Source: Haloquadratum walsbyi J07HQW2 (GTDB lineage: Archaea; Halobacteriota; Halobacteria; Halobacteriales; Haloferacaceae). From it: a stretch of 64,000 nucleotides of DNA. Location of the stretch: positions 2,671,740 to 2,735,739 of the forward strand of contig NZ_KE356561.1 of assembly GCF_000415985.1 (NCBI RefSeq), written 5' to 3'. The notes under the pieces were generated by a model, which had not been told where the DNA came from, ran no database searches, and saw only the letters and a program-made list of their open reading frames with translations. Positions 1 to 64,000 of the stretch are shown in pieces. Position 1 is the stretch's first letter, and each line of letters begins with the position of its first letter. Made by a program: the position numbers and the translations under genes.

Positions 1-390
1 GGTACTCCTATCCTCTGTCATATTCGGACTCCCAGAGTTGGGTCTGCCTTAGGGCGTCCAGCAGACCTCAACGGACTCGGAGTTCCTGCGAGTTGTGCTT
101 CCAGCAGTTAACTCTAGAGTCCAGTCGTATTCCGTGAGAATACGCTGGTTATCGACTGGTTGCGATTATTGCTTGGTTGCTTGGGGCGGGGCGGGCAGGC
201 CGCCATCGGAGGATTCAGCAGAATCACTCTGTTCTGGCTCAATTCCTACTCTTTCAGAATGATTGCTTGCCAGTTGAAACGATGGATTGTGAAATCTCGG
301 GCTGGCTCTCACACCGTGGACTGTTACTCGGGTGTCGGATTCATCCTGCGGCTCAAGGCGCAGGTATTCTCCTTGATTCTGTATAATCAA
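1..390 (-). repeat. Hairpin-bounded repeat, copy A (cut by the window edge)
   Basis: This GC-richer segment is collinear, on the reverse strand, with 45617-46190. Both copies start with a TATACAGA-type border and then a hairpin (here at 345-364, stem CCTGCG/CGCAGG), followed by the word ATGAATCCGAC. Both share a central block around GATGGCGG..TG.CCGCCCC and finish towards GAGGATAGGAGTACC, which here lies at the window's first bases. Several frames are open but none looks like a known protein. The hairpin ends resemble those of IS200/IS605 elements, so I read it as a non-autonomous or decayed element. The stretch 391-572 holds nothing I can recognise. Confidence 0.6.
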
Positions 391-572
391 TTATTATATT
401 CGCTATCTTCAATTAGCATCGACTTTGTCGGGTATAATAACCCATTTTAATCAATTCCCTCACGAAATCTGTGTTATGATCGTATCTCACATACTCGTAT
501 AAGCAGTTATGCAATCCATACGAGAAGATAGTACAAACCCCAGTGGTGCTGTCTTATGACGCATACCCAGCA

Positions 573-1073
573 CTATACATCATTATCATTACTGCTATCG
601 GTTACATCTGCCTCTCCGGTATCTGCTGAATCCTTACCGGCATCATCTGTATCAACTTCCTCATCTTCCTCACTCACCGTAACCGTTTGCTGACGTCCAT
701 CCTTTGGAAGTCGAATTTTCAATATCCCATTCCGTCCGAGTGTTGCATTTGCATGCTCAGGATCAACGGTGGCGTCATCAGGAAGTGAAACCGACCCATC
801 AAGTGCAAGTCCACGACCAGGAAATCGCATCTCAAAGTCTTCATAGAAATCACGGAACCGGTCAAAGCGGACCTCAACCTTACCATCAAGAAACTGCACC
901 TGCACATCAGTCTGCTCAATGCCAGGCGCATCGAAAATAATTAGATATGCCTCATCACTTTCAAGCAGATCATATGGGAGTGGTGTTCGTTCTTGTACTT
1001 CCGAGACTCCTCGTCCGACCCGGTCAAGAATAGTTTGTGCCGCTGACTCCCCAATTTCACTAAGCCTACTCAT
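573..1073 (-). CDS. Hsp20/alpha-crystallin family small heat-shock protein
   Basis: A 166-residue protein. Residues about 30-125 read as an Hsp20 (alpha-crystallin) domain with the beta-strand pattern YLIIFDAPGIEQTDVQVQF and the late GxLxIRLP-like motif GILKIRLP. A long acidic, Asp/Ser-rich tail of about 35 residues follows, usual for a haloarchaeal protein. Proteins of this family are ATP-independent holdases that form oligomers in the cytoplasm and bind unfolding proteins. The start codon overlaps the stop codon of the upstream zinc-finger gene (ATGA arrangement), so the two are translationally coupled in one operon. A GvpH-like role in gas vesicles is possible from the family, but no gvp gene is near. 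Confidence 0.85.
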   Translation of the reverse strand: MSRLSEIGESAAQTILDRVGRGVSEVQERTPLPYDLLESDEAYLIIFDAPGIEQTDVQVQFLDGKVEVRFDRFRDFYEDFEMRFPGRGLALDGSVSLPDDATVDPEHANATLGRNGILKIRLPKDGRQQTVTVSEEDEEVDTDDAGKDSADTGEADVTDSSNDNDV

Positions 1074-1255
1074 AGCTCGATTGCTTCAAGTGTCTCAGCT
1101 TCACCACAATATGGACACACAAAGTCGGCTACACCAACATCATCGGGCATATCATACGTGTAATGTAACTCAAACATATCTAATGTACAGTTTCCATCAG
1201 TGCATTCGACTTCAAGCGTTGCTGGCATAAATGATGATTCACCAGCCATCATCAT
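1070..1255 (-). CDS. Small zinc-finger protein (CPxCG type)
   Basis: A 61-residue acidic protein with one clear CPYCG knuckle near the C-terminus and a second Cys pair (C-x4-C, ECTDGNC) in the middle, together able to hold one zinc ion. Small proteins of this kind are abundant in haloarchaea and mostly of unknown function. Its stop overlaps the Hsp20 start by four bases, so it is the first gene of a two-gene operon. The start is one of three successive ATG codons; a later Met (MPATLEV) could also serve. I infer only a link to protein quality control through the partner gene. Confidence 0.75.
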   Translation of the reverse strand: MMMAGESSFMPATLEVECTDGNCTLDMFELHYTYDMPDDVGVADFVCPYCGEAETLEAIEL

Positions 1256-1485
1256 AAATATCGCGGGCGCGCTTGCCTACACTCTCTAAATGATAATAAC
1301 CAATCTAGTATAATCGATAAGAGATGAGCCTACTCCTGTGGGAACTTAGATATATGTATAAATATCATATTTACTATATGAGTTCACATTGAATCTATGA
1401 ACTCTCAGTAGTATGTCTCTATTTTGATCCCGTGTTGGATCATGATATCGAAGCGTGTATGTCATCTGCAGAATAGTACTATACT

Positions 1486-2352
1486 GTGCTCGCACACACC
1501 ATCTACGGTGTTGATTTCTCTGGAGCCACCCGCGCTGGTGACAGTATATTCCTAGCACGTGGTCATGTCTTAGACACATCTGATGAGGAAATACTTCATA
1601 TTGAGTCCTGCACTCCTGCACCGACACTATTAAACACAACTGCCGATCGTGATGCTGTCTTATCCGGTCTAGTTAATTTCATTGCTACTCATCCGATATC
1701 AGACACCGAACCAGTTGCATTTGGATGTGATTTTCCATTCAGCCTCCCAATGATGCATATTAAGGCTGCTGATGGGGTTACTGACTGGCGATCATTTCTC
1801 CAGTGGTTTCCAGGTGATACGATGGATCCATCGACATTTGCGTCATGGGCAGGAGATGTTGCTGCTTCCGCAGATACGACAGAACGGACATACATACAAC
1901 GATCAACAGACAGCCGTGTTGATGCCCTTTCCCCGTATCATTTTTTCATACAATCACAGACGTTCTACGGAATCCGGGATGTGCTCGCACCACTTGTGAC
2001 AAACAATAGTGTCCGTGTCCGACCAATGCAATCGGCAACAACAGATGTTCCCTGGGTCGTCGAAGCGTACCCTGCAGCAACACTTGAGCGACTTGAGCTT
2101 CCAGGTGAGGGATACAAATCAGAGACCAGCGATGCACGTAGTCGCCGTCAAACAATTATCGAAGCGATTGCCACCCGTGATGACGTTACCATCACAACAG
2201 ATGCAAAAACAAATGCACTCAGGGATCATGATGGTGATGCACTCGACGCTATCGTTGCTGCCGTGGCGACGTTTCATGCTGCCCGAGATGGTATTACTAT
2301 TCCGTCATCTGCTGATGATACATGGCAATATGAGGGTTGGATTGTGTCTTAA
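1486..2352 (+). CDS. DUF429 family protein
   Basis: A 288-residue protein that begins at a GTG codon. The N-terminus reads YGVDFSGA, the usual DUF429 opening and similar to the first strand of RNase H-fold nucleases; the C-terminal part has DHDGDALDAIVAA, giving further conserved acidic residues. Together these suggest a metal-dependent RNase H-like fold, but the substrate of the family is not known. It stands alone between the Hsp20 operon and a dead insertion element. Length is normal and no damage is visible. Confidence 0.75.
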   Translation: MLAHTIYGVDFSGATRAGDSIFLARGHVLDTSDEEILHIESCTPAPTLLNTTADRDAVLSGLVNFIATHPISDTEPVAFGCDFPFSLPMMHIKAADGVTDWRSFLQWFPGDTMDPSTFASWAGDVAASADTTERTYIQRSTDSRVDALSPYHFFIQSQTFYGIRDVLAPLVTNNSVRVRPMQSATTDVPWVVEAYPAATLERLELPGEGYKSETSDARSRRQTIIEAIATRDDVTITTDAKTNALRDHDGDALDAIVAAVATFHAARDGITIPSSADDTWQYEGWIVS

Positions 2353-2636
2353 TAGAGTCATAAGTCGGTCTGTATGACTCCAACCTGCAGACTAACTCGG
2401 ATGATCATGCTGTGAGCTTTCAAATCGCCCGATTCATGTAATATATCTCTCCTGCATTCTGACAGAATAGATATAGTTACTTTAGCTCTTAGCTGGATAT
2501 AGGCGCTAAGCCCCCACCCTACCCTCAACGGATCGACCGAAGGGAGCGAAGTATGGTGGGGGGATACAGCGCTGTTATCATCTGTTCAGACAGCGATACG
2601 GCTGCAGATCCACGTAGTCGTAACGGTTGTTCATTG

Positions 2637-2970
2637 GGGTACCGGACAACAGCACGAACCCAGATTAAGTCATTCGCAGGGTTATCAGCGGGTTCACGGA
2701 CAACTACGGCGTCGAACTGACGACCCTCGACGGAGAGGACGACCACGTTCACATCCTGTTCCGAACGAAACCAACCACGGACCTCGTGATCATGAAGTTC
2801 ATCAACACGGTCAAGCGCGCGACCGCCCGCCATATCCGTAACAAGCACGGAGATGAATTGAAAACTGAACTGTGGGACAACTCGTTCTGGACGACTCGTA
2901 CTGCCTCATCTCGATGGGGTAGGTGTCGCTGGATGTGCTGAAGCAGTCCGTCAAGGACCAGCGCGAGTAG
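2637..2970 (+). pseudogene. IS200-type Y1 transposase TnpA, remnant
   Basis: Reading the plus strand with frame changes gives YGVELTTLDGEDDHVHILF, which contains the HUH-type metal-binding motif HVH. It continues through KFINTVKRATARHIRN and WDNSFW. A late segment reads LDVLKQSVKDQRE, where the catalytic tyrosine of Y1 transposases is expected at the Ser position. A frameshift between WDNSFW and LDVLKQ, plus an unreadable N-terminal third, shows that the gene is dead. It lies directly upstream of the tnpB remnant, as in intact elements. Confidence 0.75.
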
Positions 2971-2976
2971 AGAGCC

Positions 2977-4141
2977 ATGCACTACGCCTACAAACACCGC
3001 CTCAAGCCCTCTGACGTCCAGCGTGAGGAGTTAGACCGCCACCGCGACATTTGTCGACAACTCTACAACCACACGCTTTATCGCCTCAACAAGTACCAAG
3101 ACGAACACGGCGAACTGCCGTCCATGACCACGCTTCAGTCGGAACTCCCTGAGCTTAAAAAGTGGTGGGACGGTCTCTTGGACGTGTACTCGAAGGTTTT
3201 CCAAACCGTCGTTGAACGGTTGTTCGACAACCTCAGGAGACTCTCCAAACTCAAAGAGAACGGTTACGACGTCGGTCAGCTCAAATAGAAGCCGCCACGG
3301 GAGTTCCGCAGTTTCACCTACAGTCAGTCTGGCTCCAAGCTCAACAAGAAGGGCGGTCAGGCTGTGCTGTCACTCTCGACACTCGCGGACATACCGATCT
3401 TCACCGCGCCATCCTCGACGACGCGAATCTCAAACAGGTCACGGTCAAGAAGGAAGCGACGGCGAGTGGTTCGCCACGTTCGGCGTCGAAATGGACCGTG
3501 AACCACCCCCCATCCGAGCCGTCTGAGAATACCGAGCGGTACATCGGCATTGAGATGTGGATTCTCAAGTACGCCCACGACACCGACTGGACGGCAACGG
3601 CAGTCGGGTCGCCCGATCTCTCTGCCGAACGGGAGCGTCTGGAACGCGAACAGCGGTCCCTCTCACGGAAGGAACACGGGTCAAACAACTACGAGAAGCA
3701 CCGGCGGCGAGTCGCAGAGTATCACGCCGATCTCCGACGGAAGCGCCGCGACTTCCTACACAAGCTCTCGAACTACTACGCTCGGGAGTACGAGCTTGTG
3801 GCGGTCGAAGACCTGATCGTGAAAGGGGGATGTTTGAATCACCGTCGAACAGCCGCAACACAGCGCCTGCTGCGTGGCGAAGGTTCCTTTTGTTACTTGA
3901 ATACAACTGCGAGCGTAAAGGAACTCGCTTCGTCGCGGTGAACCCGAGCCCGAGAGGGACGACCAAGGAGTGTGCGGCGTGCGGTGCTTCGACCGACAAG
4001 CCATTGTGGGTCCGTGAACACTCCGAATCAGCGCTTGTGGAGACTGCGCTCGCTGTGGATACGGTTGTATCTGCAAAGCGCGTCATGCAAGCAGGAAGCC
4101 CTCCACTCAAACAGCGACCGGCGTCAGCCGTGAGCGAGTAG
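2977..4141 (+). pseudogene. TnpB-type RNA-guided nuclease, remnant
   Basis: The N-terminus is intact from the ATG (MHYAYKHRLKPSDVQREEL) but stops at 3286-3288. The rest is readable only by changing frame. One frame gives IGIEMWILKYAHDTD (RuvC-I region), a long helical KEHGSNNYEKHRRRVAEYHADL block and VAVEDLIVKG (RuvC-II). Another gives RGTTKECAACGAS, the first half of the zinc knuckle. The second CxxC pair and the following DRDANAA-type segment with the last catalytic Asp are missing: the reading jumps from VREHS to ETALAVDTVV. The C-terminus ends PASAVSE, a common haloarchaeal TnpB ending. Several independent lesions make this a long-dead copy. Confidence 0.8.
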
Positions 4142-4323
4142 GGTAAGGGTAGTGCACGTGACGAGATGATATTCACTCTTGAGCACGATTCGATTACATC
4201 GCTCGCGTTTTCGATTTCCAAGCACAATAGACTCATAATTCTACGCTGAATATACCTCACGCGAGCAACTCAACCGGAATACACACACCACACCGAACTA
4301 TACTGTATTACACTATATTACCT

Positions 4324-6060
4324 ATGACACAAATTCATCCATCTGATCTCTCAGTAACGCTTGTCGATGGGTACGTTGATGAACCCGCACATTTTGGTGT
4401 TCCGCCGTATATCTCGACGTATCCACGGTTTACCGCTGGTGCCCTTGTTGATGCCGGCGTTCCTCATGAACAAATAACCTACCATACTATTGATTCTCTT
4501 CGAGATGACCGCGGACGGTGGCGCGATGTTGCAGATGCAGACCTGTTGATATATCTTGGCGGCATGACGGTTCCGGGGAAGTATGTCGGTGGAACCCCTG
4601 CTGAACCTGATGAAGTCCGCGAAATAGCCTGGACGGCTGATGGCGTCTCAATGATGGGTGGACCTGTTCGGTTTGGTGTTGGTGATGAAAACGCCGGTGC
4701 TCAAGAGATGCAGCGGCAGAATCTTGACTATGACTATCTTGCGATGGCTGATGTTGAAGCAGCGGCATACGACCTCATTGAAAATGGGCTTGAGGGTTTC
4801 AACGACCGATATCGGAGTACTGATGAACTTGACCGCTGGGCATCAAAAGGCGCCTTTGTCGTTACACAGCATCCAAACTATCCTGAGTATCTCATTTGTG
4901 AGATTGAAACATCTCGTGGTTGTGCCTATCGCTGTTCATTCTGTACGGAGCCGATGTACGGTGACCCGTCATTTCGGACCGCCGACTCAGTTATTCGCGA
5001 AGTTGGATCGCTCGCTGATCGTGGAATAGCACACTTCCGAATTGGTCGACAGGCAGATATCCTTGCGTTCGGTGGGGACGGTGAAGCACCTAATCCGGAC
5101 GCGCTTCGACGATTATACAGTGGGATTCGTGATGTTGCACCTGATATTCAGACGCTACATCTTGATAACATGAACCCGATCACTATCGTCAATTGGCCCG
5201 AAGCCTCTCGAGAATGCCTTGATATCATCTCTACATACAATACGCCAGGTGACACAGCTGCGTTTGGACTTGAGTCTGCTGACCCCGTGGTCCAAGATCA
5301 AAATCAGCTGAACGTCACTGCAGATGAATGCTTTGAAGCTGTTCGTATCGTGAATGAAGTCGCTGGGTGGCGACCGGGTGAGGATCCTGCTAATGCCCCA
5401 AGCTACGGTGTCGAGGCACCGGATAGACTCCCAAAGTTACTTCCGGGCATTAATCTCCTCCATGGACTTACTGGTGAGCGCGAAGACACGTTTACTCATA
5501 ACAAGCGTTTTCTCCACCGTGTTTTCGATGCTGGACTCCTTTTGCGTCGAATTAATATTCGACAAGTAATGGCTTTTGAGGGAACCGAAATGGCAGAGAC
5601 TGGTGCAGACGTCGCCATCGAACATAAAAAACAATTTAAACAATACAAACAGGAGGTTCGTGAAGAAATCGACCAACCGATGCTCCAACGGCTTGTCCCC
5701 GCTGGAACTATTCTTCCGGATGTGCATCTTGAATATCACCGTGATGGGCGGACATTCGGCCGACAGGTTGGAACATATCCACTGTTAGTCGGTATCCCCG
5801 GTGAACGACCACTTGGAAAGACCACTGATGTCGCAGTCGTTGACCATGGATATCGGTCAATTACTGCTGTTCCATATCCACTTGATCCAAATGCAGCCTC
5901 TATGGATGAGTTGACAGCAATCCCTGGAATTGGTTCGCGAACTGCCGGCGATATCGTAATAAATCGACCATATGACGGTCTTGCTGACGTTCCTGCCTCT
6001 AACGTTGATTTATCACTATTTACTCATGCAAGTGGGTATGATGAATCGCGCGCAGATTGA
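4324..6060 (+). CDS. Radical SAM protein with C-terminal helix-hairpin-helix
   Basis: A 578-residue protein. Cys200, Cys204 and Cys207 form the CX3CX2C motif (GCAYRCSFC) that binds the 4Fe-4S cluster of radical SAM enzymes. The N-terminal 130 residues look like a nucleotide- or cobalamin-type Rossmann segment (VTLVDGYVDEP...). The C-terminus has a helix-hairpin-helix, LTAIPGIGSRTAGDIV, a DNA/RNA-binding element. This architecture matches the archaeal COG1031 type, whose reaction is unknown as far as I know; the HhH suggests a nucleic-acid substrate. It is a single gene with no operon partner. Confidence 0.85.
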   Translation: MTQIHPSDLSVTLVDGYVDEPAHFGVPPYISTYPRFTAGALVDAGVPHEQITYHTIDSLRDDRGRWRDVADADLLIYLGGMTVPGKYVGGTPAEPDEVREIAWTADGVSMMGGPVRFGVGDENAGAQEMQRQNLDYDYLAMADVEAAAYDLIENGLEGFNDRYRSTDELDRWASKGAFVVTQHPNYPEYLICEIETSRGCAYRCSFCTEPMYGDPSFRTADSVIREVGSLADRGIAHFRIGRQADILAFGGDGEAPNPDALRRLYSGIRDVAPDIQTLHLDNMNPITIVNWPEASRECLDIISTYNTPGDTAAFGLESADPVVQDQNQLNVTADECFEAVRIVNEVAGWRPGEDPANAPSYGVEAPDRLPKLLPGINLLHGLTGEREDTFTHNKRFLHRVFDAGLLLRRINIRQVMAFEGTEMAETGADVAIEHKKQFKQYKQEVREEIDQPMLQRLVPAGTILPDVHLEYHRDGRTFGRQVGTYPLLVGIPGERPLGKTTDVAVVDHGYRSITAVPYPLDPNAASMDELTAIPGIGSRTAGDIVINRPYDGLADVPASNVDLSLFTHASGYDESRAD

Positions 6061-6336
6061 TACTCGTGAACACTACATCGCATACTAGATTTACAGAACT
6101 ACACGGCGAACGTCATGGGGCTCGAGAGGCAGTTCACACAGTGTGAGTCGAATCACAGTGTAACTGACCCAATTCAATGCAGTGTAATGCAGCTCAATTC
6201 CGTATCAACCAATGGCAAATTCTGCTAATCGTTCAGATATCATGAACTCAAAAAAGATAGTATGATGTGGTGTCTGGATTTTGATTCGCGGCTATGACTC
6301 GTACATGCCGAATGATATCAAGGAATTTAATCCATC

Positions 6337-6735
6337 TTAGATTTCTTCTTCAATTACTTCACCGACGGCAAAGTTAGATTTGACTTCGCTCACCTCTATT
6401 TTAACGCGGTCTCCGACTTCTGCATCAGGAACAATAATCACATATCCTCGTTCAACACGGGCAATCCCATCACCTTGTTTACCAATATCTTCAATCTCGA
6501 CATATCGAAGTTCTTCCGGCTCAACCGGTGGTTGCGGTTCTGATGATGGCTGTTCGTGCTCAATCGATTCATCTTCTGAGGCTGCTGACCGCGAGATAAG
6601 CGCAACACGATACGTCTCGTCTGGGTCGACAGATCCAGTTTCGATCTCACGTTTCGGCACTTCGACGATATACTGATCATCTTCCGTCTGAATATCAGCG
6701 TTGAACAGACACAGTAGTTTATCTGAGATTTCCAC
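6337..6735 (-). CDS. TRAM-domain protein
   Basis: A 132-residue acidic protein. The last 60 residues form a TRAM domain (YVEIEDIGKQGDGIARVERGYVIIVPDAEVGDRV...), a small beta-barrel that binds RNA and is found in tRNA-modifying enzymes and as short stand-alone proteins in archaea. The first half is a different, weakly conserved segment (KLLCLFNADI...IVEVPKREIETG) followed by a Glu/Pro/Ser linker. Stand-alone TRAM proteins have been proposed to act as RNA chaperones; that role is inferred here. The 276 bases between it and the radical SAM gene show only short inverted words and no gene. Confidence 0.85.
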   Translation of the reverse strand: MEISDKLLCLFNADIQTEDDQYIVEVPKREIETGSVDPDETYRVALISRSAASEDESIEHEQPSSEPQPPVEPEELRYVEIEDIGKQGDGIARVERGYVIIVPDAEVGDRVKIEVSEVKSNFAVGEVIEEEI

Positions 6736-6950
6736 AATATAGACCTCCGGTAAAAAATCACAGCGTATCGGTAAAGTAGTACCGCCGAACGAGTGCTATC
6801 ACACTCTGCTGTGTCTCATCCGCCAACACTGATTGTTTCATCGAGACAACACAAGCAATTCTCACAAATAAATATTCAATGTAGTAATGTACGAATTTCT
6901 TGACCGAATATAATCGAACGGGTACCCGACTCTATCACACTCTGATGGTA

Positions 6951-7919
6951 TCAATTGTCAATCGCTGTTCCATCAGGTCGCTTTGCACCTTCGGAGTCAT
7001 GTACGACGATTCCGTCGGTATCGCCTGTTGGTTCATACGCATCTCGAAGCGAGATCGCTTCGTTGAGCTCGCGGATCGCCCGGGTTCGAAGCGTCGCTGC
7101 CAACTCTTCGGCTGCCTCACGACTTATATCGCGACCAAGACCCTCACATTCGTGTGCACGTACCATACCAGCCTTATCAACAGCTTCACCCATCGGCTGA
7201 CTGGTCCCGCCAAGAGCAACGCTGAATGGATATGTTGCACAGATTAGTGGTCTATCATCGTGTGCTTGACATGAACCAATTCCATCTGTCTCGTCATAAA
7301 ACACACAATCCCCGCATGCGTTAGTCTGTAGCGCCCATTCAAATGTTGTCCCGGTTTCGTTCTCATCATCAAGTCCATATGGCATTGGACGGGCAACATC
7401 ACGCCACTCAGTCGATGCCTGTCCATCACCATCACCAGTGGCGACTGGATCATCCCCTATATCATCGGTTGCCGTTTGCAATTCTCTAATTTCATCGGGA
7501 AAGACGGTTGCCGTATGTGGCTCTGTCGACGCTGATTGTGTGGTCATATCATGATGTTCTTTTTGCCCTTCATTATCGACAGTCTGCGTTTGATCCGCTA
7601 TTTGACTACTATGATCAACATGACCACTATCTACAGTGCTAACAGAATTATCAGTCTTTAGATTATCATCCCTTGATGTGTCACTCCCTGCAGCATTGAC
7701 CGAATCTGGTTCATCATTGTATTCGGATTTTTGCTCATCATCCCCTTCATGATGAGCTGTACAGCAGGCACCACATCGTGTACATTCAAATCCAATTGAT
7801 TCAATCGCATCGGCAAGTGATTCAACTGAAAGTGATTTTGCGCGTGCTAATTCTGCTTCGAGACTTGGTGTCTCTTCTTGTTCAGTACCGTTCAGATCCG
7901 TCGTATCAGTGTCATTCAT
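6951..7919 (-). CDS. YkgJ-family cysteine cluster protein with a long acidic insert
   Basis: A 322-residue protein. Cys46, Cys49, Cys52 and Cys53 form the CxxCxxCC motif (CTRCGACC) typical of YkgJ proteins, and the second half has CGDCVFYD and CQAHDDRPLICATYPF, which complete the metal- or Fe-S-binding set. Between them lies an insert of roughly residues 58-170 rich in Asp, Ser, Thr and Gln, with no hydrophobic core, probably disordered. The family's function is unknown; its members may bind zinc or an Fe-S cluster. The start codon overlaps the stop of the MBL gene upstream, so the two are cotranscribed. Confidence 0.8.
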   Translation of the reverse strand: MNDTDTTDLNGTEQEETPSLEAELARAKSLSVESLADAIESIGFECTRCGACCTAHHEGDDEQKSEYNDEPDSVNAAGSDTSRDDNLKTDNSVSTVDSGHVDHSSQIADQTQTVDNEGQKEHHDMTTQSASTEPHTATVFPDEIRELQTATDDIGDDPVATGDGDGQASTEWRDVARPMPYGLDDENETGTTFEWALQTNACGDCVFYDETDGIGSCQAHDDRPLICATYPFSVALGGTSQPMGEAVDKAGMVRAHECEGLGRDISREAAEELAATLRTRAIRELNEAISLRDAYEPTGDTDGIVVHDSEGAKRPDGTAIDN

Positions 7920-8734
7920 ATTTTTTTCACTACCTTCTCTTCTCGATTAAACTCAATACGCCCTTCAGCGTCTAATTTCTCAAGATGTGCGACAACGGTC
8001 GATTGTGCAAGATCACGTACGCCAGCAATATCCTTATCATATGCCTTATTAAGAATGGATTTAACGGATGTCATGTCACCATTGATTGCGTCAAGCACCC
8101 GCCCTTCGCGCTTTTGACGATGGCTTAAAAGGCGCATACAAGCTTCCCTCGGATTAGAGATAACCTCCCCATGTCCAGGATACAGACGCTGCGGCTGTCG
8201 GGCGTGTAGACGCCGAAGTGCAACGAAGTATGCACGCATCGCACCATCAGGTGCTGTAATCGCAACACTTCCTGCTTCGCGGGCAATATCACCACATAAT
8301 ATCCCGACCTCAGTCTCAATCCCAATATGATCTGGGGCATGTCCTGGGAGATCAAGCAATCGAATACTCTCACCAACGGGAAGCATCGTACCCTCTCGGA
8401 ATGTCTGATCAGGATCTACTCCTGTCATAGTATAAAACCGTTGCACCCGACCACGCCGACACCACACTGTTGCATTGGTAATATTAGCGTATGATTTGAC
8501 ACCCCCAATGTGGTCTGGGTGCGTGTGTGTAACAAGAATATGACTTACATTGACCGTATCAACTACTGTGTCGATTTCAGAAGCCCGTGCCGGAGGATCA
8601 ACGAGGATCGCCTCTGGACGGGGTTCTGTATGCTCCTTAGATTTGCTATCAGTTAATGCAATAACATATGCGTTTGTTCTTCCTGTCGGGACCTGTGAAT
8701 CAGCAGCAACTGGAATACGGCGAACGTGTGTCAT
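7916..8734 (-). CDS. MBL-fold metallo-hydrolase with C-terminal winged-helix-like tail
   Basis: A 272-residue protein. THTHPDHIGG (His70, His72, Asp74, His75) is the metal-binding motif of the metallo-beta-lactamase fold, and LYPGHGEVI near residue 205 supplies a further ligand. The last 60 residues (SVKSILNKAYD...LAQSTVVAHLEKLDAEGRIE) look like the small winged-helix seen in the LACTB2/RNase-like branch of the superfamily. The substrate cannot be read; LACTB2-type enzymes act on RNA, other relatives on thioesters. It overlaps the downstream YkgJ gene by four bases. Confidence 0.85.
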   Translation of the reverse strand: MTHVRRIPVAADSQVPTGRTNAYVIALTDSKSKEHTEPRPEAILVDPPARASEIDTVVDTVNVSHILVTHTHPDHIGGVKSYANITNATVWCRRGRVQRFYTMTGVDPDQTFREGTMLPVGESIRLLDLPGHAPDHIGIETEVGILCGDIAREAGSVAITAPDGAMRAYFVALRRLHARQPQRLYPGHGEVISNPREACMRLLSHRQKREGRVLDAINGDMTSVKSILNKAYDKDIAGVRDLAQSTVVAHLEKLDAEGRIEFNREEKVVKKI

Positions 8735-8804
8735 GGACTGACCGATGCTATGTATTTAAAATTTCTGTCATCAATATACTCATTTTCATCGCTGTGATGT
8801 GAAC

Positions 8805-9083
8805 TTACACACAGTCATTGAGAAAGTACACCCGCTTACGAGCATCTTTGAGACTATATCGAGAGCCGATAAGATCACTATCCTCTAATCGATTTAATGC
8901 ATACCGCACAGTCCGATCTGGTAATAGTGACTCTTCTGCGAGCTGCCCCTGTGAGAGAGGAGAATCGATCTCAAGTATCTTGGCGACAAGTTTAGCACTT
9001 GGTGGTAGTTCTCGTAAACGACTACGGAACTCCGATTCTGAAAGCTGAACCGCATTCTCTGGGTCGACTGTGCTGGTGCTCAT
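8805..9083 (-). CDS. MarR-like winged-helix transcription regulator
   Basis: A 92-residue protein with a single winged-helix domain: LPPSAKLVAKILEIDSPL, then SQGQLAEESLLPDRTVRYALNRLEDSDLI as the recognition helix, and a short wing (GSRYSLKDARKRVYFL). Small regulators of this type are common in haloarchaea. It is transcribed away from the methyltransferase gene, and the AT-rich 185-base gap between them holds TATA-like boxes for both directions (for example TTATATATC near 9151). It may control itself and that neighbour; this is inferred from position only. Confidence 0.8.
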   Translation of the reverse strand: MSTSTVDPENAVQLSESEFRSRLRELPPSAKLVAKILEIDSPLSQGQLAEESLLPDRTVRYALNRLEDSDLIGSRYSLKDARKRVYFLNDCV

Positions 9084-9268
9084 GTACGTGCTAATAATAC
9101 TACATTGTGTAAAAGTTGCCTCAAAGCCTCTCAGTATAATACAAACACCTTATATATCATAAAAAATCAGTTTAATTTACTGTTTATATCATGTATAACA
9201 ATCAGACGTAGATACGGACACAACCTCAGGATGTATCCAATACGGTTTTACTATCTGAGTGAGCACAT

Positions 9269-10063
9269 ATGTGTAGTGTGAAAGGAAAAGAGTGGTATCA
9301 AGCTGATGACGTTGCGCAAGAATACGAGTCAAAGCGATTCTCGCGTGGTGGTCAGCTTATTGATCGCCGAGAAAAGCGTGCTGTTCTTGACTCCCTTGGT
9401 CCCGTGGCTGACGCTGATATCCTTGAGATTGCCTGCGGGACGGGTCGGTTTACTTCGATGCTTGCAGGAAAAGGAGCAAATATTGTCGGGATTGACATTT
9501 CTGATGCAATGCTTGCACAGGGTCGGCGAAAGGCACGCGACAGTGGTGTGAGTGATAATCTTGAATTACTTCGTGGTGATGCTGCTCGACTCCCATTCCC
9601 TGACGATCACTTTGATGCGGTCTTTGCAGTCCGATTTTTCCATCTCGCGGAAACGCCGGCAACATTTCTCACAGAAATGGCACGGGTCTCAAACGATATT
9701 ATCTTCTTCGACACGTTTAATCACCGTAGTACACGTATCATTTACAATTGGCTTCTCCCAATGGGGTCACATTTATATTCCCGTTCACGGGTCGAAGAAC
9801 TCCTTTCAGACGCCGACCTTGCAATGGTAGATGACACTCATGACTTTTTGTTCCCGTACGGATTCTACCGTAAGATACCAAACGATCTTGCTCGTGGGTT
9901 TCGTGATATTGATAAATCACTTGGAGATGGTGATTTTGGTGACGCGCTTGCATCAGTCTCATACTGGACTGCAACCGTGACCACTGATTCGACGACAACA
10001 GGTAGGACCGATCTCGAAACACCGCATAACGTACCTGATGAAGCGGTCACAGCAGACGACTAA
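9269..10063 (+). CDS. Class I SAM-dependent methyltransferase
   Basis: A 264-residue protein. ILEIACGTGR (residues 51-60) is motif I of the Rossmann SAM-binding fold, and VGIDIS about 20 residues later carries the acidic residue that binds the ribose. The order and FDAVFAVRFFHLAE match UbiE/COQ5-like methyltransferases (Methyltransf_11). The start at MCSVKGKEWY fits the family, though a GTG four codons downstream is possible. The glycosyltransferase gene starts only 11 bases after its stop, so the pair is probably one operon, perhaps for a lipid or glycoconjugate. The substrate is unknown. Confidence 0.85.
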   Translation: MCSVKGKEWYQADDVAQEYESKRFSRGGQLIDRREKRAVLDSLGPVADADILEIACGTGRFTSMLAGKGANIVGIDISDAMLAQGRRKARDSGVSDNLELLRGDAARLPFPDDHFDAVFAVRFFHLAETPATFLTEMARVSNDIIFFDTFNHRSTRIIYNWLLPMGSHLYSRSRVEELLSDADLAMVDDTHDFLFPYGFYRKIPNDLARGFRDIDKSLGDGDFGDALASVSYWTATVTTDSTTTGRTDLETPHNVPDEAVTADD

Positions 10064-10074
10064 TACACTAACTG

Positions 10075-11007
10075 ATGCCTCCATCACCGCTTGATACGCC
10101 TAATATTGACCTTTCTGTTGTCATCCCTACGTTAAATGCTCGTGAGCAACTCACAAATAATCTTGATGCTCTCGCCGAGCACGCTCCTACAGCAGAAGTT
10201 ATTGTGGTCAATGGTCCCTCTGCCGATGGCACGAGTGGGATGGTTCAAAATCGCACAGATGTTGATGTATTAATTGAGGTTTCAGAACGAACACTGAACG
10301 TTGCTCGAAATGCTGGTATCATTGAGGCGACCGGAGAAGCAATTGCTATTTTGCATCATGACCTTACAGTCGAGCCAACATGGGTTGATGCAATTAAATC
10401 TGGACTCTCCCGTGCCACAGTCGTCACCGGACCTGTTCACCAGATGCTATCTGCTGGAATGACAACAACTGCCCGTGAGCAGACCGATATCGGCGGACGA
10501 ACGGTGACGTACTTCAACGGTGGAAATGTTGCATTTACTGCAGCAACGATTGAGGATATTGATGGGTTTGATGAATATCTCGAGACTGGCGGGGCTCGTG
10601 ATGTTGCTCATCGGTTGGCTGCAACAAATGAGCACGTTGCATGGGAACCAAAGATGTGTGTTCGCACTGAGTATGAAACCGATGGTGGAACGGAGGGCAG
10701 AGATATCGGCTGGAAATATCGCTCGTTAGCTTATCGATTAATAAAAAATTATGGCATTCGTCCCACCGTGGTACGCCGAACGCTCGCTCATATTGGTTGT
10801 GATGCGATTGATACTATCGAAGATCTTCTCGCTGACGATCGCACTCTTTCAGCATCTCTAAGCGTTGAGCGAGATGCTGTTATCGGTGCTGTTTCCGGTC
10901 TCATAACTGGGTTACAAGCACGATTTGCTGACCGGTCAGTGACACGAAATCCCAACGGCTGCTCTGCACGCGCTGATCGCGCTGTCACTCGATACGACTG
11001 GCGATAG
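10075..11007 (+). CDS. Glycosyltransferase family 2
   Basis: A 310-residue protein with a GT-A fold: DLSVVIPTLNA at residues 12-22 starts the nucleotide-sugar site, VIVVNGPSADGT is the second strand, and AILHHDLTVEPTW supplies the metal-binding acidic motif. FNGGNVAFTAATIEDIDGFDEYL is the usual acceptor-side segment. No membrane helices are visible, so it is likely cytoplasmic or peripheral. It follows the methyltransferase closely. Donor and acceptor cannot be deduced; haloarchaeal enzymes of this family often serve protein or lipid glycosylation. Confidence 0.85.
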   Translation: MPPSPLDTPNIDLSVVIPTLNAREQLTNNLDALAEHAPTAEVIVVNGPSADGTSGMVQNRTDVDVLIEVSERTLNVARNAGIIEATGEAIAILHHDLTVEPTWVDAIKSGLSRATVVTGPVHQMLSAGMTTTAREQTDIGGRTVTYFNGGNVAFTAATIEDIDGFDEYLETGGARDVAHRLAATNEHVAWEPKMCVRTEYETDGGTEGRDIGWKYRSLAYRLIKNYGIRPTVVRRTLAHIGCDAIDTIEDLLADDRTLSASLSVERDAVIGAVSGLITGLQARFADRSVTRNPNGCSARADRAVTRYDWR

Positions 11008-11037
11008 TATCCCGTGCATCTGTATTATCTAAATTCA

Positions 11038-11395
11038 AGCGCAAGATCCCTTCCTCAAGGAGCGACCGAAGTGAGCGAGTAGCGAGTATGGAGGGAGGGA
11101 AGCCCGGAAAACACACACGATAACGAATAGTCTAACATGTGATACATACGCTCCACAGAGCATAGGGAAGCCCAATTCAGTTCTGAGTTGTTCGACTCGG
11201 AGGAGGGTATCGAGTCGAGTAGAGCGGGCTGCGGGTGCCACACCACGCACTACAACGAAGAAACCTCTCTGAGCCTGAGCGTGCATCTGCATCTGGGCAG
11301 ACATTGACGGAAACGTCGGTTTCGCTGGAAGCCCCGTCCCCGTCCTCAGGACCGACCGGCGACGAGCCGTGAGTGAGTAGGTCGGGGGAGTTCAT
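11038..11395 (+). mobile_element. Internally deleted IS200/IS605 carcass
   Basis: The left part (11038-11105) is a GC-rich hairpin made of CCCTTCCTCAAGGAGCGACC and TGGAGGGAGGG, of the same style as the left end at 2511. The right part (about 11290-11395) reads as a TnpB C-terminal fragment, ETSVSLEAPSPSSGPTGDEP, and ends with GTGAGTGAGTAGGTCGGGGG, like the tnpB end at 4130. Almost all coding sequence between the two ends is gone. It is one of four such remnants in the window. Confidence 0.6.
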
Positions 11396-11793
11396 CGAGA
11401 CACTCCAAATCGGTCATATCACTGTATTTTAGAGATCATCGATTCGAATCTTGCGGCGTCGAATAGCGATCAAATGCCTTGTTGGTAATACCGAATCTGC
11501 TTTTTGAACTATCTGATCTAGCTATTGATCTTACACATAATCTGTGTCGATATCCTTCTGCTGATGCTGATAATATAATGCAGTTATCATGATATCAATC
11601 GTTAATCTGAATTTAATATGAGATTGTCACCATGCAAAGCCCGTGTTGAGTAGATGACATATGTTTTTGATCATTGGATATAAATCCTGCCGTAGTATTG
11701 CGATTATTTGGTATGTTTATGATTCCCAAATCGTTTTCTATTCGTAATTTATTTATAGAAGTGCTTGTATATTTTAAATGAGGTTTCATAACA
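11396..11793 (+). promoter_or_regulatory. Thermosome upstream region with TATA-like box
   Basis: About 400 AT-rich bases without a gene. The stretch TTTATTTATAG at 11748-11758 is the best TATA-box candidate, 36-46 bases before the thermosome ATG, which fits an almost leaderless transcript. No clear operator or riboswitch is visible in the rest. Confidence 0.4.
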
Positions 11794-13359
11794 ATGTCGA
11801 CACGAATGCAGCCGCTTGCGGTACTGACAGAGGAGAGTGAGCGTACTCGTGGTGAGGATGCACAGAACGCAAACGTTGAAGCTGGAAAAGCCGTTGCGAG
11901 TTCTGTTCGAACAACGCTTGGTCCGCGTGGAATGGACAAAATGCTCGTTGACTCCGGCGGTGACGTCGTAATCACGAATGATGGTGCGACAATCCTCGGT
12001 GAAATGGATATTGAGCATCCTGCTGCACAGATGATTGTCGAAGTCGCAGAGTCACAAGAAGAATCCGTTGGCGATGGAACAACAACGGCAGCAGTATTGA
12101 CGGGTGAACTTCTTTCTGAAGCCGAATCACTATTTGATGATGGGCTACACCCAACTGTCGTCGCCGAAGGATATAGTAGGGCTGCAGAGCTAGCGCACGA
12201 TGCTATCGATGCTCAGGTCGACAATGTTGAGATCGATGATGAGCTCCTCCAGTCTGTTGCTGAGTCATCTATGACCGGAAAAGGAACCGGTGATGTGGCT
12301 GCTGATCGCTTAGCTAGTCTTGTTGTTGATGCCGTACAACGAGTCCGAGAGGCCAACGATGAGTTTGATGCCGATGATATCAAGACACACACTCAAACAG
12401 GTGCGTCGTCTTCTGCATCAGATCTACTTGAGGGCGTTGTGATTGACACTGAGCGCGTCGCTGATGGAATGCCTACGACGGCGACTGATGCATCCATTGC
12501 GGTATTAGATGTTGAGCTCGGTCTTCGTGAAGGTGAAGTCGATGCGGAGTATGCGATTTCATCCGTTGATCAACTTGAGGCAGCCGTTACCGCTGAAGAT
12601 GATGAACTTCGTGAGTATGCATCAACACTTTCGGATGCCGGTGCTGATGTTGTCTTTTCAACGGACTCGATTAGTGACCGTGTTGCATCATATCTCGCCC
12701 GTGAGGAGATCATTGCTTTCGAAGACATTGATGATGATGATGCCCGCACTGTTGCTCGTGCGACAGGGTCATCTCGTCTTGGTCGACTTGAGGAACTCGA
12801 ACCTAGTGACCTCGGCACCGTTGACAGTGTTTCAACCGAAACATACGGCGAAGATGAACTAACTGTTGTTGAGGGTGGTGCTGAGAGCACAGCGGCAACA
12901 CTCTTAGTCCGTGGTAGCACAGAACATGTTCTTGATGAGCTCTCCCGCGCCATTGATGATGCAGTAAACGCCACCGTTGTTGCACTTGAAAGTGGTGTGG
13001 TCCCTGGTGCTGGTGGCACTGAGATTGCTATTTCAGATTCGATTCGCTCTGAAGCAGCCAGTATTGAAGGTCGACAGCAACTCGCTGTTGAGTCATTTGC
13101 AGATGCCGTTGATGCTGTACCCCGAACATTGGCACAAAATACGGGTATGGATCCAATCGATGCCGTTGTTGACCTTCGTTCAACATTTGAGACTGAGGAC
13201 TGTGCTGGTCTTGTGGCGACTGAACAAACTGGTGAGGTCGCGGACCCACTTACAGCAGGAATTGTCGACCCTGCAGCGGTCAAACATGAAGCAATTACCG
13301 CTGCGACAGAGGCAACGACAATGATCGTCAGAATTGACGATGTGATTTCCTCTGAGTAA
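11794..13359 (+). CDS. thsC: Thermosome subunit (group II chaperonin), divergent type
   Basis: A 521-residue group II chaperonin. [12 protein letters not shown] and [19 protein letters not shown] in the first 85 residues and the ATPase motif [10 protein letters not shown] (Gly93-Asp94-Gly95-Thr96-Thr97) are intact; [16 protein letters not shown] forms the second half of the equatorial site. The protein lacks the Gly/Met-rich C-terminal tail usual for the main haloarchaeal subunits and is shorter than the common 550-560 residues. That is why I place it with the third, divergent haloarchaeal subunit (CCT3/ThsC type); the exact subunit name is inferred. Thermosomes form double rings in the cytoplasm and fold proteins with ATP. 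It is a single-gene unit. Confidence 0.85.
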
Positions 13360-13499
13360 GGTCCTCAAAAAATGAGTCTTCGGTAGTTTATATCTCCAAA
13401 TATACGCCGGGTTGCATTCATTGTGGTTGGTTATCCGCAGTTCAATTTTCTATACCAGAACGAGTACGCTGGTGAACGTTTCACGATTACGGAAAGTCG

Positions 13500-13905
13500 A
13501 GGAGAGAGCCCCGTGCTTTCGCGCGGGGATGAAATCCGACAACCTACTACAGAACCCACAGCCGACAGCCGTTCGAGTTTGGATTCTTAGAAGTTATGGG
13601 GGGTTCGACCGTGCTCTATAATAATGGTCTTCTTCACGCATGGCACGACGGTTTCACCGTCTACTGGTCTTCGACCAGCGACCGTGGAGGGAAGCGGTAT
13701 TGCCGTTGAAGCGTCCAGCACGTTTGGATGGGAAGACCCTGTTGACAGGGCTATATCCGTTGTAATGCACGTCCTCGGTCACAATTGGACGGCTCCCGTT
13801 GAAGAGTCACCTGAAAGCGTCTTTGAACCCCAAGAAAACACGGAACCTCACACTCCGCTTCGTGGAATCCTCGCTGACGGGCGGGGAGGATGTCAAACTT
13901 GCATA
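13500..13905 (+). repeat. Hairpin-bounded repeat or element remnant, copy B
   Basis: The left end is a strong hairpin at 13509-13528 (CCCCGTGC, loop TTTC, GCGCGGGG) followed by GATGAAATCCGAC; the right end is a second hairpin at about 13868-13889 followed by GATGTCAAAC. The same two end words (AATCCGAC after the left hairpin, GGATGTCAAAC after the right) bound the copy at 45617-46190. The interior is GC-richer than the flanks, partly open in one frame, and I do not recognise a protein. I take it as a non-autonomous relative of IS200/IS605 elements. The flanks 13360-13499 hold nothing else. Confidence 0.55.
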
Positions 13906-13936
13906 CTCAGGGAATCTCTCTCCAGAGAGACTTTGA

Positions 13937-14737
13937 TCAAAACGTGATCTGAACAGTATCCTCGGTGGTAAGTTCGAACGCTTCTGTTCCTCGACCGTGA
14001 TTTACATCACACTCAACAAAGCCATGACTCCCAATAGTGAGCAATGGCTCACCAGTATCAACACCAGTGAATGTCGATGTTACCCTTGCAGTTGTTGTCC
14101 CAACTGTGCCCATCTCACCAGTTCGACCGGTAAGAAATGATCCCGGAATATTCGTGATCACATTGCCAAAGTCATCAGTGACGAGCACTTCACCCTCTGC
14201 AGTTGCACTGTCAGCGTTGATCGTTGCTGATGGAAACTCACACTGCACTGTTGCTGTGGCAGAAATAGATGTCACTGCATCCAGTGTCTCCAATGAGGCA
14301 ATCCCATGATCATGGATGACAGCCGCTGCCGGGGCAAACACATCACGCCCATGAAATGTTGCTGACTGTGGCTCTGTGTAATCATATCGAAAGTACTCAA
14401 GACGGTCATCCTGTCTCGGTAACCCATCTGATGCGTGTTCACTAAGTCGACGGGCAACTGGTCTGAGAACGCCATTATCTGGACCAATCAATACATGATT
14501 GTCAACTCGAATCACAATTGCATCACGGTCGGTCCCAACCCCGGGGTCAACGACAACAAGATGGACTGCCGGTGGAAAATATGGGATCGTTTCTCGACAC
14601 CAAAATGCCGCTGCTCGGACGTCCTGTCGGGGTAGGTCATGTGTCACATCAACGAGTCGGGTATCAGCTTCCTGTAATATAACACCCTTCATCGCAGCAG
14701 GGTATGGCGAGCCAAAATCAGATGCAAGAGTGATCAT
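13937..14737 (-). CDS. SAM hydrolase/halogenase-family protein (DUF62)
   Basis: A 266-residue protein of the S-adenosyl-L-methionine hydroxide adenosyltransferase family (the fold of chlorinase and fluorinase). Visible are the opening MITLASDFGSPYPAAMKG with Asp7, the VVDPGVGT motif, GPDNGVL, and the C-terminal beta domain with SHGFVECDVN. Archaeal members hydrolyse SAM to adenosine and methionine with water as nucleophile; true halogenases are rare. The gene follows nadM directly, with the nadM stop and this start sharing one base (TAATG), so they form one operon. Adenosine and NAD metabolism may be linked through this pairing, which is an inference. Confidence 0.85.
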   Translation of the reverse strand: MITLASDFGSPYPAAMKGVILQEADTRLVDVTHDLPRQDVRAAAFWCRETIPYFPPAVHLVVVDPGVGTDRDAIVIRVDNHVLIGPDNGVLRPVARRLSEHASDGLPRQDDRLEYFRYDYTEPQSATFHGRDVFAPAAAVIHDHGIASLETLDAVTSISATATVQCEFPSATINADSATAEGEVLVTDDFGNVITNIPGSFLTGRTGEMGTVGTTTARVTSTFTGVDTGEPLLTIGSHGFVECDVNHGRGTEAFELTTEDTVQITF

Positions 14738-15369
14738 TATTCAGTTGTGCCTGGATTCGGGTTTGGGCTTGGATCTGAGTTCTCCTCTATATCCTTATTA
14801 TGATTCTTAACATCATCACTGAGTTCATTTTCAGTTGTGCTGCTTATCCTCTCGTGATTTGTTGAGGTATCGGTTGCACCAAGTCGACGCATCCGCTCAA
14901 TGCCGTCAATCTCTTCGATTACATCGATAACCTGACTTGGAACCAGCGATTTCCAGTCATCATCATGTATCATGCGCTCTCGAAGTGTTGATCCTTTGAG
15001 AATCTCTCTATTAAACATCGGTGATTGTCGTACCTCGACATCGGCTTCGCTGAATAACTGAATCACAAGAGGATTGTTCGAGTATGCAACGTCGAATGTC
15101 GGAGACATACTTTGAACATGACTAACCCACACAGAGTTTCGATCGAGGTCCTCAATCGGCACCGCATATGTTGTGACATCAAAATCAGCAACGGACTTTG
15201 TCACCATCATAACCCGTTCACCGGCGGTAAATGGATTCTGTTGTGTGTGTGAGTGCCCGGCTGACCCGATTCCAAGCACTAATTCATCAACCTCAGCAGT
15301 GATTGCTTTAACCATCTTGTGATGCCCGTTGTGATATGGCTGAAATCGGCCGATATAGAACCCCCGCAT
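14737..15369 (-). CDS. nadM: Nicotinamide-nucleotide adenylyltransferase (archaeal type)
   Basis: A 210-residue protein. The start MRGFYIGRFQPYHNGHH carries the GRFQP and HxGH motifs (His13, His16) of the nucleotidyltransferase fold; LVLGIGSAGHSHTQQNPFT is the archaeal NadM signature and GSTLRERM a late version of the SxTxxR site. It joins ATP and nicotinamide mononucleotide to make NAD. The family core is about 170 residues; the last 40 here are an acidic, Asn/Ser-rich extension. A TATA-like TTATTTATTTG (15391-15402) lies about 22 bases before the ATG, which points to a leaderless transcript. Confidence 0.9.
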   Translation of the reverse strand: MRGFYIGRFQPYHNGHHKMVKAITAEVDELVLGIGSAGHSHTQQNPFTAGERVMMVTKSVADFDVTTYAVPIEDLDRNSVWVSHVQSMSPTFDVAYSNNPLVIQLFSEADVEVRQSPMFNREILKGSTLRERMIHDDDWKSLVPSQVIDVIEEIDGIERMRRLGATDTSTNHERISSTTENELSDDVKNHNKDIEENSDPSPNPNPGTTE

Positions 15370-15534
15370 ATCTCCCTTGTTGGGACCATCACAAATAAAT
15401 AATCCGAGTCTATCGGTTTTTCTGATTTGGGTAATATCAGCGCTCTCACCCGTGATTATTGCTGTTTTGTCCCGGTCAAATGGGGAGAAAGTATATCAGT
15501 GCTCCAGCCTTGTTTTTTGATAGCGACGCATTCT

Positions 15535-17790
15535 ATGAGTAACGATACGGACTCAGACGAGAACCCTCCGGCAGAGGGCAGCGGCTTTACTGATGAGACG
15601 CCCGACTCGCCACAGCACGATGGCGATGGGCACTCTGAGGAATATGCCAACGTCGAAGCCGGTACTGATACTGATACTGGCGCCAACGCAGGTGCCAACG
15701 GCCGTGGCGATGATCTCGGCCGCGAAGACCACGATGATCGCGGTGACGGCGACCGCGACCGTGGCCATGATAGTTATGATGACTCTACTGACACGGTTGA
15801 TCCAAGTGACACCACAGATGGCAAGAATGGATCAATCGAGGAACTCGGCAGCGATGTTGAAGTTGACGCTGAGGTTAAAGATGATGTTGGCGAAGAAGAC
15901 CTTCTTGGTGGACTAAAAATCGATTCAACAGCTGAGATCGATGTTCCAGATCGTCTTGTTGACCAAGTCATTGGACAAGAACATGCACGAGACGTCGTCA
16001 TGAAGGCGGCAAAACAGCGACGCCACGTGATGATGATTGGCTCCCCTGGAACAGGGAAGTCGATGCTTGCAAAAGCAATGTCAGAACTCCTTCCAAAAGA
16101 AGAACTGCAAGACGTTCTTGTCTATCATAACCCAGACGACGGCAACAATCCAAAAGTTCGAACAGTTCCGGCTGGTAAAGGTGACCAGATTGTTGATGCC
16201 CACAAGGAAGAGGCACGCAAGCGGAATCAGATGCGTTCATTCCTCATGTGGATCATCATTGCAATTGTTCTTGGATATTCACTTATTATTGCTGGACAGA
16301 TTTTACTTGGGATCCTTGCTGCCGGTGTCATCTACCTCGCGTTCCGCTATGGATCACGCGGCGGAGATGCGATGATTCCAAATCACATCGTTAACAATGC
16401 TGACACGACGACGGCACCATTCGAAGACGCAACAGGCGCTCACGCTGGCGCACTTCTTGGAGATGTCCGTCATGACCCATTCCAATCAGGTGGGATGGAA
16501 ACACCAAGCCACGATCGTGTTGAGCCTGGGTCAATTCATAAAGCGAATAAAGGTGTTCTATACGTCGATGAGATCAATACGCTTGATATTCGCAGCCAAC
16601 AGCATCTGATGACCGCTATTCAGGAAGGCGAGTTTTCAATTACTGGGCAGTCTGAGCGATCCTCAGGTGCAATGGTTCAGACGGAACCGGTCCCGACAGA
16701 TTTCATCATGATTGCTGCGGGGAATCTTGATGCAATGGAGAACATGCATCCTGCACTTCGTTCACGAATCAAGGGATACGGATACGAAGTGTATATGGAT
16801 GATACAATCGAGGATACTCCGGACATGCGGCGGAAGTATACTCGATTTATTGCTCAGGAAGTCAACAAAGACGGTCGACTTCCAGATTACGATGCTGAAG
16901 CAATTGAAGAAATCATTCTTGAGGCTCGTCGCCGCGCCGGTCGAAAGGGACACCTCACGCTTGAACTGAGAAATCTCGGGGGTCTTGTTCGAGTTGCTGG
17001 TGACATTGCACGTGCCTCAAATGCTGATTACGTCAGACGAGATCATGTGCTGCAGGCGAAGGGACGTAGTCGCTCGATCGAGCAGCAGCTTGCTGATGAT
17101 TACATCGAGCGTCGTAAAGACTACGAACTGCAGGTATCTGATGGATATCAGGCTGGTCGCGTGAATGGTCTTGCCGTGATGGGTGAAGACTCCGGTATTA
17201 TGCTTCCTGTGATGGCAGAAGTGACGCCGTCACAAGGTCCAGGTAAGGTCATCGCGACTGGAAAGCTCAAAGAGATGGCACAGGAGGCTGTTGATAATGT
17301 CTCTGCGATTATTAAGAAATTCTCCGATGAGAACATCTCTGAAAAGGACATGCACATCCAATTTGTCCAGACAGGACAACAGGGTGTCGATGGTGATTCC
17401 GCGTCGATCACTGTTGCAACAGCGGTCATTTCAGCGCTTGAAGATGTCGGCGTCGATCAGTCACTTGCAATGACAGGCAGTCTCTCCGTTCGTGGTGATG
17501 TCCTTCCAGTTGGTGGTGTCACTCACAAGATTGAGGCAGCTGCAAAATCCGGGTGTGAGCGAATCATCATCCCAGCAGCAAACTCACAGGATGTAATGAT
17601 TGAAGAAGAATACGAAGAAATGGTTGAAATCATTCCTGTTTCGCATATCAGCGAGGTGCTTGATATTGCACTTGAGGGTGAAGCTGAGAAGGACTCACTC
17701 GTTGCTCGACTGAAGAGTATCACTGGGTCAGCGCTTTCACAGGGCAAGAACGAAACAGTCTCTGGACCATCAAACCCGAATCCACAGTAA
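15535..17790 (+). CDS. lonB: Membrane-bound ATP-dependent protease LonB
   Basis: A 751-residue archaeal Lon protease. The ATG at 15535 is preferred over upstream starts because the sequence then begins with an acidic, disordered tail (residues 1-110) usual for haloarchaeal LonB. The Walker A motif GSPGTGKS includes Lys175. Two transmembrane helices follow ([20 protein letters not shown] and the next hydrophobic run), inserted in the AAA+ domain and characteristic of LonB. The protease domain has the catalytic dyad Ser622 (GDSAS) and Lys665 (THKIEAA), 43 residues apart as in bacterial Lon. It degrades damaged and regulatory proteins at the membrane; in Haloferax it controls carotenoid synthesis and is essential. 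Monocistronic, divergent from nadM. Confidence 0.95.
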
Positions 17791-17923
17791 CGACACGCTG
17801 ATTTATCCGAATTTATATTTGTATTCATATTCATATCGCTTTGACGTTCATTTCACTACTTCTCAATATCTCTTGTATACAGACCACGCAAACTAATTTG
17901 TAATCAACATTGAATTAATATCA

Positions 17924-18979
17924 ATGCCACAATGGGCAACCTTCGCTGGATTCACTTTTCTCATTACTGCTGGATTGTTGATTCTTTCACATGCTTCACG
18001 CGGAGCAATTGATACTGGCTCAGATGCTTCCACAGCAGCTACTGAGACGGGTTCGGACCCAGATCACCCGCCTCAAGAGCTTTCTGAGCCTGTAATCACA
18101 TCCGACTCGAGACTAAATCGACATCACGATCATAATACCGCATCATCAACTAGTAATCGAAGCAACGCGACCACTGCCGGTGTCAGCTCTGACTCGGGGC
18201 AAGCATGTGATGATGATCTCTTGAGTACCGCCGAGTCTGCACACCCGTTTGATATGGGTGATCATACTGTAAGTGCAGACGATACCACCACTGCAGAGTC
18301 AAATCATACCAGTAATCCACACGAGACTTATCAGGAATCAGAAAGCGAGATACACGCGAAATTATCACAACCAGATCTCTCAACAACAGCGTTACTTGCT
18401 AATGTCACCGTGTCACAGGGATTATTTGCGATGTTGCTGATAATTGGTGCATGGATTGCGCGCATCCCTATCTCAGCGTTTGGCATTGGAACAGGTCCGA
18501 CAGGAATCCTCGTGCTTGCTTTGGGTACCGGTACAGGCATTATCCTTTATATTGGCAATGAGTTTGGTTCAACACTTGGTGCACATTTTGGACTTGGTGA
18601 AGGTGAAGCGCTCCGGTCTGCACTTGCTCCTGAGACGTCAGTCGAATGGGTTGTACTTCTTGTTGTCGTATTACCGATTATCGCAGGCTTTGAGGAATTA
18701 TTATTCCGTGGCGCGCTCATCGGCGTTATTGCCGTTGGATATAACATCTCACCGTGGACCTTAGCAATTGTATCGTCTATTGCATTTGCGCTTGGACACG
18801 GTGCACAAGGACGGATCGGAGTTATTGTGACGGGAGTGTTTGGATTCATTCTTGCGGCTGTGTTTATTATAACTGAAAGTCTTCTTATTGTTATTATCGC
18901 ACATTACTTTGTTAATGCGCTTGAGTTTGTTATTCATGAGGGGTTTAATATTGAGTTTTATTCAGTGTCAGACGCGTGA
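17924..18979 (+). CDS. CPBP-family intramembrane metalloprotease
   Basis: A 351-residue membrane protein. One helix at the N-terminus is followed by a hydrophilic, low-complexity stretch (about residues 27-150), then a block of helices with the CPBP/Abi signature: Glu257-Glu258 and Arg262 (EELLFRG), FALGHGAQGR with a catalytic His, and AHYFVNALEF with a second conserved His and Asn. This family includes CAAX-prenyl proteases and bacteriocin-immunity proteins. The natural substrate in haloarchaea is not known. The unusual feature is the long non-conserved linker. The SRPBCC gene starts 36 bases after it and may be cotranscribed. Confidence 0.85.
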   Translation: MPQWATFAGFTFLITAGLLILSHASRGAIDTGSDASTAATETGSDPDHPPQELSEPVITSDSRLNRHHDHNTASSTSNRSNATTAGVSSDSGQACDDDLLSTAESAHPFDMGDHTVSADDTTTAESNHTSNPHETYQESESEIHAKLSQPDLSTTALLANVTVSQGLFAMLLIIGAWIARIPISAFGIGTGPTGILVLALGTGTGIILYIGNEFGSTLGAHFGLGEGEALRSALAPETSVEWVVLLVVVLPIIAGFEELLFRGALIGVIAVGYNISPWTLAIVSSIAFALGHGAQGRIGVIVTGVFGFILAAVFIITESLLIVIIAHYFVNALEFVIHEGFNIEFYSVSDA

Positions 18980-19015
18980 TTCTTTACAGTAGGGAACCTC
19001 AATTTCAATTAATTC

Positions 19016-19465
19016 ATGACGCGAACTGATGTCACAGCAACAACACAGATTGATGCCTCTGTTGAAGTGGTCTTCGAATACTTGGACGATCCACGAAATC
19101 AACCAGAGTTCACCCCGAGTTTAACACGCTCCGAGCCGGTTGAAGAACTTTCAAACGGAGGAAAACGTGTAGCATACACATACTCAATGGCTGGAATTGA
19201 TCTCACCGGTGAAATTACTGCAACAACATATGAGCCTGAATCAGCCATTCATTGGGAGATGGACGGCGATATTACCGGCGAGATACAGTGGAATTTTGAG
19301 GCTGATGAAGGAACAACAGTATTTTCATACACTGCCCGGTATGACATTCCTGTTCCAGTTCTTGATTCAGTAGTAAAGCCATTTGCTGAGCGATATAATG
19401 AACGTGAACTTAATACCGCGCTGGAGAACCTTCGTACTCGTATCGAAGCTGATTCTATAAACTGA
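19016..19465 (+). CDS. SRPBCC-fold protein (polyketide cyclase/START-like)
   Basis: A 149-residue protein with the START-like helix-grip pattern: an N-terminal strand VTATTQIDASVEVVFEYLDD, the PRNQPEFTPSL turn, several beta strands (HWEMDGDITGEIQWNFEADE), and a long C-terminal helix (AERYNERELNTALENLRTRIE). Proteins of this fold bind hydrophobic ligands in a central cavity. The ligand cannot be deduced. Confidence 0.85.
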   Translation: MTRTDVTATTQIDASVEVVFEYLDDPRNQPEFTPSLTRSEPVEELSNGGKRVAYTYSMAGIDLTGEITATTYEPESAIHWEMDGDITGEIQWNFEADEGTTVFSYTARYDIPVPVLDSVVKPFAERYNERELNTALENLRTRIEADSIN

Positions 19466-19572
19466 GTTCTCTTTACTCACATCTCTCATCGGGTCTGACC
19501 CAGTATTCGATTTAAGAATCCGTGATGGACGTAGGAGCATTTGATGATATCATTCATATAAATTTAGATATA

Positions 19573-20039
19573 TCAGACCGTTTCAATCTGCTCTATGTTC
19601 CGAAGTTCTGTGATGACATCTGGTGGGGCTCCGCTTGGTGCATCTCGAATCCGATGGTCAGGGATTATTAGTGGAATAGGATTTTCACCAAGCGCACGCT
19701 GAGCGGTTGATCGGTCATCTGTATCATCTTCGTCAAGCCCTGCCATTCGAAGAACGCGATCGAGAGTTACTGCTTCACCATATGGAATATTTCGCGTCGC
19801 TTCAAGCACGCGTCGTTGGTCTGTCGGGACAGTAAGTGCAATATCAACGTCTGAAAGGTGATCTGTGTCACCGTTAAGATACGCATCGATACGGCAAGTA
19901 ATGTATGGTCATCATCAGCATCACTCGGAACTGTCGATTGGAAATCAACACTCATGATCCGTCCACTCGCGACGCCGATTGTAATAACTCGGTTGATTTG
20001 TGTAAACTGTCGAGCGAAAACGCCAACCTCTGTACTCAT
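19573..20039 (-). pseudogene. MGMT/alkyltransferase-like protein gene with a frameshift
   Basis: The start MSTEVGVFARQFTQINRVITIGVASGRI and the region up to DADDDHTLLAV are in one frame. From about 19886-19895 downstream the homologous sequence continues in another frame (DAYLNGDTDHLSDVDIALTV, then LEATRNIPYGEAVTLDRVLR). One missing base would explain this. The second part resembles the DNA-binding domain of O6-alkylguanine alkyltransferases, including IPYGE, but the acceptor motif PCHR reads PDHR (IIPDHRIRD), so the alkyl-accepting cysteine is absent, as in alkyltransferase-like (ATL) proteins. Either a recent pseudogene or a sequencing error; intact homologues would decide. Confidence 0.7.
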
Positions 20040-20092
20040 GTCTATTGATTCGTGCTACCCCCGTTTGAACGTTAGCCGGAGAAAACACGCAA

Positions 20093-20103
20093 GCCTTATG
20101 TGC
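20093..20103 (+). promoter_or_regulatory. Probable TATA box of the trpCBA operon
   Basis: GCCTTATGTGC lies 25-35 bases before the trpC ATG, the distance expected for an archaeal TATA box with a leaderless or near-leaderless transcript. It is judged by position and base content only. Confidence 0.4.
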
Positions 20104-20127
20104 AATTCAGTTCATTAATGAACATAG

Positions 20128-20928
20128 ATGGACGCTAGTGACGAATCTCTTGCACCTGCGGTGCAATCAATTCTCGCGGCTGCAAAACAGCGTACTGGTG
20201 GTACATCCCGATGCACTGTTGATGCAGCATCATTTCAGTCAGCTGTTTCGACGACAGAGGCAGCCAATCAGATTCCGATTATTGCGGAAATTAAACCGAC
20301 CAGTCCAACAACCGATGGAACGCGAAATGATGATCCTGTTGCGCTTGCATCAGCAATGGTTGAGGGTGGCGCAACTGCATTATCAGTATTAACAGAACCG
20401 GAACACTTCGGCGGGTCAGTTGATACCCTCACTCAAGTACGCAAGGCGGTTGAAGTCCCAGTTCTTCGAAAAGACTTCATTATCCGTGAGTCTCAACTTG
20501 ATACAATTGCAGCTGATATGGTCCTTCTCATCGCACGATTTCTTGATACTCCAGAGACAGATTCACTAGCGAGCGTATATGAAGCAGCGAAAACCCGCGG
20601 ATTCCAGCCACTCGTTGAGGTTCACACGCGTGATGAACTCGAGCGCGCAATCGATATTGGTGCCAGTATTATTGGGATCAATAACCGTGACCTTGGTCGT
20701 CTTGCGGTTACTCTCCAAACCTTCGAACAGTTGGCACCAGATGTCCCTGATGATGTAACGCTCATCGCTGAGAGTGGTATCAAAACCACTGAAGATATCA
20801 AACGAATGCGTGCGGCTGGAGCTGATGCACTTCTTATCGGGACGGCTATTATGAACGGGGACGTACAAACAAACACAACACGGTTCACAACCGCAACGGA
20901 CGCAACAACGGAGACACATAGATCATGA
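20128..20928 (+). CDS. trpC: Indole-3-glycerol phosphate synthase
   Basis: A 266-residue TIM-barrel enzyme that closes the indole ring of 1-(2-carboxyphenylamino)-1-deoxyribulose 5-phosphate in tryptophan synthesis. Signatures seen are [11 protein letters not shown] with the catalytic Lys, [10 protein letters not shown] with the second Lys, [31 protein letters not shown], and [13 protein letters not shown] with the phosphate loop [10 protein letters not shown]. Length is normal. It is the first gene of trpC-trpB-trpA; its TGA overlaps the trpB ATG (ATGA), so translation is coupled. The other trp genes are not in the window. Confidence 0.95.
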
Positions 20929-22172
20929 CACAACGATACGCAGACGGGAAATTTGGTGAATATGGCGGACAATACGTTCCAGAAGCATTGATGCCTGCCA
21001 TCGAGGAGTTAGCTGACGCGTATGAACGCTACGTGTTAGAGAATGAAGATGGATTCATGGATGAGTTCCGAGCACGACTTCGGGACTTTGGTGGTCGACC
21101 AACACCGACGCAGTACGCAGAACGTCTTTCAGAACGACATGGCTGTGATGTTTATTTAAAACGTGAGGATCTTCTTCATGGTGGTGCACACAAGCTTAAT
21201 AATGCCCTTGGACAGGCATTATTAGCAAAGTACATGGGTAAAGAGCGAATCATCGCCGAGACTGGTGCCGGTCAACATGGCACAGCGACTGCGATGGCAG
21301 CTGCACATCTTGATATGCCCTGTGAGGTCTATATGGGTGAACGTGATATTAATCGTCAACGACCGAACGTATTTCGGATGCGACTCAATGGATCGGAAGT
21401 AACACCTGTCACAATCGGTCGTGGAACACTCAAGGAAGCTATCTCCGAGACGATGCGTGACTGGGCAACCAACGTTGAGGATACACATTACATCATTGGT
21501 TCAATTGTCGGTCCACATCCATTCCCGTCGATGGTTCGTGACTTCCACTCTGTTATTTCTGAGGAAGCACGTCGGCAGGTACGTGAACAAACCGGCGGAC
21601 TTCCTGATGCTGTGTTGGCGTGTGCTGGTGGAGGATCGAACACAATGGGGACATTTGCACACTTCATTGACGACACCGATGTTGATCTTTATGCTGTTGA
21701 AGCAGGTGGCTCAAGTCTTGAGGTTGATGAAGACGCCGGTGTTGCACCAAATTCAGCCTCATTATCAACCGGTGATGAGGGCGTCCTTCACGGTGCCCGG
21801 ACAAAGTTACTTCAAGATAGTGACGGTCAAATTATGGAAAGTCATAGCGTTTCTTCAGGACTTGATTATGCTGGCGTTGGTCCGGAGCTTGCACATCTTG
21901 TCGATACGGACCGCGTCACTCCGGTGAATGTCGATGATGAAGCGACACTTACTGCATTCCATCGCGCCTCACAGCTAGAGGGTATTATTCCAGCACTTGA
22001 GACTGCACATGCTTTCGGATATCTTGAAGAACATGGTAATGCGCTCGGTGATAGTATTTTAATCAATGTTTCTGGTCGGGGTGATAAAGACCTAGAAATA
22101 GCGATTGAGGAGACCGCCGAACAGGATATTGACATTGCACCTGATATGTCTGAATTCGCTGGAGGACTCTGA
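20925..22172 (+). CDS. trpB: Tryptophan synthase beta chain
   Basis: A 415-residue PLP enzyme that joins indole and serine to make tryptophan. It begins with the TrpB1-type sequence [20 protein letters not shown], has the PLP lysine Lys90 in [12 protein letters not shown], the EAGAGQHG-like motif [26 protein letters not shown] as the PLP phosphate loop, and SGRGDKD at the C-terminus. These mark the alpha-binding TrpB1 subgroup, in keeping with the adjacent trpA. It lies in the middle of the trpCBA operon, with no gap to trpA. Confidence 0.97.
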
Positions 22173-23036
22173 ATGTCTGGGGGCAATACACGGGAGCAAG
22201 GGCTTGCTTCCGCATTTAGTGGTGGTCCGGCATTTGTTCCATATCTTGCAGCGGGTGACCCGGATTATGAATCTGCGCTTGAGTATGTAGAAGCACTCGC
22301 ACGCGGTGGTGCTGATGTCATTGAACTTGGGCTACCCTTCTCAGAGCCGATTGCCGAAGGACCGACAATTCAGAGTGCTGTTGTCCGATCGCTTGAGGCG
22401 GGGATGACTCCCGAGCGGTTTTTTGACTTTGTCGACGATCTCGACGTTGACCCAGATGATACTCCGCTCGTATGCATGACATATTATAATCTCATTTATC
22501 AGTATGGTGATGAAGAGGGTCCGCGACCATTCGTCAAACGCGCAGCAGATATTGGGCTTTCGGGATTTGTTGTCCCAGATCTGCCTGCTGAAGAATCAGA
22601 CCCACTCCGGGCGGCTTGTAATGAATTTGATCTTGATCTTGTATTTATTGTCGCTCCAACAACCAAAGGTGAGCGACTTGAGACAATCATGTCACAAGTA
22701 TCAGGTTATGTCTATGTACAGGCCCGACTTGGTGTGACCGGTGCCCGTGAAGATGTCTCTACACAAACTGAATCAAGCCTCTCTCGACTTGATGCATATG
22801 ATGTTCCAAAGGCAGTCGGCTTTGGAATTAAGACCGGAGAGCATGCTGAACGAATTGTCGCCGGTGGTGCTGATGGTATCATCGTTGGCAGTGCATTGGT
22901 TGATATCGTTGCTTCGGGTACTGATGCCGGCGACTCAGTAGCAACAGTTGCTGACCGACTTGAAACAAAGGCTCGTGAGCTTACAGATGGAGCTCAACGA
23001 GGATATGAAAAACGTATCCCTAAACCAGACACATAA
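22173..23036 (+). CDS. trpA: Tryptophan synthase alpha chain
   Basis: A 287-residue TIM barrel that cleaves indole-3-glycerol phosphate to indole and glyceraldehyde 3-phosphate and channels indole to TrpB. The catalytic Glu51 stands in [11 protein letters not shown]. The segment [12 protein letters not shown] has Glu58 and Glu62 where the E. coli enzyme has Asp56 and the catalytic Asp60. [26 protein letters not shown] and [13 protein letters not shown] (phosphate site) are also present. The ATG follows the trpB TGA directly. The Asp-to-Glu change keeps an acid and may be normal for haloarchaea. Confidence 0.95.
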
Positions 23037-23230
23037 GATAATTATCTATACATGTGAGCAGGGGTGGGGCACGTCCTATTATCAATTCTCAGTACACAGT
23101 AGTTGAACACTCATAGCGTGACATACAACCACACCTAACGTCACCTCAGTGGTGTACGCTGATATGGATACGATGGAGTATTATCACCTCGAAATGACTA
23201 TAACCGCCGATTGATACAGGTTAACATATA

Positions 23231-24043
23231 ATGAACACAGGAACCGGAGTTAGAGCTGGACTCACCGCACGACTCACTCGCATTTCGACAGATGGACGCT
23301 ATCTTATTGTCCCAATGGATCATGGTATTACACTTGGTCCAGTAAAGGGTCTTGTCAATCTTGAATCAACTGTTGATGCCATCACTGATAATGGCGCAGA
23401 CGCTGTTCTTACACAGCGTGGTGTTGCTTCTCGAGTCCATCCAAATAAAAACACAAAAGGGTATATTATCCATCTGAATGGCTCGACTGTAATCGGTCCT
23501 GATACGACGGATAAACGACCGACTGGAAGTGTTGAGGGGGCTCTTCGCGCCGGTGCTGATGTTGTTTCATTCCATATGAATGTTGGCAGTGATCATGAAC
23601 CTGATCAGCTGACGCAACTGAGTAATATTATCGAAGAGGCGCATCGCTATGGTATCCCTGTGCTCGCAATGAACTACGCCCGTGGACCAGGTATCGATGA
23701 ACATGACCCAGAAAGTCTTGCTCATGCTGTTCGGATTGCAGAAGAGCTTGGTGCAGATGTCGTCAAGACTGCTTACTCTGGAGAGCCTGACTCATTTGAA
23801 CAAGTTTGTGCAGCCACTCGACTCCCGGTCGTCATCGCTGGGGGAAGCCGTGGCACTGATCGCCAGACTGTCGAGATGGTTCGTGGTGCAATAGACGCTG
23901 GTGCAGCAGGCGTTTCGATGGGACGTTCAATTTTTCAACATGATAATCCTGGATCAATTACTCGAGCAGTCAGCGCTGTGATTCATGATGATGCAAGTGT
24001 TGATACTGCACTTGATACTGCCGGACTTGAAATTGAGATCTGA
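23231..24043 (+). CDS. 2-Amino-3,7-dideoxy-D-threo-hept-6-ulosonate synthase
   Basis: A 270-residue class I aldolase-type enzyme of the archaeal route to 3-dehydroquinate. It condenses L-aspartate semialdehyde with a 6-deoxyketohexose phosphate to make ADH. The motif VPMDHGITLGP carries a catalytic Asp, and the Schiff-base Lys179 lies in GADVVKTAYSGEPDSF; VIAGGSRGTD and GVSMGRSIFQHDNP form the phosphate site. Archaeal FBP aldolases look similar, but the next gene is 3-dehydroquinate synthase II, which settles the assignment. A TATA-like ACTATAACC lies about 30 bases before the ATG. The 194 bases before it hold no gene. Confidence 0.9.
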   Translation: MNTGTGVRAGLTARLTRISTDGRYLIVPMDHGITLGPVKGLVNLESTVDAITDNGADAVLTQRGVASRVHPNKNTKGYIIHLNGSTVIGPDTTDKRPTGSVEGALRAGADVVSFHMNVGSDHEPDQLTQLSNIIEEAHRYGIPVLAMNYARGPGIDEHDPESLAHAVRIAEELGADVVKTAYSGEPDSFEQVCAATRLPVVIAGGSRGTDRQTVEMVRGAIDAGAAGVSMGRSIFQHDNPGSITRAVSAVIHDDASVDTALDTAGLEIEI

Positions 24044-24195
24044 GAAATACTTGTCACACCGGCTATACCAACTGGCTTATATTTTATTTATATAAAATAT
24101 ACTCATTTTCATGCTGATAATCATCTAATTGCTATACTCACTCGATACAACGAGGAGTCGCCACGTTCAAGCGCGCTGACCGAGTCGACCCGACA

Positions 24196-25413
24196 ATGAC
24201 AGAATCACGCTCACGTCGTGTGTGGATAAAAGCCGATAGTGATGTTGGTGACTGGGAAACCCGAAAACGTCGTATCACGGCGGGACTTGAGGCTGGCGTC
24301 GACTGTGTGGTTGTCGACCCGGAGGATATCTCACGCGTTCAAGCACTTGGTGATGTCTCAGTGGCAGCATTCACCCCGACAACGGCTGGTGGCACCGGCG
24401 CTGGCGCTACCATCAAAACAGAGACGGAAGAGATTGAAAACGCCGATACTGCTCTTATCGGAAAAAATAGCGAAGGCGATGGGACAAGCGATTTCCCAGA
24501 AACACTCTCTGAATCAACCGACCTGAGTGCCATTGAAAATCACGCTAGTAGTGGTAATACTGAAGGGAATACCAATACCGGTGCATATGTACGAATTGCC
24601 TCAGAAGAGTATGAGACGTTGGCAGAGACCGCCGCAGCTGATGCATCATATACTATTGTTATTGGTGAGGACTGGACGATTATTCCGCTTGAAAACCTCA
24701 TTGCACGCATTGGCTCAGAGACGACTCTTATTGCCGGTGTCACATCAGCTGAAGAGGCTCAAACTGCCTTTGAGACGCTTGAAATCGGTGCTGATGGTGT
24801 ATTGCTTGATAGCGATGACCCAGATGAGATACGTGAAACGGTCGCTGTCCGTGACGCCACTGAGCAAGAAACACTTGAACTGGAGTGGGCGACTGTTATC
24901 GATATTGAGCGCGCTGGAATGGCTGATCGCGTTTGTGTTGACACGGCAAATCTCATGAAACACAATGAAGGAATGCTTATTGGAAGTATGAGCCGTGGGC
25001 TTGTGTTTGTCCATGCTGAGACAGCCGAGTCACCGTATGTTGCCTCACGTCCGTTTCGCGTGAACGCTGGTGCCGTTCATGCATATCTTCGAACGCCTGA
25101 TGGTGGCACAGCGTACCTTTCAGAACTACAAAGCGGTGATACAGTTCAGGTTGTCAATACTGATGGACAAACACGTGAGGCAATCGTGGGTCGTGTAAAA
25201 ATCGAAAAGCGACCGATGTTTCGCATTGAGCTTGAATATGATGATGACCGCGTTGAAACACTGCTACAAAACGCTGAGACAATTAAACTCAACACACAAT
25301 CAGGACGAACCGCGGTTACAGATATTAAATCTGGGGATGAGATTCGATTATTCTACGAGGAGACTGCCCGTCACTTTGGTGAAGCGGTTGAAGAAAGTAT
25401 TATTGAGAAGTAA
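24196..25413 (+). CDS. 3-Dehydroquinate synthase II
   Basis: A 405-residue enzyme that oxidises and cyclises ADH with NAD to give 3-dehydroquinate, replacing DAHP synthase and AroB of bacteria. Diagnostic stretches are SRRVWIKADSDVGDWETRK, RVCVDTANLMKHNEGMLIGS, GLVFVHAE and RPFRVNAGAVHAYLRTPDG. The region of about residues 70-125 is an extra, low-complexity insertion (Thr/Glu/Ser/Asn rich) not needed for the fold, which explains why the protein is longer than methanogen homologues. It follows the ADH synthase gene by 152 bases and works in the same two-step route. Confidence 0.93.
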   Translation: MTESRSRRVWIKADSDVGDWETRKRRITAGLEAGVDCVVVDPEDISRVQALGDVSVAAFTPTTAGGTGAGATIKTETEEIENADTALIGKNSEGDGTSDFPETLSESTDLSAIENHASSGNTEGNTNTGAYVRIASEEYETLAETAAADASYTIVIGEDWTIIPLENLIARIGSETTLIAGVTSAEEAQTAFETLEIGADGVLLDSDDPDEIRETVAVRDATEQETLELEWATVIDIERAGMADRVCVDTANLMKHNEGMLIGSMSRGLVFVHAETAESPYVASRPFRVNAGAVHAYLRTPDGGTAYLSELQSGDTVQVVNTDGQTREAIVGRVKIEKRPMFRIELEYDDDRVETLLQNAETIKLNTQSGRTAVTDIKSGDEIRLFYEETARHFGEAVEESIIEK

Positions 25414-25513
25414 ACTTCCATATCTCTTGGTAATAAGAAGAATTCGTCAAACTCGTATATATAATATTATATCACGAGATAATGGTTACTATGCTAGTGA
25501 GCAAATTGAAGCG

Positions 25514-25521
25514 TTTTTATG
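25514..25521 (+). promoter_or_regulatory. TATA-like box of the tRNA-Lys gene
   Basis: TTTTTATG lies 24-31 bases upstream of the first base of the tRNA, the spacing expected for an archaeal RNA gene promoter. Confidence 0.4.
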
Positions 25522-25544
25522 ACTGACCGATAATAAGGTACTAT

Positions 25545-25620
25545 GGGCTGGTAGCTTAGGCTGGTTTAAAGCGTCTGGCTCTTAACCAGAAGATCGAGGA
25601 TTCAAATTCCTCCCGGCCCG
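25545..25620 (+). tRNA. tRNA-Lys (anticodon CTT)
   Basis: A full cloverleaf of 76 bases. The acceptor stem pairs GGGCTGG (25545-25551) with CCGGCCC (25613-25619), leaving discriminator G25620. The anticodon stem is TCTGG/CCAGA with a seven-base loop, and the anticodon CTT sits at 25581-25583. The T arm ends in the normal GGATTCAAATTCC pattern. No intron is present and CCA is not encoded. It lies between 3-dehydroquinate synthase II and aroD. Confidence 0.97.
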
Positions 25621-25731
25621 CTATTACGATTGTTCTTATAGAACTGTTGGTATCTCAGTCCCTACAATCGGTTCAAATTATATGATGAATCCTCCGTAGT
25701 AGCGGCTCAAGATATGCTAATTAGTTCTAAA

Positions 25732-26454
25732 TTATTCATAAGTGAGATTATCAATCATTTTTGAAAACGTTTTGATATCGTACTGTCCTGGGGCAGTCGC
25801 ATCTGCAGGATTGACAGGCGCATATCCGATTCGCGACCCGTACACAGGAGCAACTACCCGAGTGTGGCGACCAGGTGTACCCATTGCCATTGTAGCAACG
25901 ATGTCACCCCATCTAGATGCCTGCTCAGTCGCAGCAAGCACACGGAGGGCATCACGATGTGTTTGTGCTGTAACAGCAAGCTTTCCAACATCACCAAGCT
26001 GTGCAGCTGCATGAAGACGCCGGTCAAGAACAGACCGTGGAGGGGTTGAGGTGAAATTATGTGTTGATGCAATTATGCTCACATCATTATTTCGAATATC
26101 GCGAGCGGCTTTCTTTCCTTGTCGTGTTCTCAGTGTCTTCAACTCAATATCAGCGGCAACGACAGCATCATGTGTCGCTGCAGTGCGTAACATTTTGAGT
26201 CGATCCGTCGTGTCACCACCGTATTTCCCACCTTCCCATTCTGGGCGATTGGTCACCAATAACGGAAGAGAATCGCGTTGATCATATGCTGTTATTGCGG
26301 TAAGCGGATCTGGAAGTGACGCGTCTGCATGTGCAAGATCAAGTCGAAACTCGACGATGTCGGCGTACTCTCGAGCAGCAGGTTCGTCACTAAGATCTGC
26401 CGTCGCGGCGGCGAGTTGGAACGTATCAAATGATATTGTTCGTGCAGACGTCAT
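25732..26454 (-). CDS. aroD: 3-Dehydroquinate dehydratase, type I
   Basis: A 240-residue TIM-barrel enzyme for the third step of the shikimate pathway. The class I catalytic pair is visible: His132 in IIASTHNFTSTP and the Schiff-base Lys158 in GDVGKLAVTAQT. VEFRLDLAHA and PLLVTNRPEWEGGKY form the substrate side; GRHTRVVAPVYGSRIGYAPV is the phosphate-like end seen in the family. It is on the opposite strand to the two enzymes that supply its substrate but only 112 bases beyond the tRNA, so the pathway genes are clustered. Confidence 0.93.
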   Translation of the reverse strand: MTSARTISFDTFQLAAATADLSDEPAAREYADIVEFRLDLAHADASLPDPLTAITAYDQRDSLPLLVTNRPEWEGGKYGGDTTDRLKMLRTAATHDAVVAADIELKTLRTRQGKKAARDIRNNDVSIIASTHNFTSTPPRSVLDRRLHAAAQLGDVGKLAVTAQTHRDALRVLAATEQASRWGDIVATMAMGTPGRHTRVVAPVYGSRIGYAPVNPADATAPGQYDIKTFSKMIDNLTYE

Positions 26455-26602
26455 TGGTGCCTACTGCATATGTATACTATATTCATATGATGAGCGCGTT
26501 GATTATACAAGTAATGTATACAACGAGAACGAGAATATATCTGGCATTCTAGACAGCCACCAAATCATAACACGACGATCGTGTAATCTGATACTCGTGT
26601 CT

Positions 26603-26642
26603 ATAGTCAGTTACCCACGGCTAAAGCCATGAGCTTCTGCGC
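26603..26642 (-). repeat. Solitary IS-type terminal hairpin
   Basis: GTCAGTTACCCACGGCTAAAGCCATGAGCTTCTG contains an imperfect stem (CCCACGGC with GCCATGAG). It looks like the right-end hairpin of IS200/IS605-type elements (CCCACGGCTAAAGCCGTGGG pattern), here with no other part of the element. It lies between aroD and tfb. Confidence 0.45.
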
Positions 26643-26657
26643 TGTTCCCGCTGTGAA

Positions 26658-27761
26658 TTATGTGGCTCCAACTGCATCTTTTGCCTCAAGAAGTTCGTGG
26701 TAACGGTTTCGGATCGTTACTTCAGAGATGTCGGCTACTTCACTCACTGCTGCTTGCGTTGTTTTTTCATTTGTCAATAACGCCGCAGCATACACTGCTG
26801 CAGCAGCAAGTCCAACTGGAGATTTGCCTGAGTGTACACCCTTTTCTTTTGCATTCTGTAGTAGTTGACGCGCACGAAGTGTTGATTCATCCGAAAGTCC
26901 AAGTTCAGAAGCAAACCGTGGAACATACTGCTCTGGGTCTGCGGGTTTTACTTCTAGTGAGAGTTCTCGGGCGATATATCGATATGTCCGTGCAACCTCA
27001 CTTTTTGGAACACGTGACACTTCCGCGATCTCATCGAGTGACCGAGGCACACCAGCCATTCGTGCAGCCGCATAAACACACGATGTAGAAACGCCTTCGA
27101 TTGACCTTCCAGGTAGTAGATCCTCATCAAGCGCACGACGATAAATCACAGATGCTGTTTCACGAACATTCTCAGGAAGTCCAAGTGCAGAAGCCATCCG
27201 GTCAACCTCACCAAGTGCCTGCTTGAGATTCCGTTCTTTTGAGTCTCGAGTGCGGAACCGCTCATTCCACTTTCGAAGTCGCTGCATCTTTTGTCGTTGA
27301 TTTGATGATAGTGAATTGCCATAGGCGTCACGATCACGCCAGTCAATATTCGTCGAAAGTCCCTTATCATGCATTGTATTTGTCGTTGGGGCTCCGACCC
27401 GAGACTTCTGGTCTTTTTCTTTCGCATCGAAAGCACGCCATTCGGGACCGCGGTCGACGGAATCTTCAGTGATCACAAGACCACAGTCATCACAAATTGT
27501 TTCTCCATGTTCATCATCAACGACAACATTACCGCTACATTCTGGACAAACAAGGTCTTCACTTGCTGTTTTCTCTTCTTCTGACTCGGATACGGATTCT
27601 TCTTCAGATTCTTCGGTTCCCGGGCGGACCCATCGTTGTCCAACAGTCCCGCCGTCAGTTCGAATGCGGTCGTTTGTATTATCGGTAACTACGTTTGACT
27701 CGTGATTCGATTCAACTCTCGTTCTCGCGTTCTCGCGAGTGTATGTGGTTTTCTCGCTCAT
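26658..27761 (-). CDS. tfb: Transcription initiation factor TFB
   Basis: A 367-residue transcription factor IIB homologue. The N-terminal acidic extension (residues 1-70) precedes the zinc ribbon CPEC...CDDC, then the B-reader/linker EWRAFDAKEKDQKSRVGAPTT and two cyclin-like repeats (RLRKWNERFRT...RSIEGVSTSCVYAAARMAG and LGLSDESTLRARQLLQNAKE...GKSPVGLAAAAVYAAAL). It recruits RNA polymerase to promoters bound by TBP. Haloarchaea have several TFBs with different roles; which one this is cannot be told from sequence alone. Single gene. Confidence 0.95.
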   Translation of the reverse strand: MSEKTTYTRENARTRVESNHESNVVTDNTNDRIRTDGGTVGQRWVRPGTEESEEESVSESEEEKTASEDLVCPECSGNVVVDDEHGETICDDCGLVITEDSVDRGPEWRAFDAKEKDQKSRVGAPTTNTMHDKGLSTNIDWRDRDAYGNSLSSNQRQKMQRLRKWNERFRTRDSKERNLKQALGEVDRMASALGLPENVRETASVIYRRALDEDLLPGRSIEGVSTSCVYAAARMAGVPRSLDEIAEVSRVPKSEVARTYRYIARELSLEVKPADPEQYVPRFASELGLSDESTLRARQLLQNAKEKGVHSGKSPVGLAAAAVYAAALLTNEKTTQAAVSEVADISEVTIRNRYHELLEAKDAVGAT

Positions 27762-28010
27762 CGGTATAGAGACGAATGCTTTGAGTCCGTAACATGATAC
27801 ATGTATTCTGATGTCTGAATCCAGTTACACGGCTTGAAATCGACAGGTACCCGGACGATATACTATCGCGCGAATGACTGAGTGAACGACCGCAGACACC
27901 CTAAATGATGAGAGACCCAAAGCGGTTCGTACCCAAGTAACTGAGTCAACTGATAAAAATAGTTCGGAATAAGATTCTATACGACTCATATACAACGATA
28001 TACTTCATAT

Positions 28011-28662
28011 ATGAAAGCTGCCGACACCATTGCCGGGGTTACCGCACATTGTTTCATTGACCGTCCCGTCATCCGGATGACTCAATCCTGATTATGACCG
28101 AGTTGAGACATTTGAGCCTGATATTATCTGCACTGCCGATGCAGTTCAAATATCGATTCGTGATAGACTCCGTGATTGTGGCTGCACCGTCTGTCATCTT
28201 GCGCCAGATACCCTTGATTTAGTTACTAATCCCTTTTTACACTTGCTGAGAAAACTGATCGACCGACGGCTTGGTCAACACTTGTATCGCATGCACCTGA
28301 ACGACTGAGGGCTGTCCGTCGTCGCGTTACGAGTAACGACAGTGACCGTCTATGCCGAGGAATGGTTAGATTCGCCGATGGCAGCCGGCAATTGTGTCCG
28401 GAGATGATTGCTGCTGTAGATGGACATCACTCATTCTGGTGAACGCTCTTGTGAAGTCACACGGACGGAAGTTGAAACGGCTACTCCCGACCATGTCGTA
28501 CTTCATCACTGCGGTCATGGAACGCATGCAGACGCAGGCATATTCCGCGACAGAGGGTGGGATGTTGATACATCGATTCACATTCTTGATGATGATTTTC
28601 ATAATCAACCAAGTCCCCATCTATCCGCCTGCCGACACGGACTTGTCATGCATCGTCAATGA
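28011..28662 (+). pseudogene. BtuF-like cobalamin-binding protein, decayed
   Basis: The sequence can be read only by changing frame several times. From the ATG one gets GVTAHCFIDRPVIRMTQS and then a stop. A second frame gives LNPDYDRVETFEPDIICTAD...IRDRLRDCGCTVCHLAPDTLD up to a stop near 28307. A third gives RLYAEEW-like and SPMAAGN, and the last reads TPDHVVLHHCGHGTHADAGI and ILDDDFHNQPSPHL to 28662. This order (GRTxHC-like, NPDYD, D-to-CTAD, CEEW, PDHVVxHxCGxG, DDxxxxQPSPRL) is that of BtuF/cobalamin ABC-transporter binding proteins. At least three frameshifts and one internal stop make it non-functional. No BtuC or BtuD is near. Confidence 0.75.
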
Positions 28663-28777
28663 CTACTAACAAGCGACTAATTTGCTCTACGCCTTTAACA
28701 GTATCAAATTATTTGATGTTTATTCTTTCTATGAGCGTATTCAATATCGCACGCTCTGATATCAAAGCAAATCATAA

Positions 28778-30766
28778 TCACCGACTCCGTGTTTGTGTTT
28801 GTGTCTGTGCCTGTGTATGAGTGACCTCTTCATCAGATATATCGGCATCATGATTGCGGGCACTGCGTGTCTCCTCGACGGCAGTCATTAATGAGACGTT
28901 CAATCCAAACATCGATGCATATCCACCAACGATTGTTACAAGATTCTTTACCGCATGATCGACAACTGCAGCCCCAATAGCAACGCTTGTTGTAATTGGT
29001 GTGAGTCCAACAACAAGCAGTGTAAATGCACCTTCATACAGTCCAACACCACCAGGTGATAATGGAAGAATCTTAGCAAGATTTCCAACGCTAACAGCAA
29101 AGAAACTCACCGCGAGTAACTGTACAGCACCTAAGTTAGGTGAAAACGCTGTCAAGACAATTAATGCAGTTACTACATCAATCGACCAGATAATGATACT
29201 CGTCGCCCCCACCCGAACAAATCCACGACGTGTCCCAGCGACGGTCTGTAAATCTTCAATGAATTGATCTATTACACTAACGACCATCTGAGCATAACTA
29301 TCAGTACTTATTCGATAGACAACAGTCGATGGAATGTTAACCTCACTCCGTGCACTTAATATAATCCCAACGACAGTCGCGACAGCAATCACACCGACAC
29401 TCATTGAGACGATGACAGCCACGCGACCAGCACCGTCAGCGCCAATAATTGTTCGAGCAAGAGTCGCTGTCTGACCACTTGCAGTGTATCCCAGCAAGAC
29501 GACTCCAGCTAATGATGCAATCGTCAATAAATCAAATACACGCTCCGCTGCAAGCGACGCGAACCCCGATGGGTAGGCAATCCCTCGTCGTGCTTTAATA
29601 ACATACGCACGGACAAGATCACCTGCTCGTGCAGGGAAGACAAGATTACCTGTCTGACTGATAAATACTGCTCCAGTAAGGAAACGGACGCGCTCATAGT
29701 ATCCAAGTTCAGATAATATGTCGCGATATCGCAGTCCGCGAATCGGCCATGATATAATATACACAGCCGTCGCAGCGGCAACTAGCCATGGGTCAGCAGT
29801 ACGAACTTCAGTAATAACGGTATTGAAATCAATGTACTGCGTCATTAACGCTAATGCAACAATAGCCAATACAGCGCCTGCCCCGAGACTCACCCGTGGC
29901 GATAATCGCGGTTGTACCGATATCTGCCACCATGTCCGCAAGATCTGACTTCCCATGCCAAAGACATCACGGACAAGATCAACCTTTGTATCGCCTTTTG
30001 CGGTCCACTCAACAGGAAATTCAACAACGGTTAAATCTGCCCGTTGCGCCCGAACAAGCATTTCGGTGTCCCAAAACCAGTGACTATCCTCAACGATAGG
30101 TCTGAGTGATTCAAATGCTTCCTGAGTGAACGCTTTGAATCCACATTGATGATCTTGAAGGTCTGAGCGAAGAAAAAGACGAACAAGCGTATTATAGATC
30201 CGACTTGGAATGCCGCGTTTTGCTGGTCGATCGGCGATATTCTCAGGCAACCACCGTGACCCGGTCGCAACATCAGCCTCACCTGTTTGTACCCGGGTGA
30301 TGAGTTCCTCGAGATGACGTATATCTGTCGCGAGATCCGTATCGAAATATGCGAGTACATTGCCATTCGCGAGCTCAAACGCCTGCTCAAGTGCCCCTCC
30401 TCGTCCTAATCGCGTATCGCTGTGCATGTGTCGAATGCGACTATCCGTAGCAGCAAGCTGATCTGCAATCTCTGGTGTATTGTCTGTGCATCCATCCTCA
30501 GCAATTATTATTTCAATTGACGTCGGCTCACAGAATGATTCGAGTGCGTTGATTGTCTTCTCAACTGTTGACTTTAGTGTTGATTCCTCATTGTACGCTG
30601 GCAGAACAACAGTTACACTGACGTTATTTCCGGCTGCTGGCGGTTCATTACTACTGGATGTTTGTCTGCCTGTGGCTGTAGTATCATCGTCATCATCATC
30701 ATTATCATCACTCCCAGTTGCATTTGATTTCGCTGACCCAGCAGACGGGGATTCCATTGCCATTGT
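28778..30766 (-). CDS. Glycosyltransferase family 2 fused to a flippase-like membrane domain
   Basis: A protein of about 662 residues. After an acidic N-terminus, residues about 40-290 form a GT2 domain like dolichol-phosphate sugar synthases: VTVVLPAYNEESTL, IIIAEDGCTDNTPEIA, YFDTDLATD (DxD metal site) and CGFKAFTQEAFE. The C-terminal 330 residues have about eight transmembrane helices and the lysyl-PG-synthetase/flippase-like (AglD-type) pattern with FPARAGDLVRAYVIK and LPLSPGGVGLYEGAF. Such fusions are known from haloarchaeal glycosylation (AglD). The upstream in-frame Met at 30811 is possible, but its first 15 residues are basic and unlike the family. Confidence 0.85.
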   Translation of the reverse strand, partial: TMAMESPSAGSAKSNATGSDDNDDDDDDTTATGRQTSSSNEPPAAGNNVSVTVVLPAYNEESTLKSTVEKTINALESFCEPTSIEIIIAEDGCTDNTPEIADQLAATDSRIRHMHSDTRLGRGGALEQAFELANGNVLAYFDTDLATDIRHLEELITRVQTGEADVATGSRWLPENIADRPAKRGIPSRIYNTLVRLFLRSDLQDHQCGFKAFTQEAFESLRPIVEDSHWFWDTEMLVRAQRADLTVVEFPVEWTAKGDTKVDLVRDVFGMGSQILRTWWQISVQPRLSPRVSLGAGAVLAIVALALMTQYIDFNTVITEVRTADPWLVAAATAVYIISWPIRGLRYRDILSELGYYERVRFLTGAVFISQTGNLVFPARAGDLVRAYVIKARRGIAYPSGFASLAAERVFDLLTIASLAGVVLLGYTASGQTATLARTIIGADGAGRVAVIVSMSVGVIAVATVVGIILSARSEVNIPSTVVYRISTDSYAQMVVSVIDQFIEDLQTVAGTRRGFVRVGATSIIIWSIDVVTALIVLTAFSPNLGAVQLLAVSFFAVSVGNLAKILPLSPGGVGLYEGAFTLLVVGLTPITTSVAIGAAVVDHAVKNLVTIVGGYASMFGLNVSLMTAVEETRSARNHDADISDEEVTHTQAQTQTQTRSR

Positions 30767-30924
30767 GTGGCGGTGCACGATGTATGAACTTTCTGACTTC
30801 AGATGCAGCACAGATCATCGTGCCGCTAAATTACATATATTCTTATCTCTATGATAAAAAAGATGAGCCGCTTTCGGTTGGATAGTAATTCATATTCTCA
30901 TACGGTGACGTACAGATGTGGTGA

Positions 30925-31265
30925 AATACCACATTACCCCGTTGAGGGTGGGGTTTCCGTGCTCTCGCATTGGACTTTCTACTTCTGTGATAGTATTTAC
31001 AAGCGGTACGTCCGCATGATGCGTACCCACAGTGATACCAGTCTCGACAAACGTTCCGATTCGGACTGTCCCAGCCCTACTCAATAATGGCGACGATAAC
31101 TCAGGCTGACCGTGATTATTATTCCATTCTAAGTCAGTCTGATGAAGACTGCTCGTCACAATTTAGCGTTAGAAAGCATGCTAGTCATGTCTTGCCAAGA
31201 TAATGCACGGCTGTATCCCCTTCCCTACTTGTTCGTTTCACTCATTCCGTGAGGAAGGGGACTTA
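30925..31265 (-). mobile_element. Internally deleted IS200/IS605 carcass
   Basis: Read on the reverse strand, a GC-rich hairpin (31265-31200, CCCCTTCCTCA and TAGGGAAGGGG, followed by ATACAGCCGTG) equals the left end seen at 2511 and 56678. A short TnpB C-terminal-like peptide follows (AGTVRIGTFVETGITV, then HGNPTLNGV), ending at a stem-rich right end near 30925-30965. Coding sequence between is lost. Confidence 0.55.
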
Positions 31266-31417
31266 GCCTCGTAATTATTAAACGATCGTACCGCGGGTCA
31301 CTCTGTAGCTGTGAAAAACCCGTTTGCTTGAGTTCGTCCTCTCACTAAATTACTAGACAGCGGCGGGTTAACTGTCTGTACCAAATCGCTCATACGATGA
31401 ATTATGTATTATTATAT

Positions 31418-31732
31418 ATGAGTGCCACAACAGATGCGGAGTCAGAGTCAAAAACAGAAACAAACGTGGACGTGCACGCGACCGAGAACCAACCTGAGTC
31501 AACTTTGAGTGAAAAACAGCAACGGATCTTGCAATATCTCATACAACGGGTTGATCAGCAAACCTATTTTAAATCTCGGCTTATCGCCGATGAGCTTGGT
31601 CTGTCGGCAAAAGAAGTGGGCGCGAATATGCCTGCAATTATTGACGACAATAACACTACAATTACTATTGAAAAGTGGGGATACTCTTCGGGTACAACGT
31701 GGAAAGTTAATCTCAAATCAACTAATCGCTAA
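31418..31732 (+). CDS. Haloarchaeal DUF7123-like small protein
   Basis: A 104-residue protein. An acidic, Ser/Thr/Glu-rich tail of about 35 residues is followed by a small winged-helix-like domain: LSEKQQRILQYLIQRVDQQTYF, KSRLIADELGLSAKEVGANMPAI, then TITIEKWGYSSGTTWKVN as a beta hairpin. It has the shape of a DNA-binding regulator. I prefer the ATG at 31418 over an earlier one at 31397 because the earlier codons are hydrophobic and unlike the rest. Function unknown. Confidence 0.7.
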   Translation: MSATTDAESESKTETNVDVHATENQPESTLSEKQQRILQYLIQRVDQQTYFKSRLIADELGLSAKEVGANMPAIIDDNNTTITIEKWGYSSGTTWKVNLKSTNR

Positions 31733-31833
31733 GATCACTTCAATGATATATCGGTAGATACATTCATTCACGATTTGTGTTTAGTATTTTTTATTTGATA
31801 ATTGTAGCATCTGATGTCCGATTAGTTCCAAAG

Positions 31834-32505
31834 TTATGGACTATACTCGAACAATGTGGCTGCTTCATCGGCGACTGCAACCGCATTTGGTCCAAGTGAA
31901 TCGGCATATCTGAGTATCAGTGTGAGGATTACTTCAGGCTGATTGACGCTATAACCATCAACACGAGATATGAGCCCAGCAGTGTCAAGTTTTGAAATAT
32001 ACGTACTTACCGTTGCTTGGGATACATCGAGAACTGCGGCGAGGTCGGCACCAGTCGCTGTTGGATCTCTCAGAAGCTCAATCAGTATACCCTGTGGAGT
32101 CCTTCGACGGAGAAACCCAAGGGCTACCTGTTCAAACCCGCTAAACCGACCGGGTAAGAAGAATCGTTTATAATCACCATCACGATGAACAGTAAGTCTA
32201 TCAGCATCGACAAGCCGGCGGAGATGATGTTGTGTCTCACCGGTCCCAAGCTTAAGATCATCACGGACCTTCGAAAAGTGCGCTCCAGGCGTTGATCCAA
32301 CATACCCAACAATTGCCTCACGGACCTCACTATGCTCATTTGAATTATTATGAGTCTCCGTTTGGTTTTGACTCTGTGTACGTTCTGCGTCTGAGTCCGC
32401 CCTTACTTTCCCTCCACCAAGTGCTGCGAGTGGTGATGCGGCACCGATTGTAGCGAACCGTCGCAGTGTCGCCCGCTTATCCTCGTCGATATTGCGATTT
32501 CCCAT
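31834..32505 (-). CDS. Tandem winged-helix transcription regulator with a Tat-like start
   Basis: A 223-residue protein. Residues about 58-115 form one winged-helix domain (EVREAIVGYVGSTPGAHFSKVRDDLKLG...HHLRRLVDADRL), residues about 135-195 a second (TPQGILIELLRDPTATGADLAAVLDVSQATVSTYISKLDTAGLI). Such two-domain regulators are common in haloarchaea. The N-terminus, LRRFATIGAASPLAALGGG, has a twin arginine at 15-16 and a hydrophobic run that resembles a Tat signal or short membrane anchor. If real, the protein would be membrane-tethered. Targets unknown. Confidence 0.8.
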   Translation of the reverse strand: MGNRNIDEDKRATLRRFATIGAASPLAALGGGKVRADSDAERTQSQNQTETHNNSNEHSEVREAIVGYVGSTPGAHFSKVRDDLKLGTGETQHHLRRLVDADRLTVHRDGDYKRFFLPGRFSGFEQVALGFLRRRTPQGILIELLRDPTATGADLAAVLDVSQATVSTYISKLDTAGLISRVDGYSVNQPEVILTLILRYADSLGPNAVAVADEAATLFEYSP

Positions 32506-32630
32506 CTATATGTATGTCAATTAACTGACTTTGATTACCAAATTTAATCACAATCTAATCTATGCTGAAAGGTAGAATATAATACGGGGTAACGAAAGTC
32601 ATTGTACTCTTAGGTCGAGTCCTGAGTTAG

Positions 32631-33806
32631 TTATTCACGCTCGGTTTCAACGGCACGCTCGGCTTCGCCGTCTTGCATCTCATCAGTTTTCTCAGCAGCA
32701 ATCTGGTCTGCATTTTTAATATCGCCTGGTTCGCCTGCTTTGATTGCTTCGGCTTCTTGTTCAAGCTCTTCGAGGTCCATCTCTGCAGCCTCGTCAATCT
32801 GTCCAAGAATATTCTCAATATTATCAAGTCCAAGAAGCTCACGTGTTTCATTATCGAAATCAAGGCTTTCAAGACCAGCTTCTTCCTGCACATCTGAGTT
32901 GGTCAGTTGCCGACCATACCGACCAAGTAGACTGGTTAATTCCTGTGGAAGAACGAACGTTGTTGATTCACCTTCACCAATCGATTCGAGCGTCTCCATT
33001 CCACGCTCAATGACAGCACGTTCACCCATTGATTCTGAGGATTTCGCTCGTAAGACCGTCGATATGGCATCTCCCTGCGCTTCAAGGATCTGGCTTTGCT
33101 TTTCACCTTGTGCACGAACAATATTCGATTGCTTTTCACCCTCTGCTTGCTCAACTGCTGATCGGCGTTCTCCTTGTGCTTCCAGAATCATTGCACGACG
33201 CCGGCGCTCTGCAGAGGTCTGTTGCTCCATTGCCTGTTGAACTTCTTTTGAAGGATTAACCTCTCTCACTTCAACAGATTCAACACGGATTCCCCACTCA
33301 TCAGTCGGTTCATCGAGTTCTTCACGGATCTTTGAATTTATTTCCTGTCGCTTATTCAGCGTATCATCAAGTTCCATATCGCCGAGTACCGCTCGAAGGG
33401 TCGTCTGTGCAAGATTCGAAACAGCCTTTTTGTAGTCATCAACTTCAAGAAATGCTTTCTTTGCGTCCATGACTTTAATATACACAACAGCGTCAGCAGT
33501 GACTGGTGAGTTGTCTCGCGTGATTGCTTCTTGTCGCGGAACATCTAGTGTCTGTGTTCGCATGTCAAATGCGTATGTTCGCGATACAAACGGTGGAATG
33601 AAGCTAATTCCTGGCTCAAGTAGGTGACGGAACTCACCAAAGACAGTCAATGCTTCCTTTTCATATGCATCGACAATCTCGACCATCTGATAGACAGTGA
33701 CAATTGCAAGGAACAGTGCTAGCAACCCGACAAGGGACGGACCCAACCCGAACCCAGCCTGAATCGGGATTTGTGTTCCTTGACCCGCCACAATAGTGAT
33801 ATCCAT
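32631..33806 (-). CDS. SPFH-domain protein (stomatin/prohibitin family)
   Basis: A protein of 391 residues from the Met at 33806. It has one N-terminal membrane helix (VGLLALFLAIVTVYQMVEIV), then the SPFH/band 7 domain (FGEFRHLLEPGISFIPPF, TLDVPRQEAITRDNSPVTADAVVYIKV, WGIRVESVEVREVNPSKEVQQAM), a long coiled coil made of EAQGE/EQAEGEKQ repeats, and an acidic C-terminal tail. Stomatin-like proteins form large rings on membranes and often work with an NfeD protein or a membrane protease; neither is adjacent here. LonB, in another part of the window, is a possible but unproven partner. Confidence 0.88.
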   Translation of the reverse strand: MDITIVAGQGTQIPIQAGFGLGPSLVGLLALFLAIVTVYQMVEIVDAYEKEALTVFGEFRHLLEPGISFIPPFVSRTYAFDMRTQTLDVPRQEAITRDNSPVTADAVVYIKVMDAKKAFLEVDDYKKAVSNLAQTTLRAVLGDMELDDTLNKRQEINSKIREELDEPTDEWGIRVESVEVREVNPSKEVQQAMEQQTSAERRRRAMILEAQGERRSAVEQAEGEKQSNIVRAQGEKQSQILEAQGDAISTVLRAKSSESMGERAVIERGMETLESIGEGESTTFVLPQELTSLLGRYGRQLTNSDVQEEAGLESLDFDNETRELLGLDNIENILGQIDEAAEMDLEELEQEAEAIKAGEPGDIKNADQIAAEKTDEMQDGEAERAVETERE

Positions 33807-33972
33807 ACATAACAATAGGGCGGAGTTCGGATAAGCTTGGCTCTCAGTTTATAACTATACCCACCATATTGAGAGGACTAATTCCTGAGTTGAGATAATA
33901 TTTGAATTATTATGACTATCGAGACTCATCTGATTCGAACTGTTTACTATATCATGTGCTGAATATACATGT

Positions 33973-34992
33973 ATGACAGCGGCACTCGTCGCCGAAAATG
34001 TATCTAAGTCATATGGCGACGTAACAGCAGTTGATGATGTTTCAGTTTCAGTCGATACTGGAGAGATGTTTGGATTGGTCGGACCAAACGGCGCTGGTAA
34101 AACGACACTTGTTCGCGCACTGACCGGAACAACAGCTGTGAAAGGACAGCTGTCCGTCCTTGGAGTCCATCCAACAGAGCTTGATAAATCACAAGTCGGC
34201 GTACTACCGCAATCGTTCACACCGCCAGGTCGACTGACTGCATATGAGCTTATTGAGTATTACGCAGGACTGTATGACGATGCCCGTGATCCTGCGAGTG
34301 TGCTTACCGATGTTGGTCTCAGTGATAGTTCGGCGACACAGTGGTATGAAACGCTCTCGGGTGGGCAAAAACGCCGTGTTTGCGTTGCAATCACGTTAAT
34401 CAATGACCCGGCAGTTCTGTTTTTAGACGAACCAACAACCGGTATTGACCCTGCAGGTCGTCGTTCGTTATGGAAACTTCTTGAGACGCTAGCCGCTGGC
34501 GGGACGACTGTTTTCCTCACAAGCCATTCGATGACGGAAGTCGAGCGACTTGCCGACCGTGTCGGATTCCTGAATAATGGTAAGTTGTTGACTGTCGGTG
34601 ACCCACAGTCACTCATCGATACTTACGCTGGGGGGAGCCAACTTATTATCGAAACTAAGACTGCGCTTAATTCAACAGTATTTTCATCGCTTCCATTCGA
34701 TACTCAGACTACCGCATCAGGCACTCGCACAGTCATTGAAGCTGTCGGTCCGCGTGATATTGGTGACGTTATCAATGCCGTTGATATGACCACCGTGACT
34801 GTTGAATCACTTACGTGGAAACAACCTAATCTTGAAGATGTTTATCTTGAACTGGCTGGCGAACCCCTCAGTGCTGCCGGAACGGTCGATAAATTAACTA
34901 CAAACAATGATATTGAGACTGCTGTGAACAGTACTGATAACAACATATCACAAACTACTGTCACGACAGCTACAAAGGAACCTGACCGATGA
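33973..34992 (+). CDS. ABC transporter ATP-binding protein (ABC-2 exporter type)
   Basis: A 339-residue ATPase. Walker A is GPNGAGKTTL, the signature LSGGQKRR, Walker B LFLDEPTTGIDPAGR and the switch His lies in LTSHSMTEVERLAD. The C-terminal 120 residues form the regulatory extension common in DrrA/CcmA-type exporters, here ending in a low-complexity tail. The stop overlaps the start of the permease gene by four bases, so the two subunits are made together. The substrate is unknown; the family exports drugs, lipids or polysaccharides. Confidence 0.92.
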   Translation: MTAALVAENVSKSYGDVTAVDDVSVSVDTGEMFGLVGPNGAGKTTLVRALTGTTAVKGQLSVLGVHPTELDKSQVGVLPQSFTPPGRLTAYELIEYYAGLYDDARDPASVLTDVGLSDSSATQWYETLSGGQKRRVCVAITLINDPAVLFLDEPTTGIDPAGRRSLWKLLETLAAGGTTVFLTSHSMTEVERLADRVGFLNNGKLLTVGDPQSLIDTYAGGSQLIIETKTALNSTVFSSLPFDTQTTASGTRTVIEAVGPRDIGDVINAVDMTTVTVESLTWKQPNLEDVYLELAGEPLSAAGTVDKLTTNNDIETAVNSTDNNISQTTVTTATKEPDR

Positions 34993-35750
34993 CCCGTCGT
35001 AGCCGTATTTATGCCGAATTCACTGCTGCATGGCATGCGTTTATCCGTCGACGAACAGCAGTATTTTTCACTTTCTTTTTCCCAGCGATAATCGTGATTA
35101 TATTCGGTGCATTGGTGCAAACCCAACCGACAGGTGGTGGTCTTTTTGCTGAACCCCGGGCGTACTATATTGCCGGGTATCTCTCCGTTGTAGTGTTATT
35201 TACACCGCTGTCACGTGTTGGCAGTACCGTTGCCCGATATCGTAGTGGCAGTCGATTTGAGAAACTTGCAACAACACCGTTATCTCGTGGTGAATGGCTT
35301 CTTGCACAATCACTTGTCAATGTGGTTGTCATCGGGATCGCCGCTGGGCTATTACTGATCTTATCAGTGTTTGTGACCAACACTACACTTCCACTAGGGT
35401 TGACAACAGTATTCATTCTCCCCTTTGTCGCTCTCGGCGTTATATTATTCTGTGGAGTCGGTGCCATTATTGGTCGCATCGCAGATTCTCAAGATGGGGT
35501 TATTGCTGCATCGAACGCTATTGCACTCCCATTGTTATTTCTTTCAGAGACGTTTGTGACCCCATCGCTGCTCCCGGTTTGGTTTCGTCCTGCATTAAAC
35601 CTATCACCGCTCACATACGTTGCCCGGGGAATTCGATCGGTGACATACGTCGACGCAACAACAACCCCGCTGATCAACCTTGGTATTGTAGTGGTTGTTT
35701 CGATTATTGTATTTTTTGCTGGCACAAGAGCTGTTCCTCAGACCGAATAA
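34989..35750 (+). CDS. ABC-2 type transporter permease
   Basis: A 253-residue protein with six predicted membrane helices: AVFFTFFFPAIIVIIFGALV, the AGYLSVVVLFTPLSRVG helix, NVVVIGIAAGLLLILSVFV, a glycine-rich helix near 35430, ALPLLFLSETFVTP, and a last helix, LGIVVVVSIIVFF. The re-entrant AxPLLFLSETFVTPSLLPVW element is the ABC-2 signature. It makes a simple two-gene exporter with the ATPase in front. Confidence 0.9.
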   Translation: MTRRSRIYAEFTAAWHAFIRRRTAVFFTFFFPAIIVIIFGALVQTQPTGGGLFAEPRAYYIAGYLSVVVLFTPLSRVGSTVARYRSGSRFEKLATTPLSRGEWLLAQSLVNVVVIGIAAGLLLILSVFVTNTTLPLGLTTVFILPFVALGVILFCGVGAIIGRIADSQDGVIAASNAIALPLLFLSETFVTPSLLPVWFRPALNLSPLTYVARGIRSVTYVDATTTPLINLGIVVVVSIIVFFAGTRAVPQTE

Positions 35751-35842
35751 TATCAAGTTATTGTAATCATATAGAAGTCAATACATTACACATGGAGGGG
35801 CAACATTCAGTATATCTCCGGTATCAATATTGATTGAGTGAA

Positions 35843-36517
35843 ATGACATCTGACATATCAAGCCTGTTTGATCAATTGACGGACAGTGGTGTCGTTGCTG
35901 TGATGCGGGGTGCGGATGCGGATACGATCATTGACGTCGTAACAGCGCTTCACGATGGCGGTGTGACTGCATATGAAATAACTGCTGACAACCCTAATGC
36001 AGCTACCCTAATCAGTGAGGTCCGTGCATCATTTACTGACTCAGAAGCCATTGTTGGGGCTGGCACCGTAGTTGATGTGCCGACAGCCCAGGAGATGATA
36101 ACAAGCGGCGCTGAATTCGTCGTTGGACCGACGTTTGATCCTGACATTGTTACGTTGTGTAATCGACATGGAACACTCGTTGCGCCAGGTATCCTCTCTC
36201 CAACAGAAGCACTCAATGCATACGAAGCCGGTGCAGATCTTCTGAAAGTATTCCCAGCCGCGACAGTTGGACCAACACATCTTTCGAGTATTGCTGGACC
36301 ACTTCCGCATCTTCCGTTGATGCCGACTGGAGGAATCGATACCGCGAATGTTGCGAACTATATTGAGGCTGGTGCAGCAGTCGTTGGCGCTGGTAGTGCA
36401 CTTATTGATGCTGACGCGATTGCTGCCGGTGATTTTGAGTCGATTACTGAAACAGCAGAAACGTTCACACGGGAAATTAAAGCCGCTCGCACGTGCCACA
36501 CATCACCCTCATCATAG
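35843..36517 (+). CDS. KDPG aldolase (bacterial type)
   Basis: A 224-residue class I aldolase of the KDPG/KHG family, which splits 2-keto-3-deoxy-6-phosphogluconate into pyruvate and glyceraldehyde 3-phosphate. The Schiff-base lysine is Lys135 in DLLKVFPAATVGP; VGAGTVVDVPTAQ and PTGGIDTANVANYIEAGA are the other signatures. In Haloferax a protein of this type is the KDPG aldolase of the semi-phosphorylative Entner-Doudoroff route. I prefer the ATG at 35843 to an upstream TTG. Single gene. Confidence 0.88.
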   Translation: MTSDISSLFDQLTDSGVVAVMRGADADTIIDVVTALHDGGVTAYEITADNPNAATLISEVRASFTDSEAIVGAGTVVDVPTAQEMITSGAEFVVGPTFDPDIVTLCNRHGTLVAPGILSPTEALNAYEAGADLLKVFPAATVGPTHLSSIAGPLPHLPLMPTGGIDTANVANYIEAGAAVVGAGSALIDADAIAAGDFESITETAETFTREIKAARTCHTSPSS

Positions 36518-36749
36518 AGACAAAACCCTGAGTATGGCGTAATATTCTCCAAATATCATCTCGACGTATAATTTGAAACCCCTCAGATTACCCCTGAGTT
36601 ATCAAAGTTAGTTTATATCAATCAGAATATCCTATTTTTCAATGACGGTAGAGAACATAGTCACTTTTATGATCTGCTAGTGGACTAATCTCGCTTGAGT
36701 TTGATAATCGAAGATCATCGAACTATTCGATTTAATTTGTATAAAAGAT

Positions 36750-38627
36750 TTATTCGTCTCTGTCAACAGATGCATTCTCGGAACTAGTTGTATCGTCTTT
36801 TGCATTATCACTTTCCTGTGCTTTTTTATTGCTACTGTCATCACTATTATCATCGCCGCTGTGATTGTGACTATCTATTGAGTGATCATCATCACTCGTA
36901 GTTGTACTGCCTATCTGACCCATCGAATCATCGGTATCACTTTCAGCTGTGATCGGTTTACTCTCATCGCTCGGAGTCGTGTCTGACTCTGGCAATGAGA
37001 CATCTGCTGCGGATGTTGTCTCTGTTTGACTTTGCTCCTGTCGGTCATGAATTGCTTGCTGGAGACGTGTTTCAAGTTCTGTCCGAAGTGTCGTTGCACG
37101 TTGAGCGCTGATGTCGACTGCTCGTGCATCACTCCCACCAAGCGACCGTGACCCAGCGGTATCAGCCGTAATTGTAGCTAATCCAAGTCGTCGTTGAAAC
37201 ACAGTCCGTGTATCAATAACAGTTTGTATCCGGTACAATGGCACAATTCGCGTCTCTCGAGTAAAGACACCATTTCGGGTGACAAAATAGTCCTCACCAA
37301 TCCAATGTCCCCGGTGACGCCACAGTGCAATAGCGATAATTCCGCCAACTGGAAGTAATCCAACCGCAACCCACCATGGGAATGCAATTGACGTAACGAC
37401 ACTAATCGCAAACAATCCAACACTAACCACGCCAACAATGAGTCCGGCACGAACGAGATATCGCCGTCGCGCGCGCTTTGGTGGGCGCTGTAATTCAATT
37501 GTGTCAACCGGTTCGATTCGTTTGATTAATTCATTTATCCGATTACGTTGTGCAAGCGGGACTGCGACCTCAGACCCTCGTCCCCCACTGCCACCCTGTC
37601 CGGGCGCATATCCTGCTGTTTCCACATATAATGTTGCATATCCAAAGTATCGCTTGAGTGGGTCATCCTCAATCGTCAGTGTCTGGATTTTTTCAAATGG
37701 AATCGAGCCGTCGTATCGCTGAAAAAGCCCCCGTTCATACCGCAACTCTCCTCTCGTTTCAGTCAGTTGGAATCCATAATATGATGAGACAGCCGAGGCT
37801 GCACCAACTAGCCATGAAAGCACAACAACTCCAATAAAGACCGGTAAAAGTGCCAATAGAGCCGTGAATCCCCCAGTTAAGACTGATGGACCACCAATGA
37901 ACATAAGTAATGATCTGAGTGGACTTGCAGTCGGAACGATACTCGTCAGAATAGGTCCAAATGTTGAAATCCCCGCAACAAGCAATCCAGGGACTCGAAG
38001 ATCAATCGAAAAGAATCCAACAAGTGCTAACTCATTATCACCGAGGGTGAATAGCTCACTTGCTGTGTGACCTGCTGAGCTACCACTAGTGTTGCTCTCG
38101 CCGCCAACTGAGTCATGTTCTGTTGAATCTACCTTCTGTGATTTGCGTCTATCGCCATCAGCATGCTTTCGACGTCCGAGCTCACGTTGCAGCCGCTTTG
38201 CCTCTTGCGCTGAAACGTATCGTAACGTCGCTTCCGTAGATTCACCACCTGCTGTCTCAAATGAGACAATAGCAATGTTGAGACCGCGCTGGATAATATT
38301 CCGAGAAATATCGACATTCTGGATCCGACGAAGCGGTATCTCACGATTCCGTCGAGAAAGGACCCCTGAATCGATATCAAGACTATCAGCGGTCAGCTTA
38401 TATTGAAATCGCCTAACATACGCAGTCTCATAGCCGACGAGAGCAAGTACAATAACGATTGCAATGGCGCCGATGAGGCTTGAATCAACAACACCAATCA
38501 CAGGAAGTTCAGGGAGATCGCCTCCCTGGCCCGTTAGTATGAATATAAGTGCAAACGCTATACTTCCACTACGCTGGAGGACACGATATGGAATTGATAT
38601 TGCTGAAAGTGTCCGCACCTGGGTCAT
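36750..38627 (-). CDS. Large bacterial-PH-domain membrane protein (YdbT-like)
   Basis: A 625-residue protein with repeated units of two membrane helices followed by a bPH_2 domain. The three PH units show the signature pattern RRNREIPLRRIQNVDISRNI, RYDGSIPFEKIQTLTIEDDP and RETRIVPLYRIQTVIDTRTV, each followed by a YVETAG/TFETAGG-like strand. The last 110 residues are an acidic, low-complexity tail. It corresponds to YdbT of Bacillus, which with YdbS gives resistance to certain antimicrobial compounds. The GTG/ATG start directly follows the stop of the YdbS-like gene. The exact role in haloarchaea is unknown. Confidence 0.88.
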   Translation of the reverse strand: MTQVRTLSAISIPYRVLQRSGSIAFALIFILTGQGGDLPELPVIGVVDSSLIGAIAIVIVLALVGYETAYVRRFQYKLTADSLDIDSGVLSRRNREIPLRRIQNVDISRNIIQRGLNIAIVSFETAGGESTEATLRYVSAQEAKRLQRELGRRKHADGDRRKSQKVDSTEHDSVGGESNTSGSSAGHTASELFTLGDNELALVGFFSIDLRVPGLLVAGISTFGPILTSIVPTASPLRSLLMFIGGPSVLTGGFTALLALLPVFIGVVVLSWLVGAASAVSSYYGFQLTETRGELRYERGLFQRYDGSIPFEKIQTLTIEDDPLKRYFGYATLYVETAGYAPGQGGSGGRGSEVAVPLAQRNRINELIKRIEPVDTIELQRPPKRARRRYLVRAGLIVGVVSVGLFAISVVTSIAFPWWVAVGLLPVGGIIAIALWRHRGHWIGEDYFVTRNGVFTRETRIVPLYRIQTVIDTRTVFQRRLGLATITADTAGSRSLGGSDARAVDISAQRATTLRTELETRLQQAIHDRQEQSQTETTSAADVSLPESDTTPSDESKPITAESDTDDSMGQIGSTTTSDDDHSIDSHNHSGDDNSDDSSNKKAQESDNAKDDTTSSENASVDRDE

Positions 38628-38629
38628 CA

Positions 38630-39097
38630 CTACACTGCGTCCTCACTTTCTGATTGAATCGCCAACTCTCGAAGGCGCTCGCGAAGATCATTTGCGTTCA
38701 TCCGACTGAGACCTGGAACGGCAACATCAGCCCCCCGCGACCCAGCAGTGTATACCACAGTGCTTGCTAATCCACTAAACCGTTCAATCGGTGAGCGCGC
38801 AGTGTCGACATGTTGAATTCGAACAAATGGGACAACCGTTCGAACACGTGTGAGGACCCCTCGCTCGAGATATAGCGAATCTGCTCTGATTTCATATCGC
38901 CAAATTCGATACCGGGCAATCGCAAGTATGATACCAAGACCGCCGACGACAACGAATGTCACTCCTGGTGCCCAGACGGGTAATACAGAAAGATCAAATA
39001 ACCACTGTGCACCAGCGGTGATCCCACTGAGTAGTGCTGCAATCGCCAGGGCACGACCAATCCACAGAAACCGAATCCGAGGGTCAAGTCGATTCAT
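38630..39097 (-). CDS. PH-domain membrane protein (YdbS-like)
   Basis: A 155-residue protein with two N-terminal membrane helices (ALAIAALLSGITAGAQWLF and WAPGVTFVVVGGLGIILAI) and one bPH_2 domain (ERGVLTRVRTVVPFVRIQHVDTARSPIERF, then STVVYTAGSRGADVAVPGL). It is the small partner of the YdbT-like protein, whose gene starts right at its stop codon. A TATA-like ATGACGGCATAAATATC region lies upstream near 39160-39182. Confidence 0.88.
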   Translation of the reverse strand: MNRLDPRIRFLWIGRALAIAALLSGITAGAQWLFDLSVLPVWAPGVTFVVVGGLGIILAIARYRIWRYEIRADSLYLERGVLTRVRTVVPFVRIQHVDTARSPIERFSGLASTVVYTAGSRGADVAVPGLSRMNANDLRERLRELAIQSESEDAV

Positions 39098-39406
39098 TGT
39101 AATGAAACAGTTTTGATATCAATCAGGGGTCGATACACACGCATAATCGTTTTTATTATTAAGATATGACGGCATAAATATCGTCTCGTCTGAGTCGCTA
39201 ATTTGAGTTTACAGAAAATCGAGGCGAATACCACGGGGCTTGATCCCGAGGTAGTTCACGTCACCACTGTACAAACAACATAGAAATTAGAGCACTACAC
39301 CCACGACGGATGGGATTGTCACTTTCCCAGGGAAGGAATCTACGACTTTGATTGGTAGTAAAGTTCATCACTCGGTTGTGCGCTCGTATATGATAATTGA
39401 GAGTCA
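39098..39406. other. Gap with one IS-type terminal hairpin
   Basis: There is no gene in these 309 bases. At 39220-39260 the word GAATACCACGGGGCTTGATCCCGAGGTAGTTCAC forms an imperfect hairpin (CACGGGG with CCCGAGG) of the kind found at the right ends of haloarchaeal IS200/IS605 elements. No coding remnant accompanies it. The rest is AT-rich and unremarkable. Confidence 0.45.
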
Positions 39407-39862
39407 TCAGACAATCATATTCGTTGCGAGCAATCCAATATCAATAATTAACAGTATACTCGCCACTGTTGCCAGCTGAAAACTCCGAGTGGATGCGGCA
39501 GCTGGTGCGCGAACACGTTTTGCCTGCAGTCCACCCACAAGCTTTCGACGACCAATTTCAACAGAGACAACAAGTATGAACCATATTAATACTGCTGTAA
39601 TCACGAGGTTACCATCGATAGTGCTAAGCAATGTCTTAGTTGTATACGTTGTTGCAGCTAAGTAACCGCCCGTAAGCATCGTCAGAACAGCCCCACTACG
39701 AGAAAGCGTGATTAACCGCCCGACAATCCGCTCCAGGGGAGTCGCATCAATCTCGCCTGTCGCAGCAATGGGAAGGACGGCTATAGTCATAAATGCGATA
39801 CTGCCAGTCCATATCGTACCTGCCACAATATGAACGGCTGTCATCATCAGGTCAACTACCAT
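39407..39862 (-). CDS. CopD-like four-helix membrane protein
   Basis: A 151-residue protein with four membrane helices: MMTAVHIVAGTIWTGSIAFM, SGAVLTMLTGGYLAATTYT, LVITAVLIWFILVVSVEIG and LATVASILLIIDIGLLATNM. HIVAGTIWTGSIAFM, with His and Trp, is the usual start of CopD/DUF420-like proteins, which may bind heme or copper; the ligand is not certain. Single gene. The gap to the DUF2071 gene (39863-40110) holds nothing I recognise. Confidence 0.75.
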   Translation of the reverse strand: MVVDLMMTAVHIVAGTIWTGSIAFMTIAVLPIAATGEIDATPLERIVGRLITLSRSGAVLTMLTGGYLAATTYTTKTLLSTIDGNLVITAVLIWFILVVSVEIGRRKLVGGLQAKRVRAPAAASTRSFQLATVASILLIIDIGLLATNMIV

Positions 39863-40110
39863 GATAACAACTTACATGAAACGAATAGCACTTTTTTCAT
39901 CGATACGACCTTGAGATGAAACTTCGAGTGTAATCAATCGTTGCGTATTGACATCCATCGATACTTATAGAACATAAAATGATATATCAACACACCGATA
40001 AGTAAGGCACGAATCTCAAAAATTGTTCTTGAGTATCTTACCGTCATTAATCAATAAACGACGATCTGGCGCGATGGGAGGTCTACACCTGAATATTAAT
40101 TCTCCAATCG

Positions 40111-40887
40111 TTATGAATCACCGACCGACTGAATCCACCCGGCTGTTACATCAGTCCCCGGTGCATAATGAACAACCGGTCCTTCAGTTGGATGCTCAAA
40201 CCCATTTGCGGTAAATAATGTGTTCTCTTCGATTGTGAGATGTCCTTCTGCCACCTTCCAGGGTGAGTGACGGATTGTTCCTTGATACAATCTCCGTCCA
40301 TCCGTATAGAACTGATAGTTTTCTGTAAGAAATGCAGTCAATGACCCTGGGGTCGGTTCTATGTAACTTGCTTTATTGACGGGTCCATACGTTGCCTCAA
40401 ACCGTGCTGGGGTCGCATTATCCTGCGTCCGTTGACTTGCAATGTGGATCTTCTTATCTTCGCTCTTGTCGGTAGTGTCGTATGATAACTCCATATCAGC
40501 ATGATAGTACGGTAATTTGAATCCTCGTCGTGCAATTTCAACACCGAGCGTATCATCAGCATCAAGATTAAAAAAGTACACACCGTGCGTCTTCGACCCT
40601 AGCTGGCGGACGTATGTTCGCAAATTCAATTCAGGGAATGACCGACCGATAGGCGATCCACGGGGTCTGATATCGGCCATCTTGAATGGGACAATTCCAA
40701 GAAAACCGTTACCGTTGTATGTTGCAACGGTAACTCCTGATGGCAGTTGCTTTTCGACGACCTCAGGATTGACACGCCAGTGTGCGAATAAAACATCGCG
40801 CCACTGCATCGTTAGCAGATCAGTCGCACCGTCGAATCCTCGACCGACAGCCGACATACGGTCACGGACGCGGTCTGCAAGAGACAT
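40111..40887 (-). CDS. DUF2071 (YqjF-like) protein
   Basis: A 258-residue protein. LLTMQWRDVLFAHWRVNPEVVEKQLPSGV and FLGIVPFKMADIRPRG...PELNLRTYVR are typical of the DUF2071/YqjF family, and GVYFFNLDADDTLGVEIAR, with YYHADMEL after it, continues the pattern. Function is unknown; the fold resembles acetoacetate decarboxylase. I start at MSLADRV (40887), because the upstream codons are Cys-rich and unlike haloarchaeal proteins. Confidence 0.85.
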   Translation of the reverse strand: MSLADRVRDRMSAVGRGFDGATDLLTMQWRDVLFAHWRVNPEVVEKQLPSGVTVATYNGNGFLGIVPFKMADIRPRGSPIGRSFPELNLRTYVRQLGSKTHGVYFFNLDADDTLGVEIARRGFKLPYYHADMELSYDTTDKSEDKKIHIASQRTQDNATPARFEATYGPVNKASYIEPTPGSLTAFLTENYQFYTDGRRLYQGTIRHSPWKVAEGHLTIEENTLFTANGFEHPTEGPVVHYAPGTDVTAGWIQSVGDS

Positions 40888-41104
40888 ATCTATAATACTA
40901 TCTGAACATACTTGGTGGCACTGAATACGGTTGATACATACCAAATGAATTATTTCAGTATACTTACCAGTTTGAATTGACTCACGTAGGGCCTCACTGC
41001 TTTTGTGACTTTGATCGGTATTCGCTTGTTACTAAAGAGAAACTAATATATGATATATAATCCAGCGTTTTCAGTGCATTTGAGCGCACACAAGATATAT
41101 ATTT

Positions 41105-41198
41105 GTCATCATGCTTCCTTCTGACGGGCGGAATACGCCAGCTGAGCCCTGTCCGTCGCCATACCCCCGAGGACAGGGACCCGCCCAGCTCTTATCAG
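41105..41198 (-). ncRNA. Candidate GC-rich structured RNA
   Basis: On the reverse strand, 41190-41121 is clearly GC-rich inside AT-rich DNA. CCCTGTCC (41178-41171) pairs perfectly with GGACAGGG (41154-41147). Outside it AGCTGGG (41190-41184) can pair with CTCAGCT (41146-41140). GGGCGG (41186-41181) can also pair with CCGCCC (41131-41126), so two alternative folds exist. A TATA-like AATATATATGGG (41230-41219) lies about 25 bases before the expected first base. No reading frame fits. I cannot name the RNA class. It could be a stand-alone RNA or a far upstream leader of the DUF2071 gene. Confidence 0.5.
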
Positions 41199-41300
41199 TG
41201 AAATTGATATCAGTATGCCCATATATATTCATCAATAATATAGGATAATTTATTATTGTCTGACGAGAACTTATTAGGGCACGCATAGAATCGACCGTAT

Positions 41301-41840
41301 ATGAAATCAAATCATAGTGCTGCATCATCCGATGAAGACGAATACACAGACCACGATCAAATAAATAATATCGTTGATACAAGCGGATCGACGGCAGAAC
41401 CATTATCAATTCGACTCCCAGACGGTAGCGAGAGTGTCTCCGAGGCTATCCTTTCTCATCGGCAGATGCTCACAAACCCTGGTGAGTATGATCTTGCTTC
41501 AGCAGAAACCGTTGCTGATATGCGCGAAACTATTGCTCGGCTAACAGAAGATGTTCCGCCGGGACTCCGATCAGATCTCAAAACGCTTGAATCGTCAGTC
41601 GAAGAAGTCATTTCACAGTTAGAGCAGCAACAACAACAGATAGAGGAACTGAGACAAGCAACAACGTCTCTCGCTGAAATTCTTGGTGCATCTGTTGAGT
41701 TTTCGACCGACCTCAGTGCTACTGATGATGTTACCAACGCTACTTCTAGCTCAGAGTCTAAATCCCGAGCAAATATGGACATTGACTCCGATGCCGACAC
41801 CGACAGTAATCATACTCGCGAACTTGATGCAAATCGTTGA
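41301..41840 (+). CDS. Haloarchaeal coiled-coil protein of unknown function
   Basis: A 179-residue acidic protein that I do not recognise. Residues about 35-60 are a small conserved-looking segment (PLSIRLPDGSESVSEAILSH). Residues about 75-130 form a strong coiled coil (ADMRETIARLTEDVPP...LKTLESSVEEVISQLEQQQQQIEELRQATTSLAEIL). Both ends are Ser/Asp-rich and disordered. No membrane segment. It is divergent from the candidate RNA and has no operon partner. Confidence 0.6.
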   Translation: MKSNHSAASSDEDEYTDHDQINNIVDTSGSTAEPLSIRLPDGSESVSEAILSHRQMLTNPGEYDLASAETVADMRETIARLTEDVPPGLRSDLKTLESSVEEVISQLEQQQQQIEELRQATTSLAEILGASVEFSTDLSATDDVTNATSSSESKSRANMDIDSDADTDSNHTRELDANR

Positions 41841-42382
41841 TATCGACTGTCCAGATACACTACATATCTCGTATTTTCAATCGTCTTCCGCTGACATAAT
41901 AATACACTGCTAATCTAGCCCTCCACGTTTTCTCCGATTGACATCCTCTTGCGCCTGGAGATGCAGATATCCCAAGCGTGGGAATTTCAGGTTTGCAACC
42001 ATGCCTCTACCAGTTGATGGGAACCCGTTTAACTCAGTCATCTTGAGCAGGGGCTGAGTGACGGTGCGTATCCGCGGTCAAACGACGTAATGTTGCGTCT
42101 ACTCTGCGTACAGGAGTCTATTCTTATTGATTCTGATTCAGATTCAGATAAATTAATCCTAATTAGAAACAGCATAGTGATTTCACTGAATTCGAATTAT
42201 AATTATGACATTCGGGTTGAAATTCCTGTAAACCTCATCCGAGACAGCGGTGCACCATGATACATACCGATGAACTACCTCACGAAAACCGTGAAAATCA
42301 AAAATATGTTATTTGATATTGACTTCTGAGCCAGTTCAGGCCGAATGATATAAATACATGAATGCTAATTTGAAATCAACTA
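41841..42382. other. Gap with degenerate IS terminal sequences
   Basis: No gene in 542 bases. At 41939-41990 the reverse strand reads an imperfect hairpin ending in GAGGATGTCAAT, a decayed form of the right-end word (GGAGGATGTCAA) seen at 13889, 46171 and 60510. At about 42268 the word GATGAACTACCTC resembles the reverse of the end at 39250. A TGATTCTGATTCAGATTCAG simple repeat stands at 42130. Nothing else is readable. Confidence 0.4.
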
Positions 42383-42634
42383 ATGCGCGTCCCAGGCGAC
42401 GCTCCGAGTCGATGCCCAATCTGTGATGACGCATATGATTCCGTCTCAGCACATGATGCCGGACTCATGGTGAATCTTATTGAAAACGATCGGTACCAAC
42501 GTGTCTGTTTTGATCCGGTACAGGCTGATACGGGAGATGCTCTCGTGTATTTTTATCATCACACCCATCATGAAACGAATACAATCGCTAAAACAAATAC
42601 CCATAGCGGCACGGCTGATGCGGAATGTGATTAG
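42383..42634 (+). CDS. Small haloarchaeal CPxC protein
   Basis: An 83-residue protein. Cys11 and Cys14 (RCPICDDAYDSVSAHDAGLM) form one zinc-knuckle half; NLIENDRYQRVCFDPV has a third Cys, and His-rich YFYHHTHHE could complete a metal site. The C-terminal 25 residues are Thr/Asn-rich. It resembles small haloarchaeal zinc proteins of unknown role. Single gene with an AT-rich upstream region. Confidence 0.65.
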   Translation: MRVPGDAPSRCPICDDAYDSVSAHDAGLMVNLIENDRYQRVCFDPVQADTGDALVYFYHHTHHETNTIAKTNTHSGTADAECD

Positions 42635-42696
42635 ATATCAATAATACACAGATCCGGTATCTTCCTGAGCGCAAATAATACACGTATTTCGTAGTC

Positions 42697-42992
42697 TTAG
42701 AGAGTTTCAACAAGAAAGTCTACAGATAGCAAGGCGAGTGCATCGGGGTCGTGGCTTGACCAAAGAGTAAAACCGACATACACTGCTACGACGCCGTCTA
42801 CCAGATAGACACAGACGAATTCCCACTCTTCAGCCAACGCTGGCTGCGAGAGCTTGTGCTTGGAAGTGCGGCTCCCCTCATAATCGACCACTGGCGGTAG
42901 GGCGTATCAAAATTGTCAGCTTGATCTATCATTGCTGAGTTGCGTCCGTCGGACAGCCACAGGACATACAATAATAAATTAGTATATCTCAC
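42697..42992 (-). pseudogene. Unidentified coding remnant
   Basis: The reverse strand has two overlapping open frames that read as one broken protein: AMIDQADNFDTPYRQ in the first, VVDYEGSRTSKHKLSQPALA, EEWEFVCVYLVDGVVAVYV and DPDALALLSVDFLVETL in the second. The composition is protein-like and the switch lies near 42890. I do not recognise the family. The rest of the gap 42635-43137 is AT-rich and shows nothing. Confidence 0.3.
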
Positions 42993-43137
42993 GTTCTAAT
43001 ATCATCTGAGTATAATAATCATTCAACTGGATGATCAATATACGGGAGTGAAGATTGATATCGCTACATCATTTGTCGTCATTAATTGACATCCGTCAGT
43101 CGACAGTATATTATATCCACACTGTAGTCCTTCGTCT

Positions 43138-43419
43138 ATGGCTGTTGAGAACGTTATCTGGCCACGCTATCTTGACGCGTCAATCACTCGATCTGATGGT
43201 CGCCGCGTCTCGCTCCAAGATGCCATTGACGATCCAGAGGTCGATGAAATTGCAGAGGCTGTTCAACAGATTGGGTATGATGCTGTTATTGAACACGATG
43301 TTGCACATCCTCGCGAATGGGGAACAAACGGGCGCGTCGTCGTCAAAGGCGCTGATGATTCAAGTAAAAATGACCTTGTTCAGGCAGTCGCTGCCTACAC
43401 TCATATTCTTCGAGAGTAA
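43138..43419 (+). CDS. srp19: Signal recognition particle 19 kDa protein
   Basis: A 93-residue RNA-binding protein. [19 protein letters not shown] is the conserved N-terminus of SRP19, and [15 protein letters not shown] is the C-terminal RNA-contacting part. It binds the tips of helices 6 and 8 of 7S RNA and prepares it for SRP54, as part of the particle that targets membrane proteins. The gar1 gene starts seven bases after it. Confidence 0.95.
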
Positions 43420-43426
43420 TACACTA

Positions 43427-43660
43427 ATGCAACGTCTTGGCAAAGTAACACAGCACGTCCAACATCTCTTGATTGCGAGATGCGATGCTGATATGCAAAC
43501 GTCCCCTTCAATCGGCGCGCAAGCGGTTGATGAATCACTTTCAACGGTCGGTCGGGTGGTTGATGTATTTGGTCCAACTCACCGACCATATGTGGCGATC
43601 ACCCCAGTTGAAAGCTGCTCTCCAGCGGCTGTAATCGGAGAAAAGATATACGCCAGATAA
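43427..43660 (+). CDS. gar1: H/ACA RNP protein Gar1
   Basis: A 77-residue protein with a six-stranded beta-barrel pattern: MQRLGKVTQHVQHLLIARCD, PSIGAQAVDESLSTVGRVVDVFGPTHRPYVAI, then ending in GEKIYAR. Gar1 binds Cbf5 and helps turnover in RNA-guided pseudouridylation of rRNA. It is cotranscribed with srp19, a usual pairing in haloarchaea. The start is the ATG seven bases after the srp19 stop. Confidence 0.92.
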   Translation: MQRLGKVTQHVQHLLIARCDADMQTSPSIGAQAVDESLSTVGRVVDVFGPTHRPYVAITPVESCSPAAVIGEKIYAR

Positions 43661-43736
43661 TACAATGATAAAGACAATTGTGTCAGACTAGACCGCGAAA
43701 CGCAACTAGCATACATTGTGACCGAAAAATAACCGC

Positions 43737-44762
43737 ATGCACAGACGCGTCGCTTTCGGCGTCGGCTTTGCCGCAGTGCTTTTTTTTCTTGTCCAACTCG
43801 GTGCACTCGCGCTTGTCCCGACATTTTATGAACAGGGATATCAGACTGTTGAGGATCCAACAAATCCAACAAATAGTCTTGTATACATCGGGGCAATCCT
43901 CGTTGCAACGGTGGTGATGCTTGCTGCGTTCAAATATAATTTTCAATGGCTTGTGAAGGGGTTTGTAACCCTCGCAGCTGGGTCGCTCGCATGGTATGTT
44001 TTTTCCGTTTTTGTTTCACCGTGGTTAGCACTCATCTTCGCTGCTGGGATTGCAGTACTTCTAGTCGTTTATCCTGAATGGTATGTTATTGATGCTGCGG
44101 GCGTACTGATGGGCGCGGGTGCAGCAGGATTATTCGGGATCAGCTTTGGACTCTTTCCAGCACTTGTTTTGTTGAGCATTCTCGCAGTCTATGACGCAAT
44201 TAGCGTTTATGGGACTGAACATATGCTTGAGTTGGCTTCCGGGGTGATGGATTTGAATCTCCCTGTTGTTCTTGTTATCCCAACATCGCTTTCATACTCT
44301 CTTCGTGAGGATACCACATCAGTTACAACAGATGATCATGCCAGCGACGATTCTGCTGACAATCATAAAACAGGTACCCACCGTGACCCAGTCGAAGCTG
44401 AAGACAATGCCAATATGGGTGGTAACACAGATGAGAGTCCCACTGAAGCAGACAACGTTCGGGATGCATTCTTTATTGGGCTTGGTGATGCAGTCATGCC
44501 AACGGTTCTAGTCGCAAGCGCGGCATTCTTTCTTCCGACTGAGCTGACTCCCTCGCTTGGCGTTTTCGGTATCCCTGCGATGACTCTTCCAGCACTCACG
44601 GCAATGATTGGGACGTTTATTGGATTGTTTATTCTCATGTGGCTCGTGCTGAAAGGTCGAGCACATGCTGGGTTGCCACTGTTAAACGGCGGTGCAATTG
44701 GTGGATACCTCGTTGGTGCCTTGCTAAGCGGCGTCCCACTCATTCAAGCACTCGGTATTTAA
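43737..44762 (+). CDS. Presenilin-family intramembrane aspartyl protease
   Basis: A 341-residue membrane protein with about nine helices. The two catalytic aspartates are Asp153 in AVYDAISVYGTEHML (YD motif) and Asp251 in FIGLGDAVMP (GxGD motif), and the PAL motif is Pro285-Ala286-Leu287. A hydrophilic loop rich in Asp, Thr and Glu (residues about 195-240) sits between the two, as in other haloarchaeal presenilin homologues. It cleaves peptides within the membrane; the substrate is not known. It follows gar1 by 76 bases and may be in the same transcript. Confidence 0.93.
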   Translation: MHRRVAFGVGFAAVLFFLVQLGALALVPTFYEQGYQTVEDPTNPTNSLVYIGAILVATVVMLAAFKYNFQWLVKGFVTLAAGSLAWYVFSVFVSPWLALIFAAGIAVLLVVYPEWYVIDAAGVLMGAGAAGLFGISFGLFPALVLLSILAVYDAISVYGTEHMLELASGVMDLNLPVVLVIPTSLSYSLREDTTSVTTDDHASDDSADNHKTGTHRDPVEAEDNANMGGNTDESPTEADNVRDAFFIGLGDAVMPTVLVASAAFFLPTELTPSLGVFGIPAMTLPALTAMIGTFIGLFILMWLVLKGRAHAGLPLLNGGAIGGYLVGALLSGVPLIQALGI

Positions 44763-44866
44763 ATTATCTATATGATCTACTCCTAAATTGAAGCGAGTGT
44801 CTCGGGATTGACTCTGAAGCGATTCCCACCGGTTAGTTATAGCTGATTCAGTGATCATAATCATAA

Positions 44867-45364
44867 TTATAAAAGAAATGTTTCCTGACGTGCTGAAAGG
44901 TCAATAAAGGTATCAGTAGCATCGATCAACTCATCAGCGGTTGATTCACGAAACGACATCACCTCAACGCGGACTCCTTCATGTCTTAGATGTGAACAAA
45001 GCCGAGAAAAATCACCATCACCGGTGCAAAGAACAACAGTATCGACGTGATTGGCAAGGGTCACCGCATCGAGACTCATTCCAACGTCCCAATCAGCCTT
45101 CTTTGAACCGTCACCGAACGTTTTAATTTCTTTAATTTTCGGCTCAAACCCAATATCAACGAGTGCTTCGAAAAATGTCTCCTCTTCAGGTGCATCTGCT
45201 TGAATAACATATGCAATTGCACGTGTAAGCTCTCGCCCCGAAACGCCTTTTTTGAGCAAAGAGCCGTAGTCAATCTTCTGTGAGTACAAACTCTGTGCGG
45301 TATGATAGAGGTTCTGTGCGTCTGCTAGCACCGCGACCCGCTGTCCGGGATGAATCTCGGTCAT
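44867..45364 (-). CDS. NYN-domain protein (LabA/DUF88 family)
   Basis: A 165-residue PIN-like protein. AVLADAQNLYHT and VVLCTGDGDFSRLCSHLRHEG contain the conserved acidic residues of the NYN nuclease site, with KKADWDVGMSLDAVTLA between them. Family members are thought to be RNases; the substrate is not known. A single gene; the start is the ATG at 45364. Confidence 0.9.
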   Translation of the reverse strand: MTEIHPGQRVAVLADAQNLYHTAQSLYSQKIDYGSLLKKGVSGRELTRAIAYVIQADAPEEETFFEALVDIGFEPKIKEIKTFGDGSKKADWDVGMSLDAVTLANHVDTVVLCTGDGDFSRLCSHLRHEGVRVEVMSFRESTADELIDATDTFIDLSARQETFLL

Positions 45365-45616
45365 ACATATTTTGTATACGGCTCATAGATTAATCTACGG
45401 TCGTATCCGTATCGATATTCATATACGATATTATATAAAAATTCGATCATTTCGACTCATCTCATAGTCATTATCGTTTCATTACGGTGCTCTCATACAC
45501 ATATGACGAAATGGATTTAATCGTGTGTAATCAGCGAATTAATTATGATAGATATCACGGCATCATCGCTGACGACTCATCGTCAACGAGTGATCCGTGC
45601 CAGTATATTCAACTCA

Positions 45617-46190
45617 TTATACAGACTCAAGCAGAATCCCTGCGGCTTCAGCCGCAGGACAGGACAGGATGAATCCGACAATTCGAATTCGGAGTCGGAG
45701 TCAATCTCCGCTACGAGAGCCACTTTGAGAGTTCACAATCCGTCAGTTAAACTGACAGACAGTTCCGCGTATGGATAGGAATCAGGCTGGGAACCGAGCG
45801 ACTCCGGTCAGTCCTATGATGGCGGTCTGTCCGCCCCAAGCAATGAAACAATAATCGGACCCACTCAGGTGACCGGTCGGGTCGGGTCGGTTCCGAGACT
45901 GAATCGATGCAGTGCCCGACTGCCTGAACACAGCACAGACAGTAACTTCGAGTCCACCGAAGTCTGCCGGACTCCCAACGGCACAACCAACTGTGAGAGT
46001 CCGAACACGATGGAGGATAGGAGTACCGGGAGCTTGGCACTCCCACTCTATCCGCGACGGTCCGTGAACCCCACATGGGTTCTCACTGTGCCGGGGTTTG
46101 GTGGAACTGCAACCCTGCAATCTCCACTGCTCCTGCTCACGCTCAGGATTCCCCCGCTTTTACGCGGAGGAGGATGTCAAACTGGCGTGT
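45617..46190 (+). repeat. Hairpin-bounded repeat, copy C (most complete)
   Basis: The left border TTATACAGACTCAAG leads to a perfect hairpin (45639-45658, CCTGCGGC, loop TTCA, GCCGCAGG) and then ATGAATCCGAC; the right end is a hairpin at 46151-46170 (CCCCCGC with GCGGAGG) followed by AGGATGTCAAAC. The first 400 bases match copy A (1-390, reversed) along the whole length, including GATGGCGGTCTGTCCGCCCC and GAGGATAGGAGTACCG. No intact gene is inside. At about 570 bases it is GC-richer than its flanks. It looks like a non-autonomous, IS200/IS605-related element. The flanks 45365-45616 and 46191-46541 hold no gene that I can recognise. Confidence 0.65.
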
Positions 46191-46541
46191 TCACCAGGGT
46201 ATCCTCAATCTGTGTGGAGTATTTCCGCTCTGTGTGAGATCCACGTCGGGCGCGTGTATGCACTACGCCTGGGTTAAGTGCGAGCACGAACAGAATAATA
46301 GATATAAATATAGCCGCGAGCGCATGCATACAATTTTTCCAGTCTTGGGCAAGCCTAGCACTCTTGTCCTTGGCGGAATCATCAATATAGTGTCTCTTCG
46401 ATGTGTCTCAAATCTGAGCCGCTGACACGACACCGTGCGTCAATGTTGGCGTCACCAACCACAGTCATTATACTGAGTTCACGTCATACAATATAGTATC
46501 GTCTCGTAAGAACAATCGACATACATACTCACATACATCAC

Positions 46542-47465
46542 ATGACAAATATTGATCTTACTGGCGTGTTCCCTGCGATGACAACGCCATTCACACCAGA
46601 CGGACGCATTGATCACGATATACTCGCCACGAATGCACGACGACTTGAAACGGCAGGTGTATCCGGGCTTGTTCCAGCAGGGTCAACGGGCGAAAGTGCA
46701 ACGTTGACCCATGATGAGCATATTGAAGTTATTGAAACGGTCATCGACGCCGTCGATGATGTGCCTGTCATTGCTGGGTCAGGGTCGAATTCAACCCGTG
46801 AAGCGCTCAATCTCTCAGAGCGTGCCGCTGATGCCGGCGCTGATGCACTGTTATTAATCTCGCCGTATTACAACATTCCAGAGCAAACTGGGCTTAGGAA
46901 TCATTACCAAACCATCGCCGATGCGATTGATACTCCACAAATCGTATATAATGTCCCTGGACGAACAGGGACGAATATTGAACCCGAGACCGTTGCTGCG
47001 CTTGCTTCACATGAAAATATCATCGGCTACAAAGCCGCAAGCGGGGATGTTGGTCAAATATCATCCGTGATCGAGCAGACCCGATCTGAGTCTTTCTCTG
47101 TGCTTTCCGGTGATGATATCCTCACGCTCCCACTCTGTGGACTTGGCGGTAATGGAGTTATTTCCGTCGGAGCGAATATCGAACCTGCTCAAACAACTGC
47201 AATGGTTGGTGCAGCGGTCAGTGGCGATTATGAGCGTGCACGAACTCTTCATTATAATTTGGCTCCACTTTTTGACCACCTCTTCATCGAAACCAACCCT
47301 ATTCCAGTGAAAGCTGCAATGCAGTACCGTGAATACGGTCCTGGGACACTTCGTTCTCCATTAACTGAGCTAGCCGATGAACACCGCATGAAACTTGAAT
47401 CAATTCTTGATGAGCTTGACGCTGATCGTGAGATGACACTCGCTGGACAGTCGGAGGTCATCTGA
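46542..47465 (+). CDS. dapA: 4-Hydroxy-tetrahydrodipicolinate synthase
   Basis: A 307-residue TIM-barrel lyase that condenses aspartate semialdehyde with pyruvate, the first lysine-specific step. GVFPAMTTPF, GSTGESATLT, YYNIPEQTGL and YNVPGRTGTNI are family signatures, and Lys164 in IIGYKAASGD is the Schiff-base residue. KDG aldolases share the fold, but the operon with dapB, dapD, lysA, dapF and dapE settles the function. First gene of a six-gene operon. Confidence 0.96.
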   Translation: MTNIDLTGVFPAMTTPFTPDGRIDHDILATNARRLETAGVSGLVPAGSTGESATLTHDEHIEVIETVIDAVDDVPVIAGSGSNSTREALNLSERAADAGADALLLISPYYNIPEQTGLRNHYQTIADAIDTPQIVYNVPGRTGTNIEPETVAALASHENIIGYKAASGDVGQISSVIEQTRSESFSVLSGDDILTLPLCGLGGNGVISVGANIEPAQTTAMVGAAVSGDYERARTLHYNLAPLFDHLFIETNPIPVKAAMQYREYGPGTLRSPLTELADEHRMKLESILDELDADREMTLAGQSEVI

Positions 47466-47473
47466 TCACATCA

Positions 47474-48412
47474 ATGTCCGAAACACAAGCAAACACAGAT
47501 CAAAGTACCGACAAGACCTCTACAGATACTACTGATGTTGACCCACCCACACAGTCCAAGACTCGAGTTGCCATTACCGGTGCAAGCGGTCGAATGGGTA
47601 CTGAACTTCGGTCACTGGCGAATGAGCGATCTGATATCGGATTCACGCTTGCGATAACGCGAACTCCTGATGCGATACCTGACCCAAGCACTGAATCGGT
47701 TGATGCACCAGATGCAACCGTTCAGATAACTGGCGAAATATCTGAGACAGCACTCAAAAATGCGTTTGAGACACACAGTATAGATGTATTAATTGATTTC
47801 ACTGCTCCGGACGCAAGTATTAGATATCTTGATGCTGTCGACATGGCAGACAGGGATATCGCAGCCGTTATTGGGACAACCGGGTACGATGATGCTCAAC
47901 ATTCGATGATATCCTCACTTAGCGATACGACCGCTATCCTCAAGGCTTCAAATTTCTCACGTGGTATCGCAGCACTTCGTCGAGCCGTCACTGAAGCTGT
48001 CTCAACCCTTCCGTCATATGATATCGAAGTAACTGAAACCCATCATAATGGAAAGCGCGATGCACCATCAGGGACGGCAGTAACACTACTTGATGACATT
48101 GACACTGCACGAGATGAAACGGAGTCCGCCACGCGCGTTCACGGTCGTGTGGGCGACACACCGCGTAGCGAATCAGAAATAGGTGTTCATGCACGTCGTG
48201 CTGGTGATATCGCTGGTGAACATGAGGTGCTCATGGCTGGCGGTGATGAGGTAATTGAACTCACACACCGAGCTGGGTCACGAGGTATTTTCGCAGCTGG
48301 CGCATTGGATGCAGCGACGTGGATTGCTGGACGCCCTCCCAGTCAGTATGACTTCGATGCTGTCTTAGATGCTGGTGCTAATAGTGATGAATATACCGAG
48401 GATTCATCATGA
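47474..48412 (+). CDS. dapB: 4-Hydroxy-tetrahydrodipicolinate reductase
   Basis: A 312-residue NAD(P)H-dependent reductase. A low-complexity tail of about 30 residues is followed by the Rossmann motif VAITGASGRMGTEL, the active-site ETHHNGKRDAPSGTA, and FSRGIAALRRAV; FAAGALDAATWI closes the C-terminus. The family is usually about 270 residues, and the extra length is the acidic Thr/Asp-rich N-terminus plus an insertion near residue 75. It starts eight bases after dapA and overlaps dapD by four bases. Confidence 0.95.
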   Translation: MSETQANTDQSTDKTSTDTTDVDPPTQSKTRVAITGASGRMGTELRSLANERSDIGFTLAITRTPDAIPDPSTESVDAPDATVQITGEISETALKNAFETHSIDVLIDFTAPDASIRYLDAVDMADRDIAAVIGTTGYDDAQHSMISSLSDTTAILKASNFSRGIAALRRAVTEAVSTLPSYDIEVTETHHNGKRDAPSGTAVTLLDDIDTARDETESATRVHGRVGDTPRSESEIGVHARRAGDIAGEHEVLMAGGDEVIELTHRAGSRGIFAAGALDAATWIAGRPPSQYDFDAVLDAGANSDEYTEDSS

Positions 48413-49257
48413 GCATTGAATCTGATATCCATACTCTCTGGCAGCAGTACAACAACGACGAACTCACCGCAGAAACAACTGACACAGCCGTATATGAAAC
48501 GCTTGATACATTTCTGGCAGCGATTGAATCTGGTGATATCCGAGCAGCCGAACCAACAGGTAATACCACTGGTCCCGAGGGATGGAATGTAAATGAATGG
48601 GTTAAACAGGGAATCTTATTGAATTTTAGCTTGCGAGAAACCCGACCGCGGGAGTATGGGGATGTTACTTATCATGATGTTCTTCCGTTACGTGAAAGTC
48701 ATGACCTCGGCGATCGTGGGACGCGAAATACACCTGATGGGACTGTGATCCGCCGAGGCGCACATCTCGGCGCAGACTGTATTATGATGTCGCCGTCCTT
48801 CGTCAATATCGGTGCGTATGTTGGCGATGGAACATTAGTCGACTCCTGTGATACTGTTGGGTCATGTGCACAGATTGGCTCGAACGTCAAGCTTGGAGCA
48901 AATACTCTTATTGGAGGAGTTCTAGAACCAGTTGAAGATACTCCAGTGATTATTGAATCGGATGCTGCGCTTGGTGCTGGATGTCGTGTAACGTCTGGAT
49001 TCCATATTGGTGAGAATACCATTATTGGCGAGAACACATTATTGTCGCCTCGAATTCCCGTATATGATCTTGTCGATGAGACAGTCTATTACGGAAAACT
49101 CCCTGCAAACCGACGTGCTTTCACTCGATATGTTGAATCCTCACTTGGTGATCATGACCTCTTTGAATCAGGGGCGTACAAACCAGCTGTTGTTGCAGTC
49201 GATATTGAAGCCGAAACAGTTGATCAGACGCGTCGTGAAGAGGCTTTACGCGAATGA
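48409..49257 (+). CDS. dapD: Tetrahydrodipicolinate N-succinyltransferase
   Basis: A 282-residue acyltransferase that transfers succinyl from succinyl-CoA, opening the succinylase branch of lysine synthesis. The middle third is a left-handed beta helix with hexapeptide-type turns: GAHLGADCIMMSPSFVNIGA, GDGTLVDSCDTVGSCAQIG, VKLGANTLIGGVLEP and IGENTIIGENTLLSPR. The start ATG overlaps the dapB stop; its own stop overlaps the lysA start. It works just before DapE. Confidence 0.95.
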   Translation: MSIESDIHTLWQQYNNDELTAETTDTAVYETLDTFLAAIESGDIRAAEPTGNTTGPEGWNVNEWVKQGILLNFSLRETRPREYGDVTYHDVLPLRESHDLGDRGTRNTPDGTVIRRGAHLGADCIMMSPSFVNIGAYVGDGTLVDSCDTVGSCAQIGSNVKLGANTLIGGVLEPVEDTPVIIESDAALGAGCRVTSGFHIGENTIIGENTLLSPRIPVYDLVDETVYYGKLPANRRAFTRYVESSLGDHDLFESGAYKPAVVAVDIEAETVDQTRREEALRE

Positions 49258-50630
49258 ACACCACTAATACTGAACAAACTGGTGTCCCTATCAGGCGGCT
49301 TGCTGCATGGGATGCGGGTGCCCTCTGTAACCTTGCTGCAGAATTTGAAACCCCATTGTATGTGATGGACATGAATAGAGTTCGAGAAAATTGTGCTCGG
49401 CTTCTTGACGCGTTTCCAGCGGCAACAGTCCGATACGCAATCAAAGCACACAGTGGACAGGCAGTTCTCGAAGTAATTCGTGATGTTGGGATCGATGTTG
49501 AATGCGCCTCCGCTGGCGAAGTCAAAGCGGCACTTACCGCCGGATTCGATGGCGCTCGGATTCAGTATACTGCGGTCAATCCACCAGCCCGTGATCTCGA
49601 TGCAATCGTTGAATGGTGGCGTGACAATAGGGAGATGACAATTACTGTTGGTGCAGCCGATACGGTTGAACGACTCAGAGAACGTGGTTTCGATGGTCGC
49701 CTCTGCATTCGTGTGAATCCAAATGTTGGCGCTGGTCATCATGAGAAAGTAACCACTGGTGCCAACGCGAAATTTGGTATTCCACATGAACGTGTAGCTG
49801 AACTAGCCGCTGAATGGGCAGCAGAATTTAATTTTGTTGGGCTCCACGCGCATGCCGGTAGTGGGATCAGTGGCGAGGATCTCTCCTCACATGAGGAGCT
49901 TGTTCGTCGGATGGGAACTCTCGCACGAACAGTCGCTGAGCGCGCGGGATCGATTGAGTTTGTTGATGTCGGTGGCGGGTTCGGCGTCCCGTATCGCCCG
50001 AGTGATCCACCGCTTGATCTTTATGATGTGGCTGAGCGAACGCGAGATGCACTTGGAACAGTCAATGCCACACTGGCAATCGAACCAGGTCGGTATGTCG
50101 TTGCTGATGCAGGTATCCTCTTGACACGGGCGAATACGATTAAGAATGCACGCGAAGCAACCGTTGTTGGTGTTGATGCCGGGATGACAACGCTGCTCCG
50201 TCCAGCGATGTATGATGCTTACCACGAGATTCAGAACATCTCAGCGTCATCAACAACAGATTCGAAACCAGTGACCGTTGCTGGTCCGATATGTGAATCA
50301 TCTGATATATTTGCCGAAAACCGATCAATCGCAACACCAACGCGTGGCGATATCTTAGCAATTGGGACCACAGGAGCGTATGGATACGAGATGGCAAGTA
50401 CATACAACGCTCGACCTCGACCCGCAGAGGTCATTTATGATGATAATACTGTCAAGCTCGCACGTCGTCGCGAGACGCTTGATGAGTTAGATGTAATTGA
50501 AACAGCGTCAGATGAGGACTCAATAGAACTGTCATCAATAGTATCTCATTCGAGCTCCTCGGTAACATCCGATTCGACTGTACCCGTATCTTCAACAACA
50601 CATGCACCCCCTGGCGGTGGACCACAGTGA
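49254..50630 (+). CDS. lysA: Diaminopimelate decarboxylase
   Basis: A 458-residue PLP enzyme that converts meso-diaminopimelate to lysine. PLP-binding Lys64 is in RYAIKAHSGQAV. Also present are ECASAGEVKAA, FVGLHAHAGSGI, VDVGGGFGVPY, the EPGR motif (AIEPGRYVVAD), and GPICESSDIFA with the catalytic Cys. The last 50 residues are Ser/Thr-rich and not part of the fold. In gene order it stands before dapF and dapE, although it acts last. Confidence 0.96.
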   Translation: MNTTNTEQTGVPIRRLAAWDAGALCNLAAEFETPLYVMDMNRVRENCARLLDAFPAATVRYAIKAHSGQAVLEVIRDVGIDVECASAGEVKAALTAGFDGARIQYTAVNPPARDLDAIVEWWRDNREMTITVGAADTVERLRERGFDGRLCIRVNPNVGAGHHEKVTTGANAKFGIPHERVAELAAEWAAEFNFVGLHAHAGSGISGEDLSSHEELVRRMGTLARTVAERAGSIEFVDVGGGFGVPYRPSDPPLDLYDVAERTRDALGTVNATLAIEPGRYVVADAGILLTRANTIKNAREATVVGVDAGMTTLLRPAMYDAYHEIQNISASSTTDSKPVTVAGPICESSDIFAENRSIATPTRGDILAIGTTGAYGYEMASTYNARPRPAEVIYDDNTVKLARRRETLDELDVIETASDEDSIELSSIVSHSSSSVTSDSTVPVSSTTHAPPGGGPQ

Positions 50631-51610
50631 GCACTGAGACCGCGTTGGTCAGCGTCGTGAAATACCATGGTACTGGTAATGATTTTATCATCGTCAACGA
50701 CACAGAAAGAATTCCTGATCGTGAGGCGTTTGCAAGAGCTCACTGCGATCGCGACACGGGCATCTCACATGATACGACCGACCGACGTGGTGCTGACGGT
50801 GTATTGTTCCTCTCGATTGAACAACAGCATACACCGATACAGGTAATTATGACACTTATTCAGCCGGACGGTTCAACCGCAGCAATGTGTGGCAATGGTG
50901 CCCGAGTTGCGGCTGCATGGGCGGCTGAGCGAACAGGAGCGACAGATCTGATGATTGAAACTCCTGCTGGCACCCAGCATGCGACACTTTCGGGCGACAC
51001 TGTAACAATTGAAATGGGAACGCCGACATTTGATCCAAGCCGTGTCCCACTCGTCGCTGACCGCGATACTGCGTTTATTGATGAGCAGGTTGACTCACTT
51101 TCCGTCACTGCAGTAAACACGGGAGTCCCGCATGCTGTTGCAATCGTTGATGATATTGATTCCATCAGATTAAGTGATATTGCGCCTCCAATTAGGCATG
51201 CAAATATATTTCCAGTCGGTGCTAATGTTACACTCGGGGAATTAACCGGTGCTGCTCAATTCCAACAACGAACATATGAACGCGGTGTTGAAGATGAAAC
51301 ACAGTCTTGCGGAACAGGGGCAGTAGCTGTCGGTGCCGTTGCTCGCCGGCTCGGAATCGTTGATTCAGACATTCCAATGACGGTCAGACCACCAGGCGGT
51401 GAACTTCGTGTCACTGTCACCCCTGGTCAGTCAGCGACACTCACTGGTCCGGTAGAACGTGCGTTCCAAACAGAACTCGAAGTTATCACTGAATCATTGA
51501 CTCGATCAACACCGTACTCTGACTCATCATCAGTCTCAGATTCTGCTTTGGAATCTGAGAATACCATAGAGTCATCACCGAACACACCTCCAGACGATGT
51601 CACTCAATAA
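50627..51610 (+). CDS. dapF: Diaminopimelate epimerase
   Basis: A 327-residue epimerase that turns LL- into meso-diaminopimelate by a two-cysteine mechanism. Cys88 in MCGNGARVAA and Cys228 in SCGTGAVAVG are the two catalytic cysteines. VVKYHGTGNDFIIVND starts the fold. The start is GTG and overlaps the lysA stop; its C-terminal tail (about 40 residues, Ser-rich) overlaps the dapE start by 14 bases, all of which argues for one operon. Confidence 0.96.
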   Translation: MSTETALVSVVKYHGTGNDFIIVNDTERIPDREAFARAHCDRDTGISHDTTDRRGADGVLFLSIEQQHTPIQVIMTLIQPDGSTAAMCGNGARVAAAWAAERTGATDLMIETPAGTQHATLSGDTVTIEMGTPTFDPSRVPLVADRDTAFIDEQVDSLSVTAVNTGVPHAVAIVDDIDSIRLSDIAPPIRHANIFPVGANVTLGELTGAAQFQQRTYERGVEDETQSCGTGAVAVGAVARRLGIVDSDIPMTVRPPGGELRVTVTPGQSATLTGPVERAFQTELEVITESLTRSTPYSDSSSVSDSALESENTIESSPNTPPDDVTQ

Positions 51611-52856
51611 TAATCATCCATTTGATCCGATTGATTTTCTTGAGCGAGCAGTCGCTTGCCCGTCGAATGATGATGTCGAGAAGATGCGTCAACTACTCGT
51701 TACAACGCTTGAGCGTCATGATATTGATGTGCATGTCGATGCGGCTGGGAATACAATTGCGACGCGAGGAACACAGCGTGATACGGCTACAAATTCACAT
51801 GCTGACTCACAAGACTCAGAATCTACTCCTGAGACACATATCGTGTTCAATACACATATTGACACGGTCTCACCACATATTCCACTCAAGCGACCTCAAG
51901 ATGTGGCGACAATTCCGGACGATATCATACCAGACACAGACGCAAGCTCAGATGATTCCATGTCAACTCAGTCATCCTTATCCGCTAAAAACACGGATCC
52001 CACTGATCGAATCCGCGGTCGGGGTGCATGCGATGCCAAAGGTCCACTAGCAGCGATGCTTACTGCATTTTTGAGTGTGGATTTAACACCGAAAACAACG
52101 CTTACATTGGCTGTGACACCGGATGAAGAAGTTCTCTCTACTGGCGCTGCGGCGCTTGATCTTGACGCTGATATGTATATTGTTGGTGAGCCAACTGGAC
52201 TTGATGTGTGCACAGCAGCAAAGGGAAGATTTCAGGGAACATTGACGCTTACTGGCACTGCTGCACATGCTGCAGCGCCAACAACCGGAGTAAATGCTAT
52301 TACAGCACTTGAGGATGCGCTCAAAACAATTCGGACGTACGATACAGATCGACTCAACGCCACACATCCACAGCTGGGAAAACCAACATTGACCCCGACG
52401 ACAGTCGACGGTGGGACGGCAACCAATCAAGTGCCAGCATCCTGTCGCGTTATTCTTGACCGTCGAAGCGTCCCCCCTGAAACCGCTGACACATTTCGAG
52501 ACGAACTCACAACCGCGATTGATACAGCGGTTTCTACGGATATTGGAGTTGAATTTTCACTAACAGACCGTCCAACCCCGTTTTTAGAGGCGTTTTCGAC
52601 TGATCCAGGTCATGAACTGGTCACAATTCTCACAGATTCCGTAAGACAGGTTGAACCATCAGCTCAACAGCGATATTTCACTGCAGCGACAGAGGCATCG
52701 TACTTTGCCCCTACACCTGTTGTTGTGTTCGGTCCTGGCGTTCTTGCTGATGATACTGGTGCAGTCGCACATGCTGATCGCGAGTACGTTACTGTCAGTT
52801 CGGTTATGAAGGCATCACGTACACTCACGAATGCAGCCCAACGACTCATCGATTAA
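51597..52856 (+). CDS. dapE: Succinyl-diaminopimelate desuccinylase (M20 family)
   Basis: A 419-residue metallo-amidase. NTHIDTVSPH supplies the first His and the catalytic Asp, GRGACDAKGPLAAML the bridging Asp, and TPDEEVLSTGA the general base Glu and metal ligand. A middle domain for dimer contact (HAAAPTTGVNAI) follows. Two low-complexity insertions stand near residues 65-80 and 100-135. Related M20 enzymes act on other acyl amino acids, but gene order makes DapE the best reading. Last gene of the lysine operon. Confidence 0.92.
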   Translation: MSLNNNHPFDPIDFLERAVACPSNDDVEKMRQLLVTTLERHDIDVHVDAAGNTIATRGTQRDTATNSHADSQDSESTPETHIVFNTHIDTVSPHIPLKRPQDVATIPDDIIPDTDASSDDSMSTQSSLSAKNTDPTDRIRGRGACDAKGPLAAMLTAFLSVDLTPKTTLTLAVTPDEEVLSTGAAALDLDADMYIVGEPTGLDVCTAAKGRFQGTLTLTGTAAHAAAPTTGVNAITALEDALKTIRTYDTDRLNATHPQLGKPTLTPTTVDGGTATNQVPASCRVILDRRSVPPETADTFRDELTTAIDTAVSTDIGVEFSLTDRPTPFLEAFSTDPGHELVTILTDSVRQVEPSAQQRYFTAATEASYFAPTPVVVFGPGVLADDTGAVAHADREYVTVSSVMKASRTLTNAAQRLID

Positions 52857-53005
52857 CGAACATATCTGAGTATTACTGAGAATATTGTGTAGTAACTAGT
52901 GAACGACTACCATCTTCAACAACACTAGTATACTACTTAATCGTAATTTGACAACGATAGTCGAGAAACGTAATTTCCATGTCCATGTAGTCTGTCTTGA
53001 TATCT

Positions 53006-53878
53006 ATGTATGAAGCGGTCTATGTGTATCCTGATAGCAAAAGTACGGTCACCCGGTGTGCACATACCGCTATCGAGTACGGCTATAATGGGATTGTTGT
53101 CCGTGCTATTGATGCTGACCCAGATTTTGATCAGATTCGAACAGCGTTAACTGACACATCTAGCAGTGGCTTAGACAAGCATACAACCTCGAGCACTAAT
53201 CCAGAATCCGAATCTGAATCTGAATCTGAATCTGAGCCAGATGGGCAATCGCACATAGATGCAGATATTCCGGCGTTGCAATCCACTACGCCACAATCAG
53301 AGCCACCAGAGCCTGATATTGTCAATGGTGTCGAGATTATCAGCACCGATCCGCAGCATGCAAGCGGCGCTCTCGGTAATGAGCGTCCTCAGCGAACGGT
53401 TGTATCCGTTCGCGGTGGGACAAATAAATTAAACCGATTTGCCGTTGAGCAACCACGCGTTGACGTACTCACTCAGCCATTTATTGGGTCAAATAACTCT
53501 CGTATGGGAGACATCAATCATGTATTAATTAACGCTGCTGTACGCAACGAAGTTGCGGTTGAATTAAATCTTGGACCTGCCATCCGTGCCGACGGTGGGC
53601 GTCGGATTAAACATCTCAAGCGACTCAACAAGCTGAGACGTCTTATTGATCATTACGACGCGCCATATGTTGTCAGTGCTACCCCAAACTCACATCTTGA
53701 ATTCCGAACGCCACGAGAGCTTGCCGCAGTCGGTGCCGAGATCGGTCTTGGCGAGACATGTATCTACGATGGGCTCACGGGATGGAATGAGATTATCGCA
53801 CGGAACCGACACCGACGCTCCGAGTCGTTCATAGCCCCTGGGGTTGAATATGGTCGATATGAAGAAGACAATCGATGA
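53006..53878 (+). CDS. rnp3: RNase P protein component 3 (Rpp30)
   Basis: A 290-residue TIM-barrel protein of archaeal RNase P. MYEAVYVYPDSKSTVTRCAHTAIEYGYNGIVVRA, NRFAVEQPRVDVLTQPFIG, LINAAVRNEVAVELNLGP and YDAPYVVSATPNSHLEFRTPRELAAVG are characteristic. Residues about 48-115 contain a non-conserved insert with an (SE)n run (PESESESESESEPDG), which makes the protein about 60 residues longer than usual. It binds Pop5 and helps the RNA cut pre-tRNA leaders. I prefer the ATG at 53006 to a TTG nine bases upstream. Confidence 0.92.
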   Translation: MYEAVYVYPDSKSTVTRCAHTAIEYGYNGIVVRAIDADPDFDQIRTALTDTSSSGLDKHTTSSTNPESESESESESEPDGQSHIDADIPALQSTTPQSEPPEPDIVNGVEIISTDPQHASGALGNERPQRTVVSVRGGTNKLNRFAVEQPRVDVLTQPFIGSNNSRMGDINHVLINAAVRNEVAVELNLGPAIRADGGRRIKHLKRLNKLRRLIDHYDAPYVVSATPNSHLEFRTPRELAAVGAEIGLGETCIYDGLTGWNEIIARNRHRRSESFIAPGVEYGRYEEDNR

Positions 53879-54470
53879 ACATGCTGAACGATTCTCTGAG
53901 GCAGCATCGACATATGATGACGAACAAGATTCAGAAGCATATCATGCATGTGCACGACATGTTGTCGACCATGCTGCACCAACAGCACGCGAAACTGTGC
54001 TAGATCTCGGTACTGGAACAGGAGCGATTGCATTTGAACTCACATCAACAGCAGATTGTGTCATTGGTCGCGACATCAGCACGGGGATGCTTGATGAGGC
54101 ACGTATGAAAGCAAGTGCGGAGAACATTGAGAATATTAAGTTTGCTGAAGGACGATTCCGTGAACCAAATCTCGACTCTGACACTGATGTTGATATTGTC
54201 ACCTCAAATTTTGCAATGCATCATCTCTCGGATGATGAAAAACGCGAAGCAATCACAGTTATTTCAGCACTCGAACCCGATCGATTTGTCCTTGGTGATG
54301 TGATGTTCTTTGGATCGCCTGATCCAGAAGAACCATTCTACAGTCCATCGGTTGATGACCCAGCAACTGTTGGTATCCTTACCGATGCACTGACTGATGT
54401 TGGGATGGCGGTCACTGAAGTCGAATTTATCCACGAACAGGTCGGTGTCATTGTTGCTGAGCAACAATAA
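53859..54470 (+). CDS. Class I SAM-dependent methyltransferase
   Basis: A 203-residue protein from the Met at 53859; an earlier ATG at 53850 is also possible. VLDLGTGTGAIAFEL is motif I and GRDISTGMLDEA the ribose-binding region, with DIVTSNFAMHHLSDDEK further on. It overlaps the end of rnp3 by 20 bases and sits between the two RNase P genes, a conserved haloarchaeal order. It may act on RNA; the substrate is unknown. Confidence 0.88.
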   Translation: MKKTIDEHAERFSEAASTYDDEQDSEAYHACARHVVDHAAPTARETVLDLGTGTGAIAFELTSTADCVIGRDISTGMLDEARMKASAENIENIKFAEGRFREPNLDSDTDVDIVTSNFAMHHLSDDEKREAITVISALEPDRFVLGDVMFFGSPDPEEPFYSPSVDDPATVGILTDALTDVGMAVTEVEFIHEQVGVIVAEQQ

Positions 54471-54531
54471 TTTATTATTAACTTTGTTCTACTAAGCGCG
54501 ATTTATTTGCCCGAATCATGCTAATACTCAT

Positions 54532-55065
54532 ATGAAACACCTTCCGAAACATCTCCGTCCACGATGGCGATATCTTGCTGTCGTGATTGAGTCGTGGCCA
54601 GATGCGAGTATTGACCGGGCAACATTCCAGCGTGAGTTGTGGTATGCAGCGCAGGATCTCTACGGTGACACACAGAGTGCAGAGACCGATCTGGCAGTGT
54701 TCTATTTTGAATTCACAAATGGTCGTGGAGAGACAATCATCCGAACACGTCGCGATACAGAGTCGCACGCACGCACCGCAGTTGCATGCATCAACGAAAT
54801 TGATGATTATGCTGTCGGAATCCGTGTGTTGGGCATCTCGGGGACTGTTCGGGCCTGTGAGGAAAGGTATTTGAACGGGCGGACCGGATGTTATAAGGAG
54901 AGCAACGTCGTGTTCAAGAACGAATCACGACCTGCTGTCATTCGCGGGTTATGTGTCGATGTTGCAACAGGCAGTATAGACGACACCAGTAACACTGATA
55001 CCGGCGCTGACAGTGGTTGTGATACAGATACGTTCACGGGGGCGACGAGACTCGACTTCGAGTGA
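54532..55065 (+). CDS. rnp2: RNase P protein component 2 (Pop5)
   Basis: A 177-residue protein with an RRM-like fold. KHLPKHLRPRWRYLAVVIES is the typical Pop5 start, followed by FQRELWYAAQDLYGD and RTRRDTESHARTAVACINEI, then GVRVLGISGTVRACEERY-like text. The last 40 residues are an acidic Asp/Thr extension. It pairs with Rpp30 in the holoenzyme. The psmA gene starts four bases after its stop. Confidence 0.92.
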   Translation: MKHLPKHLRPRWRYLAVVIESWPDASIDRATFQRELWYAAQDLYGDTQSAETDLAVFYFEFTNGRGETIIRTRRDTESHARTAVACINEIDDYAVGIRVLGISGTVRACEERYLNGRTGCYKESNVVFKNESRPAVIRGLCVDVATGSIDDTSNTDTGADSGCDTDTFTGATRLDFE

Positions 55066-55069
55066 TACT

Positions 55070-55822
55070 ATGCAGGGACAAGCCCAACAGCAGGCATACG
55101 ACCGTGGAACCACAATTTTCTCACCTGATGGTCGTCTCTACCAAGTCGAATACGCGCGTGAGGCGGTTAAACGTGGAACAGCAAGTGTTGGTATTCGAAC
55201 ACCTGACGGCATTGTACTCGCCGCAGATAAACGATCGCGCTCACCACTTATGGAGCCGACAAGTGTCGAGAAAATACACAAAACCGATGATCATGTAGGA
55301 ATCGCGTCTGCCGGTCACGTTGCTGACGCTCGCCAACTGATTGACTTCGCCCGTCGACAGGCACAAGTCAATCGTCTTCGGTTCGGTGAACCAGTTGGTG
55401 TTGAGACGCTCACTAAAAACGTGGCAGACAATATTCAGCAGTACACACAAGTCGGTGGTGCGCGTCCATTTGGAGTTGCACTCCTCATCGGTGGTATTGA
55501 GGATGGCTCACCACGGCTTTATGAAACAGATCCATCTGGAACCCCATATGAGTGGGAGGCTGTCTCAATTGGTGCTGACCGGAGTAATCTTCAAGAACAT
55601 CTTGAGGAGAACTATACTAACGAACTGAGCCTGAATGAAGGTATTGGTCTTGCACTTCGTACAGTTGCGATCTCAAATGATGATGAACTCACTGCTGCTG
55701 GCGTTGATGTTGCAACGGTTGCGACTGATACTGAGGAATTCATTGAATTGACGAACGATGAAATCTCGACGTATATCACTGATAATGATCTTGAGGCGAC
55801 TGAAGATCCAGATAACGAGTAA
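55070..55822 (+). CDS. psmA: Proteasome alpha subunit
   Basis: A 250-residue subunit of the 20S proteasome outer ring. YDRGTTIFSPDGRLYQVEYAREAVKRGT is the alpha-subunit signature, with the N-terminal helix that gates the pore. VEKIHKTDDHVGIASAGHVADAR and the loop TQVGGARPFGVALLIGG follow. The start is the ATG at 55070, which gives MQGQAQQQAYD, the conserved haloarchaeal start and a likely N-acetylation site. It is the last gene of the rnp3-methyltransferase-rnp2-psmA cluster. The next 240 bases show no gene. Confidence 0.97.
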   Translation: MQGQAQQQAYDRGTTIFSPDGRLYQVEYAREAVKRGTASVGIRTPDGIVLAADKRSRSPLMEPTSVEKIHKTDDHVGIASAGHVADARQLIDFARRQAQVNRLRFGEPVGVETLTKNVADNIQQYTQVGGARPFGVALLIGGIEDGSPRLYETDPSGTPYEWEAVSIGADRSNLQEHLEENYTNELSLNEGIGLALRTVAISNDDELTAAGVDVATVATDTEEFIELTNDEISTYITDNDLEATEDPDNE

Positions 55823-56062
55823 AAACGTAGCTATCAGTACTTATACACATATCTTCGACACATCGAATTAGTATACGTTGATTCTATGTCCTGGTGATAA
55901 TCGTCAATACATTATCCGCACACGTCACTAGAGATATACACGAGTGGTGGTCGATGCTAATTATTTTGAGTCTGATCCAATAGCAAAATGATGGGACTCA
56001 CTATACTGATACTGGATAATGTCCACAGATTACAGTAGTCCAAGGATTGTTGTCAAGACAGT

Positions 56063-56413
56063 TCACTCATCATACGCTAGGTTCATCAACCACTGCGAGA
56101 AGGCATCACTGGTCGGATTAACCTCTTCTTCTCCGATGAATGGTGAAAGCATATCGCCTGCCATCAGCATTGAGAAATCAAGTTCGCGAGCGGCTGGTTC
56201 GAGATGATATGTATTATGTCCATTATAAACGGTCTCTTCTCGTTCAATAAACCCTAGCGTGGCAAGTCGATCTGCAATTCGGCTTCCTTTACGTGACGAA
56301 ATATCAAGCTCTTTCCAGAAATCACTTTGATGAATACCACTCGTCTCTCGAATAAGTTCGAGTCCTTTGAGTTCATCCTCTGAAAGATCCGCCTCAGCGG
56401 GCTCAACACTCAT
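56063..56413 (-). CDS. Helix-turn-helix transcription regulator
   Basis: A 116-residue protein with one winged-helix domain: SEDELKGLELIRETSGIHQSDFWKELDISSRKGSRIADRLATLGFIEREETVYNG (read in short parts), where SRKGSRIADRLATLGFI is the recognition helix. The later part (HLEPAARELDFSMLMAGDM) is a conserved haloarchaeal extension ending in an acidic tail. It is of the Lrp/MarR kind; targets are unknown. Confidence 0.82.
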   Translation of the reverse strand: MSVEPAEADLSEDELKGLELIRETSGIHQSDFWKELDISSRKGSRIADRLATLGFIEREETVYNGHNTYHLEPAARELDFSMLMAGDMLSPFIGEEEVNPTSDAFSQWLMNLAYDE

Positions 56414-56534
56414 ATTTTATTTACTCGCTGCAGGTCTGTTAAATCTGGCGAGCGCGCGCAGTGTTGACATTACATAAGGCAAATGACACGCGTCAACCGA
56501 AGCCCTCACATTGGCTGCGTGCGAATCGTGTGCT

Positions 56535-56654
56535 ATGAGCGATATCATCAGATGCCAATCCTGCGATAGTACAGTCGAATACGACTCAGATACCTACTGG
56601 GTAAGTTGTTCGGAATGTGGATGGCGAACACCGATTCATGCCGGCGCTTGCTGA
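56535..56654 (+). CDS. 39-residue double-CxxC zinc microprotein
   Basis: A short open frame that begins MSDIIRCQSCDSTVEY and contains two CxxC knuckles, Cys7/Cys10 and Cys25/Cys28 (SCSECGW-like), separated by 14 residues, with a final Cys39. The spacing is typical of a one-zinc ribbon, and such microproteins are common in haloarchaea. It is acidic and has no other domain. The gene is separated by 121 bases from the divergent regulator at 56413, so both may share a control region. Function unknown. Confidence 0.65.
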   Translation: MSDIIRCQSCDSTVEYDSDTYWVSCSECGWRTPIHAGAC

Positions 56655-56677
56655 TTTTAGCAGTTCACAGACGGTAA

Positions 56678-57225
56678 GCCCCTGCCTCCGTTCTTAAGTA
56701 GCGAGGCGAAGCCGACCGAGTGCGGCGGAGGGCAGGAATGTGGATACACTGCCGTCATCATCTCAGTTACAATGCTCTCTCGCCATCCCACACCACAAGC
56801 CCGCGAATCTACCCATTTATATTTCAACAGTGTATATACTACGACAGTGGATAGACACGAACTCGAAGGTCACGAAGTTATCGACGGTGAGGTGACAGCC
56901 ACAGGGAACGGAGCTCATGTCCTCGTTCCCAAACGATGGCGTGGTGCAGACGTGAAAATCGTCCGAACCACAGAATCAAACGAGTAACGATTGATAGAGA
57001 CGCGAACGTAGCGATTAATATGTTATCTCGTGGTTTTAAAAGCTAGGACTGGGGCAGTCCAAAGGCGTAACACCCATCGAGACTGCGCTCGCTGTGTTCA
57101 CGTCGTCAGGAAGTTGTGGCGTCGTGGATGGAAAGCGTGTTGTCGAAACAGAACAGGGCAGGAAACCCCAGCCCCACCCTCACCGGAGCCGCGCTAGCGG
57201 CTGAGTAGGGTGGGGTGGTTTACGG
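56678..57225 (+). mobile_element. IS200/IS605 carcass carrying a DUF2080 frame
   Basis: The left end (about 56678-56735) is a GC-rich hairpin, GCCCCTGCCTCCG with CGGAGGGCAGG, followed by GGATACACTGCCGTCATCATC, closely like GGATACAGCGCTGTTATCATC at the 2.5-kb element. A small DUF2080 frame is inside. Near 57079-57096 the word GAGACTGCGCTCGCTGTG is identical to 4040-4057 in the dead tnpB. It ends in a right-end stem-loop (57170-57225, CCCCACCCTC and GAGTAGGGTGGGG). Nearly all of tnpB is deleted. The gap 57226-57405 holds nothing else. Confidence 0.7.
56847..56987 (+). CDS. DUF2080 transposon-associated small protein
   Basis: A 46-residue protein from a GTG start: it opens DRHELEGHEVIDGEVTATGN and ends HVLVPKRWRGADVKIVRTT. 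This is the DUF2080 family, found next to tnpB in haloarchaeal IS200/IS605 elements, with an AbrB-like beta core; the role is unknown. An earlier ATG at 56772 would add 25 residues (LSRHPTPQARES...) that do not look like the family. The frame is intact although the carrier element is dead. Confidence 0.7.
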   Translation: MDRHELEGHEVIDGEVTATGNGAHVLVPKRWRGADVKIVRTTESNE

Positions 57226-57405
57226 ATTTAATATCAGACATCATATTCGTAATTACAGATATTACGGTGAGCTGTTCTCAAAATATAACTTGACCTGAAA
57301 TAGTATTGACCGAGAATACTATTGATCATATACTCTTGTAGCTCTCATTTGAAGTGAGTGTAAATTACCCAGACTACCCTTGCATCTTATTATCAGTTCC
57401 ATGTA

Positions 57406-58254
57406 TTACGATGTAGTAGGATCGTTTTCGCTGTTGAGGGTCGTCTCAACATGTTCAAACGCCGTCGTGCATGGTGAACCATTGGCGTACTGATAATTAC
57501 CGCTTCCGTCAGCACCCAGTGTAATAACCGATCCAGAGACAGTTCCAAACGACTGTGATTCATTATGTACACAGACTCCATATTCGTGATTACCGAGAAT
57601 ATCTGTAGCTCGATTACGCCATTTGCCGGCAGTAGCTGTCGTCTGAACACCCTCGCTCAATTCATTGCGGATCCGTAATGCATTTTCTGCCTGTGCTGTC
57701 ACGATAGTTGAATCGCGCTTTGTGTCTTCAGGGTCAATGTGTGTATCGTCCATTCCGACATTGACGATAACATGGGCTCCAGGGTTAATTTGAGTTGTAT
57801 GTAATGCTCCGTCCCATTCAAACATGACCGCCGTTGGATCACGGTCGGTGCTCCATCCAACATCAGCAATGAGGAGATTGAATCCATTGTATGTATGCTC
57901 AGTGACTGCAGTCCTAACAGCTGCTTTCGGATCGATTGGTCCACGCTCAGTGAGCAAATCAGTGACTAGTTGCCCTCTGGAGCGGCGCTCATCACTGGTC
58001 GTTTCATCATTAGCATCAGCGTCTGATGTTACTGACACCCATCGGTTTGTAAGCCCGACAAAACGACCAGCAGCATTATACCCCATCCACGTTCCACCAG
58101 CACGGCAGTCTCGGGGTGCTAATACTGCTGGATGATAGGTGTCGTTCATAATTGATGGCGGCTCTGATGGTCGGTTATATGATTCATCACGATTCGCAGC
58201 AACAATTAACGGTACGTCTGTGAATAAGCGCCATGCGAACGTCAGCGTGCACAC
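57406..58254 (-). CDS. NRDE/TANGO2-family protein
   Basis: A 282-residue protein with a GTG start. The N-terminus MCTLTFAWRLF with Cys2 and the NRDE box VAANRDESYNRPSEPP define the family, whose fold is Ntn-hydrolase-like. GGTWMGYNAAGRFVGLTNRW and AEVGWSTDRDP-like segments continue the pattern. TANGO2 in animals is linked to heme and lipid handling; the archaeal role is unknown. Single gene. Confidence 0.88.
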   Translation of the reverse strand: MCTLTFAWRLFTDVPLIVAANRDESYNRPSEPPSIMNDTYHPAVLAPRDCRAGGTWMGYNAAGRFVGLTNRWVSVTSDADANDETTSDERRSRGQLVTDLLTERGPIDPKAAVRTAVTEHTYNGFNLLIADVGWSTDRDPTAVMFEWDGALHTTQINPGAHVIVNVGMDDTHIDPEDTKRDSTIVTAQAENALRIRNELSEGVQTTATAGKWRNRATDILGNHEYGVCVHNESQSFGTVSGSVITLGADGSGNYQYANGSPCTTAFEHVETTLNSENDPTTS

Positions 58255-58467
58255 AATTAATTATATGATACTCGTCATCATAATGATCGCGTTATGTTTA
58301 TTTAATAACAAGCGCGCTGTATCGCTAGTATAATGAGCCGTAGCGATATATGCCCATGCTACGTTCAGCCGCACAAATAATTTTACAGATTTGACAGTTA
58401 TTCACAGTGTAATCATAAGGTTGCTGTTTCTTGTCGGGGAGAAACCCACACATTTAAAATATACACC

Positions 58468-58851
58468 GTGTATATGGGGTATATTGCTCATATAGACACC
58501 TGGAGGACAACACTTAAATCTCATCCAGACGAGTTAACAGGTGACATGATAGATAGACTTGAAAAAGAAGTAGATATGCTGGAACGCCATTTGCAGGTTC
58601 TCAGAATGGTCATTGACAGTGAGCCTATCGGTATCGTCAAGATGTCGAATGAAACTGGCTATCCACATCATAAGGTTCGATATTCTCTCCGTGTTCTTGA
58701 AGAAGAAAACCTCATAGAACCGTCTAGTCAAGGTGCAATCACGACTGAACAAACCCATGAGTTCGTTGATGAACTTGATGAGAAACTTAACGATATTGTT
58801 GGCAAGCTCGATGAAATGAAAATCGAGGAGGCGGCTGAGGTCGAAGGATAA
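58468..58851 (+). CDS. Haloarchaeal winged-helix regulator
   Basis: Residues about 27-110 are the recognisable part: MIDRLEKEVDMLERHLQVL as a leading helix, PIGIVKMSNETGYPHHKVRYSLRVLEEENLI as a winged helix, and a C-terminal amphipathic helix (DELDEKLNDIVGKLDEM). The annotated start is a GTG; a TATA-like TTTAAAATA lies at 58452-58461, so transcription may begin near 58482 and the true start may be the ATG at 58546. The gap 58255-58467 is AT-rich with no gene. Confidence 0.7.
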   Translation: MYMGYIAHIDTWRTTLKSHPDELTGDMIDRLEKEVDMLERHLQVLRMVIDSEPIGIVKMSNETGYPHHKVRYSLRVLEEENLIEPSSQGAITTEQTHEFVDELDEKLNDIVGKLDEMKIEEAAEVEG

Positions 58852-58980
58852 TATTTTCTCAAAATATACTTTAATCCTGGTCAGATGAACTAGCGTCAGC
58901 CACCGGTTCTTATACAACACAAAATAACTTCACGCCTACACTTTGTGGATTAATTTCAACTAATATATAAATACAATAAT

Positions 58981-60354
58981 TCAGTATTTAACTTCTGCCC
59001 CTGTTACATCATATATCTGATCCATTATCTCATCACGTGTGGACTTCCAGCCATCAAGTGCCTCTGGACGATTTGGATATCGCTCATACTGCCCCATGAG
59101 ATCATCTGCAAGATTCTTCGTTCGATAGAAATTCAAAATCTGTCTCCAATGCCCATATGAGTTTTTGATCGTTTTGAGGATCAATAGAGGGCTGAACGAC
59201 GTTGTTCCTGAATATAGAGCTTCAGCTAATTTCTCACCAGGAAGTGATGCAATAAGCCCCATAAGCTCATCAACGTCAATTGCGGTCGAAAGCACATTAT
59301 ATACATCTAATCCAGCAAATCGGGTCCCGAAGTCCCCCATAACACGTTCGTTGTACTCCCATAACGATGCTTCGCTTACATCGCCCTCAGAAATAGCGGT
59401 AACCGCCTGCTCTCCAGCGTACATTCCAGCAAATGCTGCCCCAGCAATTCCACCACCTGTGGTCGGATTTACGTGTCCGGCGGCGTCGCCAGCAGCAAGG
59501 AATCCAGGAGCAACCGCGGAATCATATGGTCGTCGCGTTGGGAGAGATGCCCCGAGTTTATCTTTGACAGTCGCGTTCTTAAATTCCGATCGTTGTCTAA
59601 GATCCCGTGCAAGGTCATCAACAAGATTCATTGGTTCCTCACTCATTTGGAATCCAAGTCCAGCGTTAATCGTTGTCTTCGTTCGCGGGAAATACCATAG
59701 ATAACCAGCCGCTCGTTCAGTCGGTTTAAATACTAATGCATCATCCCACTCGACGGGCTCATCAACTTCAATAATCTCTCTATATGCTGATGAGAACTGG
59801 GAGTAAGAAACATTTGTATCGAATGTTGCGTTGCTGAAATCAGCCTTATCCTGTAGAATTGACAGTGCACCTGCTCCATCAATCACAATATCAGCATTGT
59901 ACTCAGTTACACCATTCCCGTTTGTTGCTTTCACGCCGGTTACAGTCCCACTGTCATTCTGAATCACATCCTGTACAACGGTATCATACTGGAAGGTTGT
60001 CCCTGCTGTTTCTGCGGCTTCGATTAATCGATCACCATACTCAAGACGATCAATGACAGCAAGTTCACCCGGAACAGGGATTTCAACTACGGTGTCCTCT
60101 TGGGGGATTTCGAATCGCCCGTGATCAACACCTGTGTTGGTGAACGCTGAATCAAGTTGTGATTTTGGAATTGCTTCAGGAAACTTATTTGCCCCTTTCA
60201 ATGCGTCACCACAGGCGATATGACCTGCCTCTGAGGCGGTCTTTCGCTCAAGAATAATCACATCAAGTCCGGCATCGGCAGCCGTTGCTGCAGCATAGCA
60301 TCCGACCGTCCCTGCTCCAACGATGACAATGTCATGTTCGTGGGAAGTGCTCAT
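58981..60354 (-). CDS. Geranylgeranyl reductase family protein
   Basis: A 457-residue flavoprotein. DIVIVGAGTVGCYAAATAA is the N-terminal FAD-binding motif. AGHIACGDALKGANKFPEAIPKSQL is typical of haloarchaeal geranylgeranyl reductases; LAAGDAAGHVNPTTGGGIAGA is the second FAD motif. The family saturates double bonds of geranylgeranyl chains in archaeal membrane lipids. The start is the Met at 60354 (MSTSHEHD); an upstream Met is possible. Confidence 0.9.
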   Translation of the reverse strand: MSTSHEHDIVIVGAGTVGCYAAATAADAGLDVIILERKTASEAGHIACGDALKGANKFPEAIPKSQLDSAFTNTGVDHGRFEIPQEDTVVEIPVPGELAVIDRLEYGDRLIEAAETAGTTFQYDTVVQDVIQNDSGTVTGVKATNGNGVTEYNADIVIDGAGALSILQDKADFSNATFDTNVSYSQFSSAYREIIEVDEPVEWDDALVFKPTERAAGYLWYFPRTKTTINAGLGFQMSEEPMNLVDDLARDLRQRSEFKNATVKDKLGASLPTRRPYDSAVAPGFLAAGDAAGHVNPTTGGGIAGAAFAGMYAGEQAVTAISEGDVSEASLWEYNERVMGDFGTRFAGLDVYNVLSTAIDVDELMGLIASLPGEKLAEALYSGTTSFSPLLILKTIKNSYGHWRQILNFYRTKNLADDLMGQYERYPNRPEALDGWKSTRDEIMDQIYDVTGAEVKY

Positions 60355-60739
60355 GGCTATTTGTCTCATGCCCGCAGTCAAAACTCTTTGTTGTTGCCAT
60401 CAGATGCCCGATATAGAATTAACTACTAACATCAACTATGATATCTTTTCAGTCAATTCCTTAATCATCTGACTATCATCTTGATCAACTGGATCCTCGA
60501 CATCACTATTGACATCCTCCCGCGCCTGCAGACGCGGGTATCCTCCTTGTATTGGATAACTGTTATTAAAAATACCATTACGTTTTTATCGACCGTCTAT
60601 TGATATTCATTGTATCAATTACTATTGTTTATCACTTATACTGATAGAGAGCACGAAGAAATGTTCATAAAATAATAATAACATTGATATTATAAACCCG
60701 ACCACACCGTGCCTCATCGGTTTTATCCAGTTATTTATC
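60355..60739. other. Gap with a solitary right-end hairpin
   Basis: There is no gene in these 385 bases. At 60510-60549, read on the reverse strand, a hairpin (CCCGCG with CGCGGG) ends in GAGGATGTCAAT, the same end word as the right ends at 13889 and 46171. No other part of an element is seen. It is the clearest solitary right end in the window. Confidence 0.5.
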
Positions 60740-62107
60740 CTAATCGTCAACAGCATCAATCGCAGTTGATACAGTTGTTATTGCATCTTCAATGAGAGAG
60801 TCAATTGTTTCTGATGTTGCCTCAGCGTACACTCGAATATATGGCTCTGTTCCTGATGGCCGAATGAGAGCCCATGCGTTGTCTGGAAACGTTGCGCGGA
60901 CACCATGTTCTGTCTTGATCTCTGCATCAGGGAATGTATCGGCTGCTGTCTGTCTAATATGCTCTATCGCCGCTGTTTTTTGTTCATCAGGACATTCGAC
61001 GCTTTCTTTCCGATATGGACGTTCGCGAATCGGATTTCGAAGTGCTGGAAGTCCTTCCTCAGAAATAAGCCGTGTCAACACCGCTGCGGAAGCGATAGCG
61101 TCTATCCACCCACCAAGTGCCGGGTGTGAGTGCTTCCATGGTTCGCCTGCGAAAACAACATCTCCACCTGCTGTTTCGGCAGTCATGATACCTTCGTGCA
61201 ATGACCCCAATTGAACGCGTTCAACCCGTCCACCTGCTGCGTGAACGAGTTCATCAATCCGAGATGAAGCATTTGGCGTTGTTATGATCACTGGATCAAC
61301 CACATCACTTACATCGACAAAATGTGCTGCGAGAATGGCGAGGATAGTATCTTCGTGTACCACTGCCCCTTCGTGGTCGACTATGACAAGACGATCAGCA
61401 TCACCGTCATGTCCGATTCCAAAATCATACTGTCCATTTTTTACACTCGCCCGTAGGTCTGTCAATGATGCTGCCGTTGGTTTCGATTCTCGTCCCGGAA
61501 AGTGTCCATCGATATTACCATTGAGTGTCACTACTTCTGCCCCCATTCGGTCAAGAATCGATGGTGTTGCGAGTGCTCCAACACCGTTCCCACAGTCTAT
61601 AGCCACAGTAAGTTCTGATGGTATTGTTCCATATTTACTTGCGTATGTTTGCACTGCATCCCGGTATGCCGGTATAATATCTTTGTGGGTGGTTGTTCCC
61701 CATCCCTGCCAGGAAACTGGGGAACTCTCAGCAGTTATCCGCGATTCGATTACCTCCTCACGCTCTTGAGTGTACTCAGTCCCTCCCACAAAGAGTTTTA
61801 TTCCATTATCAGTTGGTGGATTGTGTGATGCGGTGAGCATTGCCCCGTATTGCCCTTCTGAGGCGTATGCCAACGCTGGTGTTGGGACAACGCCCACACG
61901 GGTAACATCAGCACCAGCTGCGAGCACTCCGGACTCAACGGCAGCAGCAAGACCCGGTCCACTCGTCCGTCCATCACGTCCAATAACAACATCAGCGTCG
62001 TCTGCTACCGCATCGGCTCCAAGTGCACGCCCAATTGCCAGTGCCAGCGATGGTGTAACCGTTGTTGTTACATCACCACGAATCCCAGCGGTTCCGAATA
62101 GACCCAT
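60740..62107 (-). CDS. glmM: Phosphoglucosamine mutase/phosphomannomutase family
   Basis: A 455-residue alpha-D-phosphohexomutase. It starts GLFGTAGIRGDVTTTVTPSL, has the phospho-serine Ser94 in TASHNPPTDNGIKLF, the metal loop GHDGDADRLVIVD, the sugar loop GEPWKHSHP and the phosphate loop RPSGTEPYIRVYAE. The GEPWKHSHP-type sugar loop (GEXSXH) decides between sugars; the value here fits glucosamine or mannose phosphates but is not certain, so the symbol is tentative. Single gene. Confidence 0.85.
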   Translation of the reverse strand: MGLFGTAGIRGDVTTTVTPSLALAIGRALGADAVADDADVVIGRDGRTSGPGLAAAVESGVLAAGADVTRVGVVPTPALAYASEGQYGAMLTASHNPPTDNGIKLFVGGTEYTQEREEVIESRITAESSPVSWQGWGTTTHKDIIPAYRDAVQTYASKYGTIPSELTVAIDCGNGVGALATPSILDRMGAEVVTLNGNIDGHFPGRESKPTAASLTDLRASVKNGQYDFGIGHDGDADRLVIVDHEGAVVHEDTILAILAAHFVDVSDVVDPVIITTPNASSRIDELVHAAGGRVERVQLGSLHEGIMTAETAGGDVVFAGEPWKHSHPALGGWIDAIASAAVLTRLISEEGLPALRNPIRERPYRKESVECPDEQKTAAIEHIRQTAADTFPDAEIKTEHGVRATFPDNAWALIRPSGTEPYIRVYAEATSETIDSLIEDAITTVSTAIDAVDD

Positions 62108-62242
62108 ATTATTTACTCATTAGCCTATCAGTTATTCAACCCACGCTTCCGATGATGAGTGTCTTGCTCATATATCCATCTCGACAGGTAATAGTCCAAT
62201 TGAGCGACAGAATAATCTGACTGCTAGTGGTGTATCAATATA

Positions 62243-62521
62243 ATGAGTGAAACTCGAACACGAGCGCATGTGTTTATTTCTGGAACCGTTCAAGGGGTCT
62301 ACTACCGTGCATCAACCCGTGATGCAGCTCGCGAGCGTGGTGTCAAAGGATGGGTACGGAATCTCGATGATGGCCGTGTAGAAGCAGTTTTTGAGGGGGC
62401 TGAATCTGCGGTTGATTCGCTCATTGAATGGTGTCATACTGGAAGCCCTAATGCGAACGTTTCTGACGTCTCTGTATCATATACAGACCCTGAAGGAATT
62501 GATGACTTCCGAATCCGCTAG
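62243..62521 (+). CDS. acyP: Acylphosphatase
   Basis: A 92-residue enzyme that hydrolyses acyl phosphates. AHVFISGTVQGVYYRASTRDAARERGVKGWVRNLDDGRVEAVFEG includes the catalytic Arg (YYRAST) and Asn (VRNLDDG), separated by the normal distance. The C-terminal ten codons overlap the end of a gene on the opposite strand. Confidence 0.94.
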   Translation: MSETRTRAHVFISGTVQGVYYRASTRDAARERGVKGWVRNLDDGRVEAVFEGAESAVDSLIEWCHTGSPNANVSDVSVSYTDPEGIDDFRIR

Positions 62522-62860
62522 TAAGATAGCATACGTGATCAGGCGCGATTCAACTACTGTTTGATTTGGCTCATCTCTCGTCTCAGCGAGCAGTGCCTCG
62601 AAATACTCTCGAATACTAAATGAAGCACGAGCAACGTTGTACTGACCAATCGGGTTCGTGTTTATTTCAGTGACAAGTTCACCGACCAGTTTCCAATCAC
62701 CCGCACAGAAATGCACTGATACGGCTCCAACGATATCACGCCAGGCAACGGACCCAGAATCTTTGATCAGTAGAATCGAACGTAGCGGGATGTCAATCCG
62801 CGCGGTCGTATCGGGGTCATCACACAAACAGCATGCTTGTGCCGTCTGACCGATGTACAC
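62477..62860 (-). CDS. Haloarchaeal protein of unknown function
   Basis: A 127-residue protein. ACCLCDDPDTTARIDIPLRSILL gives a Cys pair followed by a well-formed core (WRDIVGAVSVHFCAGDWKLVGELVTEIN, ARASFSIREYFEALLAE). I do not know its function. The last 14 residues (ADSEVINSFRVCI) are encoded by the strand opposite the acylphosphatase end, and the family-like part stops before this, so the C-terminus may be truncated or rebuilt. The two genes are convergent and overlap by 45 bases. Confidence 0.65.
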   Translation of the reverse strand: MYIGQTAQACCLCDDPDTTARIDIPLRSILLIKDSGSVAWRDIVGAVSVHFCAGDWKLVGELVTEINTNPIGQYNVARASFSIREYFEALLAETRDEPNQTVVESRLITYAILLADSEVINSFRVCI

Positions 62861-62910
62861 GCAATATATCTGTAATCGAGTCGTACTTGCTTCTGTTCAT
62901 TGGTATCGGG

Positions 62911-62920
62911 ATATTTAACC
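62911..62920 (+). promoter_or_regulatory. Probable TATA box of the phosphomevalonate decarboxylase gene
   Basis: ATATTTAACC lies 24-33 bases before the ATG at 62944. This spacing supports a leaderless transcript and thereby the choice of that start. Confidence 0.45.
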
Positions 62921-62943
62921 TCGCGTCTCTCCGCCCTGTTGGT

Positions 62944-63918
62944 ATGAAAGCAACTGCACGTGCCCACCCAATACAGGGACTGATTAAATATCATGGAATG
63001 CGAGATAATAATAACCGTTATCCATATCATGACAGCATCAGTGTTTGTACAGCACCAAGTGCAACAACAACGACCGTTGAATTCCAATCTGATGCTTCTA
63101 CGGACGTGTATATAGTCGATAATGAACGCGTTGAGGGGCGAGCAGTAGAACGGATTGATGCCGTTGTAGATCATGTTCGTGAGCGAACTGGAATCCGTGA
63201 CCCTGTTCGGTTAGTCTCCGAGAATTCGTTTCCCTCAAATATTGGGTTCGGATCTTCTTCATCTGGATTTGCAGCGGCGGCGATGGCACTTGTGACCGCT
63301 GCTGGAGAGGAACTCACCCGTCCAGAAATCTCAGCAATCGCTCGACGAGGGTCATCATCCGCTGCTCGTGCTGTGACCGGTGCATTCTCACAGTTATACT
63401 CTGGTATGAATGATACCGATTGTCATGCTGAACGTATTGAAACTAACCTTGATTCAACAGTTCGAACAGTCGCAGCACACGTTCCAGCGTATAAAGAGAC
63501 TGAGGAAGCACATCGTGAAGCTGCACAGAGTCATATGTTCGATGCGCGTTTGGCACATGTTCATCATCAAATCGACGCGATGCGTGATGCACTGTATGAT
63601 GGTGATTTTGATCGGATATTTGAGTTGGCTGAACACGACTCACTCTCACTTACAGCAACGACAATGACCGGTCCTGCTGGATGGGTCTATTGGCAGCCAC
63701 AAACAATTGCAGTGTTCAACACTGTTCGTGAACTTCGTGAGCGCGACTCAATCCCAGTTTACTTTTCAACTGACACTGGTGCAAGTGTCTATGTGAACAC
63801 AACCGCTACACACGCAGATACTGTTGAATCTGCAATTGCCGATATCGGTGTTGAAACCGACGTTTGGAGTGTTGGTGGACCAGCGGAAGTCCTCCCTGCG
63901 AAGGATTCATTATTCTAA
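62944..63918 (+). CDS. mvaD: Phosphomevalonate decarboxylase
   Basis: A 324-residue GHMP-fold enzyme. It starts MKATARAHPIQGLIKYHGMRD. The GHMP motif 2 is PSNIGFGSSSSGFAAAAMAL, and ARRGSSSAARAVTGAFSQLY is the family's active-site stretch. It belongs to the mevalonate-diphosphate-decarboxylase family. In Haloferax the homologue acts on mevalonate 5-phosphate, giving isopentenyl phosphate, so I name it phosphomevalonate decarboxylase; that substrate is inferred from the family. Isoprenoid lipids depend on it. The last 82 bases of the window hold nothing recognisable. Confidence 0.88.
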   Translation: MKATARAHPIQGLIKYHGMRDNNNRYPYHDSISVCTAPSATTTTVEFQSDASTDVYIVDNERVEGRAVERIDAVVDHVRERTGIRDPVRLVSENSFPSNIGFGSSSSGFAAAAMALVTAAGEELTRPEISAIARRGSSSAARAVTGAFSQLYSGMNDTDCHAERIETNLDSTVRTVAAHVPAYKETEEAHREAAQSHMFDARLAHVHHQIDAMRDALYDGDFDRIFELAEHDSLSLTATTMTGPAGWVYWQPQTIAVFNTVRELRERDSIPVYFSTDTGASVYVNTTATHADTVESAIADIGVETDVWSVGGPAEVLPAKDSLF

Positions 63919-64000
63919 TTACTTTGGTCAGTGTAGTCTCACGTGGTCAATCGGTTCGCGACCAGATGGGTATGAATCCCAGCAATACAAAAATTGGATT

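What the first reader, a model, noticed from the sequence alone, without database searches (positions are those of the whole stretch)
19573..20039. MGMT-like gene with a frameshift and no acceptor cysteine
Two frames join at about 19886-19895 into one MGMT-domain protein. The acceptor motif reads PDHR and not PCHR. Known ATL proteins have Trp or Ala at that place; Asp would be unusual.
Basis: partly seen in the sequence, partly recalled or inferred. Interest (0 to 1): 0.5.

Follow-up and report, generated by a model that had tools for sequence, protein, structure and literature searches.

The report
Universal haloarchaeal pseudo-DNA-repair protein
Salt-loving archaea carry a relative of the DNA-repair protein MGMT that has nearly always lost the cysteine and the DNA-gripping parts needed for repair, yet is kept intact; the copy in this genome is additionally split by a one-base frameshift, and the protein has probably taken on a new, still unknown job.

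Summary
On the minus strand, 20039-19896 and 19893-19573 encode two parts of one MGMT(AGT)-fold protein, split by a net one-base loss; the acceptor motif is PDHR (19651-19662). The frameshift is private: the family reads in one ORF in 206 of 207 loci (some genomes repeated), the exception being the window's own copy. PDHR is not private: of 182 haloarchaeal genomes read (window included) 176 have PDHR, 1 GDHR, 3 PSHR, 1 PTHR, 1 PCHR. The family profile matches all 194 sampled Halobacteria; strong MGMT scores occur in 70 of 194. [quoted passage not shown] it keeps Asn hinge, Pro, His-Arg and Glu in 69 of 69 and both AGT domains. So by defining features it is neither an alkyltransferase nor an ATL. 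Best reading: a class-wide AGT-fold pseudoenzyme whose remodelled pocket binds something other than alkylated DNA. It usually sits head to head with trpCBA, but the operator-like box follows trpC, so a trp-regulator role is not favoured. Function is untested.

The parts
19573..20039 (-). AGT(MGMT)-fold gene of the haloarchaeal PDHR family, split by a frameshift
19896..20039 (-). first piece: 48 codons of the N-terminal domain homologous to relatives
   Evidence: 75% identity to the G016 and G015 homologues
19573..19893 (-). second piece: end of the N-terminal domain plus the C-terminal domain, stop at 19573-19575
   Evidence: 84% identity; dN/dS 0.063-0.069
19651..19662 (-). acceptor-site motif PDHR (Asp where AGTs have the alkyl-accepting Cys)
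   Evidence: family-wide counts
20099..20124 (+). TGTGCA-n14-TGAACA box just before the trpC start; TGTACA-type operator-like element that follows trpC, not the PDHR gene
20128..20928 (+). trpC (name by homology and operon order, recalled), head to head with the PDHR gene
20925..23036 (+). trpB (recalled) and trpA (PF00290 match)
15427..18979 (+). lonB (15427-17790, start uncertain) and CAAX-type membrane protease gene (17924-18979), convergent with the PDHR gene in many genomes (names recalled, not tested by a family search)
   Evidence: lonB in 46 and the CAAX gene in 45 of 70 loci

Best explanation
The gene is the local copy of a class-wide haloarchaeal protein descended from a two-domain O6-alkylguanine-DNA alkyltransferase, and it is no longer built as one. 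SHOWN by sequence and model: the fold, loss of acceptor Cys, flipping Tyr and active-site loop, no conserved Arg finger, retention of the pocket shell (Asn hinge, Pro, His, Arg, Glu), presence in every sampled genome and purifying selection in Haloquadratum. INFERRED: it is a pseudoenzyme that works by binding a small ligand or a protein partner in the remodelled former alkylguanine pocket, with Asp and the new P-[SG]-A-[AT]-P stretch as contacts, rather than by binding damaged DNA. In this genome the gene carries a recent frameshift, or the frameshift is an assembly error.
For: Profile match in 194 of 194 genomes and 65 of 65 genera of the class sample; 206 of 207 loci intact in one ORF; Asp at the acceptor in 177 of 182 genomes. 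In 69 aligned copies the Tyr114 column is never Y, the loop is absent in 69, the recognition-helix Gly is Arg in 59, while Asn137, Pro140, His146, Arg147, Glu172 are 69 of 69. Recognition helix plus loop: mean net charge -5.0 against 0.0 in 30 canonical haloarchaeal MGMTs. AlphaFold model of the J07HQW1 homologue, pLDDT 88, pTM 0.81; best solved matches are two-domain OGTs, Z 17.3 over 142 residues; ATLs match only the C-domain, Z 7.9. dN/dS 0.158 between the intact G015 and G016 copies; 0.063-0.069 in the second piece here.
Against: No ligand, partner or phenotype is known; the ligand step is inference. Four genomes have Ser or Thr instead of Asp and one has Cys, so Asp is not strictly needed. 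E. coli Atl also keeps His and Glu, so their conservation may be structural. Canonical haloarchaeal MGMTs also lack the Arg finger (V or I in 30 of 30), so its loss alone says little. G036 has the acidic helix together with Cys, Tyr and loop, so an acidic helix need not mean loss of repair. Haloarchaeal proteins are acidic in general (recalled).
Confidence: 0.5

Rival explanations
1. An Asp-type alkyltransferase-like (ATL) protein: it binds O6-alkylguanine in DNA without repairing it and hands the site to nucleotide excision repair.
For: No acceptor Cys but PxHR kept; Asn hinge and pocket shell invariant. ATLs are the known cysteine-less AGT relatives. No other PF01035 protein was found in G000.
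Against: [quoted passage not shown] E. coli YbaZ keeps Tyr, Arg and Gly. The PDHR family lacks Tyr and a conserved Arg, mostly has Arg for the Gly, has an acidic recognition segment and both domains.
Confidence: 0.15
2. A regulator of tryptophan biosynthesis: the HTH protein is divergently transcribed from trpCBA and would bind the intergenic box.
For: trpC lies upstream and divergent in 59 of 70 loci, in 56 of them with its middle within about 0.8 kb; a TGTACA-type box stands at the trpC start in the intergenic regions printed (judged by eye).
Against: In 7 of the 11 genomes where trpCBA is not beside the gene the box pattern was found, each time 1.2-2.3 kb from trpA and none beside the PDHR gene (3 of the 7 with one mismatch). 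G036, with PCHR, has the box too. TrpY homologues exist in haloarchaea and TrpY binds TRP boxes; LrpA2 is another candidate. The AGT HTH binds DNA without sequence specificity.
Confidence: 0.1
3. On the frameshift alone (a separate question from function): it is a consensus error of the assembled genome, and the organism has an intact gene.
For: The second piece is under strong constraint (dN/dS 0.063-0.069); every other locus read is intact; the nearest named relative is a MAG.
Against: The site is no homopolymer, and in the neighbourhood only 1 other of 36 well-matched ORFs is split, so the assembly is not generally frameshifted. The first piece shows weaker constraint (dN/dS 0.31 and 0.17; 0.27 between the intact copies, only 48 codons). 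A very recent real mutation fits equally well.
Confidence: 0.5
4. Pseudogene family in decay throughout haloarchaea.
For: Catalytic residues are lost.
Against: Present in 194 of 194 genomes, 206 of 207 loci in one ORF, purifying selection in Haloquadratum.
Confidence: 0.01

Closest known systems
O6-alkylguanine-DNA alkyltransferase (MGMT/AGT/Ogt), e.g. S. solfataricus OGT 4zyd, S. tokodaii OGT 1wrj
   Same: Two-domain fold over the whole length (Z 17.3, 142 residues, 22% identity); PF01035 match; Asn hinge, Pro140, His146, Arg147, Glu172
   Different: Acceptor Cys in 1 of 182 genomes, no flipping Tyr, no conserved Arg finger, loop absent, recognition-helix Gly mostly Arg, acidic
Alkyltransferase-like proteins (ATL; E. 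coli YbaZ, S. pombe Atl1)
   Same: AGT C-terminal domain without acceptor Cys; His and Arg of PxHR kept
   Different: ATLs mostly have Trp at the site, lack the N-terminal domain and keep Tyr and Arg finger; this family has Asp, two domains, and lacks those
Canonical haloarchaeal MGMT (PCHR)
   Same: Same fold family, same class of organisms
   Different: Separate from the PDHR clade in the tree; keeps Cys, Tyr and loop (30 of 30 read; Tyr158 is Phe in 3); strong PF01035 rows in 70 of 194 genomes, G036 among them, whereas the PDHR family is in 194 of 194
G036 PCHR protein (L104/L172)
   Same: Groups with the PDHR clade; same N-terminal domain, acidic recognition helix, Arg at the Gly position
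   Different: Still has Cys, Tyr and the loop: looks like the state before the acceptor was lost (one genome, long branch)

Membership tests
O6-alkylguanine-DNA alkyltransferase (AGT/MGMT) | two-domain AGT fold | tested here: met
   (J07HQW1 homologue, Z 17.3)
O6-alkylguanine-DNA alkyltransferase (AGT/MGMT) | acceptor Cys in PCHR | tested here: not met
   Cys in 1 of 182 genomes read (G036); window copy Asp
O6-alkylguanine-DNA alkyltransferase (AGT/MGMT) | base-flipping Tyr and Arg finger | tested here: not met
   Tyr 0 of 69; Arg in 12 of 69 at that column. Caution: canonical haloarchaeal MGMTs also lack the Arg (0 of 30)
O6-alkylguanine-DNA alkyltransferase (AGT/MGMT) | active-site loop | tested here: not met
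   absent in 69 of 69
O6-alkylguanine-DNA alkyltransferase (AGT/MGMT) | curated model score (TIGR00589, cut-off 46.4 bits) | tested here: not met
   28.1 bits for the window's second piece, 26.4 for J07HQW1. PF01035, the broader model, is passed
O6-alkylguanine-DNA alkyltransferase (AGT/MGMT) | alkyl transfer activity | not testable with these tools
   needs biochemistry
Alkyltransferase-like protein (ATL) | another residue in place of the acceptor Cys | tested here: met
[quoted passage not shown]
   definition
Alkyltransferase-like protein (ATL) | lacks the AGT N-terminal domain | tested here: not met
   definition
Alkyltransferase-like protein (ATL) | binds O6-alkylguanine DNA | not testable with these tools
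   needs biochemistry
Regulator of the trp genes (TrpY-like role) | controls the promoter with the TRP-type box | tested here: inconclusive
   divergent neighbour in 59 of 70 loci, but the box stays with trp when the genes part

The most novel reading that the evidence does not exclude
The PDHR protein is an enzyme of a new kind: Asp takes the place of Cys as nucleophile, the retained His-Glu pair activates water, and the alkyl ester formed on Asp is hydrolysed, giving a multi-turnover dealkylase (haloalkane-dehalogenase-like logic, recalled, in an AGT fold) that acts on a small non-DNA substrate instead of a suicide DNA-repair protein.
Probability: 0.04. Interest if true: 0.85.

Novelty: new variant of a known kind. 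Interest (0 to 1): 0.5.

Why it matters
AGT-fold proteins are known as suicide repair enzymes or as ATL damage sensors; both grip DNA with the same Tyr and Arg. Here a class of archaea keeps an AGT-fold protein that has discarded the acceptor, the DNA grip and the loop but not the pocket shell, and keeps it in more genomes than the repair enzyme itself (194 against 70 of 194). That points to a job of this fold outside DNA repair, testable by one deletion and one ligand screen in a laboratory haloarchaeon. It also warns that naming these genes MGMT would give haloarchaea, Haloquadratum included, a repair activity they may not have.

Tried and rejected
Frameshift and Asp as one story (a dying gene): rejected, because the Asp is class-wide and the frameshift private, and constraint is strong in the second piece.

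Trp regulator: weakened by the box staying with the trp genes in genomes where they have parted from the PDHR gene. The pattern missed 4 of those 11 genomes (G186, G151, G191, G147) and 7 of 22 in all, and G000 and G015 have one-mismatch matches elsewhere. trpA is present in 36 of 36 genomes tested, so loss of the pathway does not explain the Ser, Thr or Cys variants.

Other conserved neighbour: ORFs around the gene in six loci without trpCBA (L099, L104, L125, L128, L131, L144) showed no common neighbour by eye (no family search was run on them).

More genomes like G036: its family has 1 genome in the holding, that of G140 has 3. The intermediate states rest on single genomes.

Literature: no description of this family was found in searches (titles and abstracts as listed; one search listed two protease papers that hold HVO_0784 and were not opened). 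Term searches inside PMC7776575, PMC7690668, PMC2841640, PMC8305020, PMC5626843 and PMC3287961 showed none in the passages returned. The locus tags HVO_0784-0786, VNG0304, OE1465R, OE1466R were guesses from memory. Only open-licence PMC text was searched, without supplements.

Corrections on the way: L022 was misread and replaced; L003 was misread but read as PDHR; three loci showed no motif because a second stretch of a long ORF was taken, corrected; the C-part comparison was out of frame and is void, redone. L130 (G142) held no family ORF, because another weak PF01035 place had been fetched, and was dropped.

Full report
What is there. The minus strand from 20039 to 19573 encodes one AGT(MGMT)-like protein in two frames. 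With the intact homologue of Haloquadratum walsbyi J07HQW1 (G016/L079) and that of G015 as queries, tblastn gives two abutting pieces, 20039-19896 and 19893-19576, at 75% and 84% identity. The DNA alignment shows a net loss of one base at the join and no long homopolymer. The motif reads PDHR at 19662-19651. The second frame alone scores 33 bits on PF01035 (cut-off 27) and 28.1 bits on TIGR00589 (cut-off 46.4).

The frameshift is private, and young or an error. Of 208 loci searched with the family profile, 207 hold a match; in 206 of these one ORF covers at least 139 of 152 model positions, and the exception is L168, the window's own copy (several genomes are represented by more than one locus). 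The second piece has dN/dS 0.069 and 0.063 against G016 and G015; both pieces together give 0.114 and 0.088; the intact pair G015-G016 gives 0.158. The first piece alone, 48 codons, gives 0.314 and 0.172 against 0.265 for the same part of the intact pair. In 100 kb around the gene 2 of 36 well-matched ORFs of G016 are split in G000, this one among them; with ORFs of G015 it is 1 of 31; the reverse comparisons gave 0 of 22, 1 of 9, 0 of 23 and 1 of 6. So the assembly is not generally frameshifted. The data cannot tell a recent mutation from a local consensus error.

The Asp is class-wide. PF01035 finds one protein at E <= 0.01 in each of 17 genomes of the genus, the window's included; all 17 read PDHR. 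In the class sample PF01035 rings in 194 of 194 genomes, 183 over the cut-off, but only 70 rows, all from different genomes, score 62 bits or more, and the next row is at 50.6 (counted by eye; one of the 70 is G036). The 30 best were read and all are PCHR. The profile of the PDHR family (A1, 8 sequences) hits 194 of 194 genomes and 65 of 65 genera, weakest 3.4e-29 in G036. In a phylum sample of 148 genomes the 24 Halobacteria have family matches of 102 to 271 bits (the split window copy 178 and 64), while the best of the 124 others is 56; the six best of those were read and are PCHR proteins. Loci of 183 genomes were read for the motif; 182 gave a copy (the window's second piece included): PDHR 176, PSHR 3 (G018, G073, G140), GDHR 1 (G111), PTHR 1 (G191), PCHR 1 (G036); G142 gave none, another place having been fetched. 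Of the class sample of 194, 171 were looked at and 23 were not.

What else was lost. On an alignment of 69 family members (L087 and L141 are one contig; G036 and the window copy set apart), 30 canonical haloarchaeal and 6 methanogen-type MGMTs: the acceptor column is D 65, S 3, T 1; the Tyr114 column is V 45, L 13, I 5, A 3, T 2, C 1 and never Y (Y in 36 of 36 others); the active-site loop (six to seven columns) is absent in 69 of 69, and the stretch there reads mostly P-[SG]-A-[AT]-P; the recognition-helix Gly, invariant in the 36 others, is Arg in 59 of 69; the Arg128 column is not conserved (Arg 12 of 69) but is also V or I in 30 of 30 canonical haloarchaeal proteins. Asn137, Pro140, His146, Arg147 and Glu172 are invariant in 69 of 69. 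Human numbering was assigned from recalled motifs; no human sequence was aligned. The roles of these residues come from passages of PMC10779285 and, for S. solfataricus OGT, PMC4605297. The recognition helix with its loop has a mean charge of -5.0 against 0.0 in canonical haloarchaeal MGMTs (the sequences are related, so the p value there is only descriptive). In E. coli YbaZ, an ATL, Tyr, Arg, Gly, His and Glu are kept and Asn is not (one sequence). The PDHR family is thus close to the opposite of an ATL: it keeps the pocket shell and has lost the DNA grip.

Fold. The J07HQW1 protein with ten homologues gives a best AlphaFold2 model of mean pLDDT 88.0 and pTM 0.81; the five models scored 88.0, 86.9, 74.0, 62.9 and 61.4. 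Foldseek and VIA-align put two-domain OGTs first (4zyd_A, Z 17.3, 142 residues, 2.3 A); ATLs follow at Z 7.9 over the C-domain only.

Origin. A quick tree of 86 rows (10 of the 30 canonical haloarchaeal ones used; acceptor and loop columns dropped) puts the PCHR protein of G036 outside all others of the family, then the PSHR protein of G140, then the rest (SH-aLRT 96, 80 and 95). The tool warned of few columns, long branches that meet, odd composition of seven outgroup rows, and the long branch of G036. The three PSHR rows need three changes, so the Asp was replaced, or reached, more than once. G036 already has the acidic helix and the Arg at the Gly position but still Cys, Tyr and loop. If this one genome is taken at face value, the DNA-binding helix was remodelled before the acceptor was lost.

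Surroundings. trpC lies upstream and divergent in 59 of 70 loci, in 56 of them with its middle within about 0.8 kb; lonB lies convergent in 46 and the CAAX-type protease gene in 45. The trpC start carries a TGTACA-type box in the intergenic regions printed (by eye). A pattern for it, with up to one mismatch, matched in 15 of 22 genomes; the backward control gave 3 matches in 2 genomes. In 7 of the 11 genomes where trpCBA is not beside the gene the box was found, each time 1.2 to 2.3 kb from trpA. The box therefore belongs to the trp genes. TGTACA as the TrpY target is recalled; PMC6737238 (passages) says that TrpY binds TRP boxes and that TrpY homologues occur in haloarchaea, and PMC4162585 (passages) proposes LrpA2 as a regulator of aromatic amino-acid genes in Halobacterium.

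Verdict. A class-wide subfamily, cysteine-less in 181 of 182 genomes read, exists. By its defining features it is neither an AGT nor an ATL, and where tested it is under selection. What it does is not shown. I hold most likely a binding pseudoenzyme using the old pocket, and give the boldest alternative, an Asp-based turnover dealkylase, 4%.

Noticed in passing
L019-L048 (canonical haloarchaeal MGMTs): In the 30 canonical PCHR proteins read, the arginine-finger position is Val or Ile in all 30, although Cys, Tyr114 and the loop are kept: repair-type MGMTs without the finger.
   Followed up: partly
20099-20124: TGTACA-type repeat at the start of trpC, conserved across haloarchaeal families; a candidate tryptophan operator.
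   Followed up: partly
L104 5192-6279 (G036): The PCHR relative overlaps by 4 bases the end of an upstream ORF whose sequence resembles TATA-binding protein (recalled resemblance, not searched).
   Followed up: no
window genome G000: Its only PF01035 match is the split PDHR gene, so no canonical MGMT was found in it; 124 of 194 haloarchaeal genomes likewise have no PF01035 row of 62 bits or more. [quoted passage not shown]
   Followed up: partly
19016-19465: An SRPBCC-like gene (name recalled) beside the PDHR gene was found in only 3 of 70 loci, L079, L088 and L089, all titled Haloquadratum.
   Followed up: no

Follow-up and report, generated by a model that had tools for sequence, protein, structure and literature searches.

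Genomic context and conservation of the element

The analysed window is a 64,000-nt stretch of the genome of Haloquadratum walsbyi J07HQW2. A GC-rich island described in a first-pass annotation of this DNA was readily recovered, with 59% GC at positions 41100–41199 versus 32–45% in the adjoining 100-nt windows. In this genome and two others the island lies between a DUF2071 gene and a gene for a coiled-coil protein. For the element within the island, conservation, strand preference, structure, copy number, change of neighbours and complementarity were computed; the features, all on the plus strand, are as follows.

41087–41104 (+): predicted promoter, kept in five genomes, ending 21–22 nt before the core
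41087–41094 (+): BRE-like, A-rich part of the predicted promoter, CACACAAG
41095–41104 (+): TATA-like part of the predicted promoter, ATATATATTT
41122–41195 (+): predicted small RNA of about 70–75 nt, placed by the core, the folding z-scores and the covariance match; both ends are predicted
41126–41131 (+): 5' strand of stem P1, GGGCGG, invariant in five genomes
41136–41146 (+): antisense segment 1, CGCCAGCUGAG, left single-stranded by the P1 fold and complementary to the bopI start
41147–41178 (+): P2/P3 hairpin with a short P3, which folds, pairing being maintained by register slips between species; the P2 strands are CCCUGUCC (41147–41154) and GGACAGGG (41171–41178)
within 41147–41178 (+): apical loop of this hairpin, CCAUACCC, invariant
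41155–41166 (+): antisense segment 2, GUCGCCAUACCC, comprising the apical loop and the 5' side of P3 and complementary to the bopII start
41181–41186 (+): 3' strand of P1, CCGCCC, invariant in five genomes

The core of the element (41126–41186) is kept in all five Haloquadratum genomes examined, with 84–90% nucleotide identity to the window. These genomes are J07HQW2 itself, C23 and J07HQW1, which make up the closer three, and the distant two, J07HQX50 and LUM.47, whose SRP19 proteins show 71–73% amino acid identity, lower than the nucleotide identity of the core. Among 60 related genomes searched, the window's own included, five contained the island. A pattern search of 17 genomes of the genus returned the same five and did not find the core in the 12 others, where the SRP19 neighbourhood is different, so that the orthologous site is unreadable.

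No Rfam family matches the island. A covariance model, which matches positions 41123–41192, was run against 170 genomes of the family and 392 genomes of the order; strong matches were confined to Haloquadratum, and neither search gave a convincing homologue outside this genus. The best three non-Haloquadratum matches in the order fall within protein-coding genes. Among the weak matches in the family, the best had an E value of 0.018 per genome, and 33 non-Haloquadratum genomes gave E values of 0.5 or lower; we regard these as chance matches on account of their number, which is within chance expectation for so many genomes, rather than of an inspection of each locus. The covariance-model and pattern searches both revealed a single copy of the element per genome, and searches of phages, plasmids and viral contigs gave no match to the island. 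On these two grounds the end of an insertion element, a concern raised earlier, or of a MITE is not supported.

The element is intergenic in all five genomes, and its neighbours vary. The order of DUF2071 gene, RNA and coiled-coil gene seen in three genomes is replaced in J07HQX50 and LUM.47 by dapA, RNA and a gene for a small CPxC protein, and in these two genomes the nearest homologue of the coiled-coil gene is located elsewhere. Since the flanking genes change while the RNA and its upstream region persist, the arrangement argues against a leader of either neighbour, and a riboswitch or other cis-regulatory leader was rejected on the basis of this variation and the lack of an Rfam match. In particular, the first-pass proposal of a leader of the DUF2071 gene fails because no DUF2071 gene follows the element in J07HQX50 and LUM.47. 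Its other suggestion, a stand-alone RNA, agrees well with a conserved, structured, single-copy core whose upstream region is kept while the neighbours change.

Strand and predicted promoter

The predicted transcript very probably lies on the plus strand, its earlier assignment to the minus strand being very probably wrong. Conservation of the flanks is one-sided: a 45-nt stretch preceding the plus-strand core is identical at 40–43 of its 45 positions among the closer three genomes and can be aligned with J07HQX50 and LUM.47 as well, while in the 45 nt downstream of the core conservation is lost even among the closer three. The minus-strand TATA-like box that had been proposed (41221–41229) falls within this unconserved flank. 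The plus-strand folds of the five genomes have z-scores of −2.3 to −4.1 relative to shuffled sequences, versus −0.8 to −1.7 for the minus strand; the minus-strand fold of 41105–41200 gave −0.82 with dinucleotide shuffles. The plus-strand fold suffers more when the observed changes are placed randomly than it has suffered in evolution (p = 0.01–0.15), and the same calculation for the minus strand gave p = 0.14–0.43. An antisense match to the starts of bop genes, described below, exists on the plus strand only. The G–U pairs at the ends of P1 show a slight preference for the minus strand. The plus strand is thus assigned from the one-sided conservation of the flanks, the folding z-scores and the antisense matches.

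In the conserved upstream flank, the TATA-like box reads ATATATATTT or ACATATATTT, and its spacing to the core is fixed at 21–22 nt. Judging by archaeal TATA spacing, the approximate start of transcription would be the first base of P1. The predicted promoter fits the haloarchaeal consensus (PMC4983044) only loosely, and a home-made promoter matrix yielded no usable motif.

Predicted structure and coding status

The stems named in the first-pass annotation (CCCTGTCC/GGACAGGG, GGGCGG/CCGCCC and AGCTGGG/CTCAGCT) are all present in the sequence. On the plus strand of the window's own genome, two folds lie 1 kcal/mol apart (−29.0 vs. −28.0), the slightly favoured one being the alternative, in which part of segment 1 is hidden. 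The P1 fold reaches a probability of 0.95–1.00 in the other four genomes, where its rival is about 3–7 kcal/mol worse. The two competing folds noted earlier are therefore real in J07HQW2, but a conserved switch is unsupported, since the alternative fold is competitive in this genome only.

The 3' strand of P2 has lost one base in J07HQX50 and LUM.47, the 5' strand reads AUCC instead of GCCC, and pairing is restored in a shifted register. Classical two-sided covariation in the stems is almost absent among the five genomes because the stems hardly vary; the covariance check suggested earlier thus gave strong matches within Haloquadratum but almost no classical compensatory changes.

The statement that the island holds no open frame is correct in the main. 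Short frames are present on its minus strand, one of which (MGMATxRAQLAxSA) is open in all five genomes, yet almost every change in it is non-synonymous, and a small protein was rejected. The 1-nt indels that shift the frame, together with the mostly non-synonymous changes, argue against coding. Guide RNAs were rejected as well: the C box (RUGAUGA) of a C/D box RNA occurs in none of the five genomes, although a CUGA, the D-box motif, is present, and the ANA motif of an H/ACA RNA directly follows P1 in none of them, a K-turn being absent as judged by inspection only. Complementarity of the predicted RNA to rRNA is at chance level, and no complementarity of at least 8 nt to 7S RNA was found. In the window's own genome the rRNA genes match as separate fragments (C1 990676–994818 and 2220122–2238956), which probably reflects an assembly problem or insertions.

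Complementarity to the start regions of two bacteriorhodopsin genes

When the five genomes were searched with the complement of the invariant loop (GGGTATGGCGACG, one mismatch allowed), each yielded several matches. One match recurs in every genome, where it marks the start of one particular gene; the remaining matches have no start site in common. This gene is bopII (middle rhodopsin), the C23 product of which is almost identical to the "Bacteriorhodopsin-II-like protein" of PDB entries 9jws and 8xhw; in the window's own genome its ATG lies at about 2171860 (−). The perfect complement is 12 nt long in the own genome, 13 nt in C23, 14 nt in J07HQW1 and 12 nt in J07HQX50; it spans the ATG and, after a small internal loop, resumes with CAGG and CTCAG. 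The extended pattern TATGGCGAN{2,6}AGGN{0,4}TCAG, which was composed after the match had been seen, the complementarity itself having been found by searching, occurs exactly twice in each of the five genomes, in the RNA gene and in bopII. It has no match in the 12 other genomes of the genus, and a backward control gave one match.

Leaderless mRNAs are common in haloarchaea. The TATA-like box located about 30 nt before GGGTATGG at bopII suggests that its message is leaderless or nearly so, in which case the duplex would begin at the very 5' end of the mRNA. Part of the conservation of the targets is explained by coding constraint, but within the first eight codons of bopII the two groups of genomes agree at 4 of 4 four-fold sites, compared with 24 of 63 in the remainder. 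For the local alignment with bopII, E values calculated over 3000 gene starts are 0.003–0.03 for the closer three; J07HQX50 gives about 1. For the whole genome, the bopII alignment alone is not significant (E of about 1–14 in the closer three).

When candidate starts around the bop genes were scored, bopI ranked second in both genomes examined, and its match runs through the other invariant unpaired segment of the RNA, CGCCAGCUGAG. This segment perfectly complements CTCAGCTGGCG, located just after the bopI ATG, in C23, in J07HQW1 (12 nt) and in the own genome, where the ATG lies at about 2169777 (−). The corresponding complement in J07HQX50 and LUM.47 is TCAGCTGGCGC (11 nt), despite an N-terminus that is longer by one codon, so that a perfect complement of 11–12 nt is present at bopI in all five genomes. 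In J07HQW1 the bopI start is intact, but the long frame that was detected does not begin until the middle of the gene, which could be interrupted, frameshifted or misassembled.

In a comparison of 210 ORF starts, complements of at least 11 nt were found at bopI and bopII only, all others being limited to 8 nt or less. In 127,598 background windows of 45 nt, from which the RNA locus was excluded, a complement of at least 11 nt to the RNA occurred in 35–70 windows (one or two sites) and one of at least 12 nt in none. GC-rich background windows can have hybrid energies that are similarly low, and energy alone is therefore indecisive. The identification of the bop genes as targets is drawn from a conjunction: two invariant unpaired segments correspond to the start regions of two paralogous rhodopsin genes in five genomes. 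No paired compensatory changes in the RNA and its targets were seen in these genomes. The RNA gene (C1:2712862–2712931, plus strand) is about 541 kb away from bopI and bopII, which is a trans arrangement; a cis-antisense RNA was rejected because the bop targets are encoded elsewhere in the genome.

Proposed function and alternative explanations

From these sequence comparisons, the element at 41122–41195 (+) is likely to be a trans-encoded antisense sRNA. It would mask the region around the start of each of the two bacteriorhodopsin mRNAs and probably controls the amount of these light-driven proteins; we infer its transcription, its ends and its binding to the targets. The long hairpin formed by P1, P2 and P3 would leave two invariant segments exposed, an 11-nt bulge on the 5' side, antisense to bopI, the gene of the main, proton-pumping bacteriorhodopsin I, and the apical loop, which together with its continuation into P3 is antisense to bopII. 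The apical loop would be the first to contact the 5' end of the predicted leaderless bopII mRNA, P3 would then open, and a duplex of 12–15 bp would cover the start codon. The bulge would pair with codons 2–5 of bopI. Both pairings could block the initiation of translation and thereby tune the amount or ratio of the rhodopsins post-transcriptionally. Masking of the start is proposed by analogy with archaeal sRNAs such as sRNA162 (PMC3510493), and the same analogy would make the effect repression rather than activation. To the more specific view that a Haloquadratum-specific RNA sets two paralogous rhodopsins by means of one exposed segment per leaderless mRNA start we give slightly better than even chances.

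It is unlikely that the plus-strand element is a structured stand-alone RNA with a function unrelated to bop, its complementarities having arisen by chance. The evidence for strand, structure and conservation is indeed independent of the targets, the bopII match taken alone is insignificant over all windows of a genome, and the conservation of the targets is partly explained by coding constraint; however, the matches involve both of the invariant unpaired segments, fall at the starts of two rhodopsin genes that are paralogous and occur in all five genomes. A DNA element without a functional RNA, representing either regulator sites common to the island and to the bopI and bopII starts or the relic of a duplication of bop starts, appears quite improbable. 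A common protein site could explain why the minus strand of the island looks like the sense strand at the two bop starts, but P1 and the hairpin are conserved though absent from the bop genes, the plus strand folds better than its shuffles, only one side has a conserved promoter-like flank, and two different sites in reverse orientation would be needed within a single 61-nt hairpin.

The location of the element, with the start of a gene on the same strand about 75–115 nt past it in both arrangements, would suit a 5' leader of the downstream plus-strand gene, which encodes the coiled-coil protein here and the small CPxC protein in J07HQX50 and LUM.47. Such a leader would, however, precede genes unrelated to each other, one of which, the coiled-coil gene, is preceded by a conserved TATA-like region of its own that lies past the element, and no Rfam leader or riboswitch matches; we hold this explanation to be very improbable. 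Practically nothing is left to recommend a minus-strand RNA or a switch-like DUF2071 leader with two competing folds. Both folds can be drawn in the window's own genome, and the G–U pairs at the ends of P1 favour the minus strand slightly, but its folding is not above that of shuffles, its upstream side and second fold are unconserved, and two genomes lack a DUF2071 gene downstream of the element.

The proposed antisense sRNA resembles sRNA162 of Methanosarcina mazei (PMC3510493), an archaeal intergenic RNA with two domains that pairs in trans near a translation start, with predicted masking. Its sequence, organism and targets differ from those of sRNA162, which covers a ribosome-binding site within a bicistronic mRNA and whose binding was shown experimentally, whereas here the pairing is computed and the messages are predicted to be leaderless. 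Two haloarchaeal intergenic sRNAs of Haloferax volcanii, s479 and sRNA132, likewise concern mRNAs of other loci (PMC8155600, PMC6560208). They differ in that the pairing of s479 is predicted inside the znuC1 coding region (PMC8155600) and sRNA132 concerns a phosphate transporter operon (PMC6560208), and the available parts of these papers report no action on rhodopsin genes. RNAs have also been proposed as regulators of rhodopsin genes in Halobacterium salinarum, namely cis-antisense RNAs on bop, brz/brb and halorhodopsin (PMC6523106); they lie on the opposite strand of their own targets, while the candidate sRNA is remote from both of its own.

The regulators of bacteriorhodopsin named in the literature consulted, Bat, Brz and Brb, are proteins acting on transcription (PMC5496347, PMC6523106), and no trans-acting RNA on bop was found in the open-access literature searched. 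In H. walsbyi, bopI ranks second among all genes in expression, in both light and dark, for a reason that is not established, while bopII, which has no settled function, is expressed slightly above average (PMC5496347). In the same transcriptome study, in which the word "antisense" is absent, most features shorter than 150 bp were lost and most small features were unmappable (PMC5496347). An sRNA addressing both genes could provide a handle on the high expression of bopI and on the function of bopII. If the proposal is correct, it would add a layer of post-transcriptional control to bacteriorhodopsin and represent trans-acting masking of the start codon in leaderless archaeal messages. It could then also serve as a clean test case for small-RNA control over leaderless mRNAs, a kind of translational regulation described in the s479 study as still to be unravelled (PMC8155600).

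Other features near the element

Upstream of the coiled-coil gene, a block at 41236–41290 (+) is strongly conserved in three Haloquadratum genomes. It contains an inverted repeat, CAATAATA...TATTATTG, as well as TTTATTATTG, and looks like the own promoter of the coiled-coil gene with a possible operator. A small protein gene at 42383–42634 (+), the product of which begins with MRVPxDAPxxCPxC..., has no Pfam match; the protein is probably zinc-binding, and its relatives are present in 117 of the 170 genomes of the family. In LUM.47, TnpB-like ORFs with the C-terminal CxxC motif RRCPECGHT (L005 1908–3016) directly follow the gene of the small CPxC protein and part it from SRP19.
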